Of a stretch of DNA of 64,000 nt, positions 1-64,000 are shown in pieces. Position numbers and translations under genes: made by a program. The number at the start of each line of letters is the position of its first letter. The first letter of the stretch is position 1. The notes under the pieces are model-generated. The model had not been told where the DNA came from and made no database searches. It was given only the letters and a program-made list of their open reading frames with translations. The DNA comes from Bacteroidia bacterium. Its GTDB lineage: Bacteria; Bacteroidota; Bacteroidia; Cytophagales; JAAEPT01. The stretch covers positions 1 to 64,000 of the forward strand of contig JAUIJC010000004.1 in assembly GCA_030431525.1 (NCBI GenBank). The letters are read 5' to 3'.

Positions 1-23
1 TGAAATTCCCTTCACAAAATTAT

Positions 24-71
24 AAAACACAAAGCCCGCTTGCTTCTCACAGCAAACGGGCTTTGTGTTTT
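24..71. terminator. Bidirectional terminator after crtZ
   Basis: A 15-bp stem pairs 24-38 with 57-71, with A-rich and T-rich ends on the two sides. It overlaps the crtZ stop codon and would end transcription of the minus-strand carotenoid genes as well as anything arriving on the plus strand. Confidence 0.8.
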
Positions 72-519
72 ACCCCTTTCCAAGGAATTTTTTGGGGAAG
101 AAGAGCATGCCGAAACATTCTCCGTCTTCTTTGCTTAGGTGTCGGTGATGGGCTTGATGGGCACGTTTCATGGCCATGAGGTAGGGGGATTTGCTTTTCC
201 GAAACCAATCAAAGCGTTGGTGGATAAACACCTCATGAAAGGTGAAATAGGCGATGCCATAGAGAGCGATGCCTGTGCCAATCCAAAAACGGTAGTCGAT
301 GCCGTGGAGCGAGCCAAAGATGAAACAGAGGGCGCTTGGGATGGCGAAGATGAGGAAAAAGGCATCGTTCTTTTCAAAGAAGCCAGGCTCCTTTTGGTGG
401 TGGTCCTTGTGGAGGTTCCAAAGGAAACCGTGCATGACGTATTTGTGGGCGAACCACGCCACAAACTCCATGACTAAGAATGTGGCGAGAATGATTAGGC
501 TATTGAACAGGTATTCCAT
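70..519 (-). CDS. crtZ: Beta-carotene 3-hydroxylase CrtZ
   Basis: A 149-residue membrane di-iron hydroxylase that adds a 3-hydroxyl to the beta-ionone ring. All four histidine motifs of the family are visible: H25-x4-H30, H37-x2-HH (40-41), H95-x4-H100 and H121-x2-HH (124-125). Two hydrophobic stretches (about residues 5-23 and 53-92) fit the four-helix fold, and the length is normal for bacterial CrtZ. It is the last gene of the minus-strand carotenoid block, separated from the photolyase gene by a palindromic repeat. With one beta ring expected in the product, it would act once per molecule. Confidence 0.93.
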   Translation of the reverse strand: MEYLFNSLIILATFLVMEFVAWFAHKYVMHGFLWNLHKDHHQKEPGFFEKNDAFFLIFAIPSALCFIFGSLHGIDYRFWIGTGIALYGIAYFTFHEVFIHQRFDWFRKSKSPYLMAMKRAHQAHHRHLSKEDGECFGMLFFPKKFLGKG

Positions 520-558
520 GGGTGGTTAATTGTTCAGTTACTGAAATTATGCAGGCTG

Positions 559-673
559 TCACCTGCCAACAGCCGGAGGCTTTGGCAGTGTGATTTATTT
601 TTAAGTGATGTCCTGAATCATACCACACTGCCAAAGCTTTCAGCTGTTGGCAGGTGATATGATTCAGGATATC
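559..673. repeat. Paired 35-nt palindromic repeat with locus-specific arms (copy A)
   Basis: Two inverted copies of a 35-nt palindromic unit occupy 559-593 and 623-657. The second copy is enclosed by a 16-nt arm pair, 607-622 and 658-673, that matches as an inverted repeat at 15 of 16 positions and is unlike the arms of the other two copies. The outer arm contains the last codons and stop of the photolyase gene. Related copies lie at 44984-45099 and 49210-49320. Confidence 0.85.
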
Positions 674-1965
674 GCATTTTTATAAGCGTCAAGGCATCGT
701 TGGCGAGAGGCCTTAAGATCAATCATGGGTTCTGGGTACTTGTCGGTGCCAAATTCAGGGACCCATTTTTTGATGTATTCGTTGTCTGGGTCAAACTTCT
801 TGGCCTGTGTGATGGGGTTGAAGATACGGAAGTATGGGGCGCCATCGCAACCACATCCAGCCACCCATTGCCAGCCTCCATTGTTGGAGGACAACTCGAA
901 GTCCAAGAGTTTTTCGGCGAAGTAAGCTTCTCCCCAGCGCCAATCAATCAGCAGGTTTTTACAGAGGAAGCTGGCGACAATCATGCGCACACGGTTGTGC
1001 ATATAACCCGATTGGGTGAGCTCTCGCATGCCTGCGTCCACGATGGGAATGCCCGTATTGCCAATTTTCCAGCGTTCAAAAGCCTCCTCGTCGTTCTGCC
1101 ATTTGATAGTGGCGTATTTCTTTTTGAATGGCCCGTCCACCACATAAGGGAAGTGGTGGAGAATCATCATGTAGAATTCCCGCCAAATCAACTCATTCAC
1201 ATAAGTCTCCCCTTGTTTCAAGGCCTGCCGAAAGAGCTCACGAATGGAAATGGTGCCAAAGCGAAGGTGAACTGAAAGCCGTGAGGTGCCGTTTTGGGCT
1301 GGAAAATCACGAGTTTCCTTATAATGCTGAATAAGCTTGTTGGAAACTGAATCGCTTGGGAAATTATAATCCTTTTCCTTAAAGCCAATGGATTCCAATG
1401 TTGGTGGCTGTCGGAATTCCAGCTTGGCCATCTGATCCAAGTGGTTTTCGCTTGGGAAGGAGGGAAGCCCTTTTGCGTTAAGGGTTGTTTTCCACTTTTT
1501 GCTGTATGGTGTGAAGACCGTGTAAGGGTCGCCGTCATCTTTCATTACTTCATCCTTTTCAAAGACCACTTGATCCTTGAAAGTATTGAAGGTGATGTCC
1601 TGTTTTTTGCAAAAAGAGGCAATGGCTTCATCACGTTTGTTGGCGCTTGGCTCGTAATCGTGATTGGTGAACACGGCTTCGATGGCTTCCTTTTGGAGAA
1701 ATTCAGGAAGGACCTCTAATGGGTCGCCATGCAAGACCACCAAAGAGCTGTTGTGCTTTTTCAGCTCGTTGTTGATTTGGTGGATGTGTTCAGAAATGAA
1801 ATTGATGCGCGCGTCTTCGGGGTTTTCCAAATCATCCAAAATGGTAGTGTCATAAATGAACACAGGAACCACCTCTTTGCAGGATTGAAGGGCTTGGAAT
1901 AGTCCGTGGTTGTCATTGAGGCGTAGGTCGCGACGGAACCAGAATAGACCGCGTTCGAACTTCAT
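664..1965 (-). CDS. phrB: Deoxyribodipyrimidine photolyase (class I type)
   Basis: A 433-residue FAD flavoprotein that uses blue light to split cyclobutane pyrimidine dimers. The N-terminus has the antenna-domain opening with the F-R-R-D-L-R-L motif near residue 10. The C-terminal half has the FAD/DNA-binding features of class I enzymes: T-S-R-L-S followed by LRFG, the W-R-E-F-Y segment, the H-N-R-V-R-M segment, and the N-N-G-G-W-Q-W segment leading to the FRIFNP motif. Length is usual. Its place inside the carotenoid block next to a light-responsive repressor fits co-regulation of photoprotection genes. A DASH-type cryptochrome is less likely from these motifs. The end of the gene is part of a repeat arm. 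Confidence 0.93.
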   Translation of the reverse strand: MKFERGLFWFRRDLRLNDNHGLFQALQSCKEVVPVFIYDTTILDDLENPEDARINFISEHIHQINNELKKHNSSLVVLHGDPLEVLPEFLQKEAIEAVFTNHDYEPSANKRDEAIASFCKKQDITFNTFKDQVVFEKDEVMKDDGDPYTVFTPYSKKWKTTLNAKGLPSFPSENHLDQMAKLEFRQPPTLESIGFKEKDYNFPSDSVSNKLIQHYKETRDFPAQNGTSRLSVHLRFGTISIRELFRQALKQGETYVNELIWREFYMMILHHFPYVVDGPFKKKYATIKWQNDEEAFERWKIGNTGIPIVDAGMRELTQSGYMHNRVRMIVASFLCKNLLIDWRWGEAYFAEKLLDFELSSNNGGWQWVAGCGCDGAPYFRIFNPITQAKKFDPDNEYIKKWVPEFGTDKYPEPMIDLKASRQRCLDAYKNAIS

Positions 1966-2018
1966 GGATACAGGTAGGATTTGAGGGCTTGTGCTGATGG
2001 GTCGTTACCTTTCGAAAA

Positions 2019-2102
2019 CGTCGTCCGCCAGTTGGCGGACGACGCTAGGGACAGCCCGCAGTAAGTATGCTTTGTCCCTAGCGGTAGGTTTTATACCTAC
2101 CG
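2019..2102. repeat. Three tandem hairpins between phrB and idi
   Basis: Three back-to-back stems: 2019-2044 (12-bp perfect stem, 2-nt centre), 2044-2082 (10-bp perfect stem) and 2082-2102 (8-bp perfect stem, 5-nt loop). They share boundary bases, so the set looks like one compact folded element. It lies downstream of idi and upstream of phrB on the minus strand. No coding potential is visible. Confidence 0.8.
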
Positions 2103-2122
2103 ACGGCAGGGAAGGAGATAAT

Positions 2123-2656
2123 TTAAACTTCCATTCCACGCTCTTCCAACAATGCCTTGACCTTAGGGAACAAATGCTGAAACCAAATGGTAAAGTTGTC
2201 TGGGAACTCATTGAGCTGGTTTTCTATTACCTCCGTGCGCTCATAGCAATAGTCATAAACCTCTTCTGGATTAGGTTTTGGAAGTTCGTCGGTGATGCCG
2301 ATGAAGATGTGGTCCAGCTCGTATTCCGTCAATTCATTGTCCAATACGGCTTTGTAGATAAAGCTGAATTGGTGCTCCACCTTGCAAGACATCCCCATTT
2401 CTTCCTGCAATCTGCGGGCGGTGGCATCGTCCAAAGATTCTTGTGGCTTTGGATGACTGCAACAGCTATTGGTCCACAAGCCACCCGAGTGATACTTGTC
2501 AAAGGCACGCTGTTGGAGCAACCATTCCCCTTTGGAATTGAAGACAAATACGGAAAATGCGCGATGTAGCTTCCCCTGCTGGTGCGCTTCCAATTTATCG
2601 GCAAGGCCAATTTCTTGGTCCTGTTCGTCGACGAGAATCACTTGGTCCATTGTCAT
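2123..2656 (-). CDS. idi: Isopentenyl-diphosphate delta-isomerase, type I (Nudix)
   Basis: Interconverts IPP and DMAPP and so feeds the carotenoid pathway. The type I family is recognised from the W-T-N-S-C-C-S-H-P segment that carries the catalytic cysteine, the Nudix helix A-R-R-L-Q-E-E-M-G, and the Y-E-L-D-H-I-F segment with the catalytic glutamate. I place the start at 2656 because its ATG overlaps the stop of the upstream gene as ATGA, giving 177 residues; an ATG at 2662 and an upstream one at 2695 are also open. It is translationally coupled in the crtI-crtB-unknown-idi operon. Confidence 0.92.
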   Translation of the reverse strand: MTMDQVILVDEQDQEIGLADKLEAHQQGKLHRAFSVFVFNSKGEWLLQQRAFDKYHSGGLWTNSCCSHPKPQESLDDATARRLQEEMGMSCKVEHQFSFIYKAVLDNELTEYELDHIFIGITDELPKPNPEEVYDYCYERTEVIENQLNEFPDNFTIWFQHLFPKVKALLEERGMEV

Positions 2657-3165
2657 TTCCATTGGTTTAGAAAAGTTTCCTCCTCTGGGGTGCATTTGCT
2701 GTTTTTCAGCAAGAAAAGTGATGCAACCCGTTGAAAGGAAGGGTTCTTATAGTTTGCGAGTTTTTCAAAAATGATTTTCCTGTCTTCAGCCAAATGTTTG
2801 TTGTAGCCTAAGAAGCTTGGAGCCTTTAGCTGAATACTGTACCGAATAAAGCGAATTTCTGGATTAGAAGCATCTTCTGAGATGGCTTCATCAATTTCTG
2901 CAGTTCCTTTGTTAAAGCTACTCAGTTTGGAAGTAGGCGCCCAAAGGTGGTTGGCCAAGATGACAAGCCCACCTCCGTGATAAGCTTTTTGCAAGGCCGT
3001 GGAGGCGGAAGCTGTGCTTTGAATCAATTGGTCGCAAGAACTCCGATTGTTTTCTGCAAGTTGATAAAGCTCCAGCCAATTCACGGCATTGTCCGCATTG
3101 AGCTGGAAGGGCGCCATAAGTGAGCAAAGGATAAGAAGGAGAGAGGCAAGGAAATTCAACTTCAT
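2653..3165 (-). CDS. Small secreted protein of unknown function in the carotenoid operon
   Basis: 170 residues with a clear signal peptide (hydrophobic segment about residues 6-20, then A-D-N-A), so it should act in the periplasm or at the envelope. I do not recognise a domain. Conserved-looking features are a G-G-G near residue 66 followed by V-I-L-A-N-H, and a region rich in I-R-F-I-R-Y. It is locked into the operon: its ATG overlaps the crtB stop as ATGA and its own stop overlaps the idi start the same way. This suggests a role in carotenoid production, storage or export, but that is inference from position only. Confidence 0.75.
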   Translation of the reverse strand: MKLNFLASLLLILCSLMAPFQLNADNAVNWLELYQLAENNRSSCDQLIQSTASASTALQKAYHGGGLVILANHLWAPTSKLSSFNKGTAEIDEAISEDASNPEIRFIRYSIQLKAPSFLGYNKHLAEDRKIIFEKLANYKNPSFQRVASLFLLKNSKCTPEEETFLNQWK

Positions 3166-3998
3166 AATAGATTCAGCTTGTGCCTTAGGAACACAGTTGT
3201 CAACAGTCCCAGTTTTCTACTATTCGGAATACGAATGCGTTCCTGTAGCAGTGTGGAAGCTTGTGTTGACTTGATTTTTTGGAAGAGCTTATAGTAGTAC
3301 AAGTAGGCCAAATAGACACCGAATTTGGCGGATTTTGGAAGTTCCAAAATGCCCTTGAAGCCATCCTGAAAGTCCTTGGCGATATCTTCCTCAATGCGTT
3401 TTTTGGTGCTTTCGTTCAATTTTCGGGCGTCGATATCTGGAAAGTAAGTTCGGCCCAAATCCTCCACATCAGCTTTGAGGTCACGCAGGAAGTTGATTTT
3501 TTGGAATGCCGAGCCGAGGCGCATCGCTGGATGCTTTAGGCGGTCGTATTCTTGTTGGTCGCCATTGCAGAAGATTTTCAAGCACATCAAACCAACTACT
3601 TCAGCTGAACCAAGGATATAGGTTTCGTAAGCTTTTTGGGAGTAGTCGATATCCTCCAAATCCATTTCCATGCTTTGGAAGAAAGTCTCAATCAGCTCCA
3701 AGTCGATGTCGTATTTGTTGACTGTGTATTGCAAGCTGTTCAATACAGGGTTCAAGCTGATGCCCTCCTCAATGGCCTTGTAGGTATCCTTCTTGAATTC
3801 CGTTAGGAGTGCCTTTTTATCAAAATCATGGAAGGTATCCACGATTTCATCCGCCACGCGGACAAAGCCGTAGATGTTGTGGACGTCTTGGCGGATAGAA
3901 GGGCCAAGGCATCGGATGCTCAATGAAAAGGATGTGCTGTAGGTGGTAGAAACCGTTCGGCTACAGTCTTGAGATACTTTGTCAAACAGTTGCTTCAT
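3162..3998 (-). CDS. crtB: Phytoene synthase CrtB
   Basis: Condenses two geranylgeranyl diphosphates to phytoene. Both Mg-diphosphate motifs of the squalene/phytoene synthase family are visible: A-D-E-I-V-D early in the protein and R-D-L-K-A-D-V-E-D-L-G-R in the second half, followed by the T-Y-F-P segment. I prefer the ATG at 3998 (278 residues, 17-nt overlap with crtI); an ATG at 4016 would add six residues and enlarge the overlap to 35 nt. The gene is coupled to crtI upstream and to the small secreted protein downstream. Confidence 0.94.
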   Translation of the reverse strand: MKQLFDKVSQDCSRTVSTTYSTSFSLSIRCLGPSIRQDVHNIYGFVRVADEIVDTFHDFDKKALLTEFKKDTYKAIEEGISLNPVLNSLQYTVNKYDIDLELIETFFQSMEMDLEDIDYSQKAYETYILGSAEVVGLMCLKIFCNGDQQEYDRLKHPAMRLGSAFQKINFLRDLKADVEDLGRTYFPDIDARKLNESTKKRIEEDIAKDFQDGFKGILELPKSAKFGVYLAYLYYYKLFQKIKSTQASTLLQERIRIPNSRKLGLLTTVFLRHKLNLL

Positions 3999-5466
3999 GT
4001 GGAAAGTGTTTTTCAACCTCAGAGGCTACAACTTGACCTGAGATGAGTGATGGAGGAACGCCAGGACCTGGAACGGTAAGCTGGCCAGTGTGGAAAAGGT
4101 TGGAGACCTTCTTGCTTCGCAGAGAAGGTTTTAGGTTAGCAGTTTGAGTTAATGTATTGGCCAAGCCATAGGCATTGCCCTTGAACGCATGGTAGTCTTC
4201 AATGAACTCCTTATGCGCATAGCTTTTTTTGTAAATGATATGGTCTCGGATGTTTGTCTTGGTCTTTGCCTCCAAGCGGTCGAGCATCATATTGAGGATA
4301 CGCTGGTGTTCTTTTGGATTATCCGATAATCCTGGGGCTACAGGAACGAGTAGGAACAGGTTTTCTTTTCCCTCAGGAGCCACGGATGAATCTGTTTTGG
4401 AAGGGCAACAGGTGTAGAAGAGTGGGTTTTTAGGCCATGCGGGCTCATCATAAATTTCAGAGGCATGCCCATCAAAATCCTTGTCAAAGAAAAGGTTGTG
4501 GTGTTCCAAACCAGGGATTTCCTTGTCCACGCCCAAATAGTAAATCAAGGAAGAGGGAGCCATTTTTCTGTTCTCCCAATACTTTTCTGAATAGCTTCTA
4601 AACTCAGGGGAAAGTAGTTGCTCACAGTGGTGGTAGTCTGCTCCGTTCACCACCAAATCACATTCGAATGTTCCGCGCGTGGTTTTAACTCCTATGATTT
4701 TTTTGCCTTCGTAGAAGAACCTCAATACCTCGGCATCCGTGACCACGTTTACGCCTTGCTCCCTGACGACAGTGACCATGCCCTCGATGATTTTGTGCAT
4801 GCCACCCATTGGGTACCAAGTGCCCAGTTTGATATCCGCATAGTTCATCAAACTATAGAGCGCAGGAGTATCAGCAGGTTTGGCACCAAGGAACAACACA
4901 GGAAATTCAAGCAATTGGATTAACCTGCTGTCCTTGAAGTAATGGCGGATGTGTTTCGCGATGGAGCTGAAGACCTGAAGCTTGAACACTCCTGTGGCCA
5001 ATCGCCAGTCGAGCAGTTCTGTGATGGATTGCCCTGGTCTATAAACCAAGTCATTAATGCCTACCTCATACTTGTATTTTCCTTCGTCGAGGAATTTCAT
5101 GATGGACTCACGGCTTCCAGGTTCCAAGCGTTCGCAACATTCCAAGAATTCTGCAAAGTCAGCTGGAATCTTTTCAGTGCTTCCATCTTGGAAAAAGACT
5201 TGATAGGAAGGGTCCAAGCGTTTGAGCTGGTAGAAATCACTCACTTTGTAACCAAAGCGGTTGAAGTATTTTTCAAACACCTCTGGCATCCAATACCAGC
5301 TTGGTCCCATATCAAAGGTGAATCCTTGGGCACTGAACTTACGTGCACGCCCACCCAGTGTGGCGTTCTTTTCAACTAAAGTGACTTGGTAGCCTTTTTG
5401 GGCAAGACTGGCTGATGCCGAGAGTCCGGCAAAGCCACTTCCAATCACAACGACTTTTTTGGTCAT
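3982..5466 (-). CDS. crtI: Phytoene desaturase CrtI
   Basis: A 494-residue FAD-dependent desaturase converting phytoene to lycopene. The N-terminal dinucleotide-binding motif G-S-G-F-A-G-L-S is followed by the E-K-N-x-x-x-G-G-R-A-R segment and F-D-M-G-P-S-W-Y. The C-terminus has the family FAD motif with V-P-G-P-G-V-P-P-S. The gene opens the operon with crtB, and the operator-like inverted repeat at 5541-5572 lies about 75 nt upstream of its start. I see no good TAnnTTTG box in this promoter region, which may mean that it depends on another sigma factor. Confidence 0.95.
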   Translation of the reverse strand: MTKKVVVIGSGFAGLSASASLAQKGYQVTLVEKNATLGGRARKFSAQGFTFDMGPSWYWMPEVFEKYFNRFGYKVSDFYQLKRLDPSYQVFFQDGSTEKIPADFAEFLECCERLEPGSRESIMKFLDEGKYKYEVGINDLVYRPGQSITELLDWRLATGVFKLQVFSSIAKHIRHYFKDSRLIQLLEFPVLFLGAKPADTPALYSLMNYADIKLGTWYPMGGMHKIIEGMVTVVREQGVNVVTDAEVLRFFYEGKKIIGVKTTRGTFECDLVVNGADYHHCEQLLSPEFRSYSEKYWENRKMAPSSLIYYLGVDKEIPGLEHHNLFFDKDFDGHASEIYDEPAWPKNPLFYTCCPSKTDSSVAPEGKENLFLLVPVAPGLSDNPKEHQRILNMMLDRLEAKTKTNIRDHIIYKKSYAHKEFIEDYHAFKGNAYGLANTLTQTANLKPSLRSKKVSNLFHTGQLTVPGPGVPPSLISGQVVASEVEKHFPHEATV

Positions 5467-5540
5467 AGAGCAAAGGCTTACAATGGCAAGAGAAATCTAT
5501 AAGGAACACAGATGAATCTTACACCTGTATAAAAATAGTA

Positions 5541-5572
5541 TTGTTTAATGAAAAAGTAAAAAAGTTAAACAA
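5541..5572. promoter_or_regulatory. Candidate CarH operator upstream of crtI
   Basis: TTGTTTAAT at 5541-5549 and GTTAAACAA at 5564-5572 form an inverted repeat with 14 nt between the halves, 32 bp overall. The same half-sites with the same spacing occur at 9167-9198. It lies between crtI and carH; carH ends at 5583, so the only promoter it can control is that of crtI. Assignment to the CarH-type protein is inference. Confidence 0.6.
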
Positions 5573-5582
5573 AAACTAATCG

Positions 5583-6473
5583 TTAAGTCGACCAGTTTTT
5601 GATGGTGGATTGAATTTCAGATAGGGAATCCAAGAGCTGGAAATTCTTTGGCAACTCGAGTTTAGGTTCCAGTCCAAAGGCAGTTTTTCCTGAGATATGG
5701 AATTCAACATCCTTAAAATCAGTCGAAAGGGCGTTGATGTAGGCTTGGCAATCTTCAGTGGTCATGGTGGTGATCAATGCAAAAATGGCTCTCGTAAAGG
5801 GCCTGACAGCATAAACTTCCTTCAAGTCATTATATGGAACTGCGGAACCCAAGTAAATGGAAGGCACTCCATTTTTTCGGAGTAAATAGTTGTAAAAAAG
5901 CAGTCCCATCTCATGTTGCTCATGTTCAGGCAAAAATAAAAGAACGGAGTTCGCGTCGTTTTTTACAAATTTAAGTTGCTCAGTTTCAAAGATTATTCTG
6001 TTGCGAATGCAGTTGCTGATGAGGTGTTCATGGGCGGGAGTGATCTTGTGGGTTTGCCAAAGGATGCCGACCTGATTTAGCAATGGGTAGAGGACTTCGA
6101 CGACCGTGGTTTCAAAGCCAATCTTTTTGACGGTGCTGTTTAACGATTTTACAAAACCATCTTCGTCGAGATTAAGAGTAGCTTCCACCAGTTGGTTGAT
6201 ATACGGCTGGTAGGAATGTTGGCTCGAGGAAATGTCATCAATGGTTTGATGAATTTCCTTTTCGGACATGGCCGTAATCTTGGAAATCTTATAGCCTTGC
6301 TGGTTGAGCAGAGCCACGTTCAGGAGCTTCTTTAAATCCTGATCGGAGTATATACGTATGTTGGTGTCGGTTCGGATTGGGTCGAAAAGTTGATAGCGTT
6401 TTTCCCAGATGCGAATCGTATGCGCTTTTACTCCTGAAAGGGTTTCGAGGTCTTTGATTGAGTAATTAGCCAT
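5583..6473 (-). CDS. carH: MerR-family B12-dependent photoreceptor repressor (CarH/LitR type)
   Basis: 296 residues. Residues 4-70 are a MerR DNA-binding domain (the T-I-R-I-W-E-K-R-Y recognition segment). The rest is a helical bundle plus a cobalamin-binding Rossmann domain. The light-sensing signature of CarH is intact: W139-x9-E149-H150, and the lower-ligand motif E185-x-H187-x-x-G190. In the characterised family, adenosylcobalamin drives tetramerisation and repression in the dark, and light breaks the Co-C bond and releases DNA. The start overlaps the lycopene cyclase stop by 8 nt. Expected targets are the neighbouring carotenoid promoters. Confidence 0.9.
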   Translation of the reverse strand: MANYSIKDLETLSGVKAHTIRIWEKRYQLFDPIRTDTNIRIYSDQDLKKLLNVALLNQQGYKISKITAMSEKEIHQTIDDISSSQHSYQPYINQLVEATLNLDEDGFVKSLNSTVKKIGFETTVVEVLYPLLNQVGILWQTHKITPAHEHLISNCIRNRIIFETEQLKFVKNDANSVLLFLPEHEQHEMGLLFYNYLLRKNGVPSIYLGSAVPYNDLKEVYAVRPFTRAIFALITTMTTEDCQAYINALSTDFKDVEFHISGKTAFGLEPKLELPKNFQLLDSLSEIQSTIKNWST

Positions 6474-7167
6474 GAGTAGTTTCAGGAGATATTTGTGATT
6501 GTTTGAAGTATTCGTAAATGCTCGTGTTCATCATCAACAGGAGCAGGGCGTAGATGGTGTCCTCCACGGGAATGGTGCCGATGCGCAGGCCAAGGTTTTC
6601 GGCATTGTTGTACCAGACCACTTCCTCCTCGATGAAACTTCCTGTAAGCACACCGTTGACAATGAGGAAGGGGATAAGGCTAACCAAATAGGCCAGAAAG
6701 AATCGTCCCAAATAGGACGGGTTTTGATAAGCCTGAAAGGCCACATAGATTCCAGCTGAAATGAAGGTCAGGCTTGTGTACCATCTCGGCATGAAGAACA
6801 GCCCAAGGGCCATGAGCGTAGCGCTCAGGCCCCAAGCAAATGGTCGGGCAATGTTTCCCAGTATGTCCTTTTTCACGAAGTAATTGAGCACCTCATAGGT
6901 GAAGAGGCAGGCGTAAGGCACTGTCAGGAAGAACAGCCATTCTTCGATGGGAAGCCCAAAGGCCTCTATGCCCGTAAGATGTTTTGGGTTGAAACCCCAG
7001 ACGCCCATCTCGGTGAACCAAATATCCCAAACAATGAAAATTGCCCCTGGGATAGAAATTCCCCACAAAAGCCCTTTCCACTGCTTGGCGAATTGAATCC
7101 TAGACTCAAAACTGCGAACCAAGGGAAAGGAAATGGTGAGTAGGTTTATGAGCAAATAGGTTGACAT
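6466..7167 (-). CDS. crtY: Lycopene beta-cyclase, heterodimer-fusion (CrtYcd) type
   Basis: An integral membrane protein with about seven hydrophobic segments made of two lycopene-cyclase domains. The first repeat carries F-G-L-P-I-E-E-W-L-F-F and the second carries I-P-V-E-D-T-I-Y, the acidic P-x-E-(E/D) motifs of this non-flavin cyclase family. It cyclises lycopene ends to beta-rings. I use the ATG at 7167 (233 residues). An ATG at 7179 is equally possible, while the one at 7206 would place the start inside a terminator-like hairpin. It forms a two-gene unit with carH. Confidence 0.88.
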   Translation of the reverse strand: MSTYLLINLLTISFPLVRSFESRIQFAKQWKGLLWGISIPGAIFIVWDIWFTEMGVWGFNPKHLTGIEAFGLPIEEWLFFLTVPYACLFTYEVLNYFVKKDILGNIARPFAWGLSATLMALGLFFMPRWYTSLTFISAGIYVAFQAYQNPSYLGRFFLAYLVSLIPFLIVNGVLTGSFIEEEVVWYNNAENLGLRIGTIPVEDTIYALLLLMMNTSIYEYFKQSQISPETTHG

Positions 7168-7189
7168 GCTTACGGACATAAAAACGAGA

Positions 7190-7219
7190 AAGTGCCTCTC
7201 ATACATTGAGGGGCACCTT
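7190..7219 (-). terminator. Hairpin after the ABC1 kinase gene
   Basis: A 9-bp stem with one mismatch pairs 7192-7200 with 7208-7216, followed on the minus strand by a T-rich run. It would separate the tetR-ABC1 unit from crtY-carH. It argues against the earliest crtY start. Confidence 0.6.
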
Positions 7220-7241
7220 CAAGATAAACAGAAGGACGAAA

Positions 7242-8534
7242 TTAATGGGTTTTCACTTTTGCGCGAAGGTCATGGAGCAAATTGTACAACCCAAAGAAGG
7301 TGCGGTTCATATACAAGAAGTGTTTGGAACCACGGTTCGCATTGTATTTCCTAAGCTCTGACTTTTGTCCGTATTTCTCACCCAAGGCCACTAATTGTTC
7401 GAAATAGCTGGCATCTCCGAAGTCGAATTCATCGTGATGGAATGGCATTCCAAAGAGGTTGAGCATCTCATGGAACATGCCAGTGAAGAAGTTGATTTCC
7501 TCCTCGGAATCATCTTCTCGTAGGATTTCCAGCTTTCTGAGGTTCTTGTCGAATTTTTCTTGGTCGTGTAAATAGGCTGGTTGGGTCAACTCAAAGTAAG
7601 GCTCGTAAAAGTCTTCAGGAATTTCTTTGATACACCCAAAGTCGATAATGCCCAATTTATTGTCATCGGTGATGATGAAGTTGCCAGGGTGCGGGTCGGC
7701 ATGCACTTTTTTGAGGGAGTGCATCTGGAAGACGTAGAAGTCCCAAAGCGCCTGACCCAAGGTATTGCCCAGTTCTTGGTCCTGATTTTCCTTACAGAAA
7801 TCTGAAATCTGCCTTCCTTCAAGCCAGTCCATGGTGATAATGCGGTCGCTGGACAATTCTGGGTAGTAGGTAGGGAAGGATAAGTTGGAAATATGTCTAC
7901 AAGCCTGTGAAATCTCCATGCTCCGAGTCACCTCTAATTGGTAATCAGTTTCCTCGGTCAGCTTTTCTTCCACCTCCAAGAAATACTTCTCGGCTTCCTT
8001 ACCCTTCAGGTTGAACATCCGAACAGCGAAAGGCTTCACGATGGCTAAATCGGATTTAATGCTGTTGGCTACGCCTGGATATTGGATTTTTACGGCCAAT
8101 TTTTTTCCGTCCTTTTCAGCTTGGTGCACCTGTCCAATGCTCGCCGCGCGCACGGATTCAGCCGTGAAATGGTCGAAGAGTTCCTCAGGGTAGCATTTGA
8201 AATACTTGTGGAAGGTCTTTCGAATCAAAGCGCCTGAGAGGGGAGGCACGGAATATTGCGAGAGCGCAAATTGGTCGGTATAAGCTTTTGGCAAAATGCT
8301 CTTTTCCATGCTCAGCATCTGCGCGACTTTCAGGGCACTACCTTTCAGCTCCTTCAGGCCGTCATAGATGTCATGGGCATTGGATTCATCGAGGCGTTCA
8401 CGGGCTTCCTCTTCGGATTTTACCAGTTTGTTTCCGTAGTAGGACAAGTAGTTACCGCCTACTTTTACTCCTGTCTTGACGAGGTTGGTAGCCCGTGCGA
8501 TTTTTGAGGTCGGTATCTTGTCTAAGCTTTTCAT
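7242..8534 (-). CDS. ABC1/UbiB/ADCK-family atypical kinase
   Basis: 430 residues of the ABC1 family. Seen in order: an N-terminal family-specific helix region with L-K-V-A-Q-M-L-S (the KxGQ motif in its K-V-A-Q variant, about residues 64-74), an A-S-I-G-Q-V-H loop, the A-V-K-I-Q-Y-P-G lysine strand, H-A-D-P-H-P-G-N (catalytic loop) and I-D-F-G (metal-binding). Characterised members support ubiquinone or other prenyl-lipid metabolism. The ATG overlaps the tetR stop as ATGA. Placement inside the carotenoid cluster suggests a role in isoprenoid or lipid handling, which is inference. Confidence 0.9.
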   Translation of the reverse strand: MKSLDKIPTSKIARATNLVKTGVKVGGNYLSYYGNKLVKSEEEARERLDESNAHDIYDGLKELKGSALKVAQMLSMEKSILPKAYTDQFALSQYSVPPLSGALIRKTFHKYFKCYPEELFDHFTAESVRAASIGQVHQAEKDGKKLAVKIQYPGVANSIKSDLAIVKPFAVRMFNLKGKEAEKYFLEVEEKLTEETDYQLEVTRSMEISQACRHISNLSFPTYYPELSSDRIITMDWLEGRQISDFCKENQDQELGNTLGQALWDFYVFQMHSLKKVHADPHPGNFIITDDNKLGIIDFGCIKEIPEDFYEPYFELTQPAYLHDQEKFDKNLRKLEILREDDSEEEINFFTGMFHEMLNLFGMPFHHDEFDFGDASYFEQLVALGEKYGQKSELRKYNANRGSKHFLYMNRTFFGLYNLLHDLRAKVKTH

Positions 8535-9166
8535 AGGAATCGGTTCATTTGTTTGCCCAAGAACTTCCCGTAGTCCAACATGCTTTTGAGGGCAGGGTTT
8601 TCCTTGATGTCGAAGAACACTCGGACAGATTTTTCGATGAAAGCGTCAGTTTCCTCAAAACCTTGGGAATCGTCTTCCAACCAGAATTTCAACAAGCTCA
8701 AGAACTGAATCCACAAACCTTCGTCGCTGAGTTTGTCCAACATTTCAGTTGGAATCATATCAGGGAGGTCCTGCTTGGAAGCCAAGCTGATTTCATGAAA
8801 GAATGGCTTTAGGGCCATTTTCAAACCCTTGAGTTGGGCCAAGCCTTTCATGGACTTGTCTTGAAGGATGAAGAGCAGATAGCTTCTGTTCAATCCAAAG
8901 TTCCCGAATAGGGTAAAATAGAAGGTGAGGAGCTTTTCCTTGGCAGGCCATTCCTCGTAGGCCTCATTTTTCTTAGCTAAGGCCACAGTCTTTTCCACGA
9001 AGGATTCCCAGATGGCCAATTCCAAGTTTTTGAATGAGCCAAAATGCTTGTAGAAGGATTCCTCCTCGGCACCGTGGCTTTTACAAAACTTATATACAGA
9101 AAGGGGGCGTTTTTCCTCTTCAAGCACATAAGTCATATAGCTTTCGATGAATTGCTCCTTGGTCAT
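8531..9166 (-). CDS. TetR-family transcriptional regulator
   Basis: 211 residues with an N-terminal TetR-like helix-turn-helix (the segment K-F-C-K-S-H-G-A-E-E-E-S-F-Y-K-H-F-G-S-F at about residues 27-46) and a helical ligand domain. It is coupled to the ABC1 kinase gene by an ATGA overlap. Its start codon directly abuts the operator-like palindrome at 9167-9198, so it may itself be under CarH-type control, or it may bind that palindrome. Ligand unknown. Confidence 0.85.
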   Translation of the reverse strand: MTKEQFIESYMTYVLEEEKRPLSVYKFCKSHGAEEESFYKHFGSFKNLELAIWESFVEKTVALAKKNEAYEEWPAKEKLLTFYFTLFGNFGLNRSYLLFILQDKSMKGLAQLKGLKMALKPFFHEISLASKQDLPDMIPTEMLDKLSDEGLWIQFLSLLKFWLEDDSQGFEETDAFIEKSVRVFFDIKENPALKSMLDYGKFLGKQMNRFL

Positions 9167-9198
9167 TTGTTTAATGTTAGCGTGTAATTATTAAACAA
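9167..9198. promoter_or_regulatory. Second copy of the 32-bp operator-like inverted repeat
   Basis: TTGTTTAAT at 9167-9175 and ATTAAACAA at 9190-9198 are a perfect 9-bp inverted repeat with 14 nt between them, the same geometry as 5541-5572. It touches the tetR start codon and would cover the promoter or initiation region of tetR-ABC1. On the minus strand a TTG and a TA-rich box about 19 nt apart overlap it. Confidence 0.6.
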
Positions 9199-9279
9199 TA
9201 TACTCTTTTCAAGGGTTCGATTCAATTTATCTTTTGGGAATTATTGAAATCGCCCCCTTTGAACACGGGGCAAAAAAAT

Positions 9280-9306
9280 AGCCCTTACTTGTTGAACGTA
9301 AGGGCT
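9280..9306 (-). terminator. Terminator after cruF
   Basis: A perfect 9-bp stem (9280-9288 with 9298-9306), followed on the minus strand by a run of seven T. It closes the crtD-cruF unit. Confidence 0.9.
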
Positions 9307-9335
9307 TTCGGAAAGAATCTCGATTTTGGAGGATT

Positions 9336-9995
9336 TTATAACACCAGTTGTAAACTGGCAAAAAACAGGGCCTGAGCGCCTAACACCCAAGGGGAAAGGC
9401 GGGAATTGGGAGTGGCGGTATGCATCAAAGGCTGTAAGGCCAAGGCAATCAAGAACCAGCCAATAAAGTTCTGGACAGGAATGTGGTTGTCTTGCCACTG
9501 CCAAAAGTCCAATTGGATGGCGATGGGTTCAATGAGGAAATCCAAGGAGACCATTATTCCTGCACCAATCGGGTATTTCAGCCATTGGAATTTTTTCCAG
9601 TTTTTGGTGAGATGCTGGGCGCAATAGGCCGAGGCATACACAAGGATAAACCAATTCACCCCGATGATAAGCGGTACTTCGGCGACTTTGAATCCCAAGT
9701 TTTTACCGTAGTGGTAGGTCCCGAAAATGGCACCAGTGTGGACGCCAATCACCTCAGCCAAATAGCCAATTAAGGCAACAGCCGATCCAACCAGAAGTAG
9801 TTTTTTTGTTGTTCCTTGGTGGTTGACGACAAGAATGCCCAACGTCAACAGGAGATTCATGGGGCTCAAGAGGGCGAAAAGGTCATGGAATGGGCTGGCC
9901 AGTCCAATGACTCCCACCAAGTGGAAGAGGAGCAAAATAAAAACCGACCACTGTTCTTTGCTGAGGCTTAGGCCTCTTTCATCACTTCGGTACAT
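9336..9995 (-). CDS. cruF: Carotenoid 1',2'-hydratase, CruF family
   Basis: A membrane protein of about 219 residues with six to seven hydrophobic segments and the signature of the carotenoid biosynthesis protein family (CruF): E-V-I-G-V-H-T-G-x-x-F-G-T-Y-x-Y-G, then P-L-I-I-G-V-N-W-F and S-L-D-F-L-I-E-P. Members hydrate the acyclic end of gamma-carotene-type carotenoids. I choose the ATG at 9995, which overlaps the crtD end by 28 nt; an upstream ATG at 10055 would add 20 residues unlike a membrane-protein start. It is paired with the crtD-like gene, as expected for a 1'-hydroxy-3',4'-didehydro end group. Confidence 0.88.
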   Translation of the reverse strand: MYRSDERGLSLSKEQWSVFILLLFHLVGVIGLASPFHDLFALLSPMNLLLTLGILVVNHQGTTKKLLLVGSAVALIGYLAEVIGVHTGAIFGTYHYGKNLGFKVAEVPLIIGVNWFILVYASAYCAQHLTKNWKKFQWLKYPIGAGIMVSLDFLIEPIAIQLDFWQWQDNHIPVQNFIGWFLIALALQPLMHTATPNSRLSPWVLGAQALFFASLQLVL

Positions 9996-11437
9996 ATTTT
10001 CGCTGATAAAAGGCTTAGGGGAATTCCTCCGCCAGGATGAACGCTTCCCCCACAAAAGTACAAGCCTTTGATGGAAGAGCTGAAATTTGGGTGACGGAAG
10101 AAGGCTGACATTTGGCTGTTGGAGCTTGTACCGTAGAGTGAGCCTTTGAATGAAGAGGTTCTTTCCTGAATCATGGGCGGGCTCAACACATCTTCAGTTT
10201 CGATAAGGCTTCGGACATTTTCCCCCAAGATGCGCTCCAATTTATTGAGTATATTTTCTCGCGTCTTCGCGATGAGGGAATCCCAGTCCTGACCTTGGTC
10301 GCAAGGCGCATTAACCATGACAAACCAGTTTTCGCAACCTTTTGGAGCATCCTCAGCATTGACTTTAGAGCTGATATGGATGTAAATGGTTGGGTCGTCA
10401 ATAAGGGAGAAGGTTTCGAATAAGGCTTCAAATTCCTTTTGGTAGCTGTCGCTGAACAGGATGTTGTGGACGTCCAGCTGAGGGAATTCCTTTTTGATGC
10501 CCCAGTAGAAGATAAGGGCGGAGCTGGAGCGTTCTTGCTTCAGAATATGAGCGGGAGCTTTTTCGTTTGGAAGCAATTTTTGGAAAGTAGGCACTACATC
10601 CATATTGCTGACCACGCTGGAACCGAAGTGATTTTTGCCTTTAGCTTTTATCCCTATGGCCTTATCATTTTCCAAAATGATTTCCTCTACGGGAGAATTG
10701 TAATGGAAGGTAACACCCAAGTCTTCGGCCAAAGCCACCAAGCTGTCCACGATGGAGCGCATGCCCTTGGTAGGAAAGAAGGCTCCTTGGTTGAATTCGA
10801 GGTTGGGAATGACATTGAGGATGGCTGGGGCCTTGTAGGGGTTGGAGCCGTTGTAGGTGGCATAGCGGTTAAACAACTGCACCATTTTAGGGGTGGAGAA
10901 GGTCGTGGTGTTCGCACCGTTCATGGACTTGTTCAAGCCCAAAAAAGGAAGGTGAGGAATGGCTTTCAAGGTGTCCTTGGAAAGATAAGTACTGAGCTTG
11001 TGCAGTGATTTTTCTAAGAAGACAGGACTTGTTAGAGCGTAGTCACGAGCTGATTTTTCAAGGAAGTCCAAAGTGCTTTGGGCAGGTTCGCCCAATACTT
11101 TTTCTGCCTCTTGTGCAAATGATTTCGGATTTGCCTCAGCTTTTAGAAAGGTCTTATCTTCCCAAAAGTAATGGCAAAGGGTATCCAGTTTTTTGTAGCG
11201 GAAATAGTCTTTTGGATTTCTTCCCGCAAGCGTGAAAAGTTCTTCAACCAGTTCAGGAAGTGTGAACAGGGAAGGCCCTTTGTCAAAGCGGTAGCCTTCA
11301 CTTTCCCAAACGTCCAATTTGCCTCCAGCCTTGGAGGAAGCCTCAAAAACATGTGGTTTGTGGCCTTTAACGGCCAATCGAATGGCTGTAGCGATGCCCG
11401 CAATGCCCGATCCAATGATTAGTGGTGAAGACTCCAT
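9968..11437 (-). CDS. crtD: CrtI-family desaturase, probably CrtD (3',4'-desaturase)
   Basis: 489 residues and a second CrtI-like flavoprotein. The N-terminal dinucleotide-binding motif is G-S-G-I-A-G-I-A, followed by A-G-G-K-L-D and F-D-K-G-P-S-L-F; the C-terminus has F-C-G-G-S-V-H-P-G-G-G-I-P. In this family K-G-P-S-L-F and a V-H-P-G-G-G-I-P end are usual for enzymes that desaturate 1-hydroxy-carotenoid ends. The neighbouring cruF supports CrtD over a second phytoene desaturase. A ketolase or a saturase of the same fold cannot be excluded from sequence alone. Confidence 0.85.
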   Translation of the reverse strand: MESSPLIIGSGIAGIATAIRLAVKGHKPHVFEASSKAGGKLDVWESEGYRFDKGPSLFTLPELVEELFTLAGRNPKDYFRYKKLDTLCHYFWEDKTFLKAEANPKSFAQEAEKVLGEPAQSTLDFLEKSARDYALTSPVFLEKSLHKLSTYLSKDTLKAIPHLPFLGLNKSMNGANTTTFSTPKMVQLFNRYATYNGSNPYKAPAILNVIPNLEFNQGAFFPTKGMRSIVDSLVALAEDLGVTFHYNSPVEEIILENDKAIGIKAKGKNHFGSSVVSNMDVVPTFQKLLPNEKAPAHILKQERSSSALIFYWGIKKEFPQLDVHNILFSDSYQKEFEALFETFSLIDDPTIYIHISSKVNAEDAPKGCENWFVMVNAPCDQGQDWDSLIAKTRENILNKLERILGENVRSLIETEDVLSPPMIQERTSSFKGSLYGTSSNSQMSAFFRHPNFSSSIKGLYFCGGSVHPGGGIPLSLLSAKICTEVMKEA

Positions 11438-11488
11438 AGGATTACAAAATTACACAGGAAAGGAGAATTGTGCATTGGGCAAAAAAAT

Positions 11489-11516
11489 AGGGTTAACTCC
11501 ACATGGAATTAACCCT
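11489..11516 (-). terminator. Terminator after prfB
   Basis: An 8-bp perfect stem (11489-11496 with 11509-11516), then a T-run on the minus strand. Confidence 0.85.
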
Positions 11517-11547
11517 TTATAATTTTAGTCCTTTGAGACTATAAATC

Positions 11548-12642
11548 TTAATCGTTGTCGTCCTCAGTATTGCCCATCAAATAAGCCTTGATGAAGTCCA
11601 TCAAATCACCGTCCAAGACGTTTTGAACGTCGGTGCGCTCATGGCCTGTACGGGCGTCCTTGATGAGTTTGTATGGGTGAAGGACGTAGTTACGGATTTG
11701 AGAACCGAAGTCGATGGCTTTCTTGCCCGCTTCAATTTCAGCACGCGCTGCGTTACGCTTTTCCACCTCGGCTTGATAAAGCTGAGATTTCAACATCTTC
11801 ATCGCATGGTCCTTGTTGGCCAACTGCGAGCGCTCAATCTGACATTCGATGACGATGCCAGAAGGGGCGTGTTTCAAACGAACGGCAGTTTCTACCTTGT
11901 TCACGTTCTGACCACCAGCACCACCAGATCGGAAGGTATCCCAAGAGATATCCGATGGGTTGATGTTAATCTCAATGGAGTCGTCAATAACAGGGTAGAC
12001 GTAGACCGAAGCAAAAGAAGTATGGCGACGTCCGCTGGAATCAAACGGAGAGATACGCACCAAACGGTGAACACCGTTCTCACCTTTCAGGTAGCCGTAA
12101 GCGAACTGTCCCTCAAATTCCAAAGTAGCGGATTTGATACCTGCTGTTTCACCTGGCTGGTAGTTAACCTCACGAACTTTAAAACCGTTCTTCTCACCCC
12201 ACATCAAGTACATGCGGTAGAGGAATGAGGCCCAGTCATTACTTTCTGTTCCACCAGCTCCTGGAGTGATTTGGAGGGTTGCACCTAACTGATCTTCCTC
12301 AGCCGAAAGCATTTTTTTGAACTCCAATTCTTCAACAGCCTCTTCAGTGTTTTCAAAGGCTTCACGGACTTCTTCCTCAGAGGATTCGCCCATTTCTTGG
12401 AATTCTTTCAAGGTCTCAAAGTCACCGAAGTTCTCGGCAATGGCATCGTAAGCTTCTACCCAAACCTTCTTCTCACGAATTTTTTTGAGGTGGACTTCCG
12501 CTTGTTTCGGGTCATCCCAGAAATCAGGTTGAAGGGTAACTTCTTCCTCGTTTTCAATCTCAATTTTCTTCTGGTCGTATTTGAGGTAGTCCTTCAGCGC
12601 CTCGATGCGAGCTTTAAGGTCCTTGATATTTTCGTGCGTCAT
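11548..12642 (-). CDS. prfB: Peptide chain release factor 2, without programmed frameshift
   Basis: A 364-residue class I release factor that reads UGA and UAA. The tripeptide anticodon is S-P-F (in [12 protein letters not shown]) and the GGQ catalytic motif is in [10 protein letters not shown]. In many bacteria the start of this gene has an in-frame UGA requiring a +1 frameshift near codon 25. Here the matching site reads TAC-CTC-AAA-TAC-GAC, with a lysine codon in place of the stop, so the protein is read straight through. A TACCTTCG box on the minus strand (12702-12709) could be its -7 element. It stands alone. Confidence 0.95.
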
Positions 12643-12752
12643 TGGAGACAGTCTTAACAGTCGGTCTGCTTGGGCAATTAGTGCCTATGCAAAATATTTG
12701 GCGAAGGTACGAAATTAGCCTGAAATGGAATGAATGGAAGTGGGCTGTCGAT

Positions 12753-12806
12753 ACAGACTTTAGAGGGGAGACATTAGCACCAAGCAGAGCTAAAGTCTAA
12801 TGTCTA
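12753..12806. repeat. TCTAATGTC-type palindromic repeat, copy 1
   Basis: Contains AGACTTTAG at 12755-12763 and its inverted complement CTAAAGTCT at 12790-12798, plus AGACATTAG and CTAATGTCT. It belongs to a short interspersed palindromic family also found at 20182-20231, 26468-26536, 31257-31329 and 43562-43650. It lies between the adenosyltransferase gene and prfB. Confidence 0.75.
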
Positions 12807-12814
12807 TTTACCTC

Positions 12815-13357
12815 TCATGGATTCCAAGGGATTTCAGTGGCATTCAATCGTTTTCCTTGGTATCGCGCCAACGTGAAAAGGTAATCCGACAAGCGATTGA
12901 GGAATTGAATAATCAGCGGGTTAACCAATTCAATCTCGCTCAAGGCTACACAGCGTCGTTCAGCACGGCGGCAAATGGTACGTGCGATGTGCGTGTGTGA
13001 AACAGTCGGGTGTCCGCTTGGAAGGATAAAGGCGGTCATGGGTTCCAGTTGCTTATCCAGCTCATCAATGGCCTTTTCCAGCGTTGGAATCAGTTCATCT
13101 GAGAAAGGAGGTAAAGCGAGCTTTTGGTTTTCAGGATCGGCCGCCAACAAAGATCCACAGAGGAAAAGTGTGTTTTGAACACTTATAAGCAATTCTTTGA
13201 TGGGTTTCTCGGTTTCCAAGTCGAGGACGAGACCCAAATGGGCATTAAGCTCATCGATGGTTCCATAGGCTTCGATGCGAAGTTCTCCTTTCGAGATTCG
13301 TTTTCCTCCCCAAAGTGAGGTACTGCCTTTATCGCCTGTTTTGGTGTAGATCTTCAT
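12815..13357 (-). CDS. Cob(I)alamin adenosyltransferase, PduO type
   Basis: 180 residues. It transfers the adenosyl group of ATP to cob(I)alamin to make adenosylcobalamin. The N-terminus has the T-K-T-G-D-K-G-S-T-S-L segment and the A-Y-G-T-I-D-E-L-N-A-H segment. The C-terminal helix has the R-R-A-E-R-R motif and L-N-R-L-S-D-Y-L-F, all typical of the PduO/MMAB fold. The product is the light-sensitive cofactor that the CarH-type repressor needs, and a B12 uptake operon lies just upstream on the same strand. It is transcribed separately as far as spacing shows. Confidence 0.93.
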   Translation of the reverse strand: MKIYTKTGDKGSTSLWGGKRISKGELRIEAYGTIDELNAHLGLVLDLETEKPIKELLISVQNTLFLCGSLLAADPENQKLALPPFSDELIPTLEKAIDELDKQLEPMTAFILPSGHPTVSHTHIARTICRRAERRCVALSEIELVNPLIIQFLNRLSDYLFTLARYQGKRLNATEIPWNP

Positions 13358-13412
13358 AATCTCAAAAGTATAATGCTTGTGGCTGTTTTTATAGGTTAGG
13401 AAGTTGTTTTTT

Positions 13413-13572
13413 GACCACGGAGAGAAGGAGGAAAGGAGGCATTTTTTGTCAAAAAGGAGATGCTTCGCATTTAGAGAAAGGGAGGTGTACGGGTCTCTCT
13501 TTCTCTATAGAGGTTTTACCTCCTCTCCTCTAAACTACCATTTGCTCCCTTTCTCCTTCTCTCCGTGGTTAA
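13413..13572. repeat. MITE-like 160-bp element with inverted ends
   Basis: The ends are inverted repeats of about 25 nt, carrying GACCACGGAGAGAAGGAGG at the left (from 13413) and its near complement at the right (to 13572). An inner inverted pair near 13472-13488 and 13517-13533 also matches imperfectly. No ORF is convincing. A partial copy of one end is at 44896-44924. It fills most of the 311-bp gap between the adenosyltransferase and DUF1569 genes. Confidence 0.75.
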
Positions 13573-13614
13573 AATTAAATAGCAGTTGCCTGGCTTATAA
13601 AGTGAGGTAAAATA

Positions 13615-13651
13615 AAAACCCAGACTCCAATGGAATTGGAATCTGGGTTTT
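13615..13651 (-). terminator. Terminator after the DUF1569 gene
   Basis: A 10-bp perfect stem (13615-13624 with 13642-13651), followed on the minus strand by TTTTTATTTT. Confidence 0.85.
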
Positions 13652-13668
13652 GCAGGGAGCACAGTGGG

Positions 13669-14124
13669 TTAAACTCCAAATTGTTGGAGATGGTGGTTCA
13701 AATGTTTGTAGGTTACCCAACCAACTTCTTCCTGAGTCATTTTTCCAAAAAGGGGGTGTTCCAATTCACGGTCTGGATGTTCCATCATGTCAGTCAAGGC
13801 CTTTAACAGACGGGATTTTTCTGTTTCAAAGTCTTTTTGTGACTGTTGGAGGTATTGTGGATGTGTCTTTGTGCCCCTGGGGAAGGGCGAATTACTGACG
13901 ACCATTTTTCGGATAATCCCTTTAAAGAGTTTGATAAGGAAAGAGGTGCCGTTTAGGGGCTTGCCGTTCATCACTTCTTGAACTTCAGAACAATGGGCAA
14001 GCATTTGGGCGACATCCATTTTTCCCCATTCGGGAGAACTGTTTTGGGTAAGTGCCTCAATACGAAGAAGACATTCTTGATAGACCTGTGGGTCGAAAAG
14101 GCTCTTGTGTGTGTGTGTGTGCAT
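13669..14124 (-). CDS. DUF1569 (DinB-like) protein
   Basis: About 151 residues resembling the DUF1569 family, a DinB-like four-helix fold: a W-G-K-M-D-V-A-Q-M-L-A-H-C segment near the N-terminus, then H-P-L-F-G-K-M-T-Q-E-E-V-G-W and a final Y-K-H-L-N-H-H-L-Q-Q-F. The three histidine clusters could bind a metal, as in DinB-like proteins. Function unknown. I choose the ATG at 14124; an upstream ATG at 14166 is open. A dinucleotide repeat begins directly after this start (see 14106-14121), giving H-T-H-T-H at the N-terminus. Confidence 0.8.
   Translation of the reverse strand: MHTHTHKSLFDPQVYQECLLRIEALTQNSSPEWGKMDVAQMLAHCSEVQEVMNGKPLNGTSFLIKLFKGIIRKMVVSNSPFPRGTKTHPQYLQQSQKDFETEKSRLLKALTDMMEHPDRELEHPLFGKMTQEEVGWVTYKHLNHHLQQFGV
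14106..14121. repeat. (TG)8 dinucleotide tract inside the start of the DUF1569 gene
   Basis: Eight TG units directly follow the predicted ATG of the minus-strand gene, and a run of seven G lies just upstream at 14132-14138. Slippage in the tract would shift the reading frame. Confidence 0.8.
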
Positions 14125-14175
14125 CTGAATAGGGGGGGTCCAGAATATAGCCTTTGTTCCAGTCAAATCTATGTG

Positions 14176-14586
14176 TTATGCCGTCTCCTCTTCCAAGATC
14201 TTAGCCTCCTCTAAACGCTGTTCGATGTATTCCTTAGGGGTAGTGCCAGTGATGGCCTTAAAGCTGATATAGAAATTGCTTTTGGAAGAAAAACCCGAAA
14301 TGGAAGCGATGTAGGGGATGGTGTATTTGGAATAAGAGTCTTCGCTGTTCAGGTGCGTTTTGACCTGTTCGATGCGTAGGTGGTTCAGTAGTTGTGAGAA
14401 TGATTTTCCATAGTTTTCATTGATTGTGGCCGATAGGTAGCTTCGGTTGGTGTTGAGTTGTTTAGCCAACTTCTCCAGGTTAATGGAGGAGTCGAGGTAG
14501 AACTGATTTTCGATGAGTTTTTCAATCTGCTCAATGAGTTTTTTTTTCAGTTCATTTGGAACCTTGTTTTTAAATGGTGTCTCCAT
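14176..14586 (-). CDS. Short AraC-type helix-turn-helix protein
   Basis: 136 residues consisting almost only of an AraC/XylS DNA-binding domain: first HTH in L-E-K-L-A-K-Q-L-N-T-N-R-S-Y-L-S, second in I-P-Y-I-A-S-I-S-G-F-S-S-K-S-N-F-Y, ending in the family F-K-A-I-T-G-T-T-P-K-E-Y. No sensor domain is attached, and an in-frame TAA at 14623-14625 lies only 12 codons upstream of the ATG. It is either a stand-alone domain or what remains of a longer regulator. Target unknown. Confidence 0.85.
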   Translation of the reverse strand: METPFKNKVPNELKKKLIEQIEKLIENQFYLDSSINLEKLAKQLNTNRSYLSATINENYGKSFSQLLNHLRIEQVKTHLNSEDSYSKYTIPYIASISGFSSKSNFYISFKAITGTTPKEYIEQRLEEAKILEEETA

Positions 14587-14706
14587 TTTTCTCTTCTTTC
14601 TCCTGTGCTGCCAATCCGCATTTTAGGGATAAAGTCACGATAAAGTGTCTTCCCGCAAGAGGGATTATGTGTGCGGTCATAAATTGAGTGTGAGTGGTTG
14701 GTTGCG

Positions 14707-14714
14707 CAAAGTTA
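14707..14714 (-). promoter_or_regulatory. -7 box for the AraC-type gene
   Basis: TAACTTTG on the minus strand matches the Bacteroidota -7 consensus TAnnTTTG, about 120 nt upstream of the ATG. A clear TTTG -33 box is not visible. Confidence 0.5.
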
Positions 14715-14946
14715 ACGGATATTGATATTTTTAGAAATTTGAGGACTATTTTAAGAAAAAGTCCAGGATTGTAAATCCCTAATGTTTTTTTGATGTACTT
14801 ACAACCGATTGATATTCAGGGGTTAGATTGATAAAAATGGACTTTGGTAGTGCTTGATGATTTTTGGAAGTTTTGAAGTGCACGTTCTAACTTGTTGTTA
14901 TTATGTGATTTCGCTAAAAATTGACCCGTTTTGACTCAAAAAAAAG

Positions 14947-14973
14947 CCCTCCAAAACAGGGTGTTTTGGAGGG
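14947..14973 (-). terminator. Terminator of the B12 uptake operon
   Basis: A 12-bp perfect stem (14947-14958 with 14962-14973) with a 3-nt loop and a T-run on the minus strand. Confidence 0.92.
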
Positions 14974-15005
14974 TTGCAAAGCATTTGGTTAACAATTAGT
15001 TAACC

Positions 15006-16808
15006 TTATTTTGAGATGATTATTTTCTCAGAAAGTGTGCCGTTTGAAGTATCCATTTTTAGGACATAAATCCCGTTTTGAATGTCTGAAAGATTGATGG
15101 AACCGCTGTTCACATAACCTTCTTGGATAAGCTGGTTCTGAAGGTTGTAGAGCTGATACTGTCCATCAAAATTTTCTGAGAGGTAAACCTCGTTTTGGGC
15201 TGGGTTAGGATAGATGGAAAGGCTATTGTTCTCGGCCATTTCCTCACTAAACCCTGTGATTTCCTTGCCGTTGATGACGCCGACTGCATCCAAATCAAAC
15301 CCTCCGCTGGAGAAATCAGTGGCATACGGGTCGTTTACAATATTGCCCTTGGAATCATACGTAGCATAGGTTGGGTCGATGGTTCCCACAACATCCACAA
15401 TGCGTACATGCGTAATGTTTTGAACATCCAAACCAGGAGTTCCCGCAAGGTCTGCAAGGTCGAAAGGTGTTCCTTCCATACCTTTATACTTACCAGCAAG
15501 GTTGTGGAGATTGGTTGGTTCAAGGCTTCCGAATCCGCCAACCTGAACATCAGTAGGCGTCAAAGAAGCAGATGGGAAGCGGAAGAAGTTTTCGCCGTCA
15601 GAGCTGACTTCCACAAAGGCCAATTCCAAATAGGTGTCTGAAAAGCTGTTTTCGAAAACCGCAAAGTCATAGCCCTCACCGTCGAAGATGGCTCCGTCAA
15701 ACTCAAGAGTGGCAACACCGCCATCACCAAGGCTAACTACCACATTGTCCGCTTTGCCCATGGCGTCATCATCAACACCGTGAGAAGCAGAGCTGTCAGG
15801 TTGGGTTGCAATGTCGATTGGGCCTCGCTCCAAGGATACGAAGTTTGCCCAGCCCACAAACAAGTCAGATTCTGCGTTGATGGCTGTTGAACCTTCGTCG
15901 CCAGCTTTTGGGGCAAAGGTTGGGGAGGTGGCTTCTGGGATGGCTGGGTTTGGGTCTCCTTCTAATGGATTAGCATTGTAAGCACATCCAAACCAGCTAC
16001 CGTTTAAAATGGTGGTTGTCGCTCCAGCATTATAGGCCCAATCCGCAGAGCTAGTGCCTGAGAATGTAGAGAAGTAATTTGGGTTTGCTCCTAATCCTTC
16101 TTGGTCGCCGAAGATGATATCGTTTAAGAACTCTCCATTAAAGGTCACATCGAAGTCAGCATATTCTCTTGCCACAGCTTCCAAAAGGTCCCTACCTGTT
16201 TTGGTGCCATTGAATTTATAGCCAAACGCTTTGGCTGATTCGCCGTCTTTAAAGTCAACTACCAATACAGCCAAATTTTCACCATCGCCTACCCAATAGG
16301 AAATATCCTCATTGCTGAGGTCTTGCTCATTAAATGGCTTTGTGGCTACAGGAATGCCAGGATTTGGGTCTTCGGCAGGGTAGGGAATGTAGGAACATCC
16401 GAACCACTGACCGTTAGTCAAAGTCTCACTGATACCAGAATTGGAGGTCCAATCAGTTGAATTAGTGCCAGTGAAGGTGTTGAAATAATCAGGGTTTCCA
16501 GCTAAACCTTTTTGGTTCAAGTAGGAAATATCACCAAGGTATACTCCACCGAAAGTGAAAGTAACTTCGAAATTCGGGTAGTCATTGGCTACAGCCTCTA
16601 ACAACTCCTTACCAGTTGTGGAGCCGTCAAACTTATAACCAAAAGCCTTGGCGCTATGGCCATCCTTAAAGTCCACGACCAAAAGCGCAGAGTCGCTTCC
16701 CGTTCCCACCCAGTGTTCGACATCACCAAAGGTGAAGTCTTGGGCGTACACATTGTTGAGGCTTAGAACGCACAAGAGCGCCATTGCCAGTTTGTAGAAT
16801 TTGTTCAT
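15006..16808 (-). CDS. Secreted two-repeat T9SS protein in the B12 uptake operon
   Basis: 600 residues. A signal peptide (residues 1-22) is followed by two tandem repeats of about 125 residues (roughly 24-150 and 160-285), each with W-V-G-x-G near its start, V-V-D-F-K-D-G, A-K-A-F-G-Y-K-F, and a final W-F-G-C. Residues about 300-510 form a second domain found in bacterial cell-surface proteins, and the last 75 or so are a type IX secretion sorting domain (Y-P-N-P motif, then G-I-Y-V-L-K). It is the third gene after the riboswitch, 7 nt from the BtuG-like gene, so a role in B12 capture at the surface is likely. I do not recognise the repeat. Confidence 0.85.
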   Translation of the reverse strand: MNKFYKLAMALLCVLSLNNVYAQDFTFGDVEHWVGTGSDSALLVVDFKDGHSAKAFGYKFDGSTTGKELLEAVANDYPNFEVTFTFGGVYLGDISYLNQKGLAGNPDYFNTFTGTNSTDWTSNSGISETLTNGQWFGCSYIPYPAEDPNPGIPVATKPFNEQDLSNEDISYWVGDGENLAVLVVDFKDGESAKAFGYKFNGTKTGRDLLEAVAREYADFDVTFNGEFLNDIIFGDQEGLGANPNYFSTFSGTSSADWAYNAGATTTILNGSWFGCAYNANPLEGDPNPAIPEATSPTFAPKAGDEGSTAINAESDLFVGWANFVSLERGPIDIATQPDSSASHGVDDDAMGKADNVVVSLGDGGVATLEFDGAIFDGEGYDFAVFENSFSDTYLELAFVEVSSDGENFFRFPSASLTPTDVQVGGFGSLEPTNLHNLAGKYKGMEGTPFDLADLAGTPGLDVQNITHVRIVDVVGTIDPTYATYDSKGNIVNDPYATDFSSGGFDLDAVGVINGKEITGFSEEMAENNSLSIYPNPAQNEVYLSENFDGQYQLYNLQNQLIQEGYVNSGSINLSDIQNGIYVLKMDTSNGTLSEKIIISK

Positions 16809-16815
16809 AAGTCAA

Positions 16816-17925
16816 TTAGGGGTTTAAAGTTGATGAAGTAAAAGCGAAGTCGCGAGGCAGAATGCTTGTCGCAAGAGAAAGTTTTTCGTTGCCCTTTTGG
16901 TCAAAGACCTTGATGGAGCCAATGGCCGTGTAGCTTGGCGTGGTGGCCAAGAACAGTTCAGAGGTTTGGGGATGGACAGCCAGCCCATACAGAATGTCAT
17001 TGCTCAACGCAGGAACTAAATCATCAGCAATCAGTTGGTCTGTTTTGGTGCTGTAACTGCCGATGGTTCCCTTGCCTGTGTTGGCGTTGGTCAGGGTCAT
17101 GAAGAGGGTATCCCGATGCATCCAAAGAGTGTTGGCCTTGATTTCTGGGATGCTTACGAGTTCGTCCGAATAGCTGTCAATTTTTTGGAGCAATGGCGTG
17201 ATGTCCTTGTGGTTTCCTCGCGAAGCGACATAAACGTTCCCATTGTCATCGGCGACCACATTGTTTGGGTTGATGCGGACAGGAATGCGTTTGATTTCCT
17301 CAAGGGTTTCAAGGCTGATGACCGAAACGGTGGTGTCGTAATTGGGAAAGTCCAGCCCACCAGAGTTGGCTACATAGAGTTTCCCATTTTGAACGGTCAG
17401 TCCCTCGGGGTTTCGTCCCACTTTGATGTATTGCTCGATGCTCAGGCTTGCCGTGTCCAAGACTGCCACATTGCCATCGAACAGGCTGATAAAGGCCTTG
17501 TTTTCATGGAAGGCAATTTGCCTTGGTTGCCGTGCCACATTGCCATCAAAAAGGGGAATGCTCTTAAGGGATTCCAAGGTTTCCAAATCCAAGATTTCCA
17601 GTACACTTGAGCTGTTGACAAGGATATAGGCCTTGTGGCCATAGATTTCCAAGTCGTTGCCCACATCGCCAAGCTTCCGTCCATTAATGGTTTCAAACAC
17701 TTTGTTTTGGACCGTTGCGCTGTCCAAGTCAATGACTGAAAACGAAGCATTGTTTTGTCCCCAAAGGCCTTCGTTTAGGATAAGAACCCTGTTTTGTGCT
17801 TCCGTGGTTTCCACCTGAGGCTTTTCCTCTGGTGGTTTCACGCAGGCCACAAACAGGAACAATGGAATTACCTTCGTCCATATTGACCAAAAAAGGCGGG
17901 CGCTATGTTTTCGGGAGGTCATCAT
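16816..17925 (-). CDS. btuG: BtuG-like surface beta-propeller lipoprotein
   Basis: 369 residues. The N-terminus is a lipoprotein signal with the lipobox cysteine at about residue 28 (F-V-A-C). The rest is a YncE-like seven-bladed beta-propeller with repeated V-L-D-x-A-S-L and V-I-S-L-E-T-L-E segments and the family opening L-I-L-N-E-G-L-W-G. In Bacteroides, homologous DUF5074-type propellers (BtuG) bind B12 very tightly and cap BtuB. Its ATG lies directly after the receptor stop codon. Cobalamin binding is inferred from family and operon. Confidence 0.85.
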   Translation of the reverse strand: MMTSRKHSARLFWSIWTKVIPLFLFVACVKPPEEKPQVETTEAQNRVLILNEGLWGQNNASFSVIDLDSATVQNKVFETINGRKLGDVGNDLEIYGHKAYILVNSSSVLEILDLETLESLKSIPLFDGNVARQPRQIAFHENKAFISLFDGNVAVLDTASLSIEQYIKVGRNPEGLTVQNGKLYVANSGGLDFPNYDTTVSVISLETLEEIKRIPVRINPNNVVADDNGNVYVASRGNHKDITPLLQKIDSYSDELVSIPEIKANTLWMHRDTLFMTLTNANTGKGTIGSYSTKTDQLIADDLVPALSNDILYGLAVHPQTSELFLATTPSYTAIGSIKVFDQKGNEKLSLATSILPRDFAFTSSTLNP

Positions 17926-19938
17926 TTAGTAATTCCATTGAATGCCAAGGCGCCAGTTTCTTCCAGGCATCGGGAAGCCTTTTACCACTTGGTATTGTTG
18001 GTTAAAACAATTGTTCAGCTCCGCCCTAAAGGTCATTTTCCCTTGTTTCAAAGGCAGTTTGTATGAGAAATTGATATCCTGTGTTCCCCAAGCTGGGATG
18101 ACATTTTCCGCCAAATTTTCAGGAAGGGCATAAGAGAATCCTGCGTAGAGGCCGTTCCAGTTGAAAGCCCAACGTTTTCCTTCGAAACCAAGGCCATAAG
18201 CCACTGTTTCGTGTGGGGTGTATGAAATCTGATGTCCGTAGAAAGGGGAGTTGGGGTCAGTCCTGTCCAAGGCATTTTGTAGGGTGTAGGAGAAATGCAG
18301 GCTTGGCGTAATTTTCTTGATAGGCTTTAGGCTCGCTTTGGCGAAGAGTTCCAATCCGTTGGTCACCACTTTACCCAAGTTTTGAACGGACCAGATAAAG
18401 AGGTCTTGGGTGGGAATGGCGATGATTTTATCGCGAATGCGGTAGTGGAAAGCATCGGCTTGGAGCTGTAGGGTTTCCAAAATGCCCCAATCTTCCTTGG
18501 CATAGGCGATCCCAGCGCTGAACTGTCGGGCGAGTTCGGGTTTCAGATTTGTGTTGCCCACCCTGATGTAATAGAGGTCATTAAAAGTTGGTAGGCGGTA
18601 GGCCTCTTTGTAGGCGATGCGAAGTCGGAGCTCTTTTCCCCAAAACGGTTTATAGCCAAAGGCCAAAGTAGGGGTGAGGCGGTATTTTTCGGGAGCGCTT
18701 GCGTCGGATGCTGTGGATTCCGTGATGTAGTTGGAAAGCAGACTTCCTTCCAAGCGAAATTTGTGGAGCTTGCCAATAAACCCAAGGCTTCCAAGTAGGT
18801 TATGCCGAACGGGCTGAGGGAAATTGGTTTGATTCCCCCAAAGAGTATTTACAAAGTAATCCACCGCCCCAAAAGTGGTCAGGTGCTTGGAGTGGCGCTT
18901 GCTCAATCCTGTGGAAACATAATATTCCCATTGTTGGAAACGGTCGTCAAGACCTCCCGTAGTATTCAAAAAGTCGGGGTCCACATAACGGGTGTAAGCT
19001 GAGCTGACTTTCGTCACGGACAACAAACTCCAATTTTTTTTGAGCTGTTTGGTGAATTTCAGTTGCCCGAAAAAGTCTCGGTTCCAAAGGCGTTGAGCGC
19101 TGTGCTCATTGTACAAAATCACTACACCAGGCAGACCTCGCTCAGCGTCATAGTAGTAGATTTTTGCTCTGAGTTGAGTCGAATCATTGAAGTCAATGCC
19201 ATAGTCGCCTTCAATTCTGAACCAGCTGATATCACTGTTTTTTCGGTTGACTTCTGATTGGTGGTTGCCGTTTTCAAGCAGGAAGGGATATTCGCCATTG
19301 GCGTGAGAAATGTTGCCATTAATCCCCCAAAAGCTTCTTTTGCCCTGTTTTTTTACAAAGCCCAGTCCGCCTTCAACTTGACCAAAAGAACCCGTTTGTA
19401 GGCGGGCGTTAAGGTTTAATGGTTGCGTTGGAGCAGTTGAGTTTGCAGAAACCAAATTGACGCTACCAGCATAGGCCAATGAACGCGCGGTTTGCGGTGG
19501 AGAAAAGTAGTGCTGATTATGGATTTCAACGGCTTGGAGGTTGTCCAAACCGAAACGTCCAAGGTCGATTTGTCCGCTTTGGATATCAGGCACGGCAATG
19601 CCGTCCACCATCACGCCTGTGTGGTTGGCGCCAAGGCTCCGCAGAGAAACGGTTTTGAGTCCACCGAGCCCTCCGTAGTCTTTAACTGTAACTCCAGGCA
19701 AGGATTTTACAGCCTCGGCCACGTTTTTTGCGTTGGACTTATTAAGGTCCTTTGCCTCAAGGGTGTGAACCGTGGTGAGGGTTTGTGTTGTCTCCAATCT
19801 TGGAGCGGTGCTATCGCCTAATGAAATGACCGTTTCCCCCAATTTATAGGAAAGCGTGTCAGTTTGCGATTGAGCAATTGCTCCCTGAATCAGGAAACAA
19901 CAGACAGTGAGAAATGATATGGGAATTAACCGAAGCAA
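17926..19938 (-). CDS. btuB: BtuB-like TonB-dependent cobalamin receptor
   Basis: 670 residues: signal peptide ending near A-I-A-Q (residue 23), a plug domain (about 55-165, with S-L-R-S-L-G-A-N-H-T-G-V-M-V-D-G), and a 22-strand type barrel closing with an aromatic N-W-R-L-G-I-Q-W-N-Y end. The only start that keeps the signal peptide is a TTG at 19936-19938, lying in a hairpin. The riboswitch upstream identifies the substrate as a cobalamin. Shorter than SusC-type receptors, which fits BtuB. Confidence 0.9.
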   Translation of the reverse strand: MLRLIPISFLTVCCFLIQGAIAQSQTDTLSYKLGETVISLGDSTAPRLETTQTLTTVHTLEAKDLNKSNAKNVAEAVKSLPGVTVKDYGGLGGLKTVSLRSLGANHTGVMVDGIAVPDIQSGQIDLGRFGLDNLQAVEIHNQHYFSPPQTARSLAYAGSVNLVSANSTAPTQPLNLNARLQTGSFGQVEGGLGFVKKQGKRSFWGINGNISHANGEYPFLLENGNHQSEVNRKNSDISWFRIEGDYGIDFNDSTQLRAKIYYYDAERGLPGVVILYNEHSAQRLWNRDFFGQLKFTKQLKKNWSLLSVTKVSSAYTRYVDPDFLNTTGGLDDRFQQWEYYVSTGLSKRHSKHLTTFGAVDYFVNTLWGNQTNFPQPVRHNLLGSLGFIGKLHKFRLEGSLLSNYITESTASDASAPEKYRLTPTLAFGYKPFWGKELRLRIAYKEAYRLPTFNDLYYIRVGNTNLKPELARQFSAGIAYAKEDWGILETLQLQADAFHYRIRDKIIAIPTQDLFIWSVQNLGKVVTNGLELFAKASLKPIKKITPSLHFSYTLQNALDRTDPNSPFYGHQISYTPHETVAYGLGFEGKRWAFNWNGLYAGFSYALPENLAENVIPAWGTQDINFSYKLPLKQGKMTFRAELNNCFNQQYQVVKGFPMPGRNWRLGIQWNY

Positions 19939-19961
19939 ATGCGCTTGTATAGTGCTTCGGT
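19929..19961 (-). promoter_or_regulatory. Hairpin sequestering the btuB start codon
   Basis: A perfect 9-bp stem pairs 19929-19937 with 19953-19961. Two of the three bases of the TTG start codon (19936-19938) lie in the stem. A segment between aptamer and gene, 20058-20066, could pair with the 5' arm of this hairpin and free the start codon, so it is a candidate for the translational switch of the riboswitch. Confidence 0.55.
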
Positions 19962-20079
19962 AGAAAAATCAGAGGGATTAGCCAACAGAGAAGCTACGGA
20001 AGGGAATCCTTCCAATAATTTCGTTTTACTGTTGACTGAAAACCTGCGAGCTTTTTCACCGAAAGCTTTGAATGAAGGT

Positions 20080-20300
20080 TGGAAACTGGCAGGTCTTCTG
20101 GCTTACCTTACTTCCGTCGCCTTCCCACCTCATTAATTGGGCAGTGGCATGATGACTGGAAGAAAAGAACTTGAGAGTGAATCTTAGACTAAGCAAATTG
20201 CTAATGTCTAAAATCTAATGTCTAAAGTCTTTTACAGGCTTACAGCTACGGGAATAGCTCCGGAATTGCACCGGATTCCCTTTTAAGGCAAAGGTCCTAC
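20080..20300 (-). promoter_or_regulatory. Cobalamin riboswitch
   Basis: On the minus strand the conserved elements appear in order: G-G-A-A-T-C-C-G-G-T-G-C with the following CCGGAGCT (20250-20285), a CCCGTAGCTGTAA-type segment, GCCACTG and TGGGAAGGCGACGG (about 20115-20150), and the B12 box GCCAGAAGACCTGCC (20087-20103). The peripheral region between the CTGTAA segment and GCCACTG is long and contains an interspersed repeat. It controls the btuB-btuG-T9SS operon, where cobalamin binding would turn expression down. Confidence 0.95.
20182..20231. repeat. TCTAATGTC-type repeat inside the riboswitch
   Basis: Contains CTTAGAC, CTAATGTCTAA and CTAATGTCTAAAG units of the family seen at four other intergenic sites, placed in the variable peripheral part of the cobalamin riboswitch rather than in its conserved core. 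Confidence 0.75.
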
Positions 20301-20386
20301 AGAGATGAAGCAATCAAGTGCCTAAGAATTAGGCTGTTTGCTTTGTTTAGTGAGTAGGGATGGACTTTGCCACCAAATTTCAGGTG

Positions 20387-20417
20387 CAAAGTTAAGGTGA
20401 AATTCCTTAGTGACAAA
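20387..20417 (-). promoter_or_regulatory. Promoter of the B12 uptake operon
   Basis: On the minus strand, TTTG (20414-20417), 19 nt, then TAACTTTG (20387-20394): an exact match to the Bacteroidota TTTG-N19-TAnnTTTG promoter. Transcription would start about 80-90 nt before the aptamer. Confidence 0.85.
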
Positions 20418-20427
20418 ATAGAAGTAT

Positions 20428-21399
20428 ATGCAAGGCTATGTAGTCTATCTATTGTTTGCCCTTGGGTTTGCGTTGCTTGTCAAGGGAGCTGATTTTTTGG
20501 TGGAGGGGGCATCCTCTATCGCCAAAAGATTTAATGTTCCCGACATCGTTGTGGGCTTGACGATTGTGTCCTTTGGAACATCAATGCCCGAATTGGTGGT
20601 GAACTTGATGGCGAGTTTTAACCCCGTGGAGGGAAGTGAGGGCATTGCTTTGGGTAATGTTATCGGGAGTAACATTGCCAACATCCTGTTGATTTTGGGG
20701 ATATCAGCCTGCATTTTTCCGCTTCCCATTCAGCGAAGCACGGCATTGACTGAGATTCCCTTTTCCATTTCGGCAACGTTGTTAGTAGGCTTCTTGGCGA
20801 ACATGGAATTGTTTGAAGGACAAGCCCGTGAATTGAGTCATTGGGATGGTTTGGGATTACTGCTCTACTTTGGTTTGTTCATTATTTATGTCATAAAAAT
20901 TGTCAGGGAAGAGCCTGAAACCGTTGATCCCATCGTGGTGATGCCTCCCTGGCGATCCATGCTTTATGTGGTGCTGGGGATGTTTGGGCTGTATTTTGGC
21001 GGTAAGTGGGTGGTGCAAGGAGCGATTGAGATTGCCTTGGATTTTGGGATGTCTCAGAAAATGGTGGGTTTAACCGTGGTAGCCATTGGAACCTCACTGC
21101 CCGAGTTGGCGGCATCAGCCATGGCAGCTTATAAACGGAAAACAGATATCGCTGTTGGCAACGTGGTGGGTTCAAACATTTTTAACCTGTTGTGGATTCT
21201 GGGAGTTAGTGCTTCGATTAAACCACTTCCTGTTGATTTGTCCTTCAATCAGGATATGCTAATTCTGCTGGTGACCAGTTTGCTTCTTTTGATGTGGTTA
21301 GACTTAAAACGTGGTGATAAATCACTGGGAATGAAAACAGGGGTTAGTTTTCTGTTGCTTTATGGCGCATATTTGACTTTTGTGGTGATAAGAGGTTGA
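20428..21399 (+). CDS. Na+/Ca2+ exchanger family antiporter (CaCA, YrbG type)
   Basis: 323 residues with about ten membrane helices arranged as two inverted halves. Each half has the ion-binding alpha repeat: G-T-S-M-P-E-L with G-N-V-I-G-S-N-I in the first, and G-T-S-L-P-E-L with G-N-V-V-G-S-N-I-F-N in the second. Members exchange Ca2+ for Na+ or H+ at the inner membrane; the exact ions cannot be read from sequence. It starts with ATG 11 nt after the divergent B12 promoter region and is followed by Uma2. Confidence 0.92.
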   Translation: MQGYVVYLLFALGFALLVKGADFLVEGASSIAKRFNVPDIVVGLTIVSFGTSMPELVVNLMASFNPVEGSEGIALGNVIGSNIANILLILGISACIFPLPIQRSTALTEIPFSISATLLVGFLANMELFEGQARELSHWDGLGLLLYFGLFIIYVIKIVREEPETVDPIVVMPPWRSMLYVVLGMFGLYFGGKWVVQGAIEIALDFGMSQKMVGLTVVAIGTSLPELAASAMAAYKRKTDIAVGNVVGSNIFNLLWILGVSASIKPLPVDLSFNQDMLILLVTSLLLLMWLDLKRGDKSLGMKTGVSFLLLYGAYLTFVVIRG

Positions 21400-21467
21400 G
21401 GATAGAGTACTTTCTCAAATCCATAATTTCCTGACCTAAATCAAGGGCGGGTGTTTCTTAATAGGCT

Positions 21468-22070
21468 ATGGGAGAACCAAAATATTCAGGAGTATTCTCA
21501 ATAGATGAGTATCTCGAGCTTTCAGAAAAGGAAGATGTCAAGTTGGAGTATGTGGATGGGGAGGTTTATGGCATGGCTGGTGGGACTTATGAGCATGGTC
21601 TAATTGCAAAAAACCTCTTGGTCAGTTTGACCAATGCCTTAAAAAAAGCTGGTAAATCTTGTACTGCCTTGGGGAGTGATGTTCGCTTGGCTATGGAGGA
21701 GCGGAATACTTTTGCCTTCCCTGATGCCTTTGTGTTGTGTGGGAAACCTGAGTTTAGTGAAAAGGTCAAGGATGCAGTGAAAAATCCAGTTGTGATTTTT
21801 GAAATTTTGTCTCCTTCAACCGAACGCTATGACAAGACCAAGAAGTTTTCTCGATACCGTTCATTGAATTCATTTCAAGAGTTTGTGTTGATAGACCCTT
21901 TGGATGCATTTGCCAATGTGTATTTCCGAAAAGGGGAAAATAATTGGGAAATCAATAGCCCTGATTCACTGGATAGTGAGTTACATCTACAGTCTATTGA
22001 TATCAAGATTTCAATGGCTGAAATCTATGAAGGTGTTGAGTTTAAAGATGTAAAGGGCTGGAATGAGTAA
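21468..22070 (+). CDS. Uma2 family endonuclease-like protein
   Basis: 200 residues of the Uma2/DUF820 family of PD-(D/E)xK restriction-like folds. Visible are L-E-Y-V-D-G-E-V-Y (residues about 26-34), D-V-R-L-A near 68, the F-P-D-A-F-V core and the V-I-F-E-I-L-S-P-S-T-E motif with E and S-P-S-T after the second core strand. The biological role of the family is unsettled; many copies are common in Bacteroidota and Cyanobacteria. The epimerase-like gene overlaps its end by 8 nt. Confidence 0.88.
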   Translation: MGEPKYSGVFSIDEYLELSEKEDVKLEYVDGEVYGMAGGTYEHGLIAKNLLVSLTNALKKAGKSCTALGSDVRLAMEERNTFAFPDAFVLCGKPEFSEKVKDAVKNPVVIFEILSPSTERYDKTKKFSRYRSLNSFQEFVLIDPLDAFANVYFRKGENNWEINSPDSLDSELHLQSIDIKISMAEIYEGVEFKDVKGWNE

Positions 22071-22863
22071 GTGTATTTCAATTCTCGGCTGTGGGTGGTT
22101 AGGCCTTCCATTGGCCGAGTTTTTATTGGCGAAAGGCTTTCAAGTAAAAGGGGCTACGACCAGTGAGGAAAAACTTGAAGTTTTAAAGGATGCAGGCATA
22201 AGCCCATTTCAAATACAGGTTTCTCCAGAGGGGATAAAAGGTGAGGGGGTGGATGATTTTTTCTCTTCAGAGATTCTGTTCGTGAATTTTCCGCCAAAGC
22301 GAATTCCCAACATTGAAGAGGTTTATACCAAACAAATGGAACAAGTTCTTTCTCGATTTACAGGGAAACAGGTTCTGTTTGTGAGTTCAACCTCAGTTTA
22401 CCCAAGTTTGAATCGAGAAATTCAGGAGGAAGATTTGGAGCCTGAAAAACCTTCAGGAAAAGCCTTGAAAGTGGCTGAACGCTTGATTGAAAACGCTCAG
22501 TTTTCTTCAACAATTCTAAGGGCGGCGGGACTTGTTGGCTATGATCGAATGCCAGGCCGTTTTTTGGCAGGAAAAAAGGAATTGAAAAACGGTGATGCCC
22601 CAGTTAATCTTGTTCACAGAGATGACTGTTTAGGTGTGATTTGGGAAATCATTAACCAGGAAAAATGGGGCGAGGTTTACAACCTTTGCTGTGATGAGCA
22701 TCCCACTAGAAAGGATTTCTATGTGGCTGAGGCGAAGAAAGCCGGTTTGGAAGAACCCCGTTTTAAGGACGAGCCATTAGAGTCCTATAAGATTATTGGG
22801 AATTCGAAGTTGAAAAGGGATTTGGGTTACTCGTTTAAGTATCCAGACCCAAAGCGATTTTAA
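22063..22863 (+). CDS. NAD(P)-binding epimerase/dehydratase-like protein (YeeZ type)
   Basis: 266 residues of the atypical SDR family. The dinucleotide loop at the N-terminus is I-L-G-C-G-W-L-G-L-P; V-S-S-T-S-V-Y-P marks the active-site strand and R-A-A-G-L-V-G-Y-D the substrate side. The G-C-G-W-L-G opening is typical of YeeZ-like proteins, whose substrate is unknown. Starts inside the Uma2 gene end, so the two are probably co-transcribed. Confidence 0.88.
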   Translation: MSKCISILGCGWLGLPLAEFLLAKGFQVKGATTSEEKLEVLKDAGISPFQIQVSPEGIKGEGVDDFFSSEILFVNFPPKRIPNIEEVYTKQMEQVLSRFTGKQVLFVSSTSVYPSLNREIQEEDLEPEKPSGKALKVAERLIENAQFSSTILRAAGLVGYDRMPGRFLAGKKELKNGDAPVNLVHRDDCLGVIWEIINQEKWGEVYNLCCDEHPTRKDFYVAEAKKAGLEEPRFKDEPLESYKIIGNSKLKRDLGYSFKYPDPKRF

Positions 22864-22877
22864 AATTGGCTTTACAG

Positions 22878-22919
22878 TAAAACAGCGCTGATGATAAGTG
22901 AATCATTAGCGCTGTTTTA
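22878..22919. terminator. Bidirectional terminator between convergent genes
   Basis: A 12-bp perfect stem (22878-22889 with 22908-22919) between the convergent epimerase-like and aminotransferase genes, with T- and A-rich flanks. Confidence 0.85.
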
Positions 22920-22921
22920 TT

Positions 22922-24109
22922 TTAGGCGTCAATCGCTTCGAGGATTATTTCGCAAGCCTTTCGGATTTCTTCCTCAGTGATGGTGAGTGGGGGAGCGATG
23001 CGCATCGAATGGTCGTTGTAAAGGAACCAATCGGTCACTGCGCCTTTTTCGATTGCTCTGTCGATGATTGGTTTTAGCTCTTCGAAGGAACCGAAGTCAA
23101 CGGCCATCATCAGACCGATTTGGCGAATCTCCTTGATTTTGGGATGCTTCAATAATGACTTAAAGAGCTGTCCTTTTTCTTCTGCCTTTTCAAAAAGCTT
23201 TTCTTCTTGAACAACGTTGAGGGTAGCTAAGGAAGCGGCGCAACTCACAGGGTGTCCGCCAAAGGTGGTGATGTGACCCAGAATTGGCTTGTCCTTGAAT
23301 ACAGACATGATTTCTTGGGAGGAAATAAAAGCGCCAATTGGCATTCCTCCACCCATGCCTTTGGCACAGGTCAAAATGTCGGGAACGACATCATAATGTT
23401 CAAATCCCCAGAATTTTCCTGTGCGTCCAAAACCGCATTGCACCTCGTCAAAAATCAGGAGTGTTCCTGTCTCATTACATTTTTCGCGAAGTGCTTTTAG
23501 GTAATTGTTTTCTGGAACTCGAACACCAGCTTCGCCCTGAATTGTTTCCACCAAAACAGCGGCTGTCTTTTCCGTGATTTGGGAAAGTTCCTCTTTATTG
23601 TTGAACTGAATATGGCTGATGCCAGGAACAAGTGGGCGGTAAGCCTGTTTAAATACCTGGCTTCCATTCACGGATAATGATCCATGTGTGGAACCGTGGT
23701 ACGAGTCATAAGCGGAAATGATCTCTGTTCGGCCAGTATAGCGTTTTGCCAGTTTCAAAGAACCTTCCGTTGCTTCGGTGCCGGAGTTTACGAAGTACAC
23801 ATTGTCCAAAGGTTCGGGTAGTGTGGAAACAATTGCTTCGGCCAGTTGGGACTGTGGTGCTTGAACATACTCTCCATAAACCATCAGGTGCATAAACTTA
23901 CCCGCCTGTTCTTGCACTGCTTCCACCACCTTGGGATGACAATGGCCAACATTGCTTACGCCAATGCCTGAAATTAGGTCCATGTATTTCTTCCCGTCAC
24001 TGCCATACATGTAGATTCCTTCAGCTTTTTCAATTTCAAGCATCAAAGGGAAGTCTGAGGTTTGGGCGACGTGGGAGAGGAAGAGCTGGCGGAGATTCAT
24101 GGGATTCAA
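22922..24109 (-). CDS. Class III PLP-dependent aminotransferase
   Basis: 395 residues of the acetylornithine/ornithine aminotransferase-like group. Key sites: S-G-T-E-A-T-E near residue 109 (phosphate binding), F-D-E-V-Q-C-G-F-G-R-T-G (cofactor Asp), and L-T-C-A-K-G-M-G-G-G-M-P-I-G-A (PLP lysine). The S-Y-H-G-S-T-H-G-S-L segment after the phosphate site is common in the aspartate-aminotransferase-family members of this class. No arginine or lysine pathway gene is next to it, so the substrate is open. The gene is monocistronic, with a palindromic repeat just upstream. Confidence 0.9.
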   Translation of the reverse strand: MNPMNLRQLFLSHVAQTSDFPLMLEIEKAEGIYMYGSDGKKYMDLISGIGVSNVGHCHPKVVEAVQEQAGKFMHLMVYGEYVQAPQSQLAEAIVSTLPEPLDNVYFVNSGTEATEGSLKLAKRYTGRTEIISAYDSYHGSTHGSLSVNGSQVFKQAYRPLVPGISHIQFNNKEELSQITEKTAAVLVETIQGEAGVRVPENNYLKALREKCNETGTLLIFDEVQCGFGRTGKFWGFEHYDVVPDILTCAKGMGGGMPIGAFISSQEIMSVFKDKPILGHITTFGGHPVSCAASLATLNVVQEEKLFEKAEEKGQLFKSLLKHPKIKEIRQIGLMMAVDFGSFEELKPIIDRAIEKGAVTDWFLYNDHSMRIAPPLTITEEEIRKACEIILEAIDA

Positions 24110-24120
24110 TTTGGGGTTTC

Positions 24121-24178
24121 AAAAGGAATTTTAGACCTGACAAATTTCCAAAACCTGTCAGGTCTGAAATTCCTTTTG
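24121..24178. repeat. GACCTGACAGG-type palindrome with locus-specific arms
   Basis: The core AGACCTGACA ... TGTCAGGTCT is enclosed by AAAAGGAATTT at 24121-24131 and its inverted complement AAATTCCTTTT at 24168-24178. The same core sits in the 61-bp palindrome at 49094-49154, where the outer arms are different. It lies upstream of the aminotransferase gene. Confidence 0.85.
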
Positions 24179-24195
24179 CAATCTGCATAAAAAAA

Positions 24196-24221
24196 GCGAC
24201 ACCCTTTATTCAAGGTGTCGC
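24196..24221 (-). terminator. Terminator after the small T9SS protein gene
   Basis: An 8-bp stem (24196-24203 with 24214-24221), followed on the minus strand by a T-run. Confidence 0.85.
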
Positions 24222-24246
24222 CTTTTGAATGATTTGTAAACAGGTA

Positions 24247-24915
24247 TTACTGCTGGAATACGCGCTCTGTTTCAATGGTGCCGTCCTCCATTTCTTTGCG
24301 GAGAATGTAAATGCCTGAAGGAAGTTCAGTCATTTTCTCTTTATAGGATTTACCAGAAGACTCAAGAACTTCGTTTCCTGTCAAATCATAGATGTGGGCA
24401 GAAATAATGTTGGCTTCTTCCACTTGACCTTCGACCGAGTTGATCACACAAGCACCATTGCTTGAGGGGTAAACTGTGATGGTAATGCTTTCAGAATATG
24501 GGATGAAAATGGTTCCGCCATTTCCATACAAAGTAGCACTTATAGTGATTTCTTGGTCTGTAGTGGCTGTAGAAGGGGTTCCGTAGATGCGAATGCAATT
24601 TATGGCAAAGCCTTTTTGAGCATCAGGATAGGTTGTGCACTTTTCTCCACCAGATCCACATTCAAAGTCTAATCCGTCAGGAAGTCCTGAGACAGAGTTA
24701 ACCTCAATTGAATCAAGACTCATCCCGTTGATACTATTTTCAACTGCAAAAGTTAGGGTCTCGTCATAAGAGATGTTTTCACATACAGGAGGAAGGGTTG
24801 TTGGGGTGATTCCTGTTTCTGTGACATTGTTGTCAGGGCTACACTGCGCGAAGCTTTGTGTCGCTCCAGCAAGCAATCCCGCACATGCCAAAAGTGATGT
24901 AATGATTTTCTTCAT
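24247..24915 (-). CDS. Small secreted protein with T9SS sorting domain
   Basis: 222 residues: signal peptide ending at S-F-A-Q (residue 24), a beta-rich middle of about 120 residues containing four to six cysteines, and a type IX secretion type A sorting domain in the last 60 residues (I-Y-D-L-T-G-N-E-V, then L-P-S-G-I-Y-I-L-R-K). Secreted across the outer membrane and probably attached to the surface. The middle part matches no domain that I recognise. Confidence 0.82.
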   Translation of the reverse strand: MKKIITSLLACAGLLAGATQSFAQCSPDNNVTETGITPTTLPPVCENISYDETLTFAVENSINGMSLDSIEVNSVSGLPDGLDFECGSGGEKCTTYPDAQKGFAINCIRIYGTPSTATTDQEITISATLYGNGGTIFIPYSESITITVYPSSNGACVINSVEGQVEEANIISAHIYDLTGNEVLESSGKSYKEKMTELPSGIYILRKEMEDGTIETERVFQQ

Positions 24916-24953
24916 AGTGCGCTGTTTTTGTTCCTTTTAAAAGGTGTGTTGAA

Positions 24954-24961
24954 CAAAAGTA
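24954..24961 (-). promoter_or_regulatory. -7 box for the small T9SS protein gene
   Basis: TACTTTTG on the minus strand matches TAnnTTTG, 39 nt before the ATG. The -33 position reads TTTT/TTTA rather than TTTG. Confidence 0.5.
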
Positions 24962-25141
24962 TGCCAATTTATCTCTTATTAAAATTTAATACCGAAAATG
25001 TCAAAGTGATTTTTATCAATCACCTTATTTAAAAAGAATTTAAATTGAGCTTTATTGGAAGGCTGTTTTTATGTAAATCATTGTTTTTAAGCCTGTTGCG
25101 GTTTCTTTCTAATTCTGGGCTATTTCGTGTGTTAACCTCAG

Positions 25142-25172
25142 TTTGATAAAAGGCTTTCCCGTGTTAGATTTG
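25142..25172 (+). promoter_or_regulatory. Promoter of the act-cox operon
   Basis: TTTG (25142-25145), 19 nt, TAGATTTG (25165-25172): an exact Bacteroidota housekeeping promoter about 30 nt before the first start codon, as expected for a strongly expressed respiratory operon. Confidence 0.85.
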
Positions 25173-25200
25173 TCCCGATTAAAGCCAATTTGAACATAAA

Positions 25201-26463
25201 ATGGACTTGAGACGCGTGATGAAATCTGTCCGAGCAATCTTTTCTGCATTGCTTTGCTCGGTCACTCTCGGCCTTCTAACCAGCCATGCGGCGCTGGCAC
25301 AAGGAGATGCTGAGGTTGGAAAGACGATTTTTGAGGAAAACTGTAAAGCTTGTCACGGCATTGATAAGGCCTCTGTGGGGCCTGCTCTTCGTGGTGTGAA
25401 GGAGCGTCACTCCTCAGTTGACTGGATTGTTAAGTGGGTTAATGACCCAGCAGGGTTGGTTGCATCTGGTGATGCTGAGGCTAAGAAAACGGCTGATTTG
25501 ACCCCGGGAGCTATGACAGGCTTTCCTACATTGTCAAAAGGTGATGTAGAGAGTGTTTTGGCTTACTTGGAAGTAGCGCCAAAAGCTGAGGTGAAAAAAG
25601 CAGGTGATACTACTGTTGAGGTTACTGGTGAGCCTGTGAAACAGGATAACACGCTCCTTACAGTTGTTCTAATCATCGTTCTCGTAATTCTTGTCTTGAT
25701 GGTTGCAGTACTTATTGTACTTGCTGCTGCCATGAGCAAGCAAATGTCCGAGAAGGAGGGCTTGAGCGAGGAAGACCAAGAGTTGGTGAACCAAAAGTTC
25801 TCACTCCTTAAAGTAGTTACTCACCCAGCGTTTATCGGTGGTGTTGCGCTGATTGCTGTTTGGTTGGGTCTTCATATCGGAATCCATGATGGTCTTTACG
25901 CTATCGGTGTTCAGACCGGCTATCAGCCAGTACAGGATGAGATTCACTTCTCTCACAAAATCCACGCAGGCGATCACGAGATTGATTGTAACTACTGCCA
26001 CACTGGTGTTCGCAAGACGAAGAACGCTAATATCCCATCTTTGAATATCTGTATGAACTGTCACACTCAGGTGAAGACGGATTCTCCAGAGATTCAAAAA
26101 ATCTACGCCCACTTGGATTACGATCCTAAGACTGGTAAGTACGGTGATAACCCAACGCCAATCATTTGGACACGTGTTCACAACTTGCCTGACTTGGCTT
26201 ACTTCAACCACTCTCAGCACGTGAAAGTTGCTGGTTTGGAGTGTGAAGAGTGTCACGGTCCGATCAAGGAAATGGGTGAAGAAGGTGTTTATCAGTACTC
26301 TGAGCTTACTATGGGCTGGTGTATTGACTGTCACCGTAGCAAGAACGTGAACAGCAAGGGCAACGGTTACTACGATGAGCTTGCTAAGCGCCACGATGAC
26401 TTCAAAGGTGAGTTCACAGTTGAAGAAATGGGTGGTACTGAATGTTCGAAATGCCACTATTAA
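25201..26463 (+). CDS. actA: ActA, multihaem cytochrome c of alternative complex III (six haem sites)
   Basis: 420 residues. A signal peptide is followed by a monohaem cytochrome c domain (C-K-A-C-H at 48-52, probable Met ligand in P-G-A-M-T-G). Two hydrophobic segments follow (about 151-180 and 215-240). The C-terminal half is a cytochrome c3-like domain with five C-x-x-C-H sites near residues 263, 284, 348, 374 and 415. Characterised ActA proteins carry the pentahaem part; the extra N-terminal haem domain makes six sites here. It passes electrons from quinol oxidation towards the oxidase encoded downstream. An ATG at 25219 is an alternative start. Confidence 0.93.
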   Translation: MDLRRVMKSVRAIFSALLCSVTLGLLTSHAALAQGDAEVGKTIFEENCKACHGIDKASVGPALRGVKERHSSVDWIVKWVNDPAGLVASGDAEAKKTADLTPGAMTGFPTLSKGDVESVLAYLEVAPKAEVKKAGDTTVEVTGEPVKQDNTLLTVVLIIVLVILVLMVAVLIVLAAAMSKQMSEKEGLSEEDQELVNQKFSLLKVVTHPAFIGGVALIAVWLGLHIGIHDGLYAIGVQTGYQPVQDEIHFSHKIHAGDHEIDCNYCHTGVRKTKNANIPSLNICMNCHTQVKTDSPEIQKIYAHLDYDPKTGKYGDNPTPIIWTRVHNLPDLAYFNHSQHVKVAGLECEECHGPIKEMGEEGVYQYSELTMGWCIDCHRSKNVNSKGNGYYDELAKRHDDFKGEFTVEEMGGTECSKCHY

Positions 26464-26467
26464 GTAT

Positions 26468-26536
26468 GAGACTTTAGACATTAGAGATTAGCCATTAGCG
26501 AAATGCTAATGTCTACTGTCTAACCTCTAATGTCTC
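26468..26536. repeat. TCTAATGTC-type palindrome between actA and actB
   Basis: Starts with GAGAC and ends with GTCTC, with ATTAGAG/CTCTAAT and CTAA/TTAG complements along an imperfect 69-nt palindrome. It fills the actA-actB gap and could fold in the mRNA. Confidence 0.8.
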
Positions 26537-26554
26537 CTACAGCGACAAAAGATT

Positions 26555-29500
26555 ATGGCAAACAATACGAAATATTGGAAAGGCTTCGAGGAGTTGGAGA
26601 ACTCTCCTGCATTTCAGGAGGAGGCGTCGAAGGAGTTTCCTGAGTACCTGCCAATGGCTGACCAGCGTTCCGAAACCGAAAAGGCAGAGGATAGCACCCG
26701 TCGTGACTTCTTGAAGTTGATGGGCTTTGGTGTAGCTGCAGCGACTTTGGCTGCTTGTGAGGCTCCGGTTCGCAAGATTGTTCCTTACATCAAGAAGCCA
26801 GAGAGCGTAGATCCATCTGCGCCAAACTATTACGCTTCTACTTATGCAGTAGGCGGTGACTACTGCAGTGTGTTGGTGAAGACTCGTGAGGGTCGTCCAA
26901 TCCACGTAGAGGGTAACAAAGAGAGCAGCATCACTAAAGGTGGTGTAAACGCTCAAATCAGTGCGTCTGTTTTGGGTCTTTATGATAAGGCTCGATTCAC
27001 TTCCTTCAAGAAGGGTGAGGCAGAAATCGCCCAAGGTGATGCTGATAAGGCTATCATCGCACAATTGCAGGAGTTGAGCAGCGCTGGCGAAAAAATCGTC
27101 ATCGTTTCAAATACCATCCTCAGCCCGTCCACTAAGGCGGTTATCGAGGAGTTTAAGGCTAAATATTCAACAGTCGAGCACGTTACTTATGACGCTGTTT
27201 CGGCTTCTGGCTTGTTGAAGGCTAACGGAGGTGTGGTTCCAGGCTACAACTTCGAGAAAGCTGAGGTTATCGTTGGTTTCAACGCTGACTTCCTCGGTAC
27301 TTGGGTTTCCCCAATCGAGTACAGCAAGCAATACAGTAAAGGTCGTAAGGTAACTACTCAGAGCAGGGAGATGTCCAAGCATTTCCAGTTCGAGACTACC
27401 ATGACTATTACTGGTGGTAGCGCCGACGTTCGCAAGTCCATTCGTCCTTCTGAGGAGGGTAAGTTTGTGCTTGAGCTTTACAAAGCTGTTGTAGAGGGTG
27501 CTGCTGCAAAAACTCCTGAGGTAAGCGAAGCTGCTAAGGCTTTGAAAGCTGCCAAAGGAAAAGCGTTGGTTGTTTCTGGTTCCAACGAGGAGGCTGTTCA
27601 AGTGTTGGTGAAAGCTATCAACGAAAAGCTTGGCGCCAACGGAAACACAATTGACACTAACGCTCCAGCTTACTACCGTCAAGGCGATGACGCCAAGATG
27701 GCTGCCTTTGTTGAGCAGTTGAAAGCTGGTCAGGTAGGTGGTGTGATTTTCTACAACGCCAACCCAGTTTACGATTATCCAAAAGGAGCTGAAATCGCTG
27801 AGGGAATTTCCAAAGCGAAGTTGAGCGTGGCTTTCAACACTACGCCTGACGAGACTGCTTCCTTGGTACAATACAACACACCAGACAACCACTACTTGGA
27901 GTCTTGGGGTGATGCCGAGCCTAAGAAGGGTTTTTACAGCCTTCAGCAGCCGACTATCTCTCCATTGTTCAAGACACGTCAAGCTCAAGACAGCTTGTTG
28001 GTTTGGGCTGGTGCTGATCAAGATTACTACGAATTCCTTCAGGCATACTGGGAGAAGAACATGTACGCCCAAAGCGGTGATGTGATGTTCGCTTCTTTCT
28101 GGGACAAGTGCTTGCACGACGGTGTGTTCTCCGGTAAAGGTGGAACAACTCAAGCCGCTGCAATGGCTGCTCCAGTAATGGCTGCTGATTCTGCTGAAAC
28201 AGAAGTAGAGGAAGAGACAGAAGGTGAAGAAATCTTCGTTGAAGAAGAAGTTGTAGTTGTTGAAGGCGCTATGGGGGTTGCTGAGGCAATCACCGTTGTT
28301 GGTGCTGCTAAAGCTCCAGCTGGTGCTTTCGAAGTTCAGGTTTATCCTTCAGTAGCCTTCGGTGCTGGTGAGCAATCAAACAACCCTTGGTTGCAGGAAA
28401 TGCCTGATCCGATTTCTAAAGTGACGTGGGATAACTACTTGGCGATCGCTGCTGCTGATGCTCAAGTGATTCTCGGTCTTGAGAAAGAGGAGGCTGGATT
28501 GCAAGCCGCTCGTGACTACGATTCTAAAGTTGTTAGCGTAACTGTTAACGGCAAAACTGTACAACTTCCAGTTGTCGTTCAGCCAGGTCAGGCTCAGGGT
28601 ACGGTTTCCGTAGCTATGGGTTATGGTCGCAAGCAGGCTGGTCGTTTGGCTGAAGGGCTATTCGATAAAAACGTAATGGGTGAGCAGCTCATCGGTGTAG
28701 ATGTGATGCCATTCATCAGCGTAAAAGACGGTGTTGTTTCTTACAGCACTGCTGGTGAGGTAACTAAAGACGGCAGCAAGGAGTACAAGCTTGCTCGTAC
28801 GCAAACTTCTTACACGGCAAGTGAGCGTCAGTCTGTTGTTCAGGAGACCACGCTTCCAGAGTATAAAAAAGACGCTAAGGCTGGTCAGTTCCTCTTGAAG
28901 TTGCATACTTCAGAAGGTACTGTAGAAGCTACTGAGGTTGACTTGTGGAAATTCTCCACTGAGGAGACTCATAAGCATAAAAACCACCACTGGGGATTGG
29001 CGGTTGACTTGAACTCTTGTACAGGTTGTAGTGCCTGTGTGATTTCTTGTCACGCTGAGAACAACGTTCCTGTTGTTGGTCGTCGTGAGGTAATTAACCG
29101 TCGTGATATGCACTGGATGCGTATCGACCGTTACTACAGCTCTGACTACAGCAAGAAGGGTAAAGGTGCAGATGGTAAACCTAACACTGACTACTACGAA
29201 AAGTTGGAGATTGCTTCGGATAACCCGAAGGTTGTCTTCCAGCCTTTGATGTGTCAGCACTGTAACCACGCTACTTGTGAAACAGTTTGTCCGGTTGCCG
29301 CTACGTCGCACAGCACGGAGGGCTTGAACCAGATGGCTTACAACCGTTGTATCGGTACTCGTTACTGCGCAAACAACTGTGCTTACAAGGTTCGTCGCTT
29401 TAACTGGTTCGACTACGCGTTGAACGGTGACAAGGAGAACCGTGAGTTCAGTGGCGTTAACGTTCCTGCCAACGACGACTTGGGTCGTATGGTCTTGAAC

Positions 29501-29812
29501 CCAGACGTAACTGTTCGTGCACGTGGTGTGATGGAGAAATGCTCCATGTGTGTGCAGCGTATCCAGCTTGGTAAGTTGGAGGCGAAGAAGGAGGGACGCC
29601 CAGTGAAGGATGGTGACATCGTTACTGCTTGTGCCTCTGTTTGTCCGACTGACGCCATCACGTTTGGTGACATGAACGACAAGGACAGCGCTATCTCCCA
29701 GCTTCTTGGCAAGGAGAACAGCGATCGTAGCTACCACGCATTGGAAGAGTTGAACACTCAGCCAAATGTGTCTTACCTACGTAAGGTCCGTAACACTGAA
29801 ACAGAAGCTTAA
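26555..29812 (+). CDS. actB: ActB, iron-sulfur and molybdopterin-oxidoreductase-like subunit
   Basis: 1085 residues. A Tat signal (R-R-D-F-L-K at 49-54) ends in a lipobox with Cys68. The first two thirds resemble a molybdopterin oxidoreductase that in this complex carries no molybdenum cofactor. The C-terminal third (from about 800) is a ferredoxin-like part with cysteine motifs C-T-G-C-S-A-C-V-I-S-C, C-Q-H-C-x4-C-x3-C-P, C-I-G-T-R-Y-C-A-N-N-C, and C-S-M-C with C-A-S-V-C-P-T. Residues 530-590 are a low-complexity insert rich in Ala, Glu and Val. It interacts with ActA and ActC in the periplasmic arm. Confidence 0.94.
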   Translation: MANNTKYWKGFEELENSPAFQEEASKEFPEYLPMADQRSETEKAEDSTRRDFLKLMGFGVAAATLAACEAPVRKIVPYIKKPESVDPSAPNYYASTYAVGGDYCSVLVKTREGRPIHVEGNKESSITKGGVNAQISASVLGLYDKARFTSFKKGEAEIAQGDADKAIIAQLQELSSAGEKIVIVSNTILSPSTKAVIEEFKAKYSTVEHVTYDAVSASGLLKANGGVVPGYNFEKAEVIVGFNADFLGTWVSPIEYSKQYSKGRKVTTQSREMSKHFQFETTMTITGGSADVRKSIRPSEEGKFVLELYKAVVEGAAAKTPEVSEAAKALKAAKGKALVVSGSNEEAVQVLVKAINEKLGANGNTIDTNAPAYYRQGDDAKMAAFVEQLKAGQVGGVIFYNANPVYDYPKGAEIAEGISKAKLSVAFNTTPDETASLVQYNTPDNHYLESWGDAEPKKGFYSLQQPTISPLFKTRQAQDSLLVWAGADQDYYEFLQAYWEKNMYAQSGDVMFASFWDKCLHDGVFSGKGGTTQAAAMAAPVMAADSAETEVEEETEGEEIFVEEEVVVVEGAMGVAEAITVVGAAKAPAGAFEVQVYPSVAFGAGEQSNNPWLQEMPDPISKVTWDNYLAIAAADAQVILGLEKEEAGLQAARDYDSKVVSVTVNGKTVQLPVVVQPGQAQGTVSVAMGYGRKQAGRLAEGLFDKNVMGEQLIGVDVMPFISVKDGVVSYSTAGEVTKDGSKEYKLARTQTSYTASERQSVVQETTLPEYKKDAKAGQFLLKLHTSEGTVEATEVDLWKFSTEETHKHKNHHWGLAVDLNSCTGCSACVISCHAENNVPVVGRREVINRRDMHWMRIDRYYSSDYSKKGKGADGKPNTDYYEKLEIASDNPKVVFQPLMCQHCNHATCETVCPVAATSHSTEGLNQMAYNRCIGTRYCANNCAYKVRRFNWFDYALNGDKENREFSGVNVPANDDLGRMVLNPDVTVRARGVMEKCSMCVQRIQLGKLEAKKEGRPVKDGDIVTACASVCPTDAITFGDMNDKDSAISQLLGKENSDRSYHALEELNTQPNVSYLRKVRNTETEA

Positions 29813-29815
29813 TAG

Positions 29816-29852
29816 GGAGTTCCGGAGTTCATCTCCGGAGCCTCCTTTTTTT
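29816..29852 (+). terminator. Terminator-like hairpin between actB and actC
   Basis: A stem of two blocks (29816-29819 with 29842-29845, and 29821-29827 with 29833-29839), followed by seven T. It looks like a full intrinsic terminator in the middle of an operon, so it may attenuate transcription of actC-coxA relative to actAB. Confidence 0.85.
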
Positions 29853-29882
29853 GTGTCTTTCCATTAGTCAATAGAAGATAAC

Positions 29883-31253
29883 ATGGACGTTTATACTTCA
29901 CACGTCAGACCACCCTTGGTAACAGGTGGTAAAACCGTTCACGATGTGACGGATGATGTTTGCAAGCACGTCGAGGCCACCCCTAATATCAAGTGGTTGA
30001 TGGCCTTGGGTGTTTCTGCAGTGACGCTTTTAATTGGAGCGTTTGGTGTTTACCGCACCGTATTTTATGGAATCGGTGAGTGGGGATTGAACAAGACCGT
30101 AGGTTGGGCTTGGGATATTACCAACTTCGTTTGGTGGGTAGGTATCGGTCATGCCGGTACGTTGATTTCCGCCGTATTGCTTCTCTTCCGTCAGAAATGG
30201 CGTATGTCCATTAACCGTGCGGCGGAGGCGATGACGATTTTCGCTGTAATTTGTGCCCTGATGTTCCCAATGTTGCACATGGGGCGTCCTTGGTTGGGTA
30301 TGTACTGGGCTTTGCCTTTCCCGAACACCTTCGGTGAGTTGTGGGTGAACTTTAACTCTCCACTTCTTTGGGACGTATTTGCGATCTCGACTTACTTCTC
30401 GGTATCCTTGGTGTTCTGGTTCGTAGGTTTGATTCCTGACTTCGCTACTATCCGTGACCGTGCTACTGGCCCAATCGCCAAGGCTGCTTACGGTGCCCTT
30501 TCTATGGGTTGGGTAGGTGGTGCTAAGGACTGGATGCGTTATGAGTACGTTTCCTTGATCCTTGCAGGTTTGGCTACGCCACTTGTACTTTCTGTACACA
30601 CGATTGTATCATTTGACTTTGCAACCTCGGTGATCCCAGGTTGGCACACGACAATCTTCCCTCCATACTTCGTTGCTGGTGCGATCTTCTCTGGATTCGC
30701 GATGGTATTGACCTTGATGTTGGTAACACGTCACGTGTACAACTTGAAGGATTATATCACGATCAACCACATCGAGTCGATGAACAAGGTGATCGTGACT
30801 ACAGGTTCTATTGTAGGTATCGCTTATATCACTGAGTTCTTCATCGCTTGGTACTCTGGTGTTGAGTATGAGCACTACGTGTTCTTGAACCGTATGAAGG
30901 GTCCTTACTGGTGGGCTTACTGGTCTATGATGACTTGTAACGTAATCTCTCCACAGTTGTTCTGGTTCAAAAAGGTTCGTACCAACATTTACATCACTTT
31001 TGCATTGTCTATTGTGGTGAACATCGGTATGTGGTTCGAGCGCTTTGTAATTATCGTAACCTCGCTTCACCGCGACTTCCTTCCATCTTCTTGGGCGATG
31101 TTCTACCCATCGAAGATTGATGTGTTGGTTTACGTCTTTACTTTCGGTCTGTTCTTCACACTCTTCTTCCTATTTGCCAAATACTTCCCTGTAGTGAACA
31201 TGGCAGAGGTGAAAAGTATTATTAGGGATTCATCTGAAAGGAAAGAGAGCTGA
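29883..31253 (+). CDS. actC: ActC, NrfD-like membrane subunit
   Basis: 456 residues with about ten membrane helices of the NrfD/PsrC family (first helix about residues 37-60). In complex III this subunit carries the periplasmic quinol site near ActB and ActA; conserved-looking histidines and acidic residues lie in helices with I-G-H-A-G-T-L and M-L-H-M-G-R-P-W. Fits the usual ActC length. It is flanked by a terminator-like hairpin upstream and a palindromic repeat downstream. Confidence 0.94.
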
Positions 31254-31256
31254 TTT

Positions 31257-31329
31257 GAGACTTTAGACATTAGAAGTTAGACTTTAGCTTTCAGAGAGCT
31301 AAGGTCTAATGTCTAACCTCTAATGTCTC
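31257..31329. repeat. TCTAATGTC-type palindrome between actC and actD
   Basis: A 73-nt imperfect palindrome from GAGAC to GTCTC, with repeated TTAGAC/GTCTAA units and an AGCT-centred stem. Same family as 26468-26536. Confidence 0.8.
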
Positions 31330-31352
31330 TTCTCTTAAACTTTAAAAGAGAT

Positions 31353-31883
31353 ATGGAACACGGAAAAAATTACTTGGTGGGCGTTTACGATGACGACCAC
31401 GTCCTGTTGAAGGCCGTGACAACCGTCCGCGAGAAAGGGGTGAAGATTGAGGAGTGTTACACTCCATTCCCAGTTCACGGATTGGAGCACGCTTTGGGCT
31501 ATAACCGCACACGTCTTCCTATTGTTGCCTTCCTTTTTGGCATGACGGGTATGTGTTTGGCGATGTTCATGCAGGTATTCATGATGGTGATTGACTGGCC
31601 ACAAATCATCGGTGGTAAGCCATTCTTCGCTTATCCTGACTTTGTGCCGATTACTTTCGAGCTTTCTGTATTGTTGTCTGCCTTTGGTTTGGTAGGTACC
31701 TTCTTCGTCCGAAGCGACTTGAAACCTTACGGTGGTGCACGTGTTTTTGACAAGCGCCAGACTGACGACATGCACATCATGGCTATTGACTTGGCTTCTC
31801 AGAAGCTTTCACAAGAGGAGGTTTCTTCCATCTTGAAGGAGAGTGGCGCTGCTGAGGTCAACAGCAAAACTTTTGAGGACTAA
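31353..31883 (+). CDS. actD: ActD, DUF3341 membrane subunit
   Basis: 176 residues. The N-terminus has the DUF3341 opening (V-G-V-Y-D-D-D-H-V-L-L-K-A-V) and Y-T-P-F-P-V-H-G-L-E. Two membrane helices (about 62-85 and 103-128) follow. It is a small integral subunit of alternative complex III. I choose the ATG at 31353, which is preceded by an AAAGAG run; an upstream ATG at 31323 lies inside the repeat. Confidence 0.93.
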   Translation: MEHGKNYLVGVYDDDHVLLKAVTTVREKGVKIEECYTPFPVHGLEHALGYNRTRLPIVAFLFGMTGMCLAMFMQVFMMVIDWPQIIGGKPFFAYPDFVPITFELSVLLSAFGLVGTFFVRSDLKPYGGARVFDKRQTDDMHIMAIDLASQKLSQEEVSSILKESGAAEVNSKTFED

Positions 31884-31898
31884 TAACGCGAACGGACG

Positions 31899-32609
31899 AT
31901 GTTGAGGAAATATATCAAGTTTGCTGCCCTTGGCTTAATGAGCGTCGCTGCGGTTTCCTGCTACGACCCTACTCAGAAGGCTTTGGATGATGATAAGAGC
32001 GGTTCCACTGGTTTGGAATATGCTCCGCAGATGTACCACTCTGTTCCTTACGACCAGATGACTCAGATCCGCGACACTACTGCGGGTATGAACTACTTCT
32101 TGGGTACCATTAAGGATGAGCGTACAAACGACAACGAGCGTGGTGAGTTTTATAACTCTAACCCATACAACGACTTCCGCATGAACTCCCGTCTTCCTGT
32201 TGAGGGAACGGTGAAGCGTGGTGAGTTGCCTTACCGCATCGAGAAAGATGACTGGGCTGCTGCTGACGCTAACCCTGCGCCGGAGGAGTTGATCGCTCTT
32301 CAAGCTGATGGCTTCTCTGTAGATTGGGAGAACAGTGCTATCGACGAAGGAGAGTCTGAAGCTTTGTATCAGCGTTTCTGCTCGCACTGTCACGGTGCGG
32401 CTGGTAAGGCTGACGGTAAAGTGGCTGAGAAATTCCCAGGTGTACCTGTTTATTCTTCAGGTGCTAAGAAGGGGATGACTTTGGGTCACGTCTTCCACAC
32501 CATCACCTATGGTGGTCCTGCTGGCTTGATGGGCCCTCACGCCTCTCAGCTTAGCCAGAAGGAGCGTTGGATGATTTCCGCCTACGTTCAGAATTTGCAA
32601 AAACAGTAA
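31899..32609 (+). CDS. actE: ActE, monohaem cytochrome c lipoprotein
   Basis: 236 residues. Lipoprotein signal with Cys21 (V-A-A-V-S-C). One C-x-x-C-H site (C-S-H-C-H-G) in the last third, with probable Met ligand near G-P-H-A-S-Q-L or the preceding G-M-T-L-G-H. It is the terminal haem of the complex, handing electrons to the oxidase. The gene follows actD by 15 nt. Confidence 0.93.
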   Translation: MLRKYIKFAALGLMSVAAVSCYDPTQKALDDDKSGSTGLEYAPQMYHSVPYDQMTQIRDTTAGMNYFLGTIKDERTNDNERGEFYNSNPYNDFRMNSRLPVEGTVKRGELPYRIEKDDWAAADANPAPEELIALQADGFSVDWENSAIDEGESEALYQRFCSHCHGAAGKADGKVAEKFPGVPVYSSGAKKGMTLGHVFHTITYGGPAGLMGPHASQLSQKERWMISAYVQNLQKQ

Positions 32610-32641
32610 GGTCAGGATGTCCTGATACAAATTTTATAACA

Positions 32642-34072
32642 ATGTCAGAGGAAAGATTTGAGTTTACCGGACAGGCCAAAAAGAAGGTCTTCACGACCCT
32701 CGCCATTGGTCTCGCCTTGCTGGTCTTCGGAATTGTGGGCCTTAGCACAGGTTTCCTCAAGGGAAGTGATTCCCATGGTGGGGGACATGGAGGAGGTCAT
32801 CACTCTTCCGTTTTGAAAGTAGGCAACGAGTTGGCGCAACATGATGAGCACGGTGATGCCCACCATGTTGAAGCAACCGAAGCTGAGCATGGCCATGAGG
32901 GGGCTGCTCACGTTGAAGGAGCGCATGCTGAGCCTGGTCACGAAGGCGCTCACGCTGAAGAAGGCCACCATGAGAAAACTGTATGGAGCCGTATCGTTGC
33001 AGCTCTTTGGTTGAACAACACCTTCTTTACAGGAATCGCTGTGGTTGGTTTGTTCTTCGTGTGTTTGCAGTATGTGACTTGGGCTGGTTGGTCTTCATTG
33101 GTTATCCGTCCAATGCTTTCATTGGGTTGGTACTTGCCAATCGGATTTGTAGTGATGTTGGTAGTGTTCTTCGCTGGTGGTCATGAGTTGTTCCACTGGA
33201 CGGATGCACATGCTGTCGAAACTGATCCTGTATTAGCAGGAAAAGCAAGCTTCTTGAACACGCCATTCTTCCTAATCCGTTTGGGCATCTACTTCGGCCT
33301 ATGGATTTTGGTATTCTTCCTTATCAAGAAAAACATGCAGCGTGAGGATGAGTTGGGCGGAACTAAGTTCCACGACCGTATCATCCAATTGTCAGCTGTA
33401 TTCTTGGTGATTTTCGCTGTTACTTCATCTGCCGCTTCTTGGGACTGGTTGATGTCAACTGACGCTCACTGGTTCTCTACAATGTGGGGATGGTACGTGT
33501 TCGCCAGCTGGTTGGTAACAGGTGTTGCTGTAATGACTTACTTGGTCATCTCTTTGAAAGAGGCTGGCTACTTGAAGTTTGTTAGCGCGAACCACATCCA
33601 TGACTTGGGTAAGTTCATGTTCGCCTTCTCTATTTTCTGGACATACATCTGGTTCTGTCAGTTCATGCTCTACTGGTACTCCAACATTCCAGAGGAGGGT
33701 ATCTGGTTCTATGAGCGTATGTTCAACTACGGTGGTAAGTATGCGCCATTCTTGGTGATCAATTTGATCATCAACTTCGCATTCCCATTCTTCTTCTTGA
33801 TGAGCCGTGACTCTAAGCGTCAGGGTGGCTTGTTGAAGGTGGCTGCGGTAATGATCTTCATCGGTCACTGGATCGACTTCTACTTGATCATCTACCCACC
33901 AGTAGTTGGCAACTTGGGTGGTCTTGACTTGGGACTCTTCACCATGGAGTTAGGCATGACCCTCGTATTTGTTGCTATCTTTACATTCGCGATGTTGACC
34001 GGCTTGTCCAAATTGAACTTGGTGGCGAACAACCACCCAATGTTGGATGAGAGTAAACATCACCACATCTAA
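32642..34072 (+). CDS. actF: ActF, second NrfD-like membrane subunit, with a His-rich segment
   Basis: 476 residues. A first hydrophobic helix (about 18-38) is followed by a hydrophilic stretch, residues 40-111, holding 16 histidines with Gly, Ala and Glu. Nine to ten further membrane helices follow. ActF is the NrfD-related partner of ActC. The start at 32642 is chosen because it follows actE by 32 nt and gives the usual opening; the longer open frame from 32567 overlaps actE. The His-rich segment is unusual and could bind metal. Confidence 0.9.
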   Translation: MSEERFEFTGQAKKKVFTTLAIGLALLVFGIVGLSTGFLKGSDSHGGGHGGGHHSSVLKVGNELAQHDEHGDAHHVEATEAEHGHEGAAHVEGAHAEPGHEGAHAEEGHHEKTVWSRIVAALWLNNTFFTGIAVVGLFFVCLQYVTWAGWSSLVIRPMLSLGWYLPIGFVVMLVVFFAGGHELFHWTDAHAVETDPVLAGKASFLNTPFFLIRLGIYFGLWILVFFLIKKNMQREDELGGTKFHDRIIQLSAVFLVIFAVTSSAASWDWLMSTDAHWFSTMWGWYVFASWLVTGVAVMTYLVISLKEAGYLKFVSANHIHDLGKFMFAFSIFWTYIWFCQFMLYWYSNIPEEGIWFYERMFNYGGKYAPFLVINLIINFAFPFFFLMSRDSKRQGGLLKVAAVMIFIGHWIDFYLIIYPPVVGNLGGLDLGLFTMELGMTLVFVAIFTFAMLTGLSKLNLVANNHPMLDESKHHHI

Positions 34073-34100
34073 TGCCCTGGGCACAGGAAAAATTTAGGAT

Positions 34101-35357
34101 ATGCTTACTACATTAATTGTAATAGCGGTATTGCTCATCTTGGTTGTATTCGGACTTTTGGTCCGTTTACAATCATTGGTGGCCGTTCAGCGTGGCTCGG
34201 ACAGCAAGGTAGGAGGACTTAACCGTTTCAATGCGGGAATGTTCTTGACCTTCTTGATTGTCGGATTGGGAGCCTTCTTCTACTTCTCGTTCTTCCATTT
34301 GGATGTTGCCTTGCCAAAAGTTGCTTCTGAGCACGGTAAAGCGTTGGACAACATGTTCTGGATGAACATTGCGATTGTATCCATCCCATTCGTGGTGATG
34401 AACATCTTGTTGCTCGGGTTTGCTTTCAAATACCAGTACAAGGCTGATCGTAAAGCGACTTTCTACCCAGACAATCACAAGTTGGAGTTGGCGTGGACAG
34501 TTATCCCTGCTATTGTATTGACCATCTTGATTTTTAAAGGTTACCAAAACTGGGACAAAATCACTTCACGTGAGCCTGTAGAGGTGAAGGAGGGAGCTGT
34601 TGCTGCCGCTGGTGAAGAGGTTGAGTTGGAAATCGTAGGTCAGCAGTTCTTCTGGACGTGTCGTTACCCTGGTGCTGACAAGAAGCTCGGTTCTCATGAC
34701 TTCCGCATGATCGGTGGTGTAAACACTTTCGGTTTGGTTTTCGAAGATGAGGCTGGATTGGACGATTTCACTCCACGTGGTGGTATCACTGTTCCTAAGG
34801 GACGCAAGGTAACTTTCAAGATTCGTGCGAAGGACGTAATTCACTCTGTATTTGCTCCTAACTTCCGTGTGAAGATGGACGCCGTTCCTGGTATGCCAAC
34901 TGAGTTCAGCTTTGTTCCTACAAAGACTACAGCTGAAATGCAGAAGGAGCTTAAGAATCCTGATTTCAAATACGAGATTGCCTGTACTGAAATCTGTGGT
35001 GGTGGTCACTTCAAGATGAAGTACAAAATCACTGTATTGGAGCCTGCGGAGTATGACAAGTGGTATGCTGAGCAGTCTAAAGCATCTGTTTGGACAGCTT
35101 TGTTGAATGATGCTTATTATCAGAAGGAGTTGGTTGACGCTCGTCACTATACTGAGTCTGAAGTTGCTGAGATCAAGTCTAAAGTTTCTGCTCGTTTGTC
35201 TGCCATTGGCGTAGGCGAGGAGGAGAAGGAAGAGGCTGCTGCTGAACTTGAAGTTCCAGCTGCTGATTCTGCTGCAGTTAGTTCTGACTCTGTGAATGTT
35301 GCCGAGCCAACTGATAGCCTAGAAGAGGCTCCAGCTGACACTAACGGTCACGAATAA
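34101..35357 (+). CDS. coxB: Cytochrome c oxidase subunit II
   Basis: 418 residues. Four hydrophobic segments (about 1-22, 46-68, 87-115, 131-155) precede the periplasmic cupredoxin domain. The CuA site is complete: C295-x3-C299-x3-H303-x2-M306, with the other histidine in the I-H-S-V-F-A-P segment. There is no fused cytochrome c. The C-terminal 45 or so residues form an acidic Ala/Glu/Ser tail. Receives electrons from the act complex encoded directly upstream. Confidence 0.94.
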   Translation: MLTTLIVIAVLLILVVFGLLVRLQSLVAVQRGSDSKVGGLNRFNAGMFLTFLIVGLGAFFYFSFFHLDVALPKVASEHGKALDNMFWMNIAIVSIPFVVMNILLLGFAFKYQYKADRKATFYPDNHKLELAWTVIPAIVLTILIFKGYQNWDKITSREPVEVKEGAVAAAGEEVELEIVGQQFFWTCRYPGADKKLGSHDFRMIGGVNTFGLVFEDEAGLDDFTPRGGITVPKGRKVTFKIRAKDVIHSVFAPNFRVKMDAVPGMPTEFSFVPTKTTAEMQKELKNPDFKYEIACTEICGGGHFKMKYKITVLEPAEYDKWYAEQSKASVWTALLNDAYYQKELVDARHYTESEVAEIKSKVSARLSAIGVGEEEKEEAAAELEVPAADSAAVSSDSVNVAEPTDSLEEAPADTNGHE

Positions 35358-35362
35358 TTATC

Positions 35363-35392
35363 GAGCTTGGGCTTTTGGGTCCAAGCTTATTT
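35363..35392 (+). terminator. Weak hairpin between coxB and coxA
   Basis: AGCTTGG pairs with CCAAGCT around a GCTTTTGG loop, followed by a short T run. Too weak to be a firm terminator; it may adjust expression or mRNA stability. Confidence 0.4.
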
Positions 35393-35423
35393 TCCATTGA
35401 AAGCAATATCTAAGTAACTCGTT

Positions 35424-37202
35424 ATGTCTCACGAGCACGATCACGAGCACCACGAAGAAAGCTTCGTATCGAAGTATATCTTCAGCTTGGACCACAAGAT
35501 GATTGCCAAGCAGTTCCTGATTACAGGTATTTTGTGGGCCTTCATCGGTGGTGGACTCTCTATTCTCTTCCGTATTCAGTTGGCGTTCCCGGACGCAGAC
35601 CTCTCTTGGTTGGAGCCTTTATTGGGCGGCTGGATTAAAGACGGAAGCATCGACCAAGAATTCTTCCTGGCCTTGGTGACCATGCATGGTACCATCATGG
35701 TCTTCTTTGTATTGACAGCAGGTTTGAGTGGTACATTCTCCAACTTGTTGATTCCGCTTCAGATTGGAGCACGCGACATGGCCTCTGGTCTGTTGAACAT
35801 GCTCTCTTACTGGTTCTTCTTCCTTTCGGGCGTTGTAATGTTCTGCTCATTGTTTGCAGACAAAGGCCCTGCTTCTGGTGGTTGGGTAGCTTACCCGCCT
35901 TTGAACGGTATTAAGGAAGCTATGTCAGGTTCTGACACTGGTATGACCATGTGGTTGATCGCTATGGCATTGTTCATCGTTTCTTCCCTCTTGGGTAGCG
36001 TGAACTACATCGCCACTGTAATCAATTTGCGTACGAAGGGTATGACGTTCACTCGCATGCCATTGACCATCTGGTCTTTCTTCATTACGGCCATCATCGG
36101 TCTGTTGTCTTTCCCAGTATTGTTCGCAGCCGCTTTGTTGATGATCTTTGACCGTGAGTTCGGAACTTCTTTCTACCTCTCGGACATCTTCATTAACAAC
36201 CACGCGTTGCACCACACTGGTGGTAGCCCATTGTTGTACCAGCACTTGTTCTGGTTCCTTGGTCACCCTGAGGTATATATCGTATTGCTTCCTGCTTTGG
36301 GTATTACTTCTGAGGTTATTGCTACTAACTCACGTAAGCCAATCTTCGGTTACCGTGCGATGATCGGTTCCATGTTGGGAATCGCCTTCCTGTCCTTTAT
36401 TGTATGGGCGCACCACATGTTCGTGTCAGGTATGAACCCATTCTTGGGCTCTATCTTCATGTTCTTGACCTTGATTATTGCGGTTCCATCTGCGGTAAAA
36501 GGCTTTAACTACGCTACTACGCTTTGGAGAGGTAACTTGGTGTTCACACCAGGTATGATGTTCTCTATCGGCTTGGTATCCTTGTTCATCTCTGGTGGTG
36601 TTACAGGTATCATGCTCGGTAACTCTGCATTGGATATCCAGTTGCACGATACTTACTTCGTAGTGGCTCACTTCCACTTGGTAATGGGATCTGCATCTTT
36701 CTTCGGAATGATGGCGGGTATCTACCACTGGTTCCCAAAAATGTTCGGCCGCATGATGGATTCCCGTTTGGGTACCCTTCACTTCTGGTTGACATTCGCT
36801 GGTGTTTACTGCGTGTTCTTCCCAATGCACTACATTGGTATCGCTGGTTTCCCACGTCGTTACTATGCGTTCAGCGAATTTGACGCATTCTCTATCTTCC
36901 CAGAAGTGAATACGTTCATCTCCGTTGCTGCGATCATCACATTCTCTGCTCAGGCAATCTTTGCGTTCAACTTCTTCTACAGCATCTTCCGCGGTAAGAA
37001 GGCTACGCAAAACCCATGGAACGCTACTACTTTGGAGTGGACTACTCCAGTTGAGGGCATCCACGGTAACTGGCCTGGAGCTATTCCAGAAGTACACCGT
37101 TGGCCATACGACTTCAGCAAGCCAGGGGCTAAAGAGGACTTCATTCCTCAGACGGTACCATTCTCAGCTACGCCTGAGTCTAACTTGCCAAACGAGGCTT
37201 AA
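35424..37202 (+). CDS. coxA: Cytochrome c oxidase subunit I (A-type)
   Basis: 592 residues with twelve membrane helices. The haem-copper site is complete: G-H-P-E-V-Y (CuB His and cross-linked Tyr, with the A1-type Glu), H-H-M-F (CuB His pair), and H-F-H near the C-terminal third (haem a3 and a ligands). An N-terminal histidine-rich stretch of about ten residues precedes the first helix. It is the last gene of the act-cox operon. Confidence 0.96.
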   Translation: MSHEHDHEHHEESFVSKYIFSLDHKMIAKQFLITGILWAFIGGGLSILFRIQLAFPDADLSWLEPLLGGWIKDGSIDQEFFLALVTMHGTIMVFFVLTAGLSGTFSNLLIPLQIGARDMASGLLNMLSYWFFFLSGVVMFCSLFADKGPASGGWVAYPPLNGIKEAMSGSDTGMTMWLIAMALFIVSSLLGSVNYIATVINLRTKGMTFTRMPLTIWSFFITAIIGLLSFPVLFAAALLMIFDREFGTSFYLSDIFINNHALHHTGGSPLLYQHLFWFLGHPEVYIVLLPALGITSEVIATNSRKPIFGYRAMIGSMLGIAFLSFIVWAHHMFVSGMNPFLGSIFMFLTLIIAVPSAVKGFNYATTLWRGNLVFTPGMMFSIGLVSLFISGGVTGIMLGNSALDIQLHDTYFVVAHFHLVMGSASFFGMMAGIYHWFPKMFGRMMDSRLGTLHFWLTFAGVYCVFFPMHYIGIAGFPRRYYAFSEFDAFSIFPEVNTFISVAAIITFSAQAIFAFNFFYSIFRGKKATQNPWNATTLEWTTPVEGIHGNWPGAIPEVHRWPYDFSKPGAKEDFIPQTVPFSATPESNLPNEA

Positions 37203-37221
37203 TTGAAAGCCACGACATACG

Positions 37222-37256
37222 AAAGGCCACTTCCATTTGGGAGTGGCCTTTTTTTA
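37222..37256. terminator. Terminator of the act-cox operon
   Basis: A 10-bp stem (37222-37231 with 37242-37251) followed by a run of T on the plus strand; it also faces the end of the convergent DUF2652 gene. Confidence 0.92.
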
Positions 37257-37856
37257 TGCGCTCAAACGAAAGTTTGAGGGTTGGATAAGCTCGGAAAGCT
37301 CGAGGTAGTAGTAATCAATTTTTCCGAGGCCATTGAATTTTTGAGATTGCCGTTTCCAAGAACCACTCAGTGGTGCTGGGAAAGGGAGCGTATTTTTAAA
37401 ACTGTCCGACATCAACAGGTATTCCCTCGATCGGATATCACTTTTTAAGAGGTGGTGGGGGAGGATGACGTTTGGCCCATACAGTTTCTTGTGTCCATCC
37501 ACATGAATGAAGGACAGTTCGCCTCGGTGGGCGATGAATTTTAGGGAGAGGTTGCCTGTACCAGTACAGGCTCTACAGCCACAGGTATTCCTCAATTTGA
37601 AGTTCTTGAGAAATCTGTGAAACTGAAGGAAAGTATGCCGTGTCTGGGCATAGATTTCCTCCGGAGAAGGCACCTCTTTGTGTTTGTAAAAGAGGATGGC
37701 ATCACCTTCAATCTCTGAAACTTTTAGGTCGAGCCTATCGGATTTTACGATGACCGTGAGCAAATCCGTGATGATGGAGCGACTGTGGTCCATTTCCGTT
37801 GTGCTCACAAATTCCGTAAACCCACTGATGTCCGGTATGAAAATAAATGAGTCCAT
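37254..37856 (-). CDS. DUF2652 protein with class III cyclase-like fold
   Basis: 200 residues. The opening F-I-F-I-P-D-I-S-G-F-T-E-F-V and the later E-I-E-G-D-A-I-L-F-Y match the two metal-binding segments of class III nucleotidyl cyclases (Asp9 and the Asp of E-G-D). Members of DUF2652 are common in Bacteroidota. The usual substrate-specifying and transition-state residues further on are not obvious to me, so activity is uncertain. A C-x-C-x2-C group lies near residue 92. Convergent with coxA. Confidence 0.8.
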   Translation of the reverse strand: MDSFIFIPDISGFTEFVSTTEMDHSRSIITDLLTVIVKSDRLDLKVSEIEGDAILFYKHKEVPSPEEIYAQTRHTFLQFHRFLKNFKLRNTCGCRACTGTGNLSLKFIAHRGELSFIHVDGHKKLYGPNVILPHHLLKSDIRSREYLLMSDSFKNTLPFPAPLSGSWKRQSQKFNGLGKIDYYYLELSELIQPSNFRLSA

Positions 37857-38006
37857 AGCGTTGCATAAATAACGTTTTGGGCGTCAGTAAATTACCTTTG
37901 GTCGAAAATGCCCGTAAACAAAGGGAGGGCTTGGGAAAGACCAGTGTGCTATCTGTTGATTGAACTTTTGTGGGGAAGGTTTTTAGACACTTTGTAAAGA
38001 TTGAAG

Positions 38007-38855
38007 ATGGATTTTGACTTTCAGGAGCTACAGAGGGAGTTGGATTTATATGAGTTTCCGCCTGTGATATGGTTGGCGGTGCCTTTGATGTTCTTTTTCA
38101 TCTCGTTAGAGGCGATTTTGTCTCACAAGCGAAGCATGAAATTGTATGACAAGGGTGATTTCTGGGGGTCAGTTGGCGTAGGCCTGGGCAATTTGGCTGT
38201 CAATTGGGTAATTAAGGGTGGCTCTTTCCTTATTGTCTTTTTCTTCTACAAGATTGCTCCCTATAAACAACCGCCAGTGTGGTGGTCCTTTGCGCTATGC
38301 TTTGTGGCGATGGATTTTTTGCGGTATTGGATTCATCGTTTGGGGCATGAATCCCGACTGTTTTGGTCCAGTCACATGACCCACCACTCCTCGGAGTACT
38401 ACAATTTTGCGGTGTCCTTTAGGCTGAGCTGGGTGCAGTTCTATAAGTTTTTGTTTTTCCTCCCGATTTCATTGCTGGGGTTCAATCCCGTGGTCTTTTT
38501 TATCACCCATCAGTTAGCCGTGTTGTATCAGTTCTGGTTACATACCGAGTTGATTGGAAAACTGCCTTGGTGGATCGAATACTTTTTTGTGACACCATCA
38601 CATCATCGGGTGCATCATGGCCGAAACCCAAAGTATTTGGACAGGAACTACGGTTCTACGCTCATAATCTGGGATAGGATGTTTGGGACATTTCAAGAGG
38701 AAGAGGAGCGTCCTGACTATGGTGTGACAAAGCCTTTGGAATCAAATAATCCAGTAAAACTGGTGTTTACCGACTTTGTTGCTCTTTGGGGGGAATTAAA
38801 GGTCACCCCTGGAGTGAAGGAAAAGCTCAAGTTAATTTTCGGAAGGCCCAAATAA
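38007..38855 (+). CDS. Sterol desaturase / fatty acid hydroxylase family protein
   Basis: 282 residues, four to five membrane helices, with the di-iron histidine boxes H-R-L-G-H, H-M-T-H-H and H-H-R-V-H-H of the superfamily. Substrate unknown: lipid, hopanoid-like or carotenoid. I take the ATG at 38007; the TTG at 38001 is in frame. The stop codon overlaps the ATG of the large fusion gene (TAATG), so the two proteins are probably made together. Confidence 0.88.
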   Translation: MDFDFQELQRELDLYEFPPVIWLAVPLMFFFISLEAILSHKRSMKLYDKGDFWGSVGVGLGNLAVNWVIKGGSFLIVFFFYKIAPYKQPPVWWSFALCFVAMDFLRYWIHRLGHESRLFWSSHMTHHSSEYYNFAVSFRLSWVQFYKFLFFLPISLLGFNPVVFFITHQLAVLYQFWLHTELIGKLPWWIEYFFVTPSHHRVHHGRNPKYLDRNYGSTLIIWDRMFGTFQEEEERPDYGVTKPLESNNPVKLVFTDFVALWGELKVTPGVKEKLKLIFGRPK

Positions 38856-41800
38856 TGGGAAGAGGGAGTCAACGCCATATTCTTTATGGAGCCTTCTTGC
38901 TGATTCTTGCAGGTTTCCTACAGGCCTGTGCTTCCAAGAAACCAAACTATTTTGTCGCCAAGGAAGCCAGAAAGGCCCCAGCTCCAAAAAGGGAAGGGGT
39001 AAGGGTGAGGCATGTGCTTTATCTGATTGGTGATGCAGGGGGGGCTGTTGAAGAGGTTGGAGGAAATAGTGAGGCATTGGATCAATTGAAGGACTATTTG
39101 GAGGCTGAGAGGGATTCCGCTACCGTAGTTTTCTTGGGGGATAATATTTACCCTGAAGGAATGCCCCCTGTAGGTGAAGCTCATAGAGAAGAGGCCGAAG
39201 TAAAATTGGAGAAGCAGATTTCAGTGGTGGAGCAATTCGATGGCCGAGTCATTTTTCTCCCAGGTAATCACGACTGGAAAAAAGGCCAAGTCGGAGGCTG
39301 GGAGCAGAGCAAACGACAAGAGACCTACCTGAAGGAGCGATTGGGGAAAAAGGTTTACTTGCCCTCAAAGGGATGTGCAGGTCCTGAGGATATTCTTGTT
39401 AATGACCATTTGGCCTTAATTGTCTATGATAGCCAGTGGTGGTTGCACCCTGAGGAGGACCGTCCTGAAAATGTGGATTACTGCAAAACGGACGATACCA
39501 CAGAGTTTTTTTATCAGATGGCTGAGGTGCTGGAAAAGCACGGGAGGCGAAACCGACAGCTTGTTGTTTTGGCTCACCATCCTTTATTCACGAATGGTGA
39601 GCATGGTGGGCATTTTGCTATTAAGGATCACATCTTTCCGCTTTCCAACTTCGGTAAAGCTGGTTATTTCCTTCCCTTGCCCATTCTTGGGTCTTTTTAT
39701 CCGCTTTACCGCACCAATTTTGGGAATGTACAGGACTTAGCACATCCCAAGTATGACCGCTTGAAGGAAGGCTTGCTTCCCTTATTTCGAGATTATTCAG
39801 GGCTGGTCTACGCTTCTGGCCATGACCATAGTTTGCAGTTAATTTCTCAACGAGGCTTTCATCAGATTGTGAGTGGCGCAGGGAGCAAGTTGACCTATGC
39901 CAAAAAAGGGGGGCAAGCGACTTTTGTTGGGCGATTTCGTGGGTTTAGCCGTTTGGTGTTCTATGAGGATGGCAGTCAGATTGTGGAGTTTATTGAGGGG
40001 AAAACGGGACAGGTGATTTTTTCCCAAATGATTCGTCGGCCAGACCCTGTAACCATTTCTGATGACCTTTCTGTGGTGGATTATTCAGACAGTACCGTGT
40101 TGGTTCAGGGATTTGATTATGAGCATTCAGAAATCCATGAGAAGGTATTTGGGAAGCACTACCGCGAGGAATGGAATACCTTGGTGAAAGTTCCTGTCTT
40201 GGATTTGGGAACGGAGAAAGGTGGATTAACCCCAATTAAGAAAGGCGGAGGTGCGGTCACTAAAAGTCTGAGGGTGAAGGACAGCACTGGGCAGGAATAT
40301 GTGCTACGTTCCGTTCAAAAAATCTTGCAGGTTGGTCCCATTATCCAAAATACCGTAGCGGGTGACTTAGCCCAAGATCAAATGTCCGCGATTCACCCTT
40401 ACGGCCAGTTAGCGGTTCCTCCCATGGCGGAAGCTTTGGGCTTGTTACATGCCAATCCGTCATTGCGCTTTATTCCAAATGATCCAAGACTGGGTGTTTT
40501 TAGGGAGGAATTCAAAGGCATGTTGGTGATGATTGAGGAGCGTCCAAATGGCGATGAGTCATCCATGCCCAATTTTGGGAACTCCAAGGATCTGGTGAGC
40601 ACCAGAGAGGTGGTCGAGTTAATGCTTCATGACAGCGACAACCAAGTGGATGAGAAGGAAGTGCTTCGAGCAAGGTTGTTTGATATGCTTTTGGGGGACT
40701 TTGATCGTCATGAGGACCAATGGCGTTGGGCTACCTATGAGACTGATACGGGTTTGTTTATTCGTCCGATTGCCCGAGATCGGGACAATGTGTTTTTCCG
40801 TTTTGATGGGCCCGTATCCTATATCATTGGTCGAAAATGGGTGCAACGGCGGTTCAAGGATTTCAAAGGGGATATTATTCAGGTTGCGGATTTTAACTCT
40901 CGAGCAAGGCATTTTGACCGTTTCTTCCTGACCAGAATGCAAGAGGAGGACTGGAAGGAGGAAGTACGTTTTATTCAAGAGCATCTCACCGATGAGCTAA
41001 TCGATTCATCATTGAAGCAACTTCCTCCAGAGGTTTATGGCCTCTCTGGGGAGAATATCGCAGAGATTTTAAAGCAACGAAGGGATGGTTTGTTAGAGCC
41101 ATCGTTGAAATACCACCGTTTTTTGGCCAAAAAGGTGACCGTGAAAGGAAGTGAGAAGTCGGAGGTTTTTGAGCTGGAAAATCAGGCCGATGGCAACCTT
41201 TCCGTAAAGATGTATCGGGTGAACAAGGAGGGGACCCGAAAGCAATTGGTTTATGACCGAATGTTTTTGGCGAAAGAGACCAAGGAGGTACATCTGTACG
41301 GTATGGCAGGTACGGACCGATTTGCTCTCGATGGAGAAGGAAAACCCAAGGTGAAAATTCGAATCATTGGGGGAGAAGGGGAGGATACACTTTCAAATCA
41401 GCTGGAAAGTGGCCTTTTGGCCAAAGATCCTCTGCTTTATGAACAGGGCAAGACAGGAACGGTAATCGAGAATCCCAGTAAGTTTCGAAAACGGCTTTCA
41501 AATAATCCCCGTGTCCATGAGTTTGACAGGTATGCCTTCAATTATGATTTGGTCAAGCCCGTTTTGTCCTTCAATTATAACGTGGATGACGGATTCTTTG
41601 TAGGTGGTGGTTTTGAATTGGAGAAGCAGGGCTTTCGGCGAAAGCCATATGCTTATCGCCTAAGAATGACGGGAAATGTGGCGCTTCGGACGGCTTCCTT
41701 CAATTACAAGATGGCCTTTGAGGTGCCAAATGTGGCTGGAAGGTGGTCTTTTCTTTCCTTACTGGATGTCAGGGCGCCGAGCTTTGCCGATAACTTTTTT

Positions 41801-42601
41801 GGTATTGGAAATGAAACCGTTGAAGATACCGATGACCGACGCTTCAATCTTTTGAACATCAATGATGTGCTGTGGGAAGGGCTGATTTACACCAAGGGAA
41901 TCAACCGCAGGTATTTCGGGTTTGGGCCCACGGTGCAATACGCCAAGCCAATTTTTAAGGAGAATCGTTTTGTTTCCAGTCCAGAGGCGGGTTTGACGGA
42001 TGAAGACTTTCAGGGGCAGTTTTTCGTTGGTCTGACTTCGAGGTTTCTGAAGAATTTTGTCGATTCGCAAACCTTTCCCCACACGGGCTATCGCTTCAAT
42101 AGCCAACTCACTTATCTGAAAAGTATTGAACGGTCGGAGATTGGTTTTTTGCAAATGACTGGAGATGTGTCGCTTTATTTTCCCGTTGGGAAGAAGAGGC
42201 GCAATGTCATTGCCACCCGAGTCGGGGCAGGACTGAATATTGGGGAGTTTGAGTTTTACCAAGCGAATGAATTGGGGGGAATCACTAATCTCCGTGGATT
42301 CCGCAAAACTCGTTTTTCTGGCAAGTCCAGCTTTTATCATAACACGGAATATCGTCAGCACATCACGAATTTTAGGACTTATATTTTCAAGGGCAGTTTC
42401 GGAGTTTTGGGCCTATTCGATTATGGAAGGGTGTGGGTTCCCAATGATCCCTCCACGGAGGATGGAACTTCCCGATTGTGGCATTATGGTTTTGGAGGTG
42501 GAATATGGGTCAGTCCGTTGCATGTGGCCGTTTTTACCCTGACGGGATCAAAATCAAGGGAAGATTTTGTGGTCAACGGAACTTTTGGGTTCTTCTTTTA
42601 A
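38855..42601 (+). CDS. Surface lipoprotein fusion: phosphoesterase, kinase-like middle, BamA-type barrel
   Basis: 1248 residues. Lipoprotein signal with Cys25. Residues about 50-380 are a calcineurin-like metallophosphoesterase (G-D-N-I-Y-P, G-N-H-D-W, A-H-H-P, G-H-D-H). Residues about 465-700 are unassigned but hold a strand with Y-V-L-R, then G-D-F-D-R-H-E-D-Q near 612 and R-D-R-D-N near 640, reminiscent of a protein-kinase-like or CotH-like catalytic core. From about 880 to the C-terminal aromatic F-G-F-F-F is an Omp85/BamA-type barrel with the G-G-x-x-x-L-R-G-F-R motif. The start at 38855 overlaps the upstream stop. Confidence 0.85.
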   Translation: MGRGSQRHILYGAFLLILAGFLQACASKKPNYFVAKEARKAPAPKREGVRVRHVLYLIGDAGGAVEEVGGNSEALDQLKDYLEAERDSATVVFLGDNIYPEGMPPVGEAHREEAEVKLEKQISVVEQFDGRVIFLPGNHDWKKGQVGGWEQSKRQETYLKERLGKKVYLPSKGCAGPEDILVNDHLALIVYDSQWWLHPEEDRPENVDYCKTDDTTEFFYQMAEVLEKHGRRNRQLVVLAHHPLFTNGEHGGHFAIKDHIFPLSNFGKAGYFLPLPILGSFYPLYRTNFGNVQDLAHPKYDRLKEGLLPLFRDYSGLVYASGHDHSLQLISQRGFHQIVSGAGSKLTYAKKGGQATFVGRFRGFSRLVFYEDGSQIVEFIEGKTGQVIFSQMIRRPDPVTISDDLSVVDYSDSTVLVQGFDYEHSEIHEKVFGKHYREEWNTLVKVPVLDLGTEKGGLTPIKKGGGAVTKSLRVKDSTGQEYVLRSVQKILQVGPIIQNTVAGDLAQDQMSAIHPYGQLAVPPMAEALGLLHANPSLRFIPNDPRLGVFREEFKGMLVMIEERPNGDESSMPNFGNSKDLVSTREVVELMLHDSDNQVDEKEVLRARLFDMLLGDFDRHEDQWRWATYETDTGLFIRPIARDRDNVFFRFDGPVSYIIGRKWVQRRFKDFKGDIIQVADFNSRARHFDRFFLTRMQEEDWKEEVRFIQEHLTDELIDSSLKQLPPEVYGLSGENIAEILKQRRDGLLEPSLKYHRFLAKKVTVKGSEKSEVFELENQADGNLSVKMYRVNKEGTRKQLVYDRMFLAKETKEVHLYGMAGTDRFALDGEGKPKVKIRIIGGEGEDTLSNQLESGLLAKDPLLYEQGKTGTVIENPSKFRKRLSNNPRVHEFDRYAFNYDLVKPVLSFNYNVDDGFFVGGGFELEKQGFRRKPYAYRLRMTGNVALRTASFNYKMAFEVPNVAGRWSFLSLLDVRAPSFADNFFGIGNETVEDTDDRRFNLLNINDVLWEGLIYTKGINRRYFGFGPTVQYAKPIFKENRFVSSPEAGLTDEDFQGQFFVGLTSRFLKNFVDSQTFPHTGYRFNSQLTYLKSIERSEIGFLQMTGDVSLYFPVGKKRRNVIATRVGAGLNIGEFEFYQANELGGITNLRGFRKTRFSGKSSFYHNTEYRQHITNFRTYIFKGSFGVLGLFDYGRVWVPNDPSTEDGTSRLWHYGFGGGIWVSPLHVAVFTLTGSKSREDFVVNGTFGFFF

Positions 42602-42643
42602 CTTCTTTATGGGATGGGAGTGCAATTCGGTGCGCTCCCGTAG

Positions 42644-42662
42644 CGACGCTTTGAAAGCGTCG
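42644..42662. repeat. Short perfect palindrome
   Basis: CGACGCTTT-G-AAAGCGTCG, a 19-nt perfect palindrome, inside a longer imperfect one bounded by CGGTG at 42628 and CACCG near 42666. It sits in the 108-bp gap between the fusion gene and the PAP2 gene. Confidence 0.75.
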
Positions 42663-42709
42663 TCACACCGATATGGCCATCTTGAAGAGGTATCTTTTCC
42701 CATACATTT

Positions 42710-43561
42710 ATGAAGTATTCCAATCCAATCACTTTTTTCTATACCTTCTCCTTTTTGATGATACTGTGTTGTTGTGAAAAGTTTGGTGGTGGGTGCTTCG
42801 CCCAAAACCGAGGCTTTTCACCGAATTCCCCTTATCAATTGTCGCCCGTTTTGGATGGAGGATTGGGGGCATTAGGCGCTGGAACCTTGATTGGTAGCCA
42901 AGTGATGATGCGCCAGCGAAAGCCCTTGACCTTGAAGGAAATCTCCAATTTGGATCCCAATGACATCAATGGTTTTGATCGAACTTCTCGCCAACTGACT
43001 TGGCAGGCTACTACGCCAATGGCGGATGGGATGTTGTACGGGGCATTTGTGCTTCCTGCTGTTTTACTGACCAATTCCACCGCCCGCTCGGATTGGGGAC
43101 ATTGGCTCATTATGATGGCTGAGGTGTTGGCCATCAATAATGGCATCAATGGGATGATGAAATATGGTGTTGGCCGTGCACGTCCATTTACCTATTTCGA
43201 TGATGCTCCTCTTGAGGAAAAGCAGGGGCATAGTGGAAACCTTTCTTTCTATTCAGGACATACATCCAATGCTTCAGCCATGTCATTTTTCACCGCCAAG
43301 ACCTTAACCGATTACATGGGAAAAGGAGAGAACCAAGGCTTGAAAGTTGGGATTTGGTCGATGGCTGTGCTTTATCCAGCCATTGTTGGGTATTCCCGTT
43401 GGGAAACGGGAAGGCATTTTAAAAGTGATGTGTTGGTCGGCTATGGCGCTGGAGCCTTGATTGGTTATATGGTGCCTTTCCTTCATAAAAAGAGGAAAAA
43501 AGACAGCCGTTCAACCTTGATGCCCATGGGGAATGGGGTGGCTTGGGAGTATCGGTTCTAA
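42710..43561 (+). CDS. PAP2-family phosphatase
   Basis: 283 residues with a hydrophobic N-terminal signal, then the three motifs of the acid phosphatase/PAP2 family: K-Y-G-V-G-R-A-R-P, S-F-Y-S-G-H-T-S-N-A (catalytic His) and R-W-E-T-G-R-H-F-K-S-D-V (second catalytic His). Acts on a lipid phosphate or undecaprenyl pyrophosphate-like substrate at the membrane or periplasm; the substrate is not readable. Confidence 0.9.
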   Translation: MKYSNPITFFYTFSFLMILCCCEKFGGGCFAQNRGFSPNSPYQLSPVLDGGLGALGAGTLIGSQVMMRQRKPLTLKEISNLDPNDINGFDRTSRQLTWQATTPMADGMLYGAFVLPAVLLTNSTARSDWGHWLIMMAEVLAINNGINGMMKYGVGRARPFTYFDDAPLEEKQGHSGNLSFYSGHTSNASAMSFFTAKTLTDYMGKGENQGLKVGIWSMAVLYPAIVGYSRWETGRHFKSDVLVGYGAGALIGYMVPFLHKKRKKDSRSTLMPMGNGVAWEYRF

Positions 43562-43650
43562 GAGACATTAGATTTTAGACGTTAGACTTTAGCTCCAGAG
43601 TGCAATTCAACAATAATTTCTAATGTCTAATGTCTAATGTCTAATGTCCA
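43562..43650. repeat. TCTAATGTC-type repeat, longest copy
   Basis: Left part GAGACATTAGA with GTTAGACTTTAG; right part four near-perfect TCTAATG units in tandem (43619-43647). It separates the convergent PAP2 and HD-PycTM genes. Confidence 0.78.
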
Positions 43651-43658
43651 CTCACCAT

Positions 43659-44837
43659 TTACACCGTCGGCTTCCAATAATAGAATGATGCGCCAAAGCT
43701 GATGATGGCGATGACAAAGCCAATCATGAAAATGGTGTAGGCGATTCGCAGGAAGTAGTATTTTTTTGCCAAGACCAATCCCAAGTAGTAAATGTCTCTG
43801 GCAAGGCTTCCGTAGAGGAACTCCTTGTCTTTTCTCATTTCTTCAAACCCCTCTTCAAAGTCAGGAAGGTTCATTTGGAAGAAGTTTCCAAAAAACAGCA
43901 GGTTTGCCCGTTTTTTACGAATGTCCTCGATGGTGACAAGGTTATGGGTGACTTTTGGGGTGGTCGCTAATGTGGCAAAAATGATGGTGAGCAAGCAAAC
44001 CCCAAGGAGGATGGAGGTGGGAAGAATCAGGAAGCTGTTGGAATCGAATTTGGGCACCATGCCTGATACGGAAATAGAAATCACGATGGCGTTAATACTC
44101 AACATTATGTTGGCCTTAGTATCAGCGATGGCGCTCAGTTCAATGTGATTTTTCGAGGTAACGCGGAAAAGGGTTTCCACCCCACGGTCGGGGCGAATAA
44201 TTTGATGCTCCTTGTTTTGGGCATCCAGTTCATTGGCCTCAATTTTTTGGAGTTTCTTTTTGAGGTCAAGAATGTTTAGCGCCTTTTGCTCCTGAAAATG
44301 TTCTTGTGCAACGCGAGTAAAATAGCGGTGCTTGTTCAAAAAATCCCAGTTCCCTTTTTGCCACTCCTCATCCGAAATGCTTCGGTTTTCCAAAAGCTCC
44401 AATTCCAAACGAAGCAACTCTGAATGCTTCTGAAAGTCTGGTTTTCCCAAATGATGAAGGTCGGAATCACACAATAATTCCTGAAGAAGTGTTTTGGGGC
44501 TTTGAGGCATTTGCGTGCCCAAGATGCAGTTACTGACCTGAGCAATTTTCTCCGATGGGTAATCAATTTTTTTGAGGAACTCTGAGGCGATTTGAGCGCT
44601 GTTTTCCTCATGCTGATGGCGGGACACCGTATATCCAGCATCGTGGAACCACGCCGAAAGCGTTAGGATTTCCATTTCCTCCTCATTCAAACCAGAGGCC
44701 TCACCGAGCATTTTGGCTGTCTGAACCACATTGAAGGTGTGTTGGTAATTATGGAAAAGGTGGTCACCAGATAATTGGTCGCGCAGAAGCGTAAAGACAA
44801 AATGTGAAGTTTGCTCTATGACCGTGTTTTCTTCCAT
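43659..44837 (-). CDS. HD domain protein fused to a Pycsar-effector-type membrane domain
   Basis: 392 residues. Residues about 20-165 are an HD phosphohydrolase domain (H-D at 65-66, with the H-x-H-E and D-S-D-L-H-H motifs). A coiled region (about 175-215) follows. The C-terminal part is a PycTM/DUF5706 module: I-A-D-T-K-A-N-I-M-L-S-I-N-A-I-V leading into a membrane helix, then two more helices ending near residue 388. In Pycsar systems such membrane modules are toxic effectors triggered by cyclic nucleotides; the fused HD domain may degrade the signal. No cyclase gene is adjacent. Confidence 0.85.
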   Translation of the reverse strand: MEENTVIEQTSHFVFTLLRDQLSGDHLFHNYQHTFNVVQTAKMLGEASGLNEEEMEILTLSAWFHDAGYTVSRHQHEENSAQIASEFLKKIDYPSEKIAQVSNCILGTQMPQSPKTLLQELLCDSDLHHLGKPDFQKHSELLRLELELLENRSISDEEWQKGNWDFLNKHRYFTRVAQEHFQEQKALNILDLKKKLQKIEANELDAQNKEHQIIRPDRGVETLFRVTSKNHIELSAIADTKANIMLSINAIVISISVSGMVPKFDSNSFLILPTSILLGVCLLTIIFATLATTPKVTHNLVTIEDIRKKRANLLFFGNFFQMNLPDFEEGFEEMRKDKEFLYGSLARDIYYLGLVLAKKYYFLRIAYTIFMIGFVIAIISFGASFYYWKPTV

Positions 44838-44895
44838 GTGTTAGTATACGGAAGAGGGGGAAGGCCGATATATTATAGGTGAGGGAGTTGATTTT

Positions 44896-44924
44896 TTAAC
44901 CACGGAGAGAAGGAGGAAAGGAGG
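44896..44924. repeat. Partial copy of the MITE-like end sequence
   Basis: Carries TTAACCACGGAGAGAAGG followed by AGGAAAGGAGG, matching the ends of the element at 13413-13572. The opposite end is missing, and a palindromic pair of another family begins 60 nt to the right. Confidence 0.75.
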
Positions 44925-44983
44925 TTTGCCTTGCTCAAAGAGGTGAGCCAAATGACTCGCCTTCTGATAAAAAATGCAGGCTG

Positions 44984-45099
44984 TCACCTGCCAACAGCCG
45001 TAGGCTTTGGCAGTGTGATTTTTTCAAAAAGAGCGATTGTTCATAACACACTGCCAAAGCTTTTAGCTGTTGGCAGGTGATATGAACAATCGCTCTTTT
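44984..45099. repeat. Paired 35-nt palindromic repeat with locus-specific arms (copy B)
   Basis: Inverted 35-nt units at 44984-45018 and 45046-45080. The second is enclosed by 45027-45045 and 45081-45099, inverted complements of each other over 19 of 19 nt. The outer arm ends next to the PepSY gene stop codon. Confidence 0.88.
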
Positions 45100-45100
45100 C

Positions 45101-46582
45101 CTAAACAGTCTCCTGCTCCAAAGGCTGTTCTTCCTGCTTTTGAACTGGGGCTTTGGAGGATTTCCGTTTTTGAAGGAAAATCAAAAGTCCCAGACTGGCG
45201 GTTCCGAGGATGGTTAACGCAAAACACATCATAAGGATGTTTCGGGTATCCTTTCCCAAAAAGTCCAAGAAGTGAAACTTGTGGAGCCAAGCAAAACTGA
45301 ATCCTTCCAAGCGGGCTGAATCAGTGACGTGACTGGCCATTTTTCCCGTTCTGGTTTCCACATAATAGGTCAGGTGGTTAGGCGTGTCAAAATCAACGCG
45401 CATCACGGGAAGACGTTTGTTGATAAAGCCGTATTCCCCTTTGAAAGCGGTTATCTGACTTACCTTGTTGATTTCATTTGCCTGCAATCCACTGAACATA
45501 CAGGCCAAGTTGACCGCATAGATGGAATCTCCCTTTGGAAGTAGATTTCCATTTTGGGCATTGATATAGACGAGCTGAGGTGTCCTTTCCTTACCAATTT
45601 TTGTGATTTGATAGTAGGGTTGCTCATCCATGAAGACCAATCCAGTATTTAACCCAGTTTGTTCAGCAAAGGCCGTTTTTAGTGGGAATTGGAAATCTGA
45701 GGATTTGAATGAATGCTTTGGTTCAAACAAGTGCCTGCTGTCGGGTTCCAGTTTTTTGAAGGCATGAAAGGCTCCGCTGAAAGCGAATAGGAACATGAAC
45801 ACGGTGGAGCTGAGTCCAACGATGCGGTGCAACTTTCGGTTGCGTTGTTTGCTGTTGTGCGAAGGCAACTGTTTGAAAACCCTCCAGAAGATGCCGTAAA
45901 TGAACAAACCGCTAAGGGCGCTCAAGAAAATCAGCGAGGCCATCAGCCCGATGACAATCAGACGGCCACCTTGCATTTCAGGCATCAAATCCCAATTGTG
46001 GAAGGTGTTGAATAGCCACAACATCGCTCTTCGTTTGCTGTCGTTGGCGGTGCCCAATCGGCTGGAGGCTGTTTCCACATAAACCTCGATGCCGTCTGGA
46101 CGGAAAAAACTGACTTTGTACACAGGCAAAAGTCGGTTGATTTCTCGGTACTGTCCGTCAAACTCATGTTGAAGTTTGATGCTGGTGATGCTTGTTGCCG
46201 AGTCCCCCAAGAAGCCTTTGGCAAGCTGTTTTGCATAGCGTTCATCGCCTTCGGGGATTTCCTTGCCAGAACCCGTATGGAAATAGCGGATGCCTTTCTC
46301 GCCCAAATGAACCTGATAGGTCGGCATGTTTTCCACGCGAACCAAGCGAACATTCTGGATGGTTTCCAGATGGTATTGCTCCATGATTTGGAGCAACAGG
46401 ACCTTCAGCTCGGAGGGTTGAACAGGTTGCTCCCTGAGAAAACGGTGCTTGATGTTTGGCGGGAACCAGCCCATAAAGGGGTGGAGCAAGCCACTCAAAA
46501 CCCAGAGGATGGTCGGCACCAAAATGATGAGGCCAATCCATCGGTGGGTTTTATAAATGAATTGTTTGGTAGATGTGTTCAT
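45101..46582 (-). CDS. PepSY-associated membrane protein
   Basis: 493 residues. An N-terminal helix (I-G-L-I-I-L-V-P-T-I-L-W-V-L-S-G-L) with an H-P motif, a long periplasmic part, then helices near 200-225, 245-265 and 440-465, the layout of PepSY-TM proteins linked to ferric-siderophore reduction or uptake. The ATG at 46582 is used; the earlier TTG start at 46606 is not needed. It lies directly downstream of a TonB-dependent receptor, so iron acquisition is the best guess. Confidence 0.87.
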   Translation of the reverse strand: MNTSTKQFIYKTHRWIGLIILVPTILWVLSGLLHPFMGWFPPNIKHRFLREQPVQPSELKVLLLQIMEQYHLETIQNVRLVRVENMPTYQVHLGEKGIRYFHTGSGKEIPEGDERYAKQLAKGFLGDSATSITSIKLQHEFDGQYREINRLLPVYKVSFFRPDGIEVYVETASSRLGTANDSKRRAMLWLFNTFHNWDLMPEMQGGRLIVIGLMASLIFLSALSGLFIYGIFWRVFKQLPSHNSKQRNRKLHRIVGLSSTVFMFLFAFSGAFHAFKKLEPDSRHLFEPKHSFKSSDFQFPLKTAFAEQTGLNTGLVFMDEQPYYQITKIGKERTPQLVYINAQNGNLLPKGDSIYAVNLACMFSGLQANEINKVSQITAFKGEYGFINKRLPVMRVDFDTPNHLTYYVETRTGKMASHVTDSARLEGFSFAWLHKFHFLDFLGKDTRNILMMCFALTILGTASLGLLIFLQKRKSSKAPVQKQEEQPLEQETV

Positions 46583-46627
46583 AAGAACAGTTGTATGTAG
46601 AGACAAGGCACAGCCTTGTCTCCGATG

Positions 46628-48943
46628 TTATTTTTTAGCAAAACTGTAAGACAACCCAAGGTTGGTGCTAATCGGGTTGCCAATGTTGTAGGATTCACCC
46701 CATTGTGAACTGCTGGCCCTTCCAGCGTAGCGCTCATTGGTGAGGTTAAGTACATTCAACCAAATGCCGAATTGCTTGTATTCATAGCCCGCTCGGAAGT
46801 TGAAGAGATGGAAGCCCTCATATTTTTTGGATTCCTCTGTGCTGTTGGCTGGCATGGCCGACATGTTGTAACTACCCACGCGTTGCCATTCCAAGCTGGC
46901 GTAGAAGTTTTTGAGGAATTTCGGGCGGTAAGTCAGTTTGGCATTTCCGATGAATGGCGCAGAGCCAGCCATTTCAGTGTCGGAGTAATCCACATCGCCG
47001 TCCACAAATTCGAGGTACGTGTGGCTGGCGTTGGTACCGCTCAATCTGAATTCGAACTGCTTGTTTGGTTTCACCGTGATGCCATATTCGATGCCTTGGG
47101 AGCGAGTCTGGCCAGCGTTGCGGTTTTCATAAGAGCCATCATCCATGAGCATGGACACAATCGTGTTGGTGCCCTCCAAGCGGTAAAGGCTGTAATCGAT
47201 GTAGATTCTTCCTTTCAAAAGACCAATCCAGCCACCCAATTCGATGTTGCTGTAATTTGTAGGCTCGATGCTTGGCACCTTGGTGCCACGATAGAGTTCG
47301 CCAACTTGTGGTGGCAAGAAGCCAGTGCTGTAGTTCGAATAGAATCCAAGGTTTTTTAATGGGTTGTAAACGATACCGATGCGTGGCGTGAATTGGTAGA
47401 AAACATTGCTGGTATCAGGCACGCCAGAATAGGACTCTTCGCTGAGGTGGTTGTCGTAGCTGTAGAAGAAGTGGTCGAAACGGCCACCAGCCACAATGCG
47501 TACTTTCTTGATTGGGTTGAAGGAGAACTGCGTGTAAAAGGCCGTGTTGGTGATAGAGGTATGGTAGTTCGCCAATGAAGAATCCGTGTGCTCATAAGAG
47601 GAATATTCATTCCCAGTTTTAGAGATGCGGATGTAATCTTCCCAGAACACCGTTGGAGAGTGGTCGAGGCTTAAGCCTGCAATGAGGGAAGCGTTCATCT
47701 TCTTGAACTTTTTCTTGTGCTGAACCAAACCGCCGTAGCTACGGAATGAGCTCTCGTTGATGGAACCGTGGGCCAAAGTCGGGTCACCTGTTCCAGCCCA
47801 TGGCTTGAAGTCTTCTTGAACGCGGTAGGATGGGATTTGGGCGATGGAGTTGTTACGGAAGTAGAGCGTGAACGAGGTTTTGTTCTGGTCATTCCAGTAG
47901 TTGTCCAAGGTGCTTCGGACACGGAGTGATTTCACGGAGCGCTCGGTGAACGTCTGGTTACTCCCGAATGTGCCACTGTAAAAATCGGCGCTGTCCAAGC
48001 TACCACGCATGTCATTGCGATAGCCAACGTAGTCAATCACATTGGTCCAAGTCATTTTGGAATTGATGCTGTAATCCGCACGAAGGGTGAAAGCGCCTTT
48101 GTAGAAATCATTGTGCTCAAGGAATCCACCAGAGCGGTCGGCGAAGTAGCCACCTGCATACAATCCAAGCTTCCCGAAGGTTTTGCTCACGTCCAAATCC
48201 GCGCGTTTATAGCCCAAGTTGTTGGCTTGGATAGAGGCAGTACCCGAAAGGTTTTTAGTTGGACGCTTGGTGATGAAGTTGAAGGCACCACCAACGGCCT
48301 CACTACCATAAATGCTTGAGGAAGGCCCACGTACGATTTCCATTCGGCTAATCGACGTTTGGTTCATTTCCAACAAGGCATTGTGGTTGAAAACACCATT
48401 CGGGCGAATTGGCAATCCATCTTCCAGATAAAGGAAAAGGCCTTTTGAACCCATGCCCAATGGTTGGCGGACGGCCATCATGTGTTGCTCATTGTTCAGC
48501 GGAATCATGAACACACCTGCTGACTGGTTCATCACTTGGTCCAAACTGGTGGCTTTGGTTTCCTTGATGCTTTGCTCGTCAATAATGTCAATGGCGACTG
48601 GAGCATCCGAACGCTTCATTTTTTCACGGTCCACCGAAATGATTACTTCTTCCAATTGGGTGGCTGAAGCTAAAAGCTGAATCGAGCTGGCTTCATTGAC
48701 TGAAATCACCAAGGTTTGGAATCCCAAGGATTCAATTTTTAGGCTGTCGGAAGAAGATGTTTCTGAAAGGCTAAAGTTGCCTTCCAAATCTGTGGAGGTC
48801 CTTACGGCCTCATTTCCCACCAAGCTGACCAAGGCAAAAGGAACGGGCTGGCTGTTTTCGTCAGTGACCTTGCCTTGAATGGATTGGGCAAAAAGGTTTA
48901 GGCTGGCTCCCAGACAAAGGAGCAGTAGTAATACTTGTTTCAT
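46628..48943 (-). CDS. TonB-dependent receptor, probably ferric-siderophore type
   Basis: 771 residues from the ATG at 48943. Signal peptide (L-F-A-Q), a CarboxypepD-reg-like domain (about 22-100, I-Q-G-K-V-T-D-E), a plug domain (M-N-Q-S-A-G-V-F, then R-G-P-S-S-S-I-Y-G), and a barrel ending L-S-Y-S-F-A-K-K. The PepSY gene 45 nt downstream and the small Cys protein upstream are usual company for metal uptake receptors in this phylum. The substrate is not readable. Confidence 0.9.
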   Translation of the reverse strand: MKQVLLLLLCLGASLNLFAQSIQGKVTDENSQPVPFALVSLVGNEAVRTSTDLEGNFSLSETSSSDSLKIESLGFQTLVISVNEASSIQLLASATQLEEVIISVDREKMKRSDAPVAIDIIDEQSIKETKATSLDQVMNQSAGVFMIPLNNEQHMMAVRQPLGMGSKGLFLYLEDGLPIRPNGVFNHNALLEMNQTSISRMEIVRGPSSSIYGSEAVGGAFNFITKRPTKNLSGTASIQANNLGYKRADLDVSKTFGKLGLYAGGYFADRSGGFLEHNDFYKGAFTLRADYSINSKMTWTNVIDYVGYRNDMRGSLDSADFYSGTFGSNQTFTERSVKSLRVRSTLDNYWNDQNKTSFTLYFRNNSIAQIPSYRVQEDFKPWAGTGDPTLAHGSINESSFRSYGGLVQHKKKFKKMNASLIAGLSLDHSPTVFWEDYIRISKTGNEYSSYEHTDSSLANYHTSITNTAFYTQFSFNPIKKVRIVAGGRFDHFFYSYDNHLSEESYSGVPDTSNVFYQFTPRIGIVYNPLKNLGFYSNYSTGFLPPQVGELYRGTKVPSIEPTNYSNIELGGWIGLLKGRIYIDYSLYRLEGTNTIVSMLMDDGSYENRNAGQTRSQGIEYGITVKPNKQFEFRLSGTNASHTYLEFVDGDVDYSDTEMAGSAPFIGNAKLTYRPKFLKNFYASLEWQRVGSYNMSAMPANSTEESKKYEGFHLFNFRAGYEYKQFGIWLNVLNLTNERYAGRASSSQWGESYNIGNPISTNLGLSYSFAKK

Positions 48944-49093
48944 TTTTGAAAAAAAGAGTGCCCACAGGAATACGCTGGTAAGCATCTGGGCATACCGACA
49001 CATTCCCAATGAATTTTTGGGCGATGAATTAAAGTTTGAAAATCTTGGTAGGATGGGGGAGGCTTGGATACAATAGTTCCAATACTAGTCCTC

Positions 49094-49154
49094 AATCATG
49101 CTTGCTTAGACCTGACAGGTTTTGAAAACCTGTCAGGTCTAAGCAAGCATGATT
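49094..49154. repeat. 61-bp perfect palindrome
   Basis: Thirty bases on each side of a central G at 49124 match perfectly as inverted complements. The core (TTAGACCTGACAGGTTTT and its complement) is shared with the palindrome at 24121-24178; the outer 12 nt on each side (AATCATGCTTGC and its complement) are specific to this site. It lies upstream of the receptor gene in the 407-bp gap 48944-49350. Confidence 0.92.
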
Positions 49155-49209
49155 GGCAAAAGCCCATCAAAGGAAACCAAGAAAGAGAAGAGTGGGGTTA
49201 CACTGGCTG

Positions 49210-49320
49210 TCACCTGCCAACAGCCGTAGGCTTTGGCAGTGTGAGTCGTTCCACAGACCTGTTTATCATACCACACTGCCAAAGCTTTCAGCTGTTGGCA
49301 GGTGAAATGATAAACAGGTC
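49210..49320. repeat. Paired 35-nt palindromic repeat with locus-specific arms (copy C)
   Basis: Inverted 35-nt units at 49210-49244 and 49271-49305. The second is enclosed by 49256-49270 and 49306-49320, matching as inverted complements at 14 of 15 nt. It lies 30 nt beyond the end of the small Cys-containing gene. Confidence 0.85.
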
Positions 49321-49350
49321 CGCGTAACTCCAAGAAGTGATTGGTACCCC

Positions 49351-49713
49351 TTAGCAAGAAGGGGGATGAAAAATGGGAGGATTCCAAGTTTGTGGAATAC
49401 CACCATGGAAAAATGATTGGTGGGCGATTTCCATTTTTGGAGCAAAGAAAATCTCTTCGGTCACGGTGCGGAGGAAGTCAACAGGGTAGTCCTTCAGGTT
49501 AATCTGTTTTCCCTGAACCCCTTTATTCTGCTCTTCCATCCGCTTTTGCACATAACACATACCCTTACAATCCAACTCGGGAACCTCCTTGTTGATACAA
49601 AGAAACTCCGCAATGTAGTCTTGCTGGGCGTAGTACTCCACTAAAGGAGCAACTGGCCGTAGCATGGCTACAACGTAAAGAAGGGTCAATATGATTGCTT
49701 TAGCGGATTTCAT
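49351..49713 (-). CDS. Small conserved-looking secreted protein with a C-x5..6-C pair
   Basis: 120 residues. An N-terminal hydrophobic helix (about 5-22) is followed by F-L-C-I-N-K-E-V-P-E-L-D-C-K-G-M-C-Y-V-Q-K-R, a three-cysteine stretch reminiscent of metal-binding or disulfide-linked segments. The C-terminus is rich in His and Pro and ends in Cys. I recall such small proteins next to TonB/PepSY genes in Bacteroidota, but no function is established here. Confidence 0.75.
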   Translation of the reverse strand: MKSAKAIILTLLYVVAMLRPVAPLVEYYAQQDYIAEFLCINKEVPELDCKGMCYVQKRMEEQNKGVQGKQINLKDYPVDFLRTVTEEIFFAPKMEIAHQSFFHGGIPQTWNPPIFHPPSC

Positions 49714-49881
49714 GGTCTGGAAATCGGGCGCAAGGTAATGATAGAAAAGTAAGAAATGGAAAGACTTTTTTGTGAAAGTTGTCCCAAGTCAAAAGTTCTT
49801 GTTTTGTAACCTGTTGTGAATGAGGTTTTTGGTGTTGGGTCAAAAATCGCTTATCCCTTCTTTTCGCATTACATCATTTTG

Positions 49882-49889
49882 TACCTTTG
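49882..49889 (+). promoter_or_regulatory. -7 box for ctaA
   Basis: TACCTTTG matches TAnnTTTG, 31 nt before the ctaA ATG. A clear TTTG at -33 is absent. Confidence 0.6.
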
Positions 49890-49919
49890 TAGTCAAATCC
49901 GAATTAAATCTGTCCCGTC

Positions 49920-50957
49920 ATGCTGAGCTTCCAACGATTTGGCCGATACACCGTGTTTGCGGTTTATTTTCTGATTTTGGTAGGTGGTATTGTCCGAAGT
50001 ACGGGCGCAGGCATGGGTTGTCCGGATTGGCCTTTGTGTTTTGGAGAGGTGATTCCTCCGACGGATGAGTCCCAGCTTCCAGCCAATTATGCCGATAAGT
50101 TATTGGATAAGCGGAAAGAGAAGAATGAGAACTTGGTGGCGACACTAGATCGAATGGGCTTGTCGGATATGCTGGAATCACGTCCAGATCATGATTTAGA
50201 CGAGAAGATATTTTTTAGCGTTGAGAAGGCTTGGATCGAGTACCTCAACCGTTTGACGGGTGTGGTGATTGGTATTTTTGTGTTTGGCACCTTGTTGCTC
50301 TCCTTTAAGTATTTCAAAAAAGATAAACTGCTGATTTTCCTGAGCTTCTTGGCTTTTGCGCTTGTGGGCGTCGAAGGCTGGTTGGGTTCGTTGGTGGTTT
50401 CTTCCAACTTATTGCCGGGCATGATTTCCGTTCATATGCTCTTGGCCTTGGTCATTGTTCTTATCCTGATTTATGCAGTTACCCGCTCAGAAGGTCTTCC
50501 ACGACTGTTGTTGGTGGGCTCGCGAAGAACGCTGAATCTCGTCCTTCTTTTTGCACTTGGGTTGATGTTCGTCCAGTTGCTTCTTGGCATTGAGGTGCGC
50601 GAGTTGATGGATGTGGTGCAACGCCAAATGGGCGTGGAGAAAAGGATGGAATGGGTGAGCAACTTGGGTAATGATTTCTTGGTACACCGCAGTTTCTCGT
50701 GGGCATTGGTTATTGCTCACGTTGCGCTGTTGTATCTCTTACGCAAGGAAGGAAAAGCATTGAGATCATCCTTTGTTTGGTTGTTTGTGTTGGTGATGAT
50801 TGAGGTGGTGGCAGGAATCGGAATGGCCTATTTTGGTGTGCCGGGATTCCTTCAGCCAGTTCACTTGTTGGTGGCCACTATGATTATCGGCCTGCAGTTC
50901 TATTTGCTTCTGAAGTTGAATCCAAGTTGGTTGGGGCGTCGGATGCGATTGGCTTAA
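49920..50957 (+). CDS. ctaA: Haem A synthase (COX15/CtaA family)
   Basis: 345 residues with eight membrane helices. The first periplasmic loop contains G-G-I-V-R-S-T-G-A-G-M-G-C-P-D-W-P-L-C-F-G with the disulfide cysteine pair, and E-Y-L-N-R-L-T-G-V-V has a haem-ligand environment; H-M-L-L-A and H-R-S-F-S-W provide histidines. The loop between helices 1 and 2 is long and charged. It oxidises haem O to haem A for the oxidase. It is the first gene of the second oxidase cluster. Confidence 0.92.
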   Translation: MLSFQRFGRYTVFAVYFLILVGGIVRSTGAGMGCPDWPLCFGEVIPPTDESQLPANYADKLLDKRKEKNENLVATLDRMGLSDMLESRPDHDLDEKIFFSVEKAWIEYLNRLTGVVIGIFVFGTLLLSFKYFKKDKLLIFLSFLAFALVGVEGWLGSLVVSSNLLPGMISVHMLLALVIVLILIYAVTRSEGLPRLLLVGSRRTLNLVLLFALGLMFVQLLLGIEVRELMDVVQRQMGVEKRMEWVSNLGNDFLVHRSFSWALVIAHVALLYLLRKEGKALRSSFVWLFVLVMIEVVAGIGMAYFGVPGFLQPVHLLVATMIIGLQFYLLLKLNPSWLGRRMRLA

Positions 50958-51010
50958 GTGCTTGATTTGGGAGAAAGGAAGCCCTACGGGGCTGAGTAGC
51001 TTGATTGAGA

Positions 51011-51916
51011 ATGAGTATGATTACTGATAAGTATCTAGATAATGCCGAGGAGACTTCAAGGTCGTTTAGTCTTCGTCCTTATATCCAGTTGCTAAAGTTG
51101 AGGCTTTCCTTAACGGTGGCGCTTTCTGGTGCTGTAGCTTATCTCTTTGCTTCGGATTTTCAGACCGTGGATTGGTCGCTGTTTTCTCTCTTTATTTTGG
51201 GAGGACTTTTGGTGACAGGATCTGCAAATATCATCAACCAGCTTTTTGAGGTGGAGTACGACAAGCTGATGAAGCGGACAATGAACCGTCCGTTGCCTTC
51301 AGGTACCTTGTCCAGAAAAGAAGCTTTGGTTTATTGTGTGTTCCTCGGAATTGCAGGGACATTTATACACCTCTATTACTTTAATGCCCTTACGGCTGGC
51401 TTGTCCTTGCTATCATTGGTGCTTTATGGCTTTGTCTATACGCCAATGAAGCGTATGGGCCCTGTCTCTGTTTTTGTTGGGGCTTTTCCGGGTGCATTGC
51501 CTTTGCTGATTGGTTGGGCTGCCGTGATGAACAATATTGGCTTTGAGGCCTTGTTGCTGTTCGGTATTCAGTTTATGTGGCAGTTCCCGCATTTCTGGGC
51601 AATCGCTTGGGTTGGGGGAGAGGATTATGAAAAGGCTGGATTCAGAATGTTACCAAGTTCCAGTGGTGAAAAACTGAATGCCTTGTTCATTTTCGCTTAT
51701 GCCGTATTCCTGCTATTTGTGAGTCTATTGCCTTCTATGTTTAACCTTGTTGGTTGGACAGGTGGTTTGGTGGTCGCCATTATTGGTTTACTCTTCGTAA
51801 TTCCGACAGTTTTATTGTTGGAACGCCGTGATCGCCGTTCTGCATTAATGGTGATGTTCGCTTCATTCCTTTATTTGCCAGTGGTGTTGATTACTTGCTT
51901 GGTGGATAAAGTGTAA
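51011..51916 (+). CDS. ctaB: Protohaem IX farnesyltransferase (haem O synthase)
   Basis: 301 residues, UbiA family, eight to nine helices. The prenyl-diphosphate motif is N-I-I-N-Q-L-F-E-V-E-Y-D and M-K-R-T-M-N-R-P-L-P, with a second acidic site near D-Y-E-K-A-G-F-R-M. The ATG at 51011 is used; an in-frame TTG at 51005 is open. Makes haem O, the substrate of CtaA. Confidence 0.94.
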   Translation: MSMITDKYLDNAEETSRSFSLRPYIQLLKLRLSLTVALSGAVAYLFASDFQTVDWSLFSLFILGGLLVTGSANIINQLFEVEYDKLMKRTMNRPLPSGTLSRKEALVYCVFLGIAGTFIHLYYFNALTAGLSLLSLVLYGFVYTPMKRMGPVSVFVGAFPGALPLLIGWAAVMNNIGFEALLLFGIQFMWQFPHFWAIAWVGGEDYEKAGFRMLPSSSGEKLNALFIFAYAVFLLFVSLLPSMFNLVGWTGGLVVAIIGLLFVIPTVLLLERRDRRSALMVMFASFLYLPVVLITCLVDKV

Positions 51917-51993
51917 GCAGTTAACAGGTATCAGTTAACAGTTATCAAGCTGTTGGTCATAAATTCTAATGTCCTAATTCATATCTCTATAAA

Positions 51994-52632
51994 ATGATTA
52001 CCCTTAATAAACAGCAAAACGAGTCGGTTGCCTACGGCGAACCGTTGCAGGCCAATGAGCATGCAAACATGCTGGTCAATCCAAAGAAGTTTATTCTTTG
52101 GTTGTTTATCGGAACGATTGTGATGCTCTTCGCAGCTTTCACCAGTGCCTACATCGTGAAAAAGGATGGTGGAACAGGTTGGAGTGCTTTTGAATTGCCA
52201 CATACCCAGTTCTTAACCAGTACAATCATTGTTGTGCTGAGTAGTGTGACAATGCAGATGGCTTATTTCTCTGGAAAAAAGGGGAACATGAAGGGCGTGA
52301 AGTTAGCCTTGTTCTCAACATTTGTCTTGTCCGTTGGCTTCTTGGCTTCCCAGTGGTCTGCCTTCGTGGAATTGCAGGAACGCACTTATCCAATCTTCTT
52401 TGGAGGGGCTGGAAGTAACAACGCTGGAGAGTTCCTTTATGCCTTGGCAGGAATCCACGCTGCCCACATTGTGATGGGGGTTGGCTTCTTGATTTATGCC
52501 TTGGTAATTGCCGCAAAGAAAATCAATCAATCGAGAATGGTTCTTAATTTGGAAATGTGTGGCACATTTTGGCATTTTCTTGGTGGACTTTGGCTGTATT
52601 TATACATATTTTTGACGGTCAATCACGCTTGA
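51994..52632 (+). CDS. Cytochrome c oxidase subunit III-like protein (first copy)
   Basis: 212 residues, five membrane helices, with the subunit III fold (I-H-A-A-H-I-V-M-G-V and W-H-F-L-G-G-L-W-L-Y-L at the C-terminus). It is one of two subunit III-like proteins in tandem, the shorter of the two. This tandem arrangement is known in Bacteroidota oxidase loci. Confidence 0.9.
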   Translation: MITLNKQQNESVAYGEPLQANEHANMLVNPKKFILWLFIGTIVMLFAAFTSAYIVKKDGGTGWSAFELPHTQFLTSTIIVVLSSVTMQMAYFSGKKGNMKGVKLALFSTFVLSVGFLASQWSAFVELQERTYPIFFGGAGSNNAGEFLYALAGIHAAHIVMGVGFLIYALVIAAKKINQSRMVLNLEMCGTFWHFLGGLWLYLYIFLTVNHA

Positions 52633-52801
52633 TAGACCCTTGATAAAAGGCGCTGGCGAGCTTTTTAAGCGCAACTTGCTTGTAATGAGGGAGTTGTTAT
52701 CGAAAGGCTCGGTGGGTTGGAAATTGAGGAGCAAATAAAGCTTGAATTATCTCGGTAAAAGCTGGGGTAATCGCAACCAATTGTTAAAACTGTTTGATTT
52801 T

Positions 52802-53545
52802 ATGGCTGCTGATATTGCGCTTGACAAAACAGAGGAAAAAGACCTGTGGGGTGGTGGTGCTGCTCCAATGAAGGCAAGCTACGGCAAGTTGATGATGTGG
52901 TTCTTCCTCGTCTCCGATGCCTTCACGTTCACTGGCTTCTTGTTGGCCTACGGTTTCGCCCGTTTCCGCCACGTTCCAGCAAACTACTTTGATGTTGAAT
53001 GGCCTAACCCAGACCACGTCTTTAACGCATTCCCGTTTATGGATGTGTTTGGTGTCACTGCGGCACCGTTGGTGTTTGTGGGTATCATGACATTTATCCT
53101 GATTCTTTCGTCTGTAACCATGGTATTGGCCGTGGAGGCAGGAAAGCGAATGGATAAGCAGGCTGTTGAAAAATACATGTTGTGGACCATCATTGGTGGT
53201 ATCGTTTTCTTGGGCTGTCAGGCTTGGGAGTGGACTCACTTTATCCACGGTACTGCTGAAGGTTCTGCTTTTGAGCTACCAGGAATCGGTAAAATCTTTG
53301 GTGCCGACTTGCACCAAAACCAGTATGGACCTCCTGCTTTCGCTGATTACTTCTTCTTCATCACAGGCTTCCACGGTACTCACGTACTCTCTGGTGTGAT
53401 TTTGAACTTGGTGATCTACAATAACGTAGCTATCGGTACTTACCAGAAGCGTGGTCACTACGAAATGATTGAGAAGGTAGGTCTCTACTGGCACTTTGTA
53501 GACCTTGTTTGGGTATTCGTATTTACCTTCTTCTACCTCGTTTAA
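52802..53545 (+). CDS. coxC: Cytochrome c oxidase subunit III (second copy)
   Basis: 247 residues, seven helices, with G-F-H-G-T-H-V-L-S-G-V and Y-W-H-F-V-D-L-V-W-V-F-V-F-T-F-F-Y-L of subunit III. I use the ATG at 52802; the open frame reaches back to a TTG at 52742, but that adds a segment unlike a subunit III start. Structural core subunit near CoxA. Confidence 0.93.
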   Translation: MAADIALDKTEEKDLWGGGAAPMKASYGKLMMWFFLVSDAFTFTGFLLAYGFARFRHVPANYFDVEWPNPDHVFNAFPFMDVFGVTAAPLVFVGIMTFILILSSVTMVLAVEAGKRMDKQAVEKYMLWTIIGGIVFLGCQAWEWTHFIHGTAEGSAFELPGIGKIFGADLHQNQYGPPAFADYFFFITGFHGTHVLSGVILNLVIYNNVAIGTYQKRGHYEMIEKVGLYWHFVDLVWVFVFTFFYLV

Positions 53546-53551
53546 AGTATT

Positions 53552-53610
53552 ATGTATTAAGTACAATGTATTATGATGTTTACTATCATGATACATTGTA
53601 CTTAATACAT
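53552..53610. repeat. Long hairpin between coxC and the subunit IV gene
   Basis: Two 26-nt arms (53552-53577 and 53585-53610) match as inverted complements at 25 of 26 positions, with a 7-nt loop. There is no T-run on the plus strand, so it is more likely an mRNA-stability or repeat element than a terminator. Confidence 0.88.
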
Positions 53611-53644
53611 TGTACATAACATTGTACTCCAAAAGTCTTTTAAA

Positions 53645-53989
53645 ATGGCAGCATATAACGAATTTCCTCATCACGAGGTAACTCCAGCTAATCCAAAACT
53701 CATTGCCAACATCTGGAAGGTAACAGGGATTTTGGCCTTGGTGACAGCCGTTGAATTTGCTTTGGCTTTCGCTTTTCCAGAGAAGCCAGAGTGGTTGATT
53801 CTTACTTACATCGTTTTGACCTTGGTGAAGGCCTTCTTCATTGTGGCTGAATTCATGCACTTGGGGCATGAGCAAAAATCTTTGATCTATTCCATTCTTC
53901 TTCCATTGGGACTCCTCTTTTGGGGTATTCTTGCGATGTTGATGGAGGCCGATGCAATTTATAATGCCATCATAGGTTGGTGGAATTAA
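53645..53989 (+). CDS. coxD: Cytochrome c oxidase subunit IV family protein
   Basis: 114 residues, three membrane helices (about 22-43, 50-72, 80-103), with V-E-F-A-L-A-F and K-A-F-F-I-V-A-E-F-M-H-L of the small bacterial subunit IV. Last structural oxidase subunit in this cluster. Confidence 0.88.
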   Translation: MAAYNEFPHHEVTPANPKLIANIWKVTGILALVTAVEFALAFAFPEKPEWLILTYIVLTLVKAFFIVAEFMHLGHEQKSLIYSILLPLGLLFWGILAMLMEADAIYNAIIGWWN

Positions 53990-54012
53990 GCTGAGGCGCT
54001 AAGTATTTAAAG

Positions 54013-54045
54013 AAAGTCGAGGGTGTAAACCTTCGACTTTTTTTG
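54013..54045 (+). terminator. Terminator after the subunit IV gene
   Basis: An 8-bp stem (54013-54020 with 54033-54040) and a run of seven T; it separates the structural genes from the SCO-like gene. Confidence 0.88.
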
Positions 54046-54070
54046 TGGGCAAAAAGTATAGCGAAAGCAC

Positions 54071-54742
54071 ATGAAGGGTAAGTTGATTAAGTTTTCGATT
54101 CTGGGCGTGTTGTTGGGCATTCCTGTAATTCTCCTGTTTTTGGTGGATAAGGCTGCCATCGAAGGAGAGAAGCCGTTGTGGTTGAAAGTCTATCACCCCG
54201 TTGGAACGGAGGAAAAGACAGTAGATGGAAAATCGGTAGTGGATACGATTTTCCACAAGGTTCCTGTCTTTGAATTGACTGATCAAGAAGGGAAGCCTTT
54301 CAACAGTGAGCAACTGGCTGGGAAAATCTATGTCGCTGATTTTATTTATACCGAGCGACAAGCAATCACTCAAGCCATGTGTTCCGAATACCTACATCTT
54401 CAGGAGACTTTTTCCAAGGACGACAAGGTGCGTTTGGTGTCCTTTACGCTTTCCCAAGAGCACGATTCTCTTGAAGTGATGCAATCCTTCGCCAACGATT
54501 ATGGAGCGAATCCAGCCAAATGGTCTTTGTTGGGCGGAGATAGGGAAAAGGCTTTTCAGTTGATGCAGGAAGGCTACAAAGCCCAAGCCACCAAAGAGAC
54601 GGGAGTGAATGGCATGATGGTTTTGGTGGACAGAAAAGGGCAAATTCGTGGGTATTACAACGTGAAAGACCCAAAGGAAATGACTCGTTTGGAAACGGAA
54701 ATTCGAGTTTTATTGGAGTTAGCCAAACAGGGTAGGGACTAA
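54071..54742 (+). CDS. SCO-family protein lacking the copper ligands
   Basis: 223 residues. N-terminal anchor helix (about 7-25) and a thioredoxin-like SCO domain (F-E-L-T-D-Q-E-G-K-P, G-K-I-Y-V-A-D-F, then L-V-D-R-K-G-Q-I-R-G-Y-Y). In copper-binding SCO proteins, the strand after V-A-D-F is followed by T-C-x-x-x-C-P; here residues 91-104 read F-I-Y-T-E-R-Q-A-I-T-Q-A-M-C with no C-x3-C. The distal ligand histidine is replaced in T-G-V-N-G-M-M-V-L-V-D. It may have lost copper delivery, or work as a partner protein. Confidence 0.88.
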   Translation: MKGKLIKFSILGVLLGIPVILLFLVDKAAIEGEKPLWLKVYHPVGTEEKTVDGKSVVDTIFHKVPVFELTDQEGKPFNSEQLAGKIYVADFIYTERQAITQAMCSEYLHLQETFSKDDKVRLVSFTLSQEHDSLEVMQSFANDYGANPAKWSLLGGDREKAFQLMQEGYKAQATKETGVNGMMVLVDRKGQIRGYYNVKDPKEMTRLETEIRVLLELAKQGRD

Positions 54743-54797
54743 CCGTCTAATCCCTTGAAGCTAAAAATGATGCGGAGTCCAGTTTCTTGAAAAGCCG

Positions 54798-54805
54798 TAT
54801 CTTTG
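54798..54805 (+). promoter_or_regulatory. -7 box for the DUF420 gene
   Basis: TATCTTTG matches TAnnTTTG, 26 nt before the ATG. The -33 region is not a clear TTTG. Confidence 0.55.
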
Positions 54806-54830
54806 CAGATAAATATTACCTGAACATATT

Positions 54831-55379
54831 ATGAGCGCACCAGCCTTGACACAGAAGAATGACAAGCTTTATTTGACCATCATTGGAGTCTTGTCCGTAG
54901 TGGTTCCCGTATTGGTAGCGGTTTTCCTATACCTTCCTGAGTTCTTCAAGATTTCCGATGGAGACTTCAGCTTTTTGCCACATTTGAATGCGATGCTCAA
55001 CAGCGCCACTGCGCTCTGTCTGATTGCTGGATATTATTTCGTGAAGAAGGGAAATCAAGCGGCTCACAAAACGGCCATGTACACGGCCTTTTCCTTGTCA
55101 GCGCTTTTCTTGGTGTCTTATGTGATTTATCACTCACAAGGAAATCACACTTTGCACCCGAAGGATAACCCTTTGCATACGCTATATATCGTATTGTTGA
55201 TTTCACATATTATCCTTTCAGCGATTGTTCTTCCATTGGTGCTTTCATCCATCTATTTTGCTGTGACGAACCGTTTGGAAAAACACCGCAAGATTGTGAA
55301 GTGGTCTTGGCCAGTTTGGTTGTATGTAGCCGTTTCTGGTGTGGCGGTTTATGCCATGATTAGCCCGTATTACGTGTAA
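54831..55379 (+). CDS. DUF420 (CtaM-like) membrane protein
   Basis: 182 residues with five membrane helices and the family histidines (L-P-H-L-N-A, Y-H-S-Q-G-N, H-T-L-Y-I-V, L-I-S-H-I-I-L, E-K-H-R-K-I-V-K-W-S-W-P). DUF420/CtaM proteins are needed for assembly of haem-copper oxidases in Firmicutes. The oxidase neighbourhood supports this role. Confidence 0.88.
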   Translation: MSAPALTQKNDKLYLTIIGVLSVVVPVLVAVFLYLPEFFKISDGDFSFLPHLNAMLNSATALCLIAGYYFVKKGNQAAHKTAMYTAFSLSALFLVSYVIYHSQGNHTLHPKDNPLHTLYIVLLISHIILSAIVLPLVLSSIYFAVTNRLEKHRKIVKWSWPVWLYVAVSGVAVYAMISPYYV

Positions 55380-55412
55380 TTCCAACAACCAAACTCCTCA
55401 AACTGAATAGTC

Positions 55413-55667
55413 ATGAAGAAGTTTCTTGGGATTCTATTTCTTTGGATTTTTTCCATGGTGGATGTGCTCGCCCAATGCGCCATGTGCGGAAAAGTGGCCG
55501 AGCAAAACGCCAGTGACAAGGCCTTAACCGAGGGCATCAACGGAGGAATTCTTTGGTTGATGGCCTTTCCTTATGTTTTGATGGGCTTGGCGGGGTATTT
55601 TTTGTGGAAGGCCTATAAACGCAAACAGGCAAAGAAATTGGTAGAAGTTCAATTGGACAGAGATTGA
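55413..55667 (+). CDS. Small membrane protein with an A-Q-C-A-M-C motif
   Basis: 84 residues: signal-like helix (5-21), A-Q-C-A-M-C-G-K just after it, and a second helix (about 43-66). I recall similar small proteins in Bacteroidota oxidase loci. The cysteine pair after the signal could bind copper or haem, which is inference. Confidence 0.75.
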   Translation: MKKFLGILFLWIFSMVDVLAQCAMCGKVAEQNASDKALTEGINGGILWLMAFPYVLMGLAGYFLWKAYKRKQAKKLVEVQLDRD

Positions 55668-55676
55668 CGACTAAGT

Positions 55677-55723
55677 AAAAGAGAAATAATACCCAGCGTG
55701 ATTCAGGTTATTATTTCTCTTTT
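55677..55723. terminator. Terminator after the oxidase assembly genes
   Basis: A 14-bp stem (AAAAGAGAAATAAT at 55677-55690 with its complement at 55710-55723). The T-rich 3' arm serves as the U-tract. Confidence 0.8.
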
Positions 55724-55740
55724 GCAAAACACCTATTGCT

Positions 55741-58700
55741 TTGGGAGTATTAAAAAGGAAAATGATCTGGGCCGTGATGGCCCTTTTCTTTTTGGCGTTG
55801 GCCTTTTTCTGGAAATGGCATTTTTTGAGTCCAGAAAAGCGTGAGGCCAATGTCCATGTGCATTTGTTGGCCTATGTTCAGGAAGTAAGGGAGCGCATCG
55901 AGCTGTTTTCTGATCAGATGGAGAGCGATGCTGATGTGTTGGCGGAACGCCTGTGTCGGGAGGGGAGTGTAAACACTAATTACAGCGACCTTACGTTGGA
56001 TAGTCCTTTTCCTTACATGGTTTACCAAGAAGGTGAACCTGTTTTTTGGTCCGATTTCCACTACCATTTCAAACTTTCCAAGGAGCAAGAAGAAGGCTGG
56101 CGTTTGGAGAGGCAGCGCAATGGCCTTTTTTGGGTGTACCAAAAACCAATTTCTTGTGGCCGAGAGGAATGTGATATCGTTTTTTTGCTTCCCTTGGAGT
56201 TGCAATACGACTTGGAGAATGCCTATCTGCATTCAGGACCTAATGAGAAGGTTTTTGAGGGCATCGACTTAAAATTGACCCAATACCCACAAGCTGGTAG
56301 TGAGGTGATCTCCCTGAGGGAAAAGGTCCTCCTTTATTTGACTCTGAGCTCAGGTCAACGCCTTGATCAGTTGTTGGTGAATACTTGGCTGCTTTTTTTG
56401 GGGCTAAGCTGGTTTAGTTTGGGTGTTTGGGTGTGGATGGTCTTTTATGAGTGGAAAAAGAAGAAACAACCATTCTGGGCTTTATGCTTGTTAGCTGTCT
56501 TCCTGTTTGGGACCAGAGCCTTGATGTTGGCGACCACCTTTCCGATTGTCTTTGTGGACTGGGAGCTGTTCAACCCTGTTTTTTATGCCTCATCAAACAT
56601 CTTCCCATCCTTCGGTGACTTGTTATTAAATGTCCTGTGCTTGGCGATTTGGCTGATATGTTTTTATCAATTGTTGCCGAGCTCGTACATGTATCGCTCA
56701 CTGAAAGTCATTAAAGGGAGCCAAAATGTTTTCTGGGCTTTGGCGCTGACGATTATTGGCTTTGCCTCGTTCATGAATACCTTTTGGTTGTTGAATAGTT
56801 TCTATTTCAACTCCCAATGGGATTTTGATATCACCTCCAATATTGAGTGGGACCGCTATAAGGTGGTGTACTTTGGCGTGTTGGGCTTGGTGGCCTTGAT
56901 GTTCTTTTTGGTGAACCATTTGGTGCTAAAGCTGTTGGAGGCTTTGCGTCAGAATAACCTCAAGTATATCACTTGGATTTTGGCTCCAGTGTCCGTCTGT
57001 GTAGGGGCGCTTAACTTCTTTATGGATGCGGAGTACTTTTTTCTTGTCTTCGTTTATGCCCTGTTCATGGGATTGAGCCTTCAGGCTGGTTACTACAAGG
57101 AGCTCACAAGATTCCGTTATCGTCATTACCTCTATTTGTTGTTCTACCTCATCATTTTCTCATTGATTGGGGCAAGTGCCGTGGAGGAACATACGTGGTT
57201 CAGACAGCGCCTTGAGAAGCGTCGATTTGCTGAGGAGGTTTTTGCACATAATGACCTTCAGGGAGAATACCTTTTGGATGAGGTTTCCAACCAAATTGCC
57301 GAGGATCCATTTGTCCGAAGGATATTCTATACGCCATGGAATGATGGATCGCTTGCTCGCGATAAAATCCGCAGGGTTTATCTGGGCAACTACTTTGAGA
57401 AGTATAACGTGAAGGTTGGCCTCTTTGGGCAGGATGGATATCCTTTGTCTGGAAATGGGCTGGAAGGGAGTTATGCTGATTTGAGGAGGAAGTTTGCCAA
57501 GGAAAAATGGGCCACAAGCCATAAGAACCTTTTCTTCCTGAATAGCTACAGGGAGGATTTCCAGAGTAGGTATTACAAGTTTATCCCGATTGTCCGCCAT
57601 GGGATGTCATTGGGCTATGTCGTACTGGAATTGATTCCACAAAAGATTACGGCTAACAGTGTTTTCCCACGTCTTTTGCGGGATAGCAAACTCTTAGATC
57701 CATCGGAATTAGCACGTTACAACTATGGCGTGTATCGAAATGGCGGGTTTGAATACAGTTATGGCACCTTCCATTACGAGGAACAGGGGTTCTTGGAAAA
57801 CCTTACCGCGGAAGTGAGTGAGGGGCTTGCTTGGGGGCATTTCCGAGAGGATAACTATTTGCATGAATTGGTGAAAGGCCCGAACCAAGTCTGGGTGGTA
57901 GTTTCCACACCTGGTAACAGGTGGCGGGTATTCTCAAGCAATTTTTCCCTGTTATTCTTGGTCATGCTCTTCCTCACTTTCGTGATGGTATTGAGCAATC
58001 AGTTCGTCCACAGGTATTATAACCGAAGGATGACCTTCTCGCTGAAGATTCAGATTTACCTCAACATTGCGTATTTCTTGCCCTTGTTGATAATCAGTTT
58101 GGTGACGATGAAGGTGGTGAGCTCCATTTATCAGAAGGAGGTCATTTTTAATTTCCAGCAACGCGCCGAGCGCTTGAAAGGAAACCTGATTCCAACCTTG
58201 GAAGCCTACGGAGAAGACGATCTTTCGAAATCGTCCTTGCGGGCGGAGCTGAACCGTCTGGCTCGCTATTCAGAGTCTGATCTGAACTTGTATGACACCA
58301 AGGGTCGCCTTATTCTTTCCAGCCAGCCATTGATTTATGAGACGCATTTGATGGCAGACCTGATGAACCCGAAGGTGTTGTCCGAGGTGTTTGAGCAACG
58401 CAAGAACTTTGTGTTGGTGAATGAGAAAGTTGGGGGCTTCCAGTTCAATGCGGTTTATGTTCGTTTGATGGCCCGCGACTCAGGAGAGTTATTGGGAGTT
58501 TTGAGCATTCCTTTCTTCAATTCTAAGGAGGAATTGAAGGAGAATGAGATTCGGGTGCTGACTACTATTCTGAATATTTTCACAGCCGTATTCCTATTAA
58601 TTTTTGTGCTGTCTTTCTTCTCGTTTAAGAACCTGACGAATCCTCTGACTATTATTTCTGATGGTTTGAAACAGATGACCTTGGGCAAGAACGAAAAGCT

Positions 58701-59475
58701 GTTCTGGGAAGCTGAGGATGAGATTGGATTGTTGGTTGATGAGTACAACCGAATGCTGGATAAGCTTGAAGAAAGTAAGAAGGCATTGGCGAGGACGGAG
58801 AAAGAAAGTGCTTGGCAGGAAATGGCCAAGCAGGTAGCGCATGAAATCAAAAACCCACTGACGCCAATGAAGCTTAAGTTGCAGTTCTTGCAACGGGTGA
58901 TTGATGGCGATGATCCTAAAAGCCAAAAAATCAGGGATTCCTTGGAGGCACTCTTGGTACAGGTGGATGCACTGAGTGACATTGCTACCTCGTTCTCATC
59001 CTTTGCGGTGATGCCAATTCCAGAAAAGGAACGTTTTAATTTGACGCAGGTGGTGCGCCATGTGGGAAGCATTTATGAGGACCACAAAGACATGGAACTT
59101 TCCATAGAGATTCCAGAGGAGGAGTTGTATGTGGTGGGTGACGAGAAACTCACAAGTGGCATTTTGACCAACCTTATTTTGAATGGAATGCAGGCAAAAT
59201 CCTCTGAAGGATTGCCTCAGATTTTGTTGGCCTTGAGGCGGGTTGGAGAACAAACTGTTCAGTTGGAAGTCAAGGATGATGGAGACGGAATTCCAGAGAA
59301 TATCCGCCATAAGGTCTTCTTGCCAAACTTTACCACCAAGTTCACAGGCTCAGGCATTGGTTTGGCACTTGCCAAGCGAGGCATTGAGAATGCTGAAGGT
59401 AAGATTTGGTTTGAAACTGAGGAGGGAGTAGGTACAAGCTTCTTTATTGAGCTCCCATTGGCGGAGAAGGAATAA
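55741..59475 (+). CDS. Very large membrane sensor histidine kinase (NtrY-like catalytic end)
   Basis: 1244 residues. One N-terminal helix, a sensor stretch of about 180 residues, a group of seven to eight helices (about 210-480), a second extracytoplasmic domain (about 490-730), another helix, a third sensor domain (about 790-940), a helix, then HAMP (about 965-1015), the phosphoacceptor H1034 in A-H-E-I-K-N-P-L-T-P-M-K, and an ATPase with N-G-M-Q-A, D-D-G-D-G-I-P and G-S-G-I-G-L-A-L. No response regulator gene is next to it. The open frame begins at a TTG; the ATG at 55762 is a likely alternative. Confidence 0.88.
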   Translation: MGVLKRKMIWAVMALFFLALAFFWKWHFLSPEKREANVHVHLLAYVQEVRERIELFSDQMESDADVLAERLCREGSVNTNYSDLTLDSPFPYMVYQEGEPVFWSDFHYHFKLSKEQEEGWRLERQRNGLFWVYQKPISCGREECDIVFLLPLELQYDLENAYLHSGPNEKVFEGIDLKLTQYPQAGSEVISLREKVLLYLTLSSGQRLDQLLVNTWLLFLGLSWFSLGVWVWMVFYEWKKKKQPFWALCLLAVFLFGTRALMLATTFPIVFVDWELFNPVFYASSNIFPSFGDLLLNVLCLAIWLICFYQLLPSSYMYRSLKVIKGSQNVFWALALTIIGFASFMNTFWLLNSFYFNSQWDFDITSNIEWDRYKVVYFGVLGLVALMFFLVNHLVLKLLEALRQNNLKYITWILAPVSVCVGALNFFMDAEYFFLVFVYALFMGLSLQAGYYKELTRFRYRHYLYLLFYLIIFSLIGASAVEEHTWFRQRLEKRRFAEEVFAHNDLQGEYLLDEVSNQIAEDPFVRRIFYTPWNDGSLARDKIRRVYLGNYFEKYNVKVGLFGQDGYPLSGNGLEGSYADLRRKFAKEKWATSHKNLFFLNSYREDFQSRYYKFIPIVRHGMSLGYVVLELIPQKITANSVFPRLLRDSKLLDPSELARYNYGVYRNGGFEYSYGTFHYEEQGFLENLTAEVSEGLAWGHFREDNYLHELVKGPNQVWVVVSTPGNRWRVFSSNFSLLFLVMLFLTFVMVLSNQFVHRYYNRRMTFSLKIQIYLNIAYFLPLLIISLVTMKVVSSIYQKEVIFNFQQRAERLKGNLIPTLEAYGEDDLSKSSLRAELNRLARYSESDLNLYDTKGRLILSSQPLIYETHLMADLMNPKVLSEVFEQRKNFVLVNEKVGGFQFNAVYVRLMARDSGELLGVLSIPFFNSKEELKENEIRVLTTILNIFTAVFLLIFVLSFFSFKNLTNPLTIISDGLKQMTLGKNEKLFWEAEDEIGLLVDEYNRMLDKLEESKKALARTEKESAWQEMAKQVAHEIKNPLTPMKLKLQFLQRVIDGDDPKSQKIRDSLEALLVQVDALSDIATSFSSFAVMPIPEKERFNLTQVVRHVGSIYEDHKDMELSIEIPEEELYVVGDEKLTSGILTNLILNGMQAKSSEGLPQILLALRRVGEQTVQLEVKDDGDGIPENIRHKVFLPNFTTKFTGSGIGLALAKRGIENAEGKIWFETEEGVGTSFFIELPLAEKE

Positions 59476-59506
59476 CAGTCTAAAATTGTCTGTAAGTACT
59501 CTTGAG

Positions 59507-59545
59507 GCGGTATTTGTTGTAGTGACATCTACCGCTTTTTTATTT
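59507..59545 (+). terminator. Terminator after the histidine kinase gene
   Basis: A 6-bp GC-rich stem (GCGGTA at 59507-59512 with TACCGC at 59530-59535), followed by seven T. Confidence 0.65.
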
Positions 59546-59637
59546 CGTTAATAAAGAGTTAACCTTGGTTTTAGGATTAGACAAGTTTGGAGGTGGACTT
59601 TTGTGGTGTAATAAAAATCAACAACACACAACATTTT

Positions 59638-61638
59638 ATGTCACCCGAAACCACGAAAATTCCCTTTTTAAGGAGTTTGTACTTCAAGGTATCCATCCTT
59701 TTCGTTTCCGTGGTTTTGGTGACAGCTGTTCCGTTGATTGTGATTACCCAGTCCCAGACGGAGGAAGCCGTCGAGAAGGAAATCATTTCTCGTATTCGCC
59801 ATGAGTCCCACCAAATCATGAACGGTGTTGATCGTTTCCTGTATGAGCGGATGGCGCACCTGAAGGATTTGGCAAGAGAGGACATTTTTCGCTCCACCGA
59901 TAGGAATCAGGAGCAGTTGCTCAAGCGCCTGAATCAGGTGCATGAGGATTATTCCCTTTATGAAAGCCTATCATTTTTTGACAGTTCTCGGGTAAGGTTG
60001 GTGGATACCAAGGGGAAATCCGTGGGACAGCAACATTCTTTTAGCAAGTATTGGAAGAAACTCAAGAACGAGGACATGGTGATTGATATTTCACGTTCTG
60101 AGTCTTTGGGAGAGGTAGTGATGCACTTCGCCATGCATGTGAAGGATGATGAAGGACATCGTGTCGGGGTGATTGTGTCCCGTGTGACCATTGGGAATCT
60201 CTATCAGGTTTTCCGAGATACGGTGATGGAAAACAATTATGGGGCAGGCTTGAACATCGAGCTGGTGGATGAAGATGGTCGGTTGTTGTTTTCAAACCTT
60301 AGGCCTGACAGGGTTTTGGAAAAGGACGAAAAACTGATTGCCCTTCAGGAGCAAATGCCTCAAAGCAATTCTGCTGTTTCTAAGTTTTTTAGGGAAGGGG
60401 AGGAAGTTGTTTTTTGTAGCCGAGAAAAGGGATACTTGGATTTTGTGGGAAATGGATGGCTGTTGGTCGTCAAGGTTCCCGAAGAATTGGCATTTCAGGC
60501 TTCCGCCAAATTAAGTCGGTCACTGGTGCTGGGGGCAATCCCTCTGGTAATCCTGATGTTATTGGCGGCCTTATTAATTGCCCGAAAATTTGCCAAGCCC
60601 ATCAGGCAACTAAGTCAGATGGCCGAGAATTTTGCCCAAGGAGATTTGGATAATGATTTGGGCTTGAGGTTGAAGGACGAAAGGAAGATTGTGGCCGAGA
60701 GTATCCAAAAAATGGCGCATGACCTCAAATTGCGCTATAACGAAATGGAGGGCCAAAAGGTCAAAATTGAGGACCAAGCCAACCAAATCACTTCGAGTAT
60801 TCGCTATGCGCAACGCATTCAATCTTCCTTGCTGACGAACCCAGATGCCTATAATTCTGAGCGACTTGGTTTGAAGGTTTTTTATAAGCCAAGGGATATT
60901 GTTGGTGGCGATTTTTATTATGTCACCAAGGTGGTGAAAGAGGGGAGTGAAAAGTTGGTGGTGGCTTCTGTGGATTGTACGGGGCATGGTGTGCCAGGCG
61001 GTTTCATGACGGTAATTGCCAGTAACCTGCTGAATTACTATGTGATGGAGCAAAAAGTGGTTTGTCCTGCCGAATTGCTTTATCTCCTCCATAAAGGCTT
61101 GGAGCGCACTCTCCATAAAAAGGAACGGGACGTGAAAGAGCGCATTGAGGATGGTATGGATATCGGGGTGGTTGTGTTGGACATGGAGCGCCGTACCATG
61201 GAATTCTCAGGGGCGAATCAGCCTTGTCTTTTCCTCCGCGATGGTGAGGTGAAGAATATAAAGGGAACAAAGTTTTCATTGGGAGGTCATGTGTTGCCAT
61301 TAAACCGTGTGAAGGAAGGTTTTGGTCCAAATTTCTTTGATAAGGAACAGATAAGTCTGGAAGAGGACGACCGTATTTTTATGTTCTCAGATGGCTTGGT
61401 GGACCAGTTTGGCGGAGAGAAGAACAAGAAGTTCGGAAAAAAGCGCTTCCGTCATTTAGTGGCTGATTGTAGCGACCAAGTGTTCGATTGGCAGTTTGAG
61501 AGCTTGGTAAAGGAAATCCAAGAATGGCAGGGCAACGAGGCCCAGTTGGATGATATGCTTTTGGTGGGGATTAATATCAAGAGCTTTGCTGGCATGCAAG
61601 TCGTTGATGAAAGGCATTCCTTGTTGGAGCAAGCCTGA
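59638..61638 (+). CDS. Membrane-bound SpoIIE-type (PPM) phosphatase with sensor and HAMP domains
   Basis: 666 residues. Helix (about 15-37), extracytoplasmic cache-like sensor (about 40-290), helix (about 300-322), HAMP (about 323-375), short coil, then a SpoIIE/PP2C-type serine phosphatase with G-G-D-F-Y, D-C-T-G-H-G-V-P-G-G, I-G-V-V-V-L-D, L-F-L-R-D-G, and F-M-F-S-D-G-L-V-D-Q. Such proteins often dephosphorylate anti-sigma antagonists. The ATG at 59638 is chosen over upstream codons that lack a membrane-protein start. No anti-sigma gene adjoins. Confidence 0.88.
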   Translation: MSPETTKIPFLRSLYFKVSILFVSVVLVTAVPLIVITQSQTEEAVEKEIISRIRHESHQIMNGVDRFLYERMAHLKDLAREDIFRSTDRNQEQLLKRLNQVHEDYSLYESLSFFDSSRVRLVDTKGKSVGQQHSFSKYWKKLKNEDMVIDISRSESLGEVVMHFAMHVKDDEGHRVGVIVSRVTIGNLYQVFRDTVMENNYGAGLNIELVDEDGRLLFSNLRPDRVLEKDEKLIALQEQMPQSNSAVSKFFREGEEVVFCSREKGYLDFVGNGWLLVVKVPEELAFQASAKLSRSLVLGAIPLVILMLLAALLIARKFAKPIRQLSQMAENFAQGDLDNDLGLRLKDERKIVAESIQKMAHDLKLRYNEMEGQKVKIEDQANQITSSIRYAQRIQSSLLTNPDAYNSERLGLKVFYKPRDIVGGDFYYVTKVVKEGSEKLVVASVDCTGHGVPGGFMTVIASNLLNYYVMEQKVVCPAELLYLLHKGLERTLHKKERDVKERIEDGMDIGVVVLDMERRTMEFSGANQPCLFLRDGEVKNIKGTKFSLGGHVLPLNRVKEGFGPNFFDKEQISLEEDDRIFMFSDGLVDQFGGEKNKKFGKKRFRHLVADCSDQVFDWQFESLVKEIQEWQGNEAQLDDMLLVGINIKSFAGMQVVDERHSLLEQA

Positions 61639-61659
61639 GTATTTTTAGGATACAAGACA

Positions 61660-61698
61660 CAAGTAGCAAGACATAAGTATCATGTGTATTGCTACTTG
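61660..61698. repeat. Short inverted repeat downstream of the phosphatase gene
   Basis: CAAGTAGCAA (61660-61669) and TTGCTACTTG (61689-61698) form a perfect 10-bp stem with a 19-nt loop. Could act as terminator-like structure, but no T-run follows directly. Confidence 0.65.
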
Positions 61699-61743
61699 AT
61701 ACCATTTTTAGCATCCCCTCAGGGAATATCCCTTGGGTCTCCC

Positions 61744-61751
61744 TATCTTTG
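61744..61751 (+). promoter_or_regulatory. -7 box for panB
   Basis: TATCTTTG followed by C, matching TAnnTTTG, about 115 nt before the panB ATG. No TTTG at -33. Confidence 0.5.
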
Positions 61752-61864
61752 CAGATTCAACAAAGCCTATTCAGGCGAATCATTGTTGAGCTAATCTTGT
61801 TCGTTCACCGGACCCGCATTAGGCGCCCTCAAAAGGAGCCTTGCCCCCAATCCTCTGGTTGCGT

Positions 61865-62683
61865 ATGTCTACCGCAAAGAACTCCTCATTAAAGAAAATC
61901 ACGACCCACCGCCTTCGCGAGATGAAGGAGCGTGGGGAGAAAATCTCCATGTTGACGGCCTATGATTTTTCTACGGCCCGAATTCTGGATGCCTCGGGAA
62001 TTGATGTGTTGTTGGTAGGCGATTCCGCTTCTAACGTGATGGCAGGTCATGAAACCACGCTTCCCATCACCCTCGACCAAATGATTTATCACGCTTCTTC
62101 GGTGATTCGTGCCGTTGACCGTGCGTTAGTGGTCGTGGATTTGCCGTTCGGTTCCTATCAGGGTAACTCCAAGGAAGCTTTGAATTCAGCCATCCGCATC
62201 ATGAAGGAGGCCGAGGCGCATTCCATCAAGATTGAAGGTGGCAGCGAAATCAAGGAATCCATCGCTCGAATCATCAGTGCAGGAATTCCTGTGATGGGTC
62301 ACTTGGGATTAACTCCTCAATCCATTTACCAGTTTGGTACTTACACCGTACGTGCCAAAGAGGAGGAAGAGGCAGCCAAGCTATTGGAGGACGCTCGTCT
62401 GTTGGAGCAGTTGGGCTGTTTTGCCATCGTACTTGAAAAGGTACCAGCAAAATTGGCAAAGAAGGTGGCCGAACAATTGAGTATTCCAGTCATCGGGATT
62501 GGTGCTGGCGACGTAGATGGACAAGTTTTGGTCGTCAATGATATGTTGGGCATCACCAAGGATTTCTCTCCAAGGTTCCTTCGCCGATATGCGGACTTGA
62601 ATAAAATCATCGGAGAGGCCGTAGGAAACTACGTCAAAGACGTAAAGTCTGGGGATTTCCCGAATGAGGACGAGAGTTATTAA
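61865..62683 (+). CDS. panB: 3-methyl-2-oxobutanoate hydroxymethyltransferase
   Basis: 272 residues, the first enzyme of pantothenate synthesis, adding a hydroxymethyl group from methylene-tetrahydrofolate. Motifs: [43 protein letters not shown] and I-G-I-G-A-G. The ATG at 61865 is preferred to the upstream in-frame codon at 61841. Confidence 0.96.
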
Positions 62684-62764
62684 GGATGATAGGCACAGGT
62701 ATTAAGTCCTTTGTCAAAATAAATAGTGTTGGAGTTGGGCCATTGCCCTAGGCGAAAGTGAAAT

Positions 62765-62899
62765 AATAAACTGGCCCACTAAGGCACAGTTATTTTGTTC
62801 GTTGTTTGTGGCAAGTTGATGTGGGGATAGCCGTAGCTATCGCAAATCAACTTGCCACGAACAACGGGCAAAAGAACAAGACGACTGGGTCAGCTTATT
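62765..62899. repeat. Nested inverted repeat in the 300-bp gap after panB
   Basis: The inner stem pairs 62801-62820 with 62846-62865 (19 of 20 nt), with a GATAGC-CGTA-GCTATC top. Outside it, 62765-62778 and 62886-62899 are inverted complements at 12 of 14 nt. The gap 62684-62983 contains no convincing ORF. Confidence 0.8.
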
Positions 62900-62983
62900 G
62901 TTTTTCTTTTGCAAAGAGGCTGTTGGAGAAATAGTACGCTGTCCGCTTCAATACTGAGTTAAAAGAATTGAGCACGGAAGGTT

Positions 62984-63730
62984 ATGAAACCACAACCATT
63001 TACCATTGCCTACGAGGACAACCACCTCATCATTGTCAGTAAAGACAGCGGGGTGCTTGTACAAGGCGACAGGACTGGGGATAAAACCTTGATGGATCAC
63101 GTCAAGGAGTATATCAAAGAAAAGTACGAAAAGCCGGGAGCTGTCTTTTTGGGCTGTATCCACCGCATTGACCGTCCTGTAAGCGGTTTGGTGGCATTCG
63201 CCAAGACTTCCAAAGGGCTTGATCGGATGAATGAATTGCTTCGCAAAAAGAAGCTGTATAAGACCTATTGGGCGGTGGTGAAAAACCATCCTCCACAGAA
63301 ACAAGGGAAGCTGACTAATTGGTTGGTCAAGGACCCGAAGAAGAACACGGTGGAGGCCTTTGATGAAGAAGTGGAGGGAAGCCAAAAGGCGGAACTTACT
63401 TACAAGGTGATGGGCAAACTGAACGACCATTTCCTCTTGGAAGTAAAACCAATTACGGGTCGTCCGCATCAGATTCGAGTGCAATTGGCTACGGCTGGTT
63501 CCCCGATTCGTGGTGATGTGAAGTATGGTTTCCCAAAAGGAAATCCAAACAGAAGGAGCATCAACCTGCATGCGCGTCGCTTGGATTTTGAACATCCAGT
63601 AAAGAAAGAGCCAATCATGGTTATTGGCGGTTTGCCAAACGACCAATTCTGGGAGCAGTTCTTGGTCTTGGATGAACTGAAAAATAGGCATGTGAACCGA
63701 ATTATCGGGAACGAGTACAATCAGGCCTAA
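62984..63730 (+). CDS. RluA-family pseudouridine synthase
   Basis: 248 residues. The catalytic motif is H-R-I-D-R-P-V-S-G-L-V (the aspartate attacks uridine), followed by A-K-T-S-K-G and the family G-R-P-H-Q-I-R-V-Q-L segment. No S4 domain is present, so it is a short RluA-type enzyme; the target (23S rRNA or tRNA) is not readable. Confidence 0.93.
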   Translation: MKPQPFTIAYEDNHLIIVSKDSGVLVQGDRTGDKTLMDHVKEYIKEKYEKPGAVFLGCIHRIDRPVSGLVAFAKTSKGLDRMNELLRKKKLYKTYWAVVKNHPPQKQGKLTNWLVKDPKKNTVEAFDEEVEGSQKAELTYKVMGKLNDHFLLEVKPITGRPHQIRVQLATAGSPIRGDVKYGFPKGNPNRRSINLHARRLDFEHPVKKEPIMVIGGLPNDQFWEQFLVLDELKNRHVNRIIGNEYNQA

Positions 63731-63784
63731 ATCGGGGGAGCCATTGAGGAAGGACGGTAGTCCGAATCAAAATGTGAAGACATT

Positions 63785-64000
63785 ATGTTTGAGAAACTGA
63801 AAGAACGTTGGGGGGTTGAAAGCAATTGGAGTTTGACTTTGATTCTGATCACATTTGCTGTGACGGGTTCATTGTCAGCAAAGGTTGGAGGTTATTTGGT
63901 AAAGGAAATGTGGGGCTTTTCATGGGAGAATGACCCATGGTATCAGTATGTGCCTTTGCGTTTCATTACCACGTTTGTCTTCTATCAGATTTTGTTGTTG
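63785..64000 (+). CDS. Membrane protein, DUF6787-like, cut by the window end
   Basis: The first 72 residues of an open frame with start ATG at 63785. The opening M-F-E-K-L-K-E-R-W-G-V and a helix with T-L-I-L-I-T-F-A-V-T-G-S-L-S-A-K, then a second helix, resemble DUF6787 membrane proteins as I remember them. The C-terminus is missing. Confidence 0.65.
   Translation, partial: MFEKLKERWGVESNWSLTLILITFAVTGSLSAKVGGYLVKEMWGFSWENDPWYQYVPLRFITTFVFYQILLL

Follow-up and report, generated by a model that had tools for sequence, protein, structure and literature searches.

Repression in the dark and release in the light are known for CarH proteins of other bacteria (PMC8156234). The operators described for them consist of three or four tandem 11 bp direct repeats, nnnnTnnACAn, and the TnnACA core is shared by the CarH operators of Thermus thermophilus, Priestia (Bacillus) megaterium and the myxobacteria (PMC9304148, PMC8156234). 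In Myxococcus xanthus a carotenoid operon is repressed by CarA/CarH through promoter occlusion at P_B, where B12 control resides in CarH and the operator of about 55 bp lies at the -35 region (PMC8156234). For the class II LitR proteins of Pseudomonas (PplR1, PmlR2), whose regulon includes photolyase, cryptochrome and pterin genes, light-induced genes were described as preceded by paired half-sites (PMC9758184). Within the Bacteroidota, light-induced crt genes were reported for Chryseobacterium lacus in a study that did not find car or lit genes (PMC7064467), and another regulator may therefore act there. An operator for a Bacteroidota CarH, or such a light regulon in that phylum, was not found in the open literature, subscription papers being outside the search, and a text search of the literature for the half-sites gave only matches that look unrelated.

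The stretch of DNA analyzed here (64 kb, referred to as the window) contains a 32 bp palindrome, TTGTTTAA-N16-TTAAACAA, that was described in an earlier note on this DNA as a shared element with identical half-sites and spacing in front of two units of a carotenoid cluster. The window scan confirmed exact matches at 5541-5572 (TTGTTTAATGAAAAAGTAAAAAAGTTAAACAA; operator 1), between the carH stop and the crtI start, and at 9167-9198 (TTGTTTAATGTTAGCGTGTAATTATTAAACAA; operator 2), flush with the tetR ATG at 9166; the element has no strand of its own. Both sites have the same 8 bp half-sites separated by N16. The Y and R positions given in the note hold in both, and a pyrimidine occupies position 9 in 78% of the sites from relatives. 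Only two TTGTTTAA octamers are present on the plus strand of the window, each as part of an operator site, and no third copy was found in the 64 kb even when three mismatches were allowed, which agrees with the claim that none precedes crtD or crtY. According to a first-order Markov model of the window, 7.5e-5 exact copies are expected by chance per 64 kb. We propose that the palindrome serves as operator for a CarH-type B12 photoreceptor, whose gene lies at 5583-6473 on the minus strand; to this reading we assign a probability of about 0.86.

The product of this gene combines a MerR-type DNA-binding domain with cobalamin-binding domains, and shares these, the W-x9-E-H motif and the histidine of the lower axial ligand with the CarH proteins of T. 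thermophilus and P. megaterium. Its N-terminal domain was recognized by Pfam (PF13411, 7e-15), and the match to the T. thermophilus CarH chain in the PDB begins at residue 4, with E-values of 2.5e-19 for the single sequence and 1.5e-25 for the profile. The AlphaFold model (pLDDT 86) contains a four-helix bundle and a Rossmann cobalamin fold; the top Foldseek matches of this predicted structure were 5C8E/5C8D (E 4e-16), and CarH cobalamin domains matched with a TMt of ~0.8. The W-x9-E-H motif (W139, E149, H150), which lies above the cobalamin, is present in 86 of 86 relatives, and the lower axial ligand motif E/D-x-H-x-x-G reads E185-Q-H187-E-M-G190. His187 is invariant in 79 aligned relatives, while the final glycine of the motif varies, so that the full motif occurs in 59 of 86. 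Thus both motifs that the earlier note had called intact are present. The recognition-helix stretch KAHTIRIWE-RY is near-invariant over the 79 CarH relatives, with residue 20 being I or L and residue 25 K or Q. The NCBIfam equivalog NF052513 matched with 101.9 bits (E 4e-29), below its curated cut-off of 400, and by sequence the protein is a relative of this family and not a strict equivalog.

All genes of the cluster are encoded on the minus strand. The first gene downstream of operator 1 codes for a crtI-type desaturase (3982-5466; Pfam), orthologues of which are operator-linked in relatives, and its end is overlapped by crtB, encoding phytoene synthase (3162-4016; PF00494). Behind operator 2 follow tetR, encoding a TetR_C_23 regulator (8531-9166; PF17931), an ABC1/UbiB-like kinase gene (7242-8534; PF03109) that overlaps tetR by 4 bp, crtY for a CrtYcd-type lycopene cyclase (6466-7206; PF18916, TIGR03462), which is separated from the kinase gene by a 35 bp gap, and carH, which overlaps crtY by 8 bp. 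Since there is no gap between operator 2 and the start of tetR and the four genes are closely packed on one strand, this site probably also controls carH, which would place the putative regulator within a unit that it controls itself. The window also contains, a few kb away from these genes, a cobalamin adenosyltransferase gene (12815-13357, minus strand; PF01923), whose product could make the CarH chromophore AdoCbl, and a cobalamin riboswitch (20071-20333, minus strand; RF00174, 65.1 bits) upstream of a TonB-dependent receptor gene (17926-19938). Their presence in the same window suggests that the chromophore supply may be encoded nearby.

A genome-wide motif search, proposed in the earlier note as a check, yielded five exact operator copies in the 4.24 Mb genome compared with about 0.005 expected by chance and none for the reversed-pattern control. 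Most of them precede light-related genes. Apart from the two sites in the window, exact copies were located 27 bp upstream of a cryptochrome/photolyase-like pair or operon (L006:2803-3888), 84 bp upstream of an SRPBCC gene (L007) and 23 bp upstream of a cutA-like gene (L005), all assigned by Pfam. With two mismatches, seven copies were found, and three of the reversed pattern. The seven copies include a tandem pair, 35 bp apart, in front of the gene for a five-repeat fasciclin protein (L011) and a site (L008:3940-3971) before a flavin reductase-DUF2452 fusion; DUF2452 is an operator-linked target in a relative as well (L088). Two copies with two mismatches within long ORFs (C16:24152 and C73:51360) and one that overlaps the start of a 704-aa ORF (C27:43511) were set aside as probable chance matches.

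That the palindrome is a chance AT-rich sequence or a terminator-like hairpin would fit its base composition and intergenic position, but is refuted by the excess of copies over expectation and by the reversed control, by the conservation of spacing and flanks over a phylum, and by the enrichment of N16 and the co-occurrence with CarH described below; we regard it as extremely improbable. The same controls exclude a frequent occurrence of the motif in unrelated DNA, which the earlier note had named as an outcome that would speak against an operator.

Distribution of the site was followed in samples of increasing relatedness. In 296 Bacteroidota genomes the exact site occurred in 37, and all 37 encode a CarH-like protein, while it was found in none of the 233 CarH-less genomes. 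An order-level sample of 148 genomes had the site in 70 and the reversed control in three. Because phylogeny confounds the phylum-wide count, the comparison was repeated inside one genus (g85; 180 genomes), where 139 of 155 CarH-positive but only 3 of 25 CarH-negative genomes carried the site; the reversed control was present in 7 of the 180. The Fisher value for this association (4e-15) is not corrected for phylogeny and is only descriptive, as related species are not independent. Exceptions exist on both sides: 16 of the 155 CarH-positive genomes have no exact site, three CarH-less ones (G448, G449 and G554) have one each, and many carH loci in the order lack any operator within 1.5 kb. Around 29 carH genes of relatives, the N16 spacer alone was enriched (18 sites with at most one mismatch in 10 loci), and every other spacer from 6 to 26 gave no or one site. 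For the SRPBCC orthologues of the sample, 8 of the 10 closest CarH-positive genomes carry the site at a distance of 36-48 bp upstream and with no more than one mismatch. In the two closest CarH-less orthologues (L137 and L138) the copies lie 17-29 bp upstream and show three and two mismatches, a decay that would be expected once an operator has lost its reader, although two cases are suggestive only.

The TetR_C_23 protein encoded behind operator 2 might itself bind both sites, and would then control crtI as well as the operon to which it belongs. Regulators of the TetR type recognize palindromic DNA and frequently control their own genes, the tetR start codon directly follows operator 2, and at least five relatives (G011, G172, G435, G457 and G461) have a site within ~100 bp upstream of tetR. 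Against this, all 14 CarH-positive genomes of the genus that lack TetR keep the site, so it is not confined to genomes with TetR as would be expected for a TetR autoregulatory operator, and it occurs in only 1 of 22 genomes devoid of both proteins. In the order, a TetR match is lacking from at least eight genomes that carry the site, and sites cluster around carH also where no tetR is nearby. An operator of 32 bp with an N16 spacer is moreover long for a TetR protein. Among the three genomes of the genus with TetR and without CarH, two carry a single site, numbers too small for a judgement. We therefore consider binding by TetR, which the earlier note had raised as a result that would reassign the sites, to be quite unlikely. 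On these sequence comparisons the site follows CarH and not TetR, and the tetR-ABC1 unit is more plausibly a target, because the upstream site recurs in the five relatives named. A slightly less remote, still improbable explanation is that another, unlinked dimeric regulator or an alternative-sigma promoter tracks CarH only since both serve a light regulon. Co-occurrence by itself cannot name the binder, and many operators precede an ECF sigma gene, which indicates a regulatory layer beyond CarH. Yet a perfect inverted repeat with constant spacing in either gene orientation does not have the shape of an ECF promoter, a sigma-A box lies within the operator in 21 cases, and both the short distance of sites from carH and the TnnACA core speak for CarH. 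Thus the proposal of the earlier note that the CarH-type protein is the best candidate binder is supported by co-occurrence, by clustering of N16 sites around carH, by the light-response genes and by the core motif.

If CarH is the binder, its operator would differ in geometry from those described. Alignment of 107-115 distinct sites gave the consensus tTTGTTTAAY-N14-RTTAAACAAa with T/A-rich flanks, in which the TnnACA core is present as TAAACA in both half-sites, on opposite strands. The half-site core and the overlap with promoter elements are shared with T. thermophilus and P. megaterium, whereas here one inverted pair with 24 bp from centre to centre takes the place of the direct repeats. 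It is sometimes duplicated, and the distances between tandem copies cluster at 43-44 bp, roughly four turns of the helix, and at 63-64 bp, roughly six. T. thermophilus-style 11 bp repeats were rejected for these sites, as TnnACA was not markedly enriched at +-11 or +-22 over 230 oriented sites. The paired half-sites and the photolyase, cryptochrome and pterin genes of the regulon resemble class II LitR (PMC9758184), but the LitR box T(G/A)TACA-N12-TGTA(C/T)A does not match: the half-site here is TGTTTA with N18 between the hexamers, and the spacing is 24 bp instead of 18 bp. Unlike the CarH-type protein of the window, class II LitR has retained the B12 domain only in part and acts via a LOV partner.

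To define possible targets in relatives, ORFs that begin close to 107 distinct sites were clustered by similarity and the principal clusters identified, leaving out spurious single-member ORF clusters. With about 40 ORFs, a single family of ECF-type sigma factors, commonly encoded directly downstream of carH, forms the largest group. It is followed by carH (10), crtI/crtD-type desaturases (9), fasciclin (6), SRPBCC (5), DUF4397 (4) and DUF2911 (3) proteins, as well as 6-pyruvoyl tetrahydropterin synthase and DUF2805 with two members each; further targets are a DUF2867 dehydrogenase, DUF2452 and CHRD proteins. One locus (L098, 751-2460) has a tandem operator between genes for a rhodopsin and a beta-carotene 15,15'-dioxygenase, and in L054 (1501-2346), which belongs to a different family, a rhodopsin gene is preceded by a site at a distance of 67 bp. 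Light-protection genes, and among them genes for light-driven proton pumps, are thus marked by the site over much of the Bacteroidota. In carH loci such as L015, L032, L053 and L123, the sigma gene adjoins carH with an operator directly upstream. The position of the ECF sigma gene beside carH in many Bacteroidota suggests a CarH-to-sigma relay. In the genome studied here carH has no such neighbor, and the carH-linked sigma factors of relatives gave only 36%-identity matches elsewhere in it, on contigs without an exact site.

For this genome we infer direct binding by CarH, a dark/light switch with repression as its sign, an oligomeric state of the protein and autoregulation of carH. By analogy with CarH elsewhere, CarH would repress in the dark and release in the light: light would break the Co-C bond, CarH would let go of its operators, and the crtI-crtB and tetR-ABC1-crtY-carH units would be transcribed. 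As carH belongs to the second unit, we propose that CarH regulates its own expression. Through the copies of the site elsewhere in the genome, the regulon would also comprise the photolyase/cryptochrome, SRPBCC, cutA and fasciclin genes. The predicted repression of a carotenoid operon by promoter occlusion under B12 control parallels M. xanthus P_B, and the predicted light response parallels the C. lacus crt genes. For the Bacteroidota as a whole, we give somewhat better than even odds that a distinct, inverted 24 bp CarH operator runs a phylum-wide B12-sensed light regulon. Besides carotenoid genes, this regulon would comprise an ECF sigma relay and photolyases, and in two families or more also microbial rhodopsin with its retinal-forming dioxygenase. 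Rhodopsin phototrophy would then be gated by a B12 photoreceptor, and the inverted operator would be a new geometry by which CarH reads DNA. The fixed 32 bp pattern predicts targets in many genomes, and joint control of carotenoids, DNA photorepair and rhodopsin by B12 status and light can now be tested directly in abundant aquatic bacteria.

The position of the operator relative to the promoter was analyzed with the Bacteroidota sigma-A -7 box TAnnTTTG, located at -12 to -5 in Flavobacterium psychrophilum (PMC9723704). At operator positions 17-24 this box occurs in 21 oriented sites of relatives versus 1.5 expected, and all 21 face a downstream ORF that starts within 41 bp. This register would place the transcription start in the right half-site, and operator binding should therefore occlude RNA polymerase. 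A second register (-4) with 22 sites was discarded, as by our own arithmetic ~20 are expected from the column frequencies; base composition explains it and only register 17 is real. In the favored register, the two sites of the window lack a perfect TAnnTTTG. Site 1 has the near match TAGTTTTTG and site 2 the near match TATATTGT, the latter resembling the TAnnTTGY box (SM5) of PMC9723704. As with operator 2 at 9167-9198, operators lie flush with the start codon in four loci of relatives (L082, L089, L091 and L096), which together with the promoter register implies nearly leaderless crtI transcripts in Flavobacterium-like genomes.
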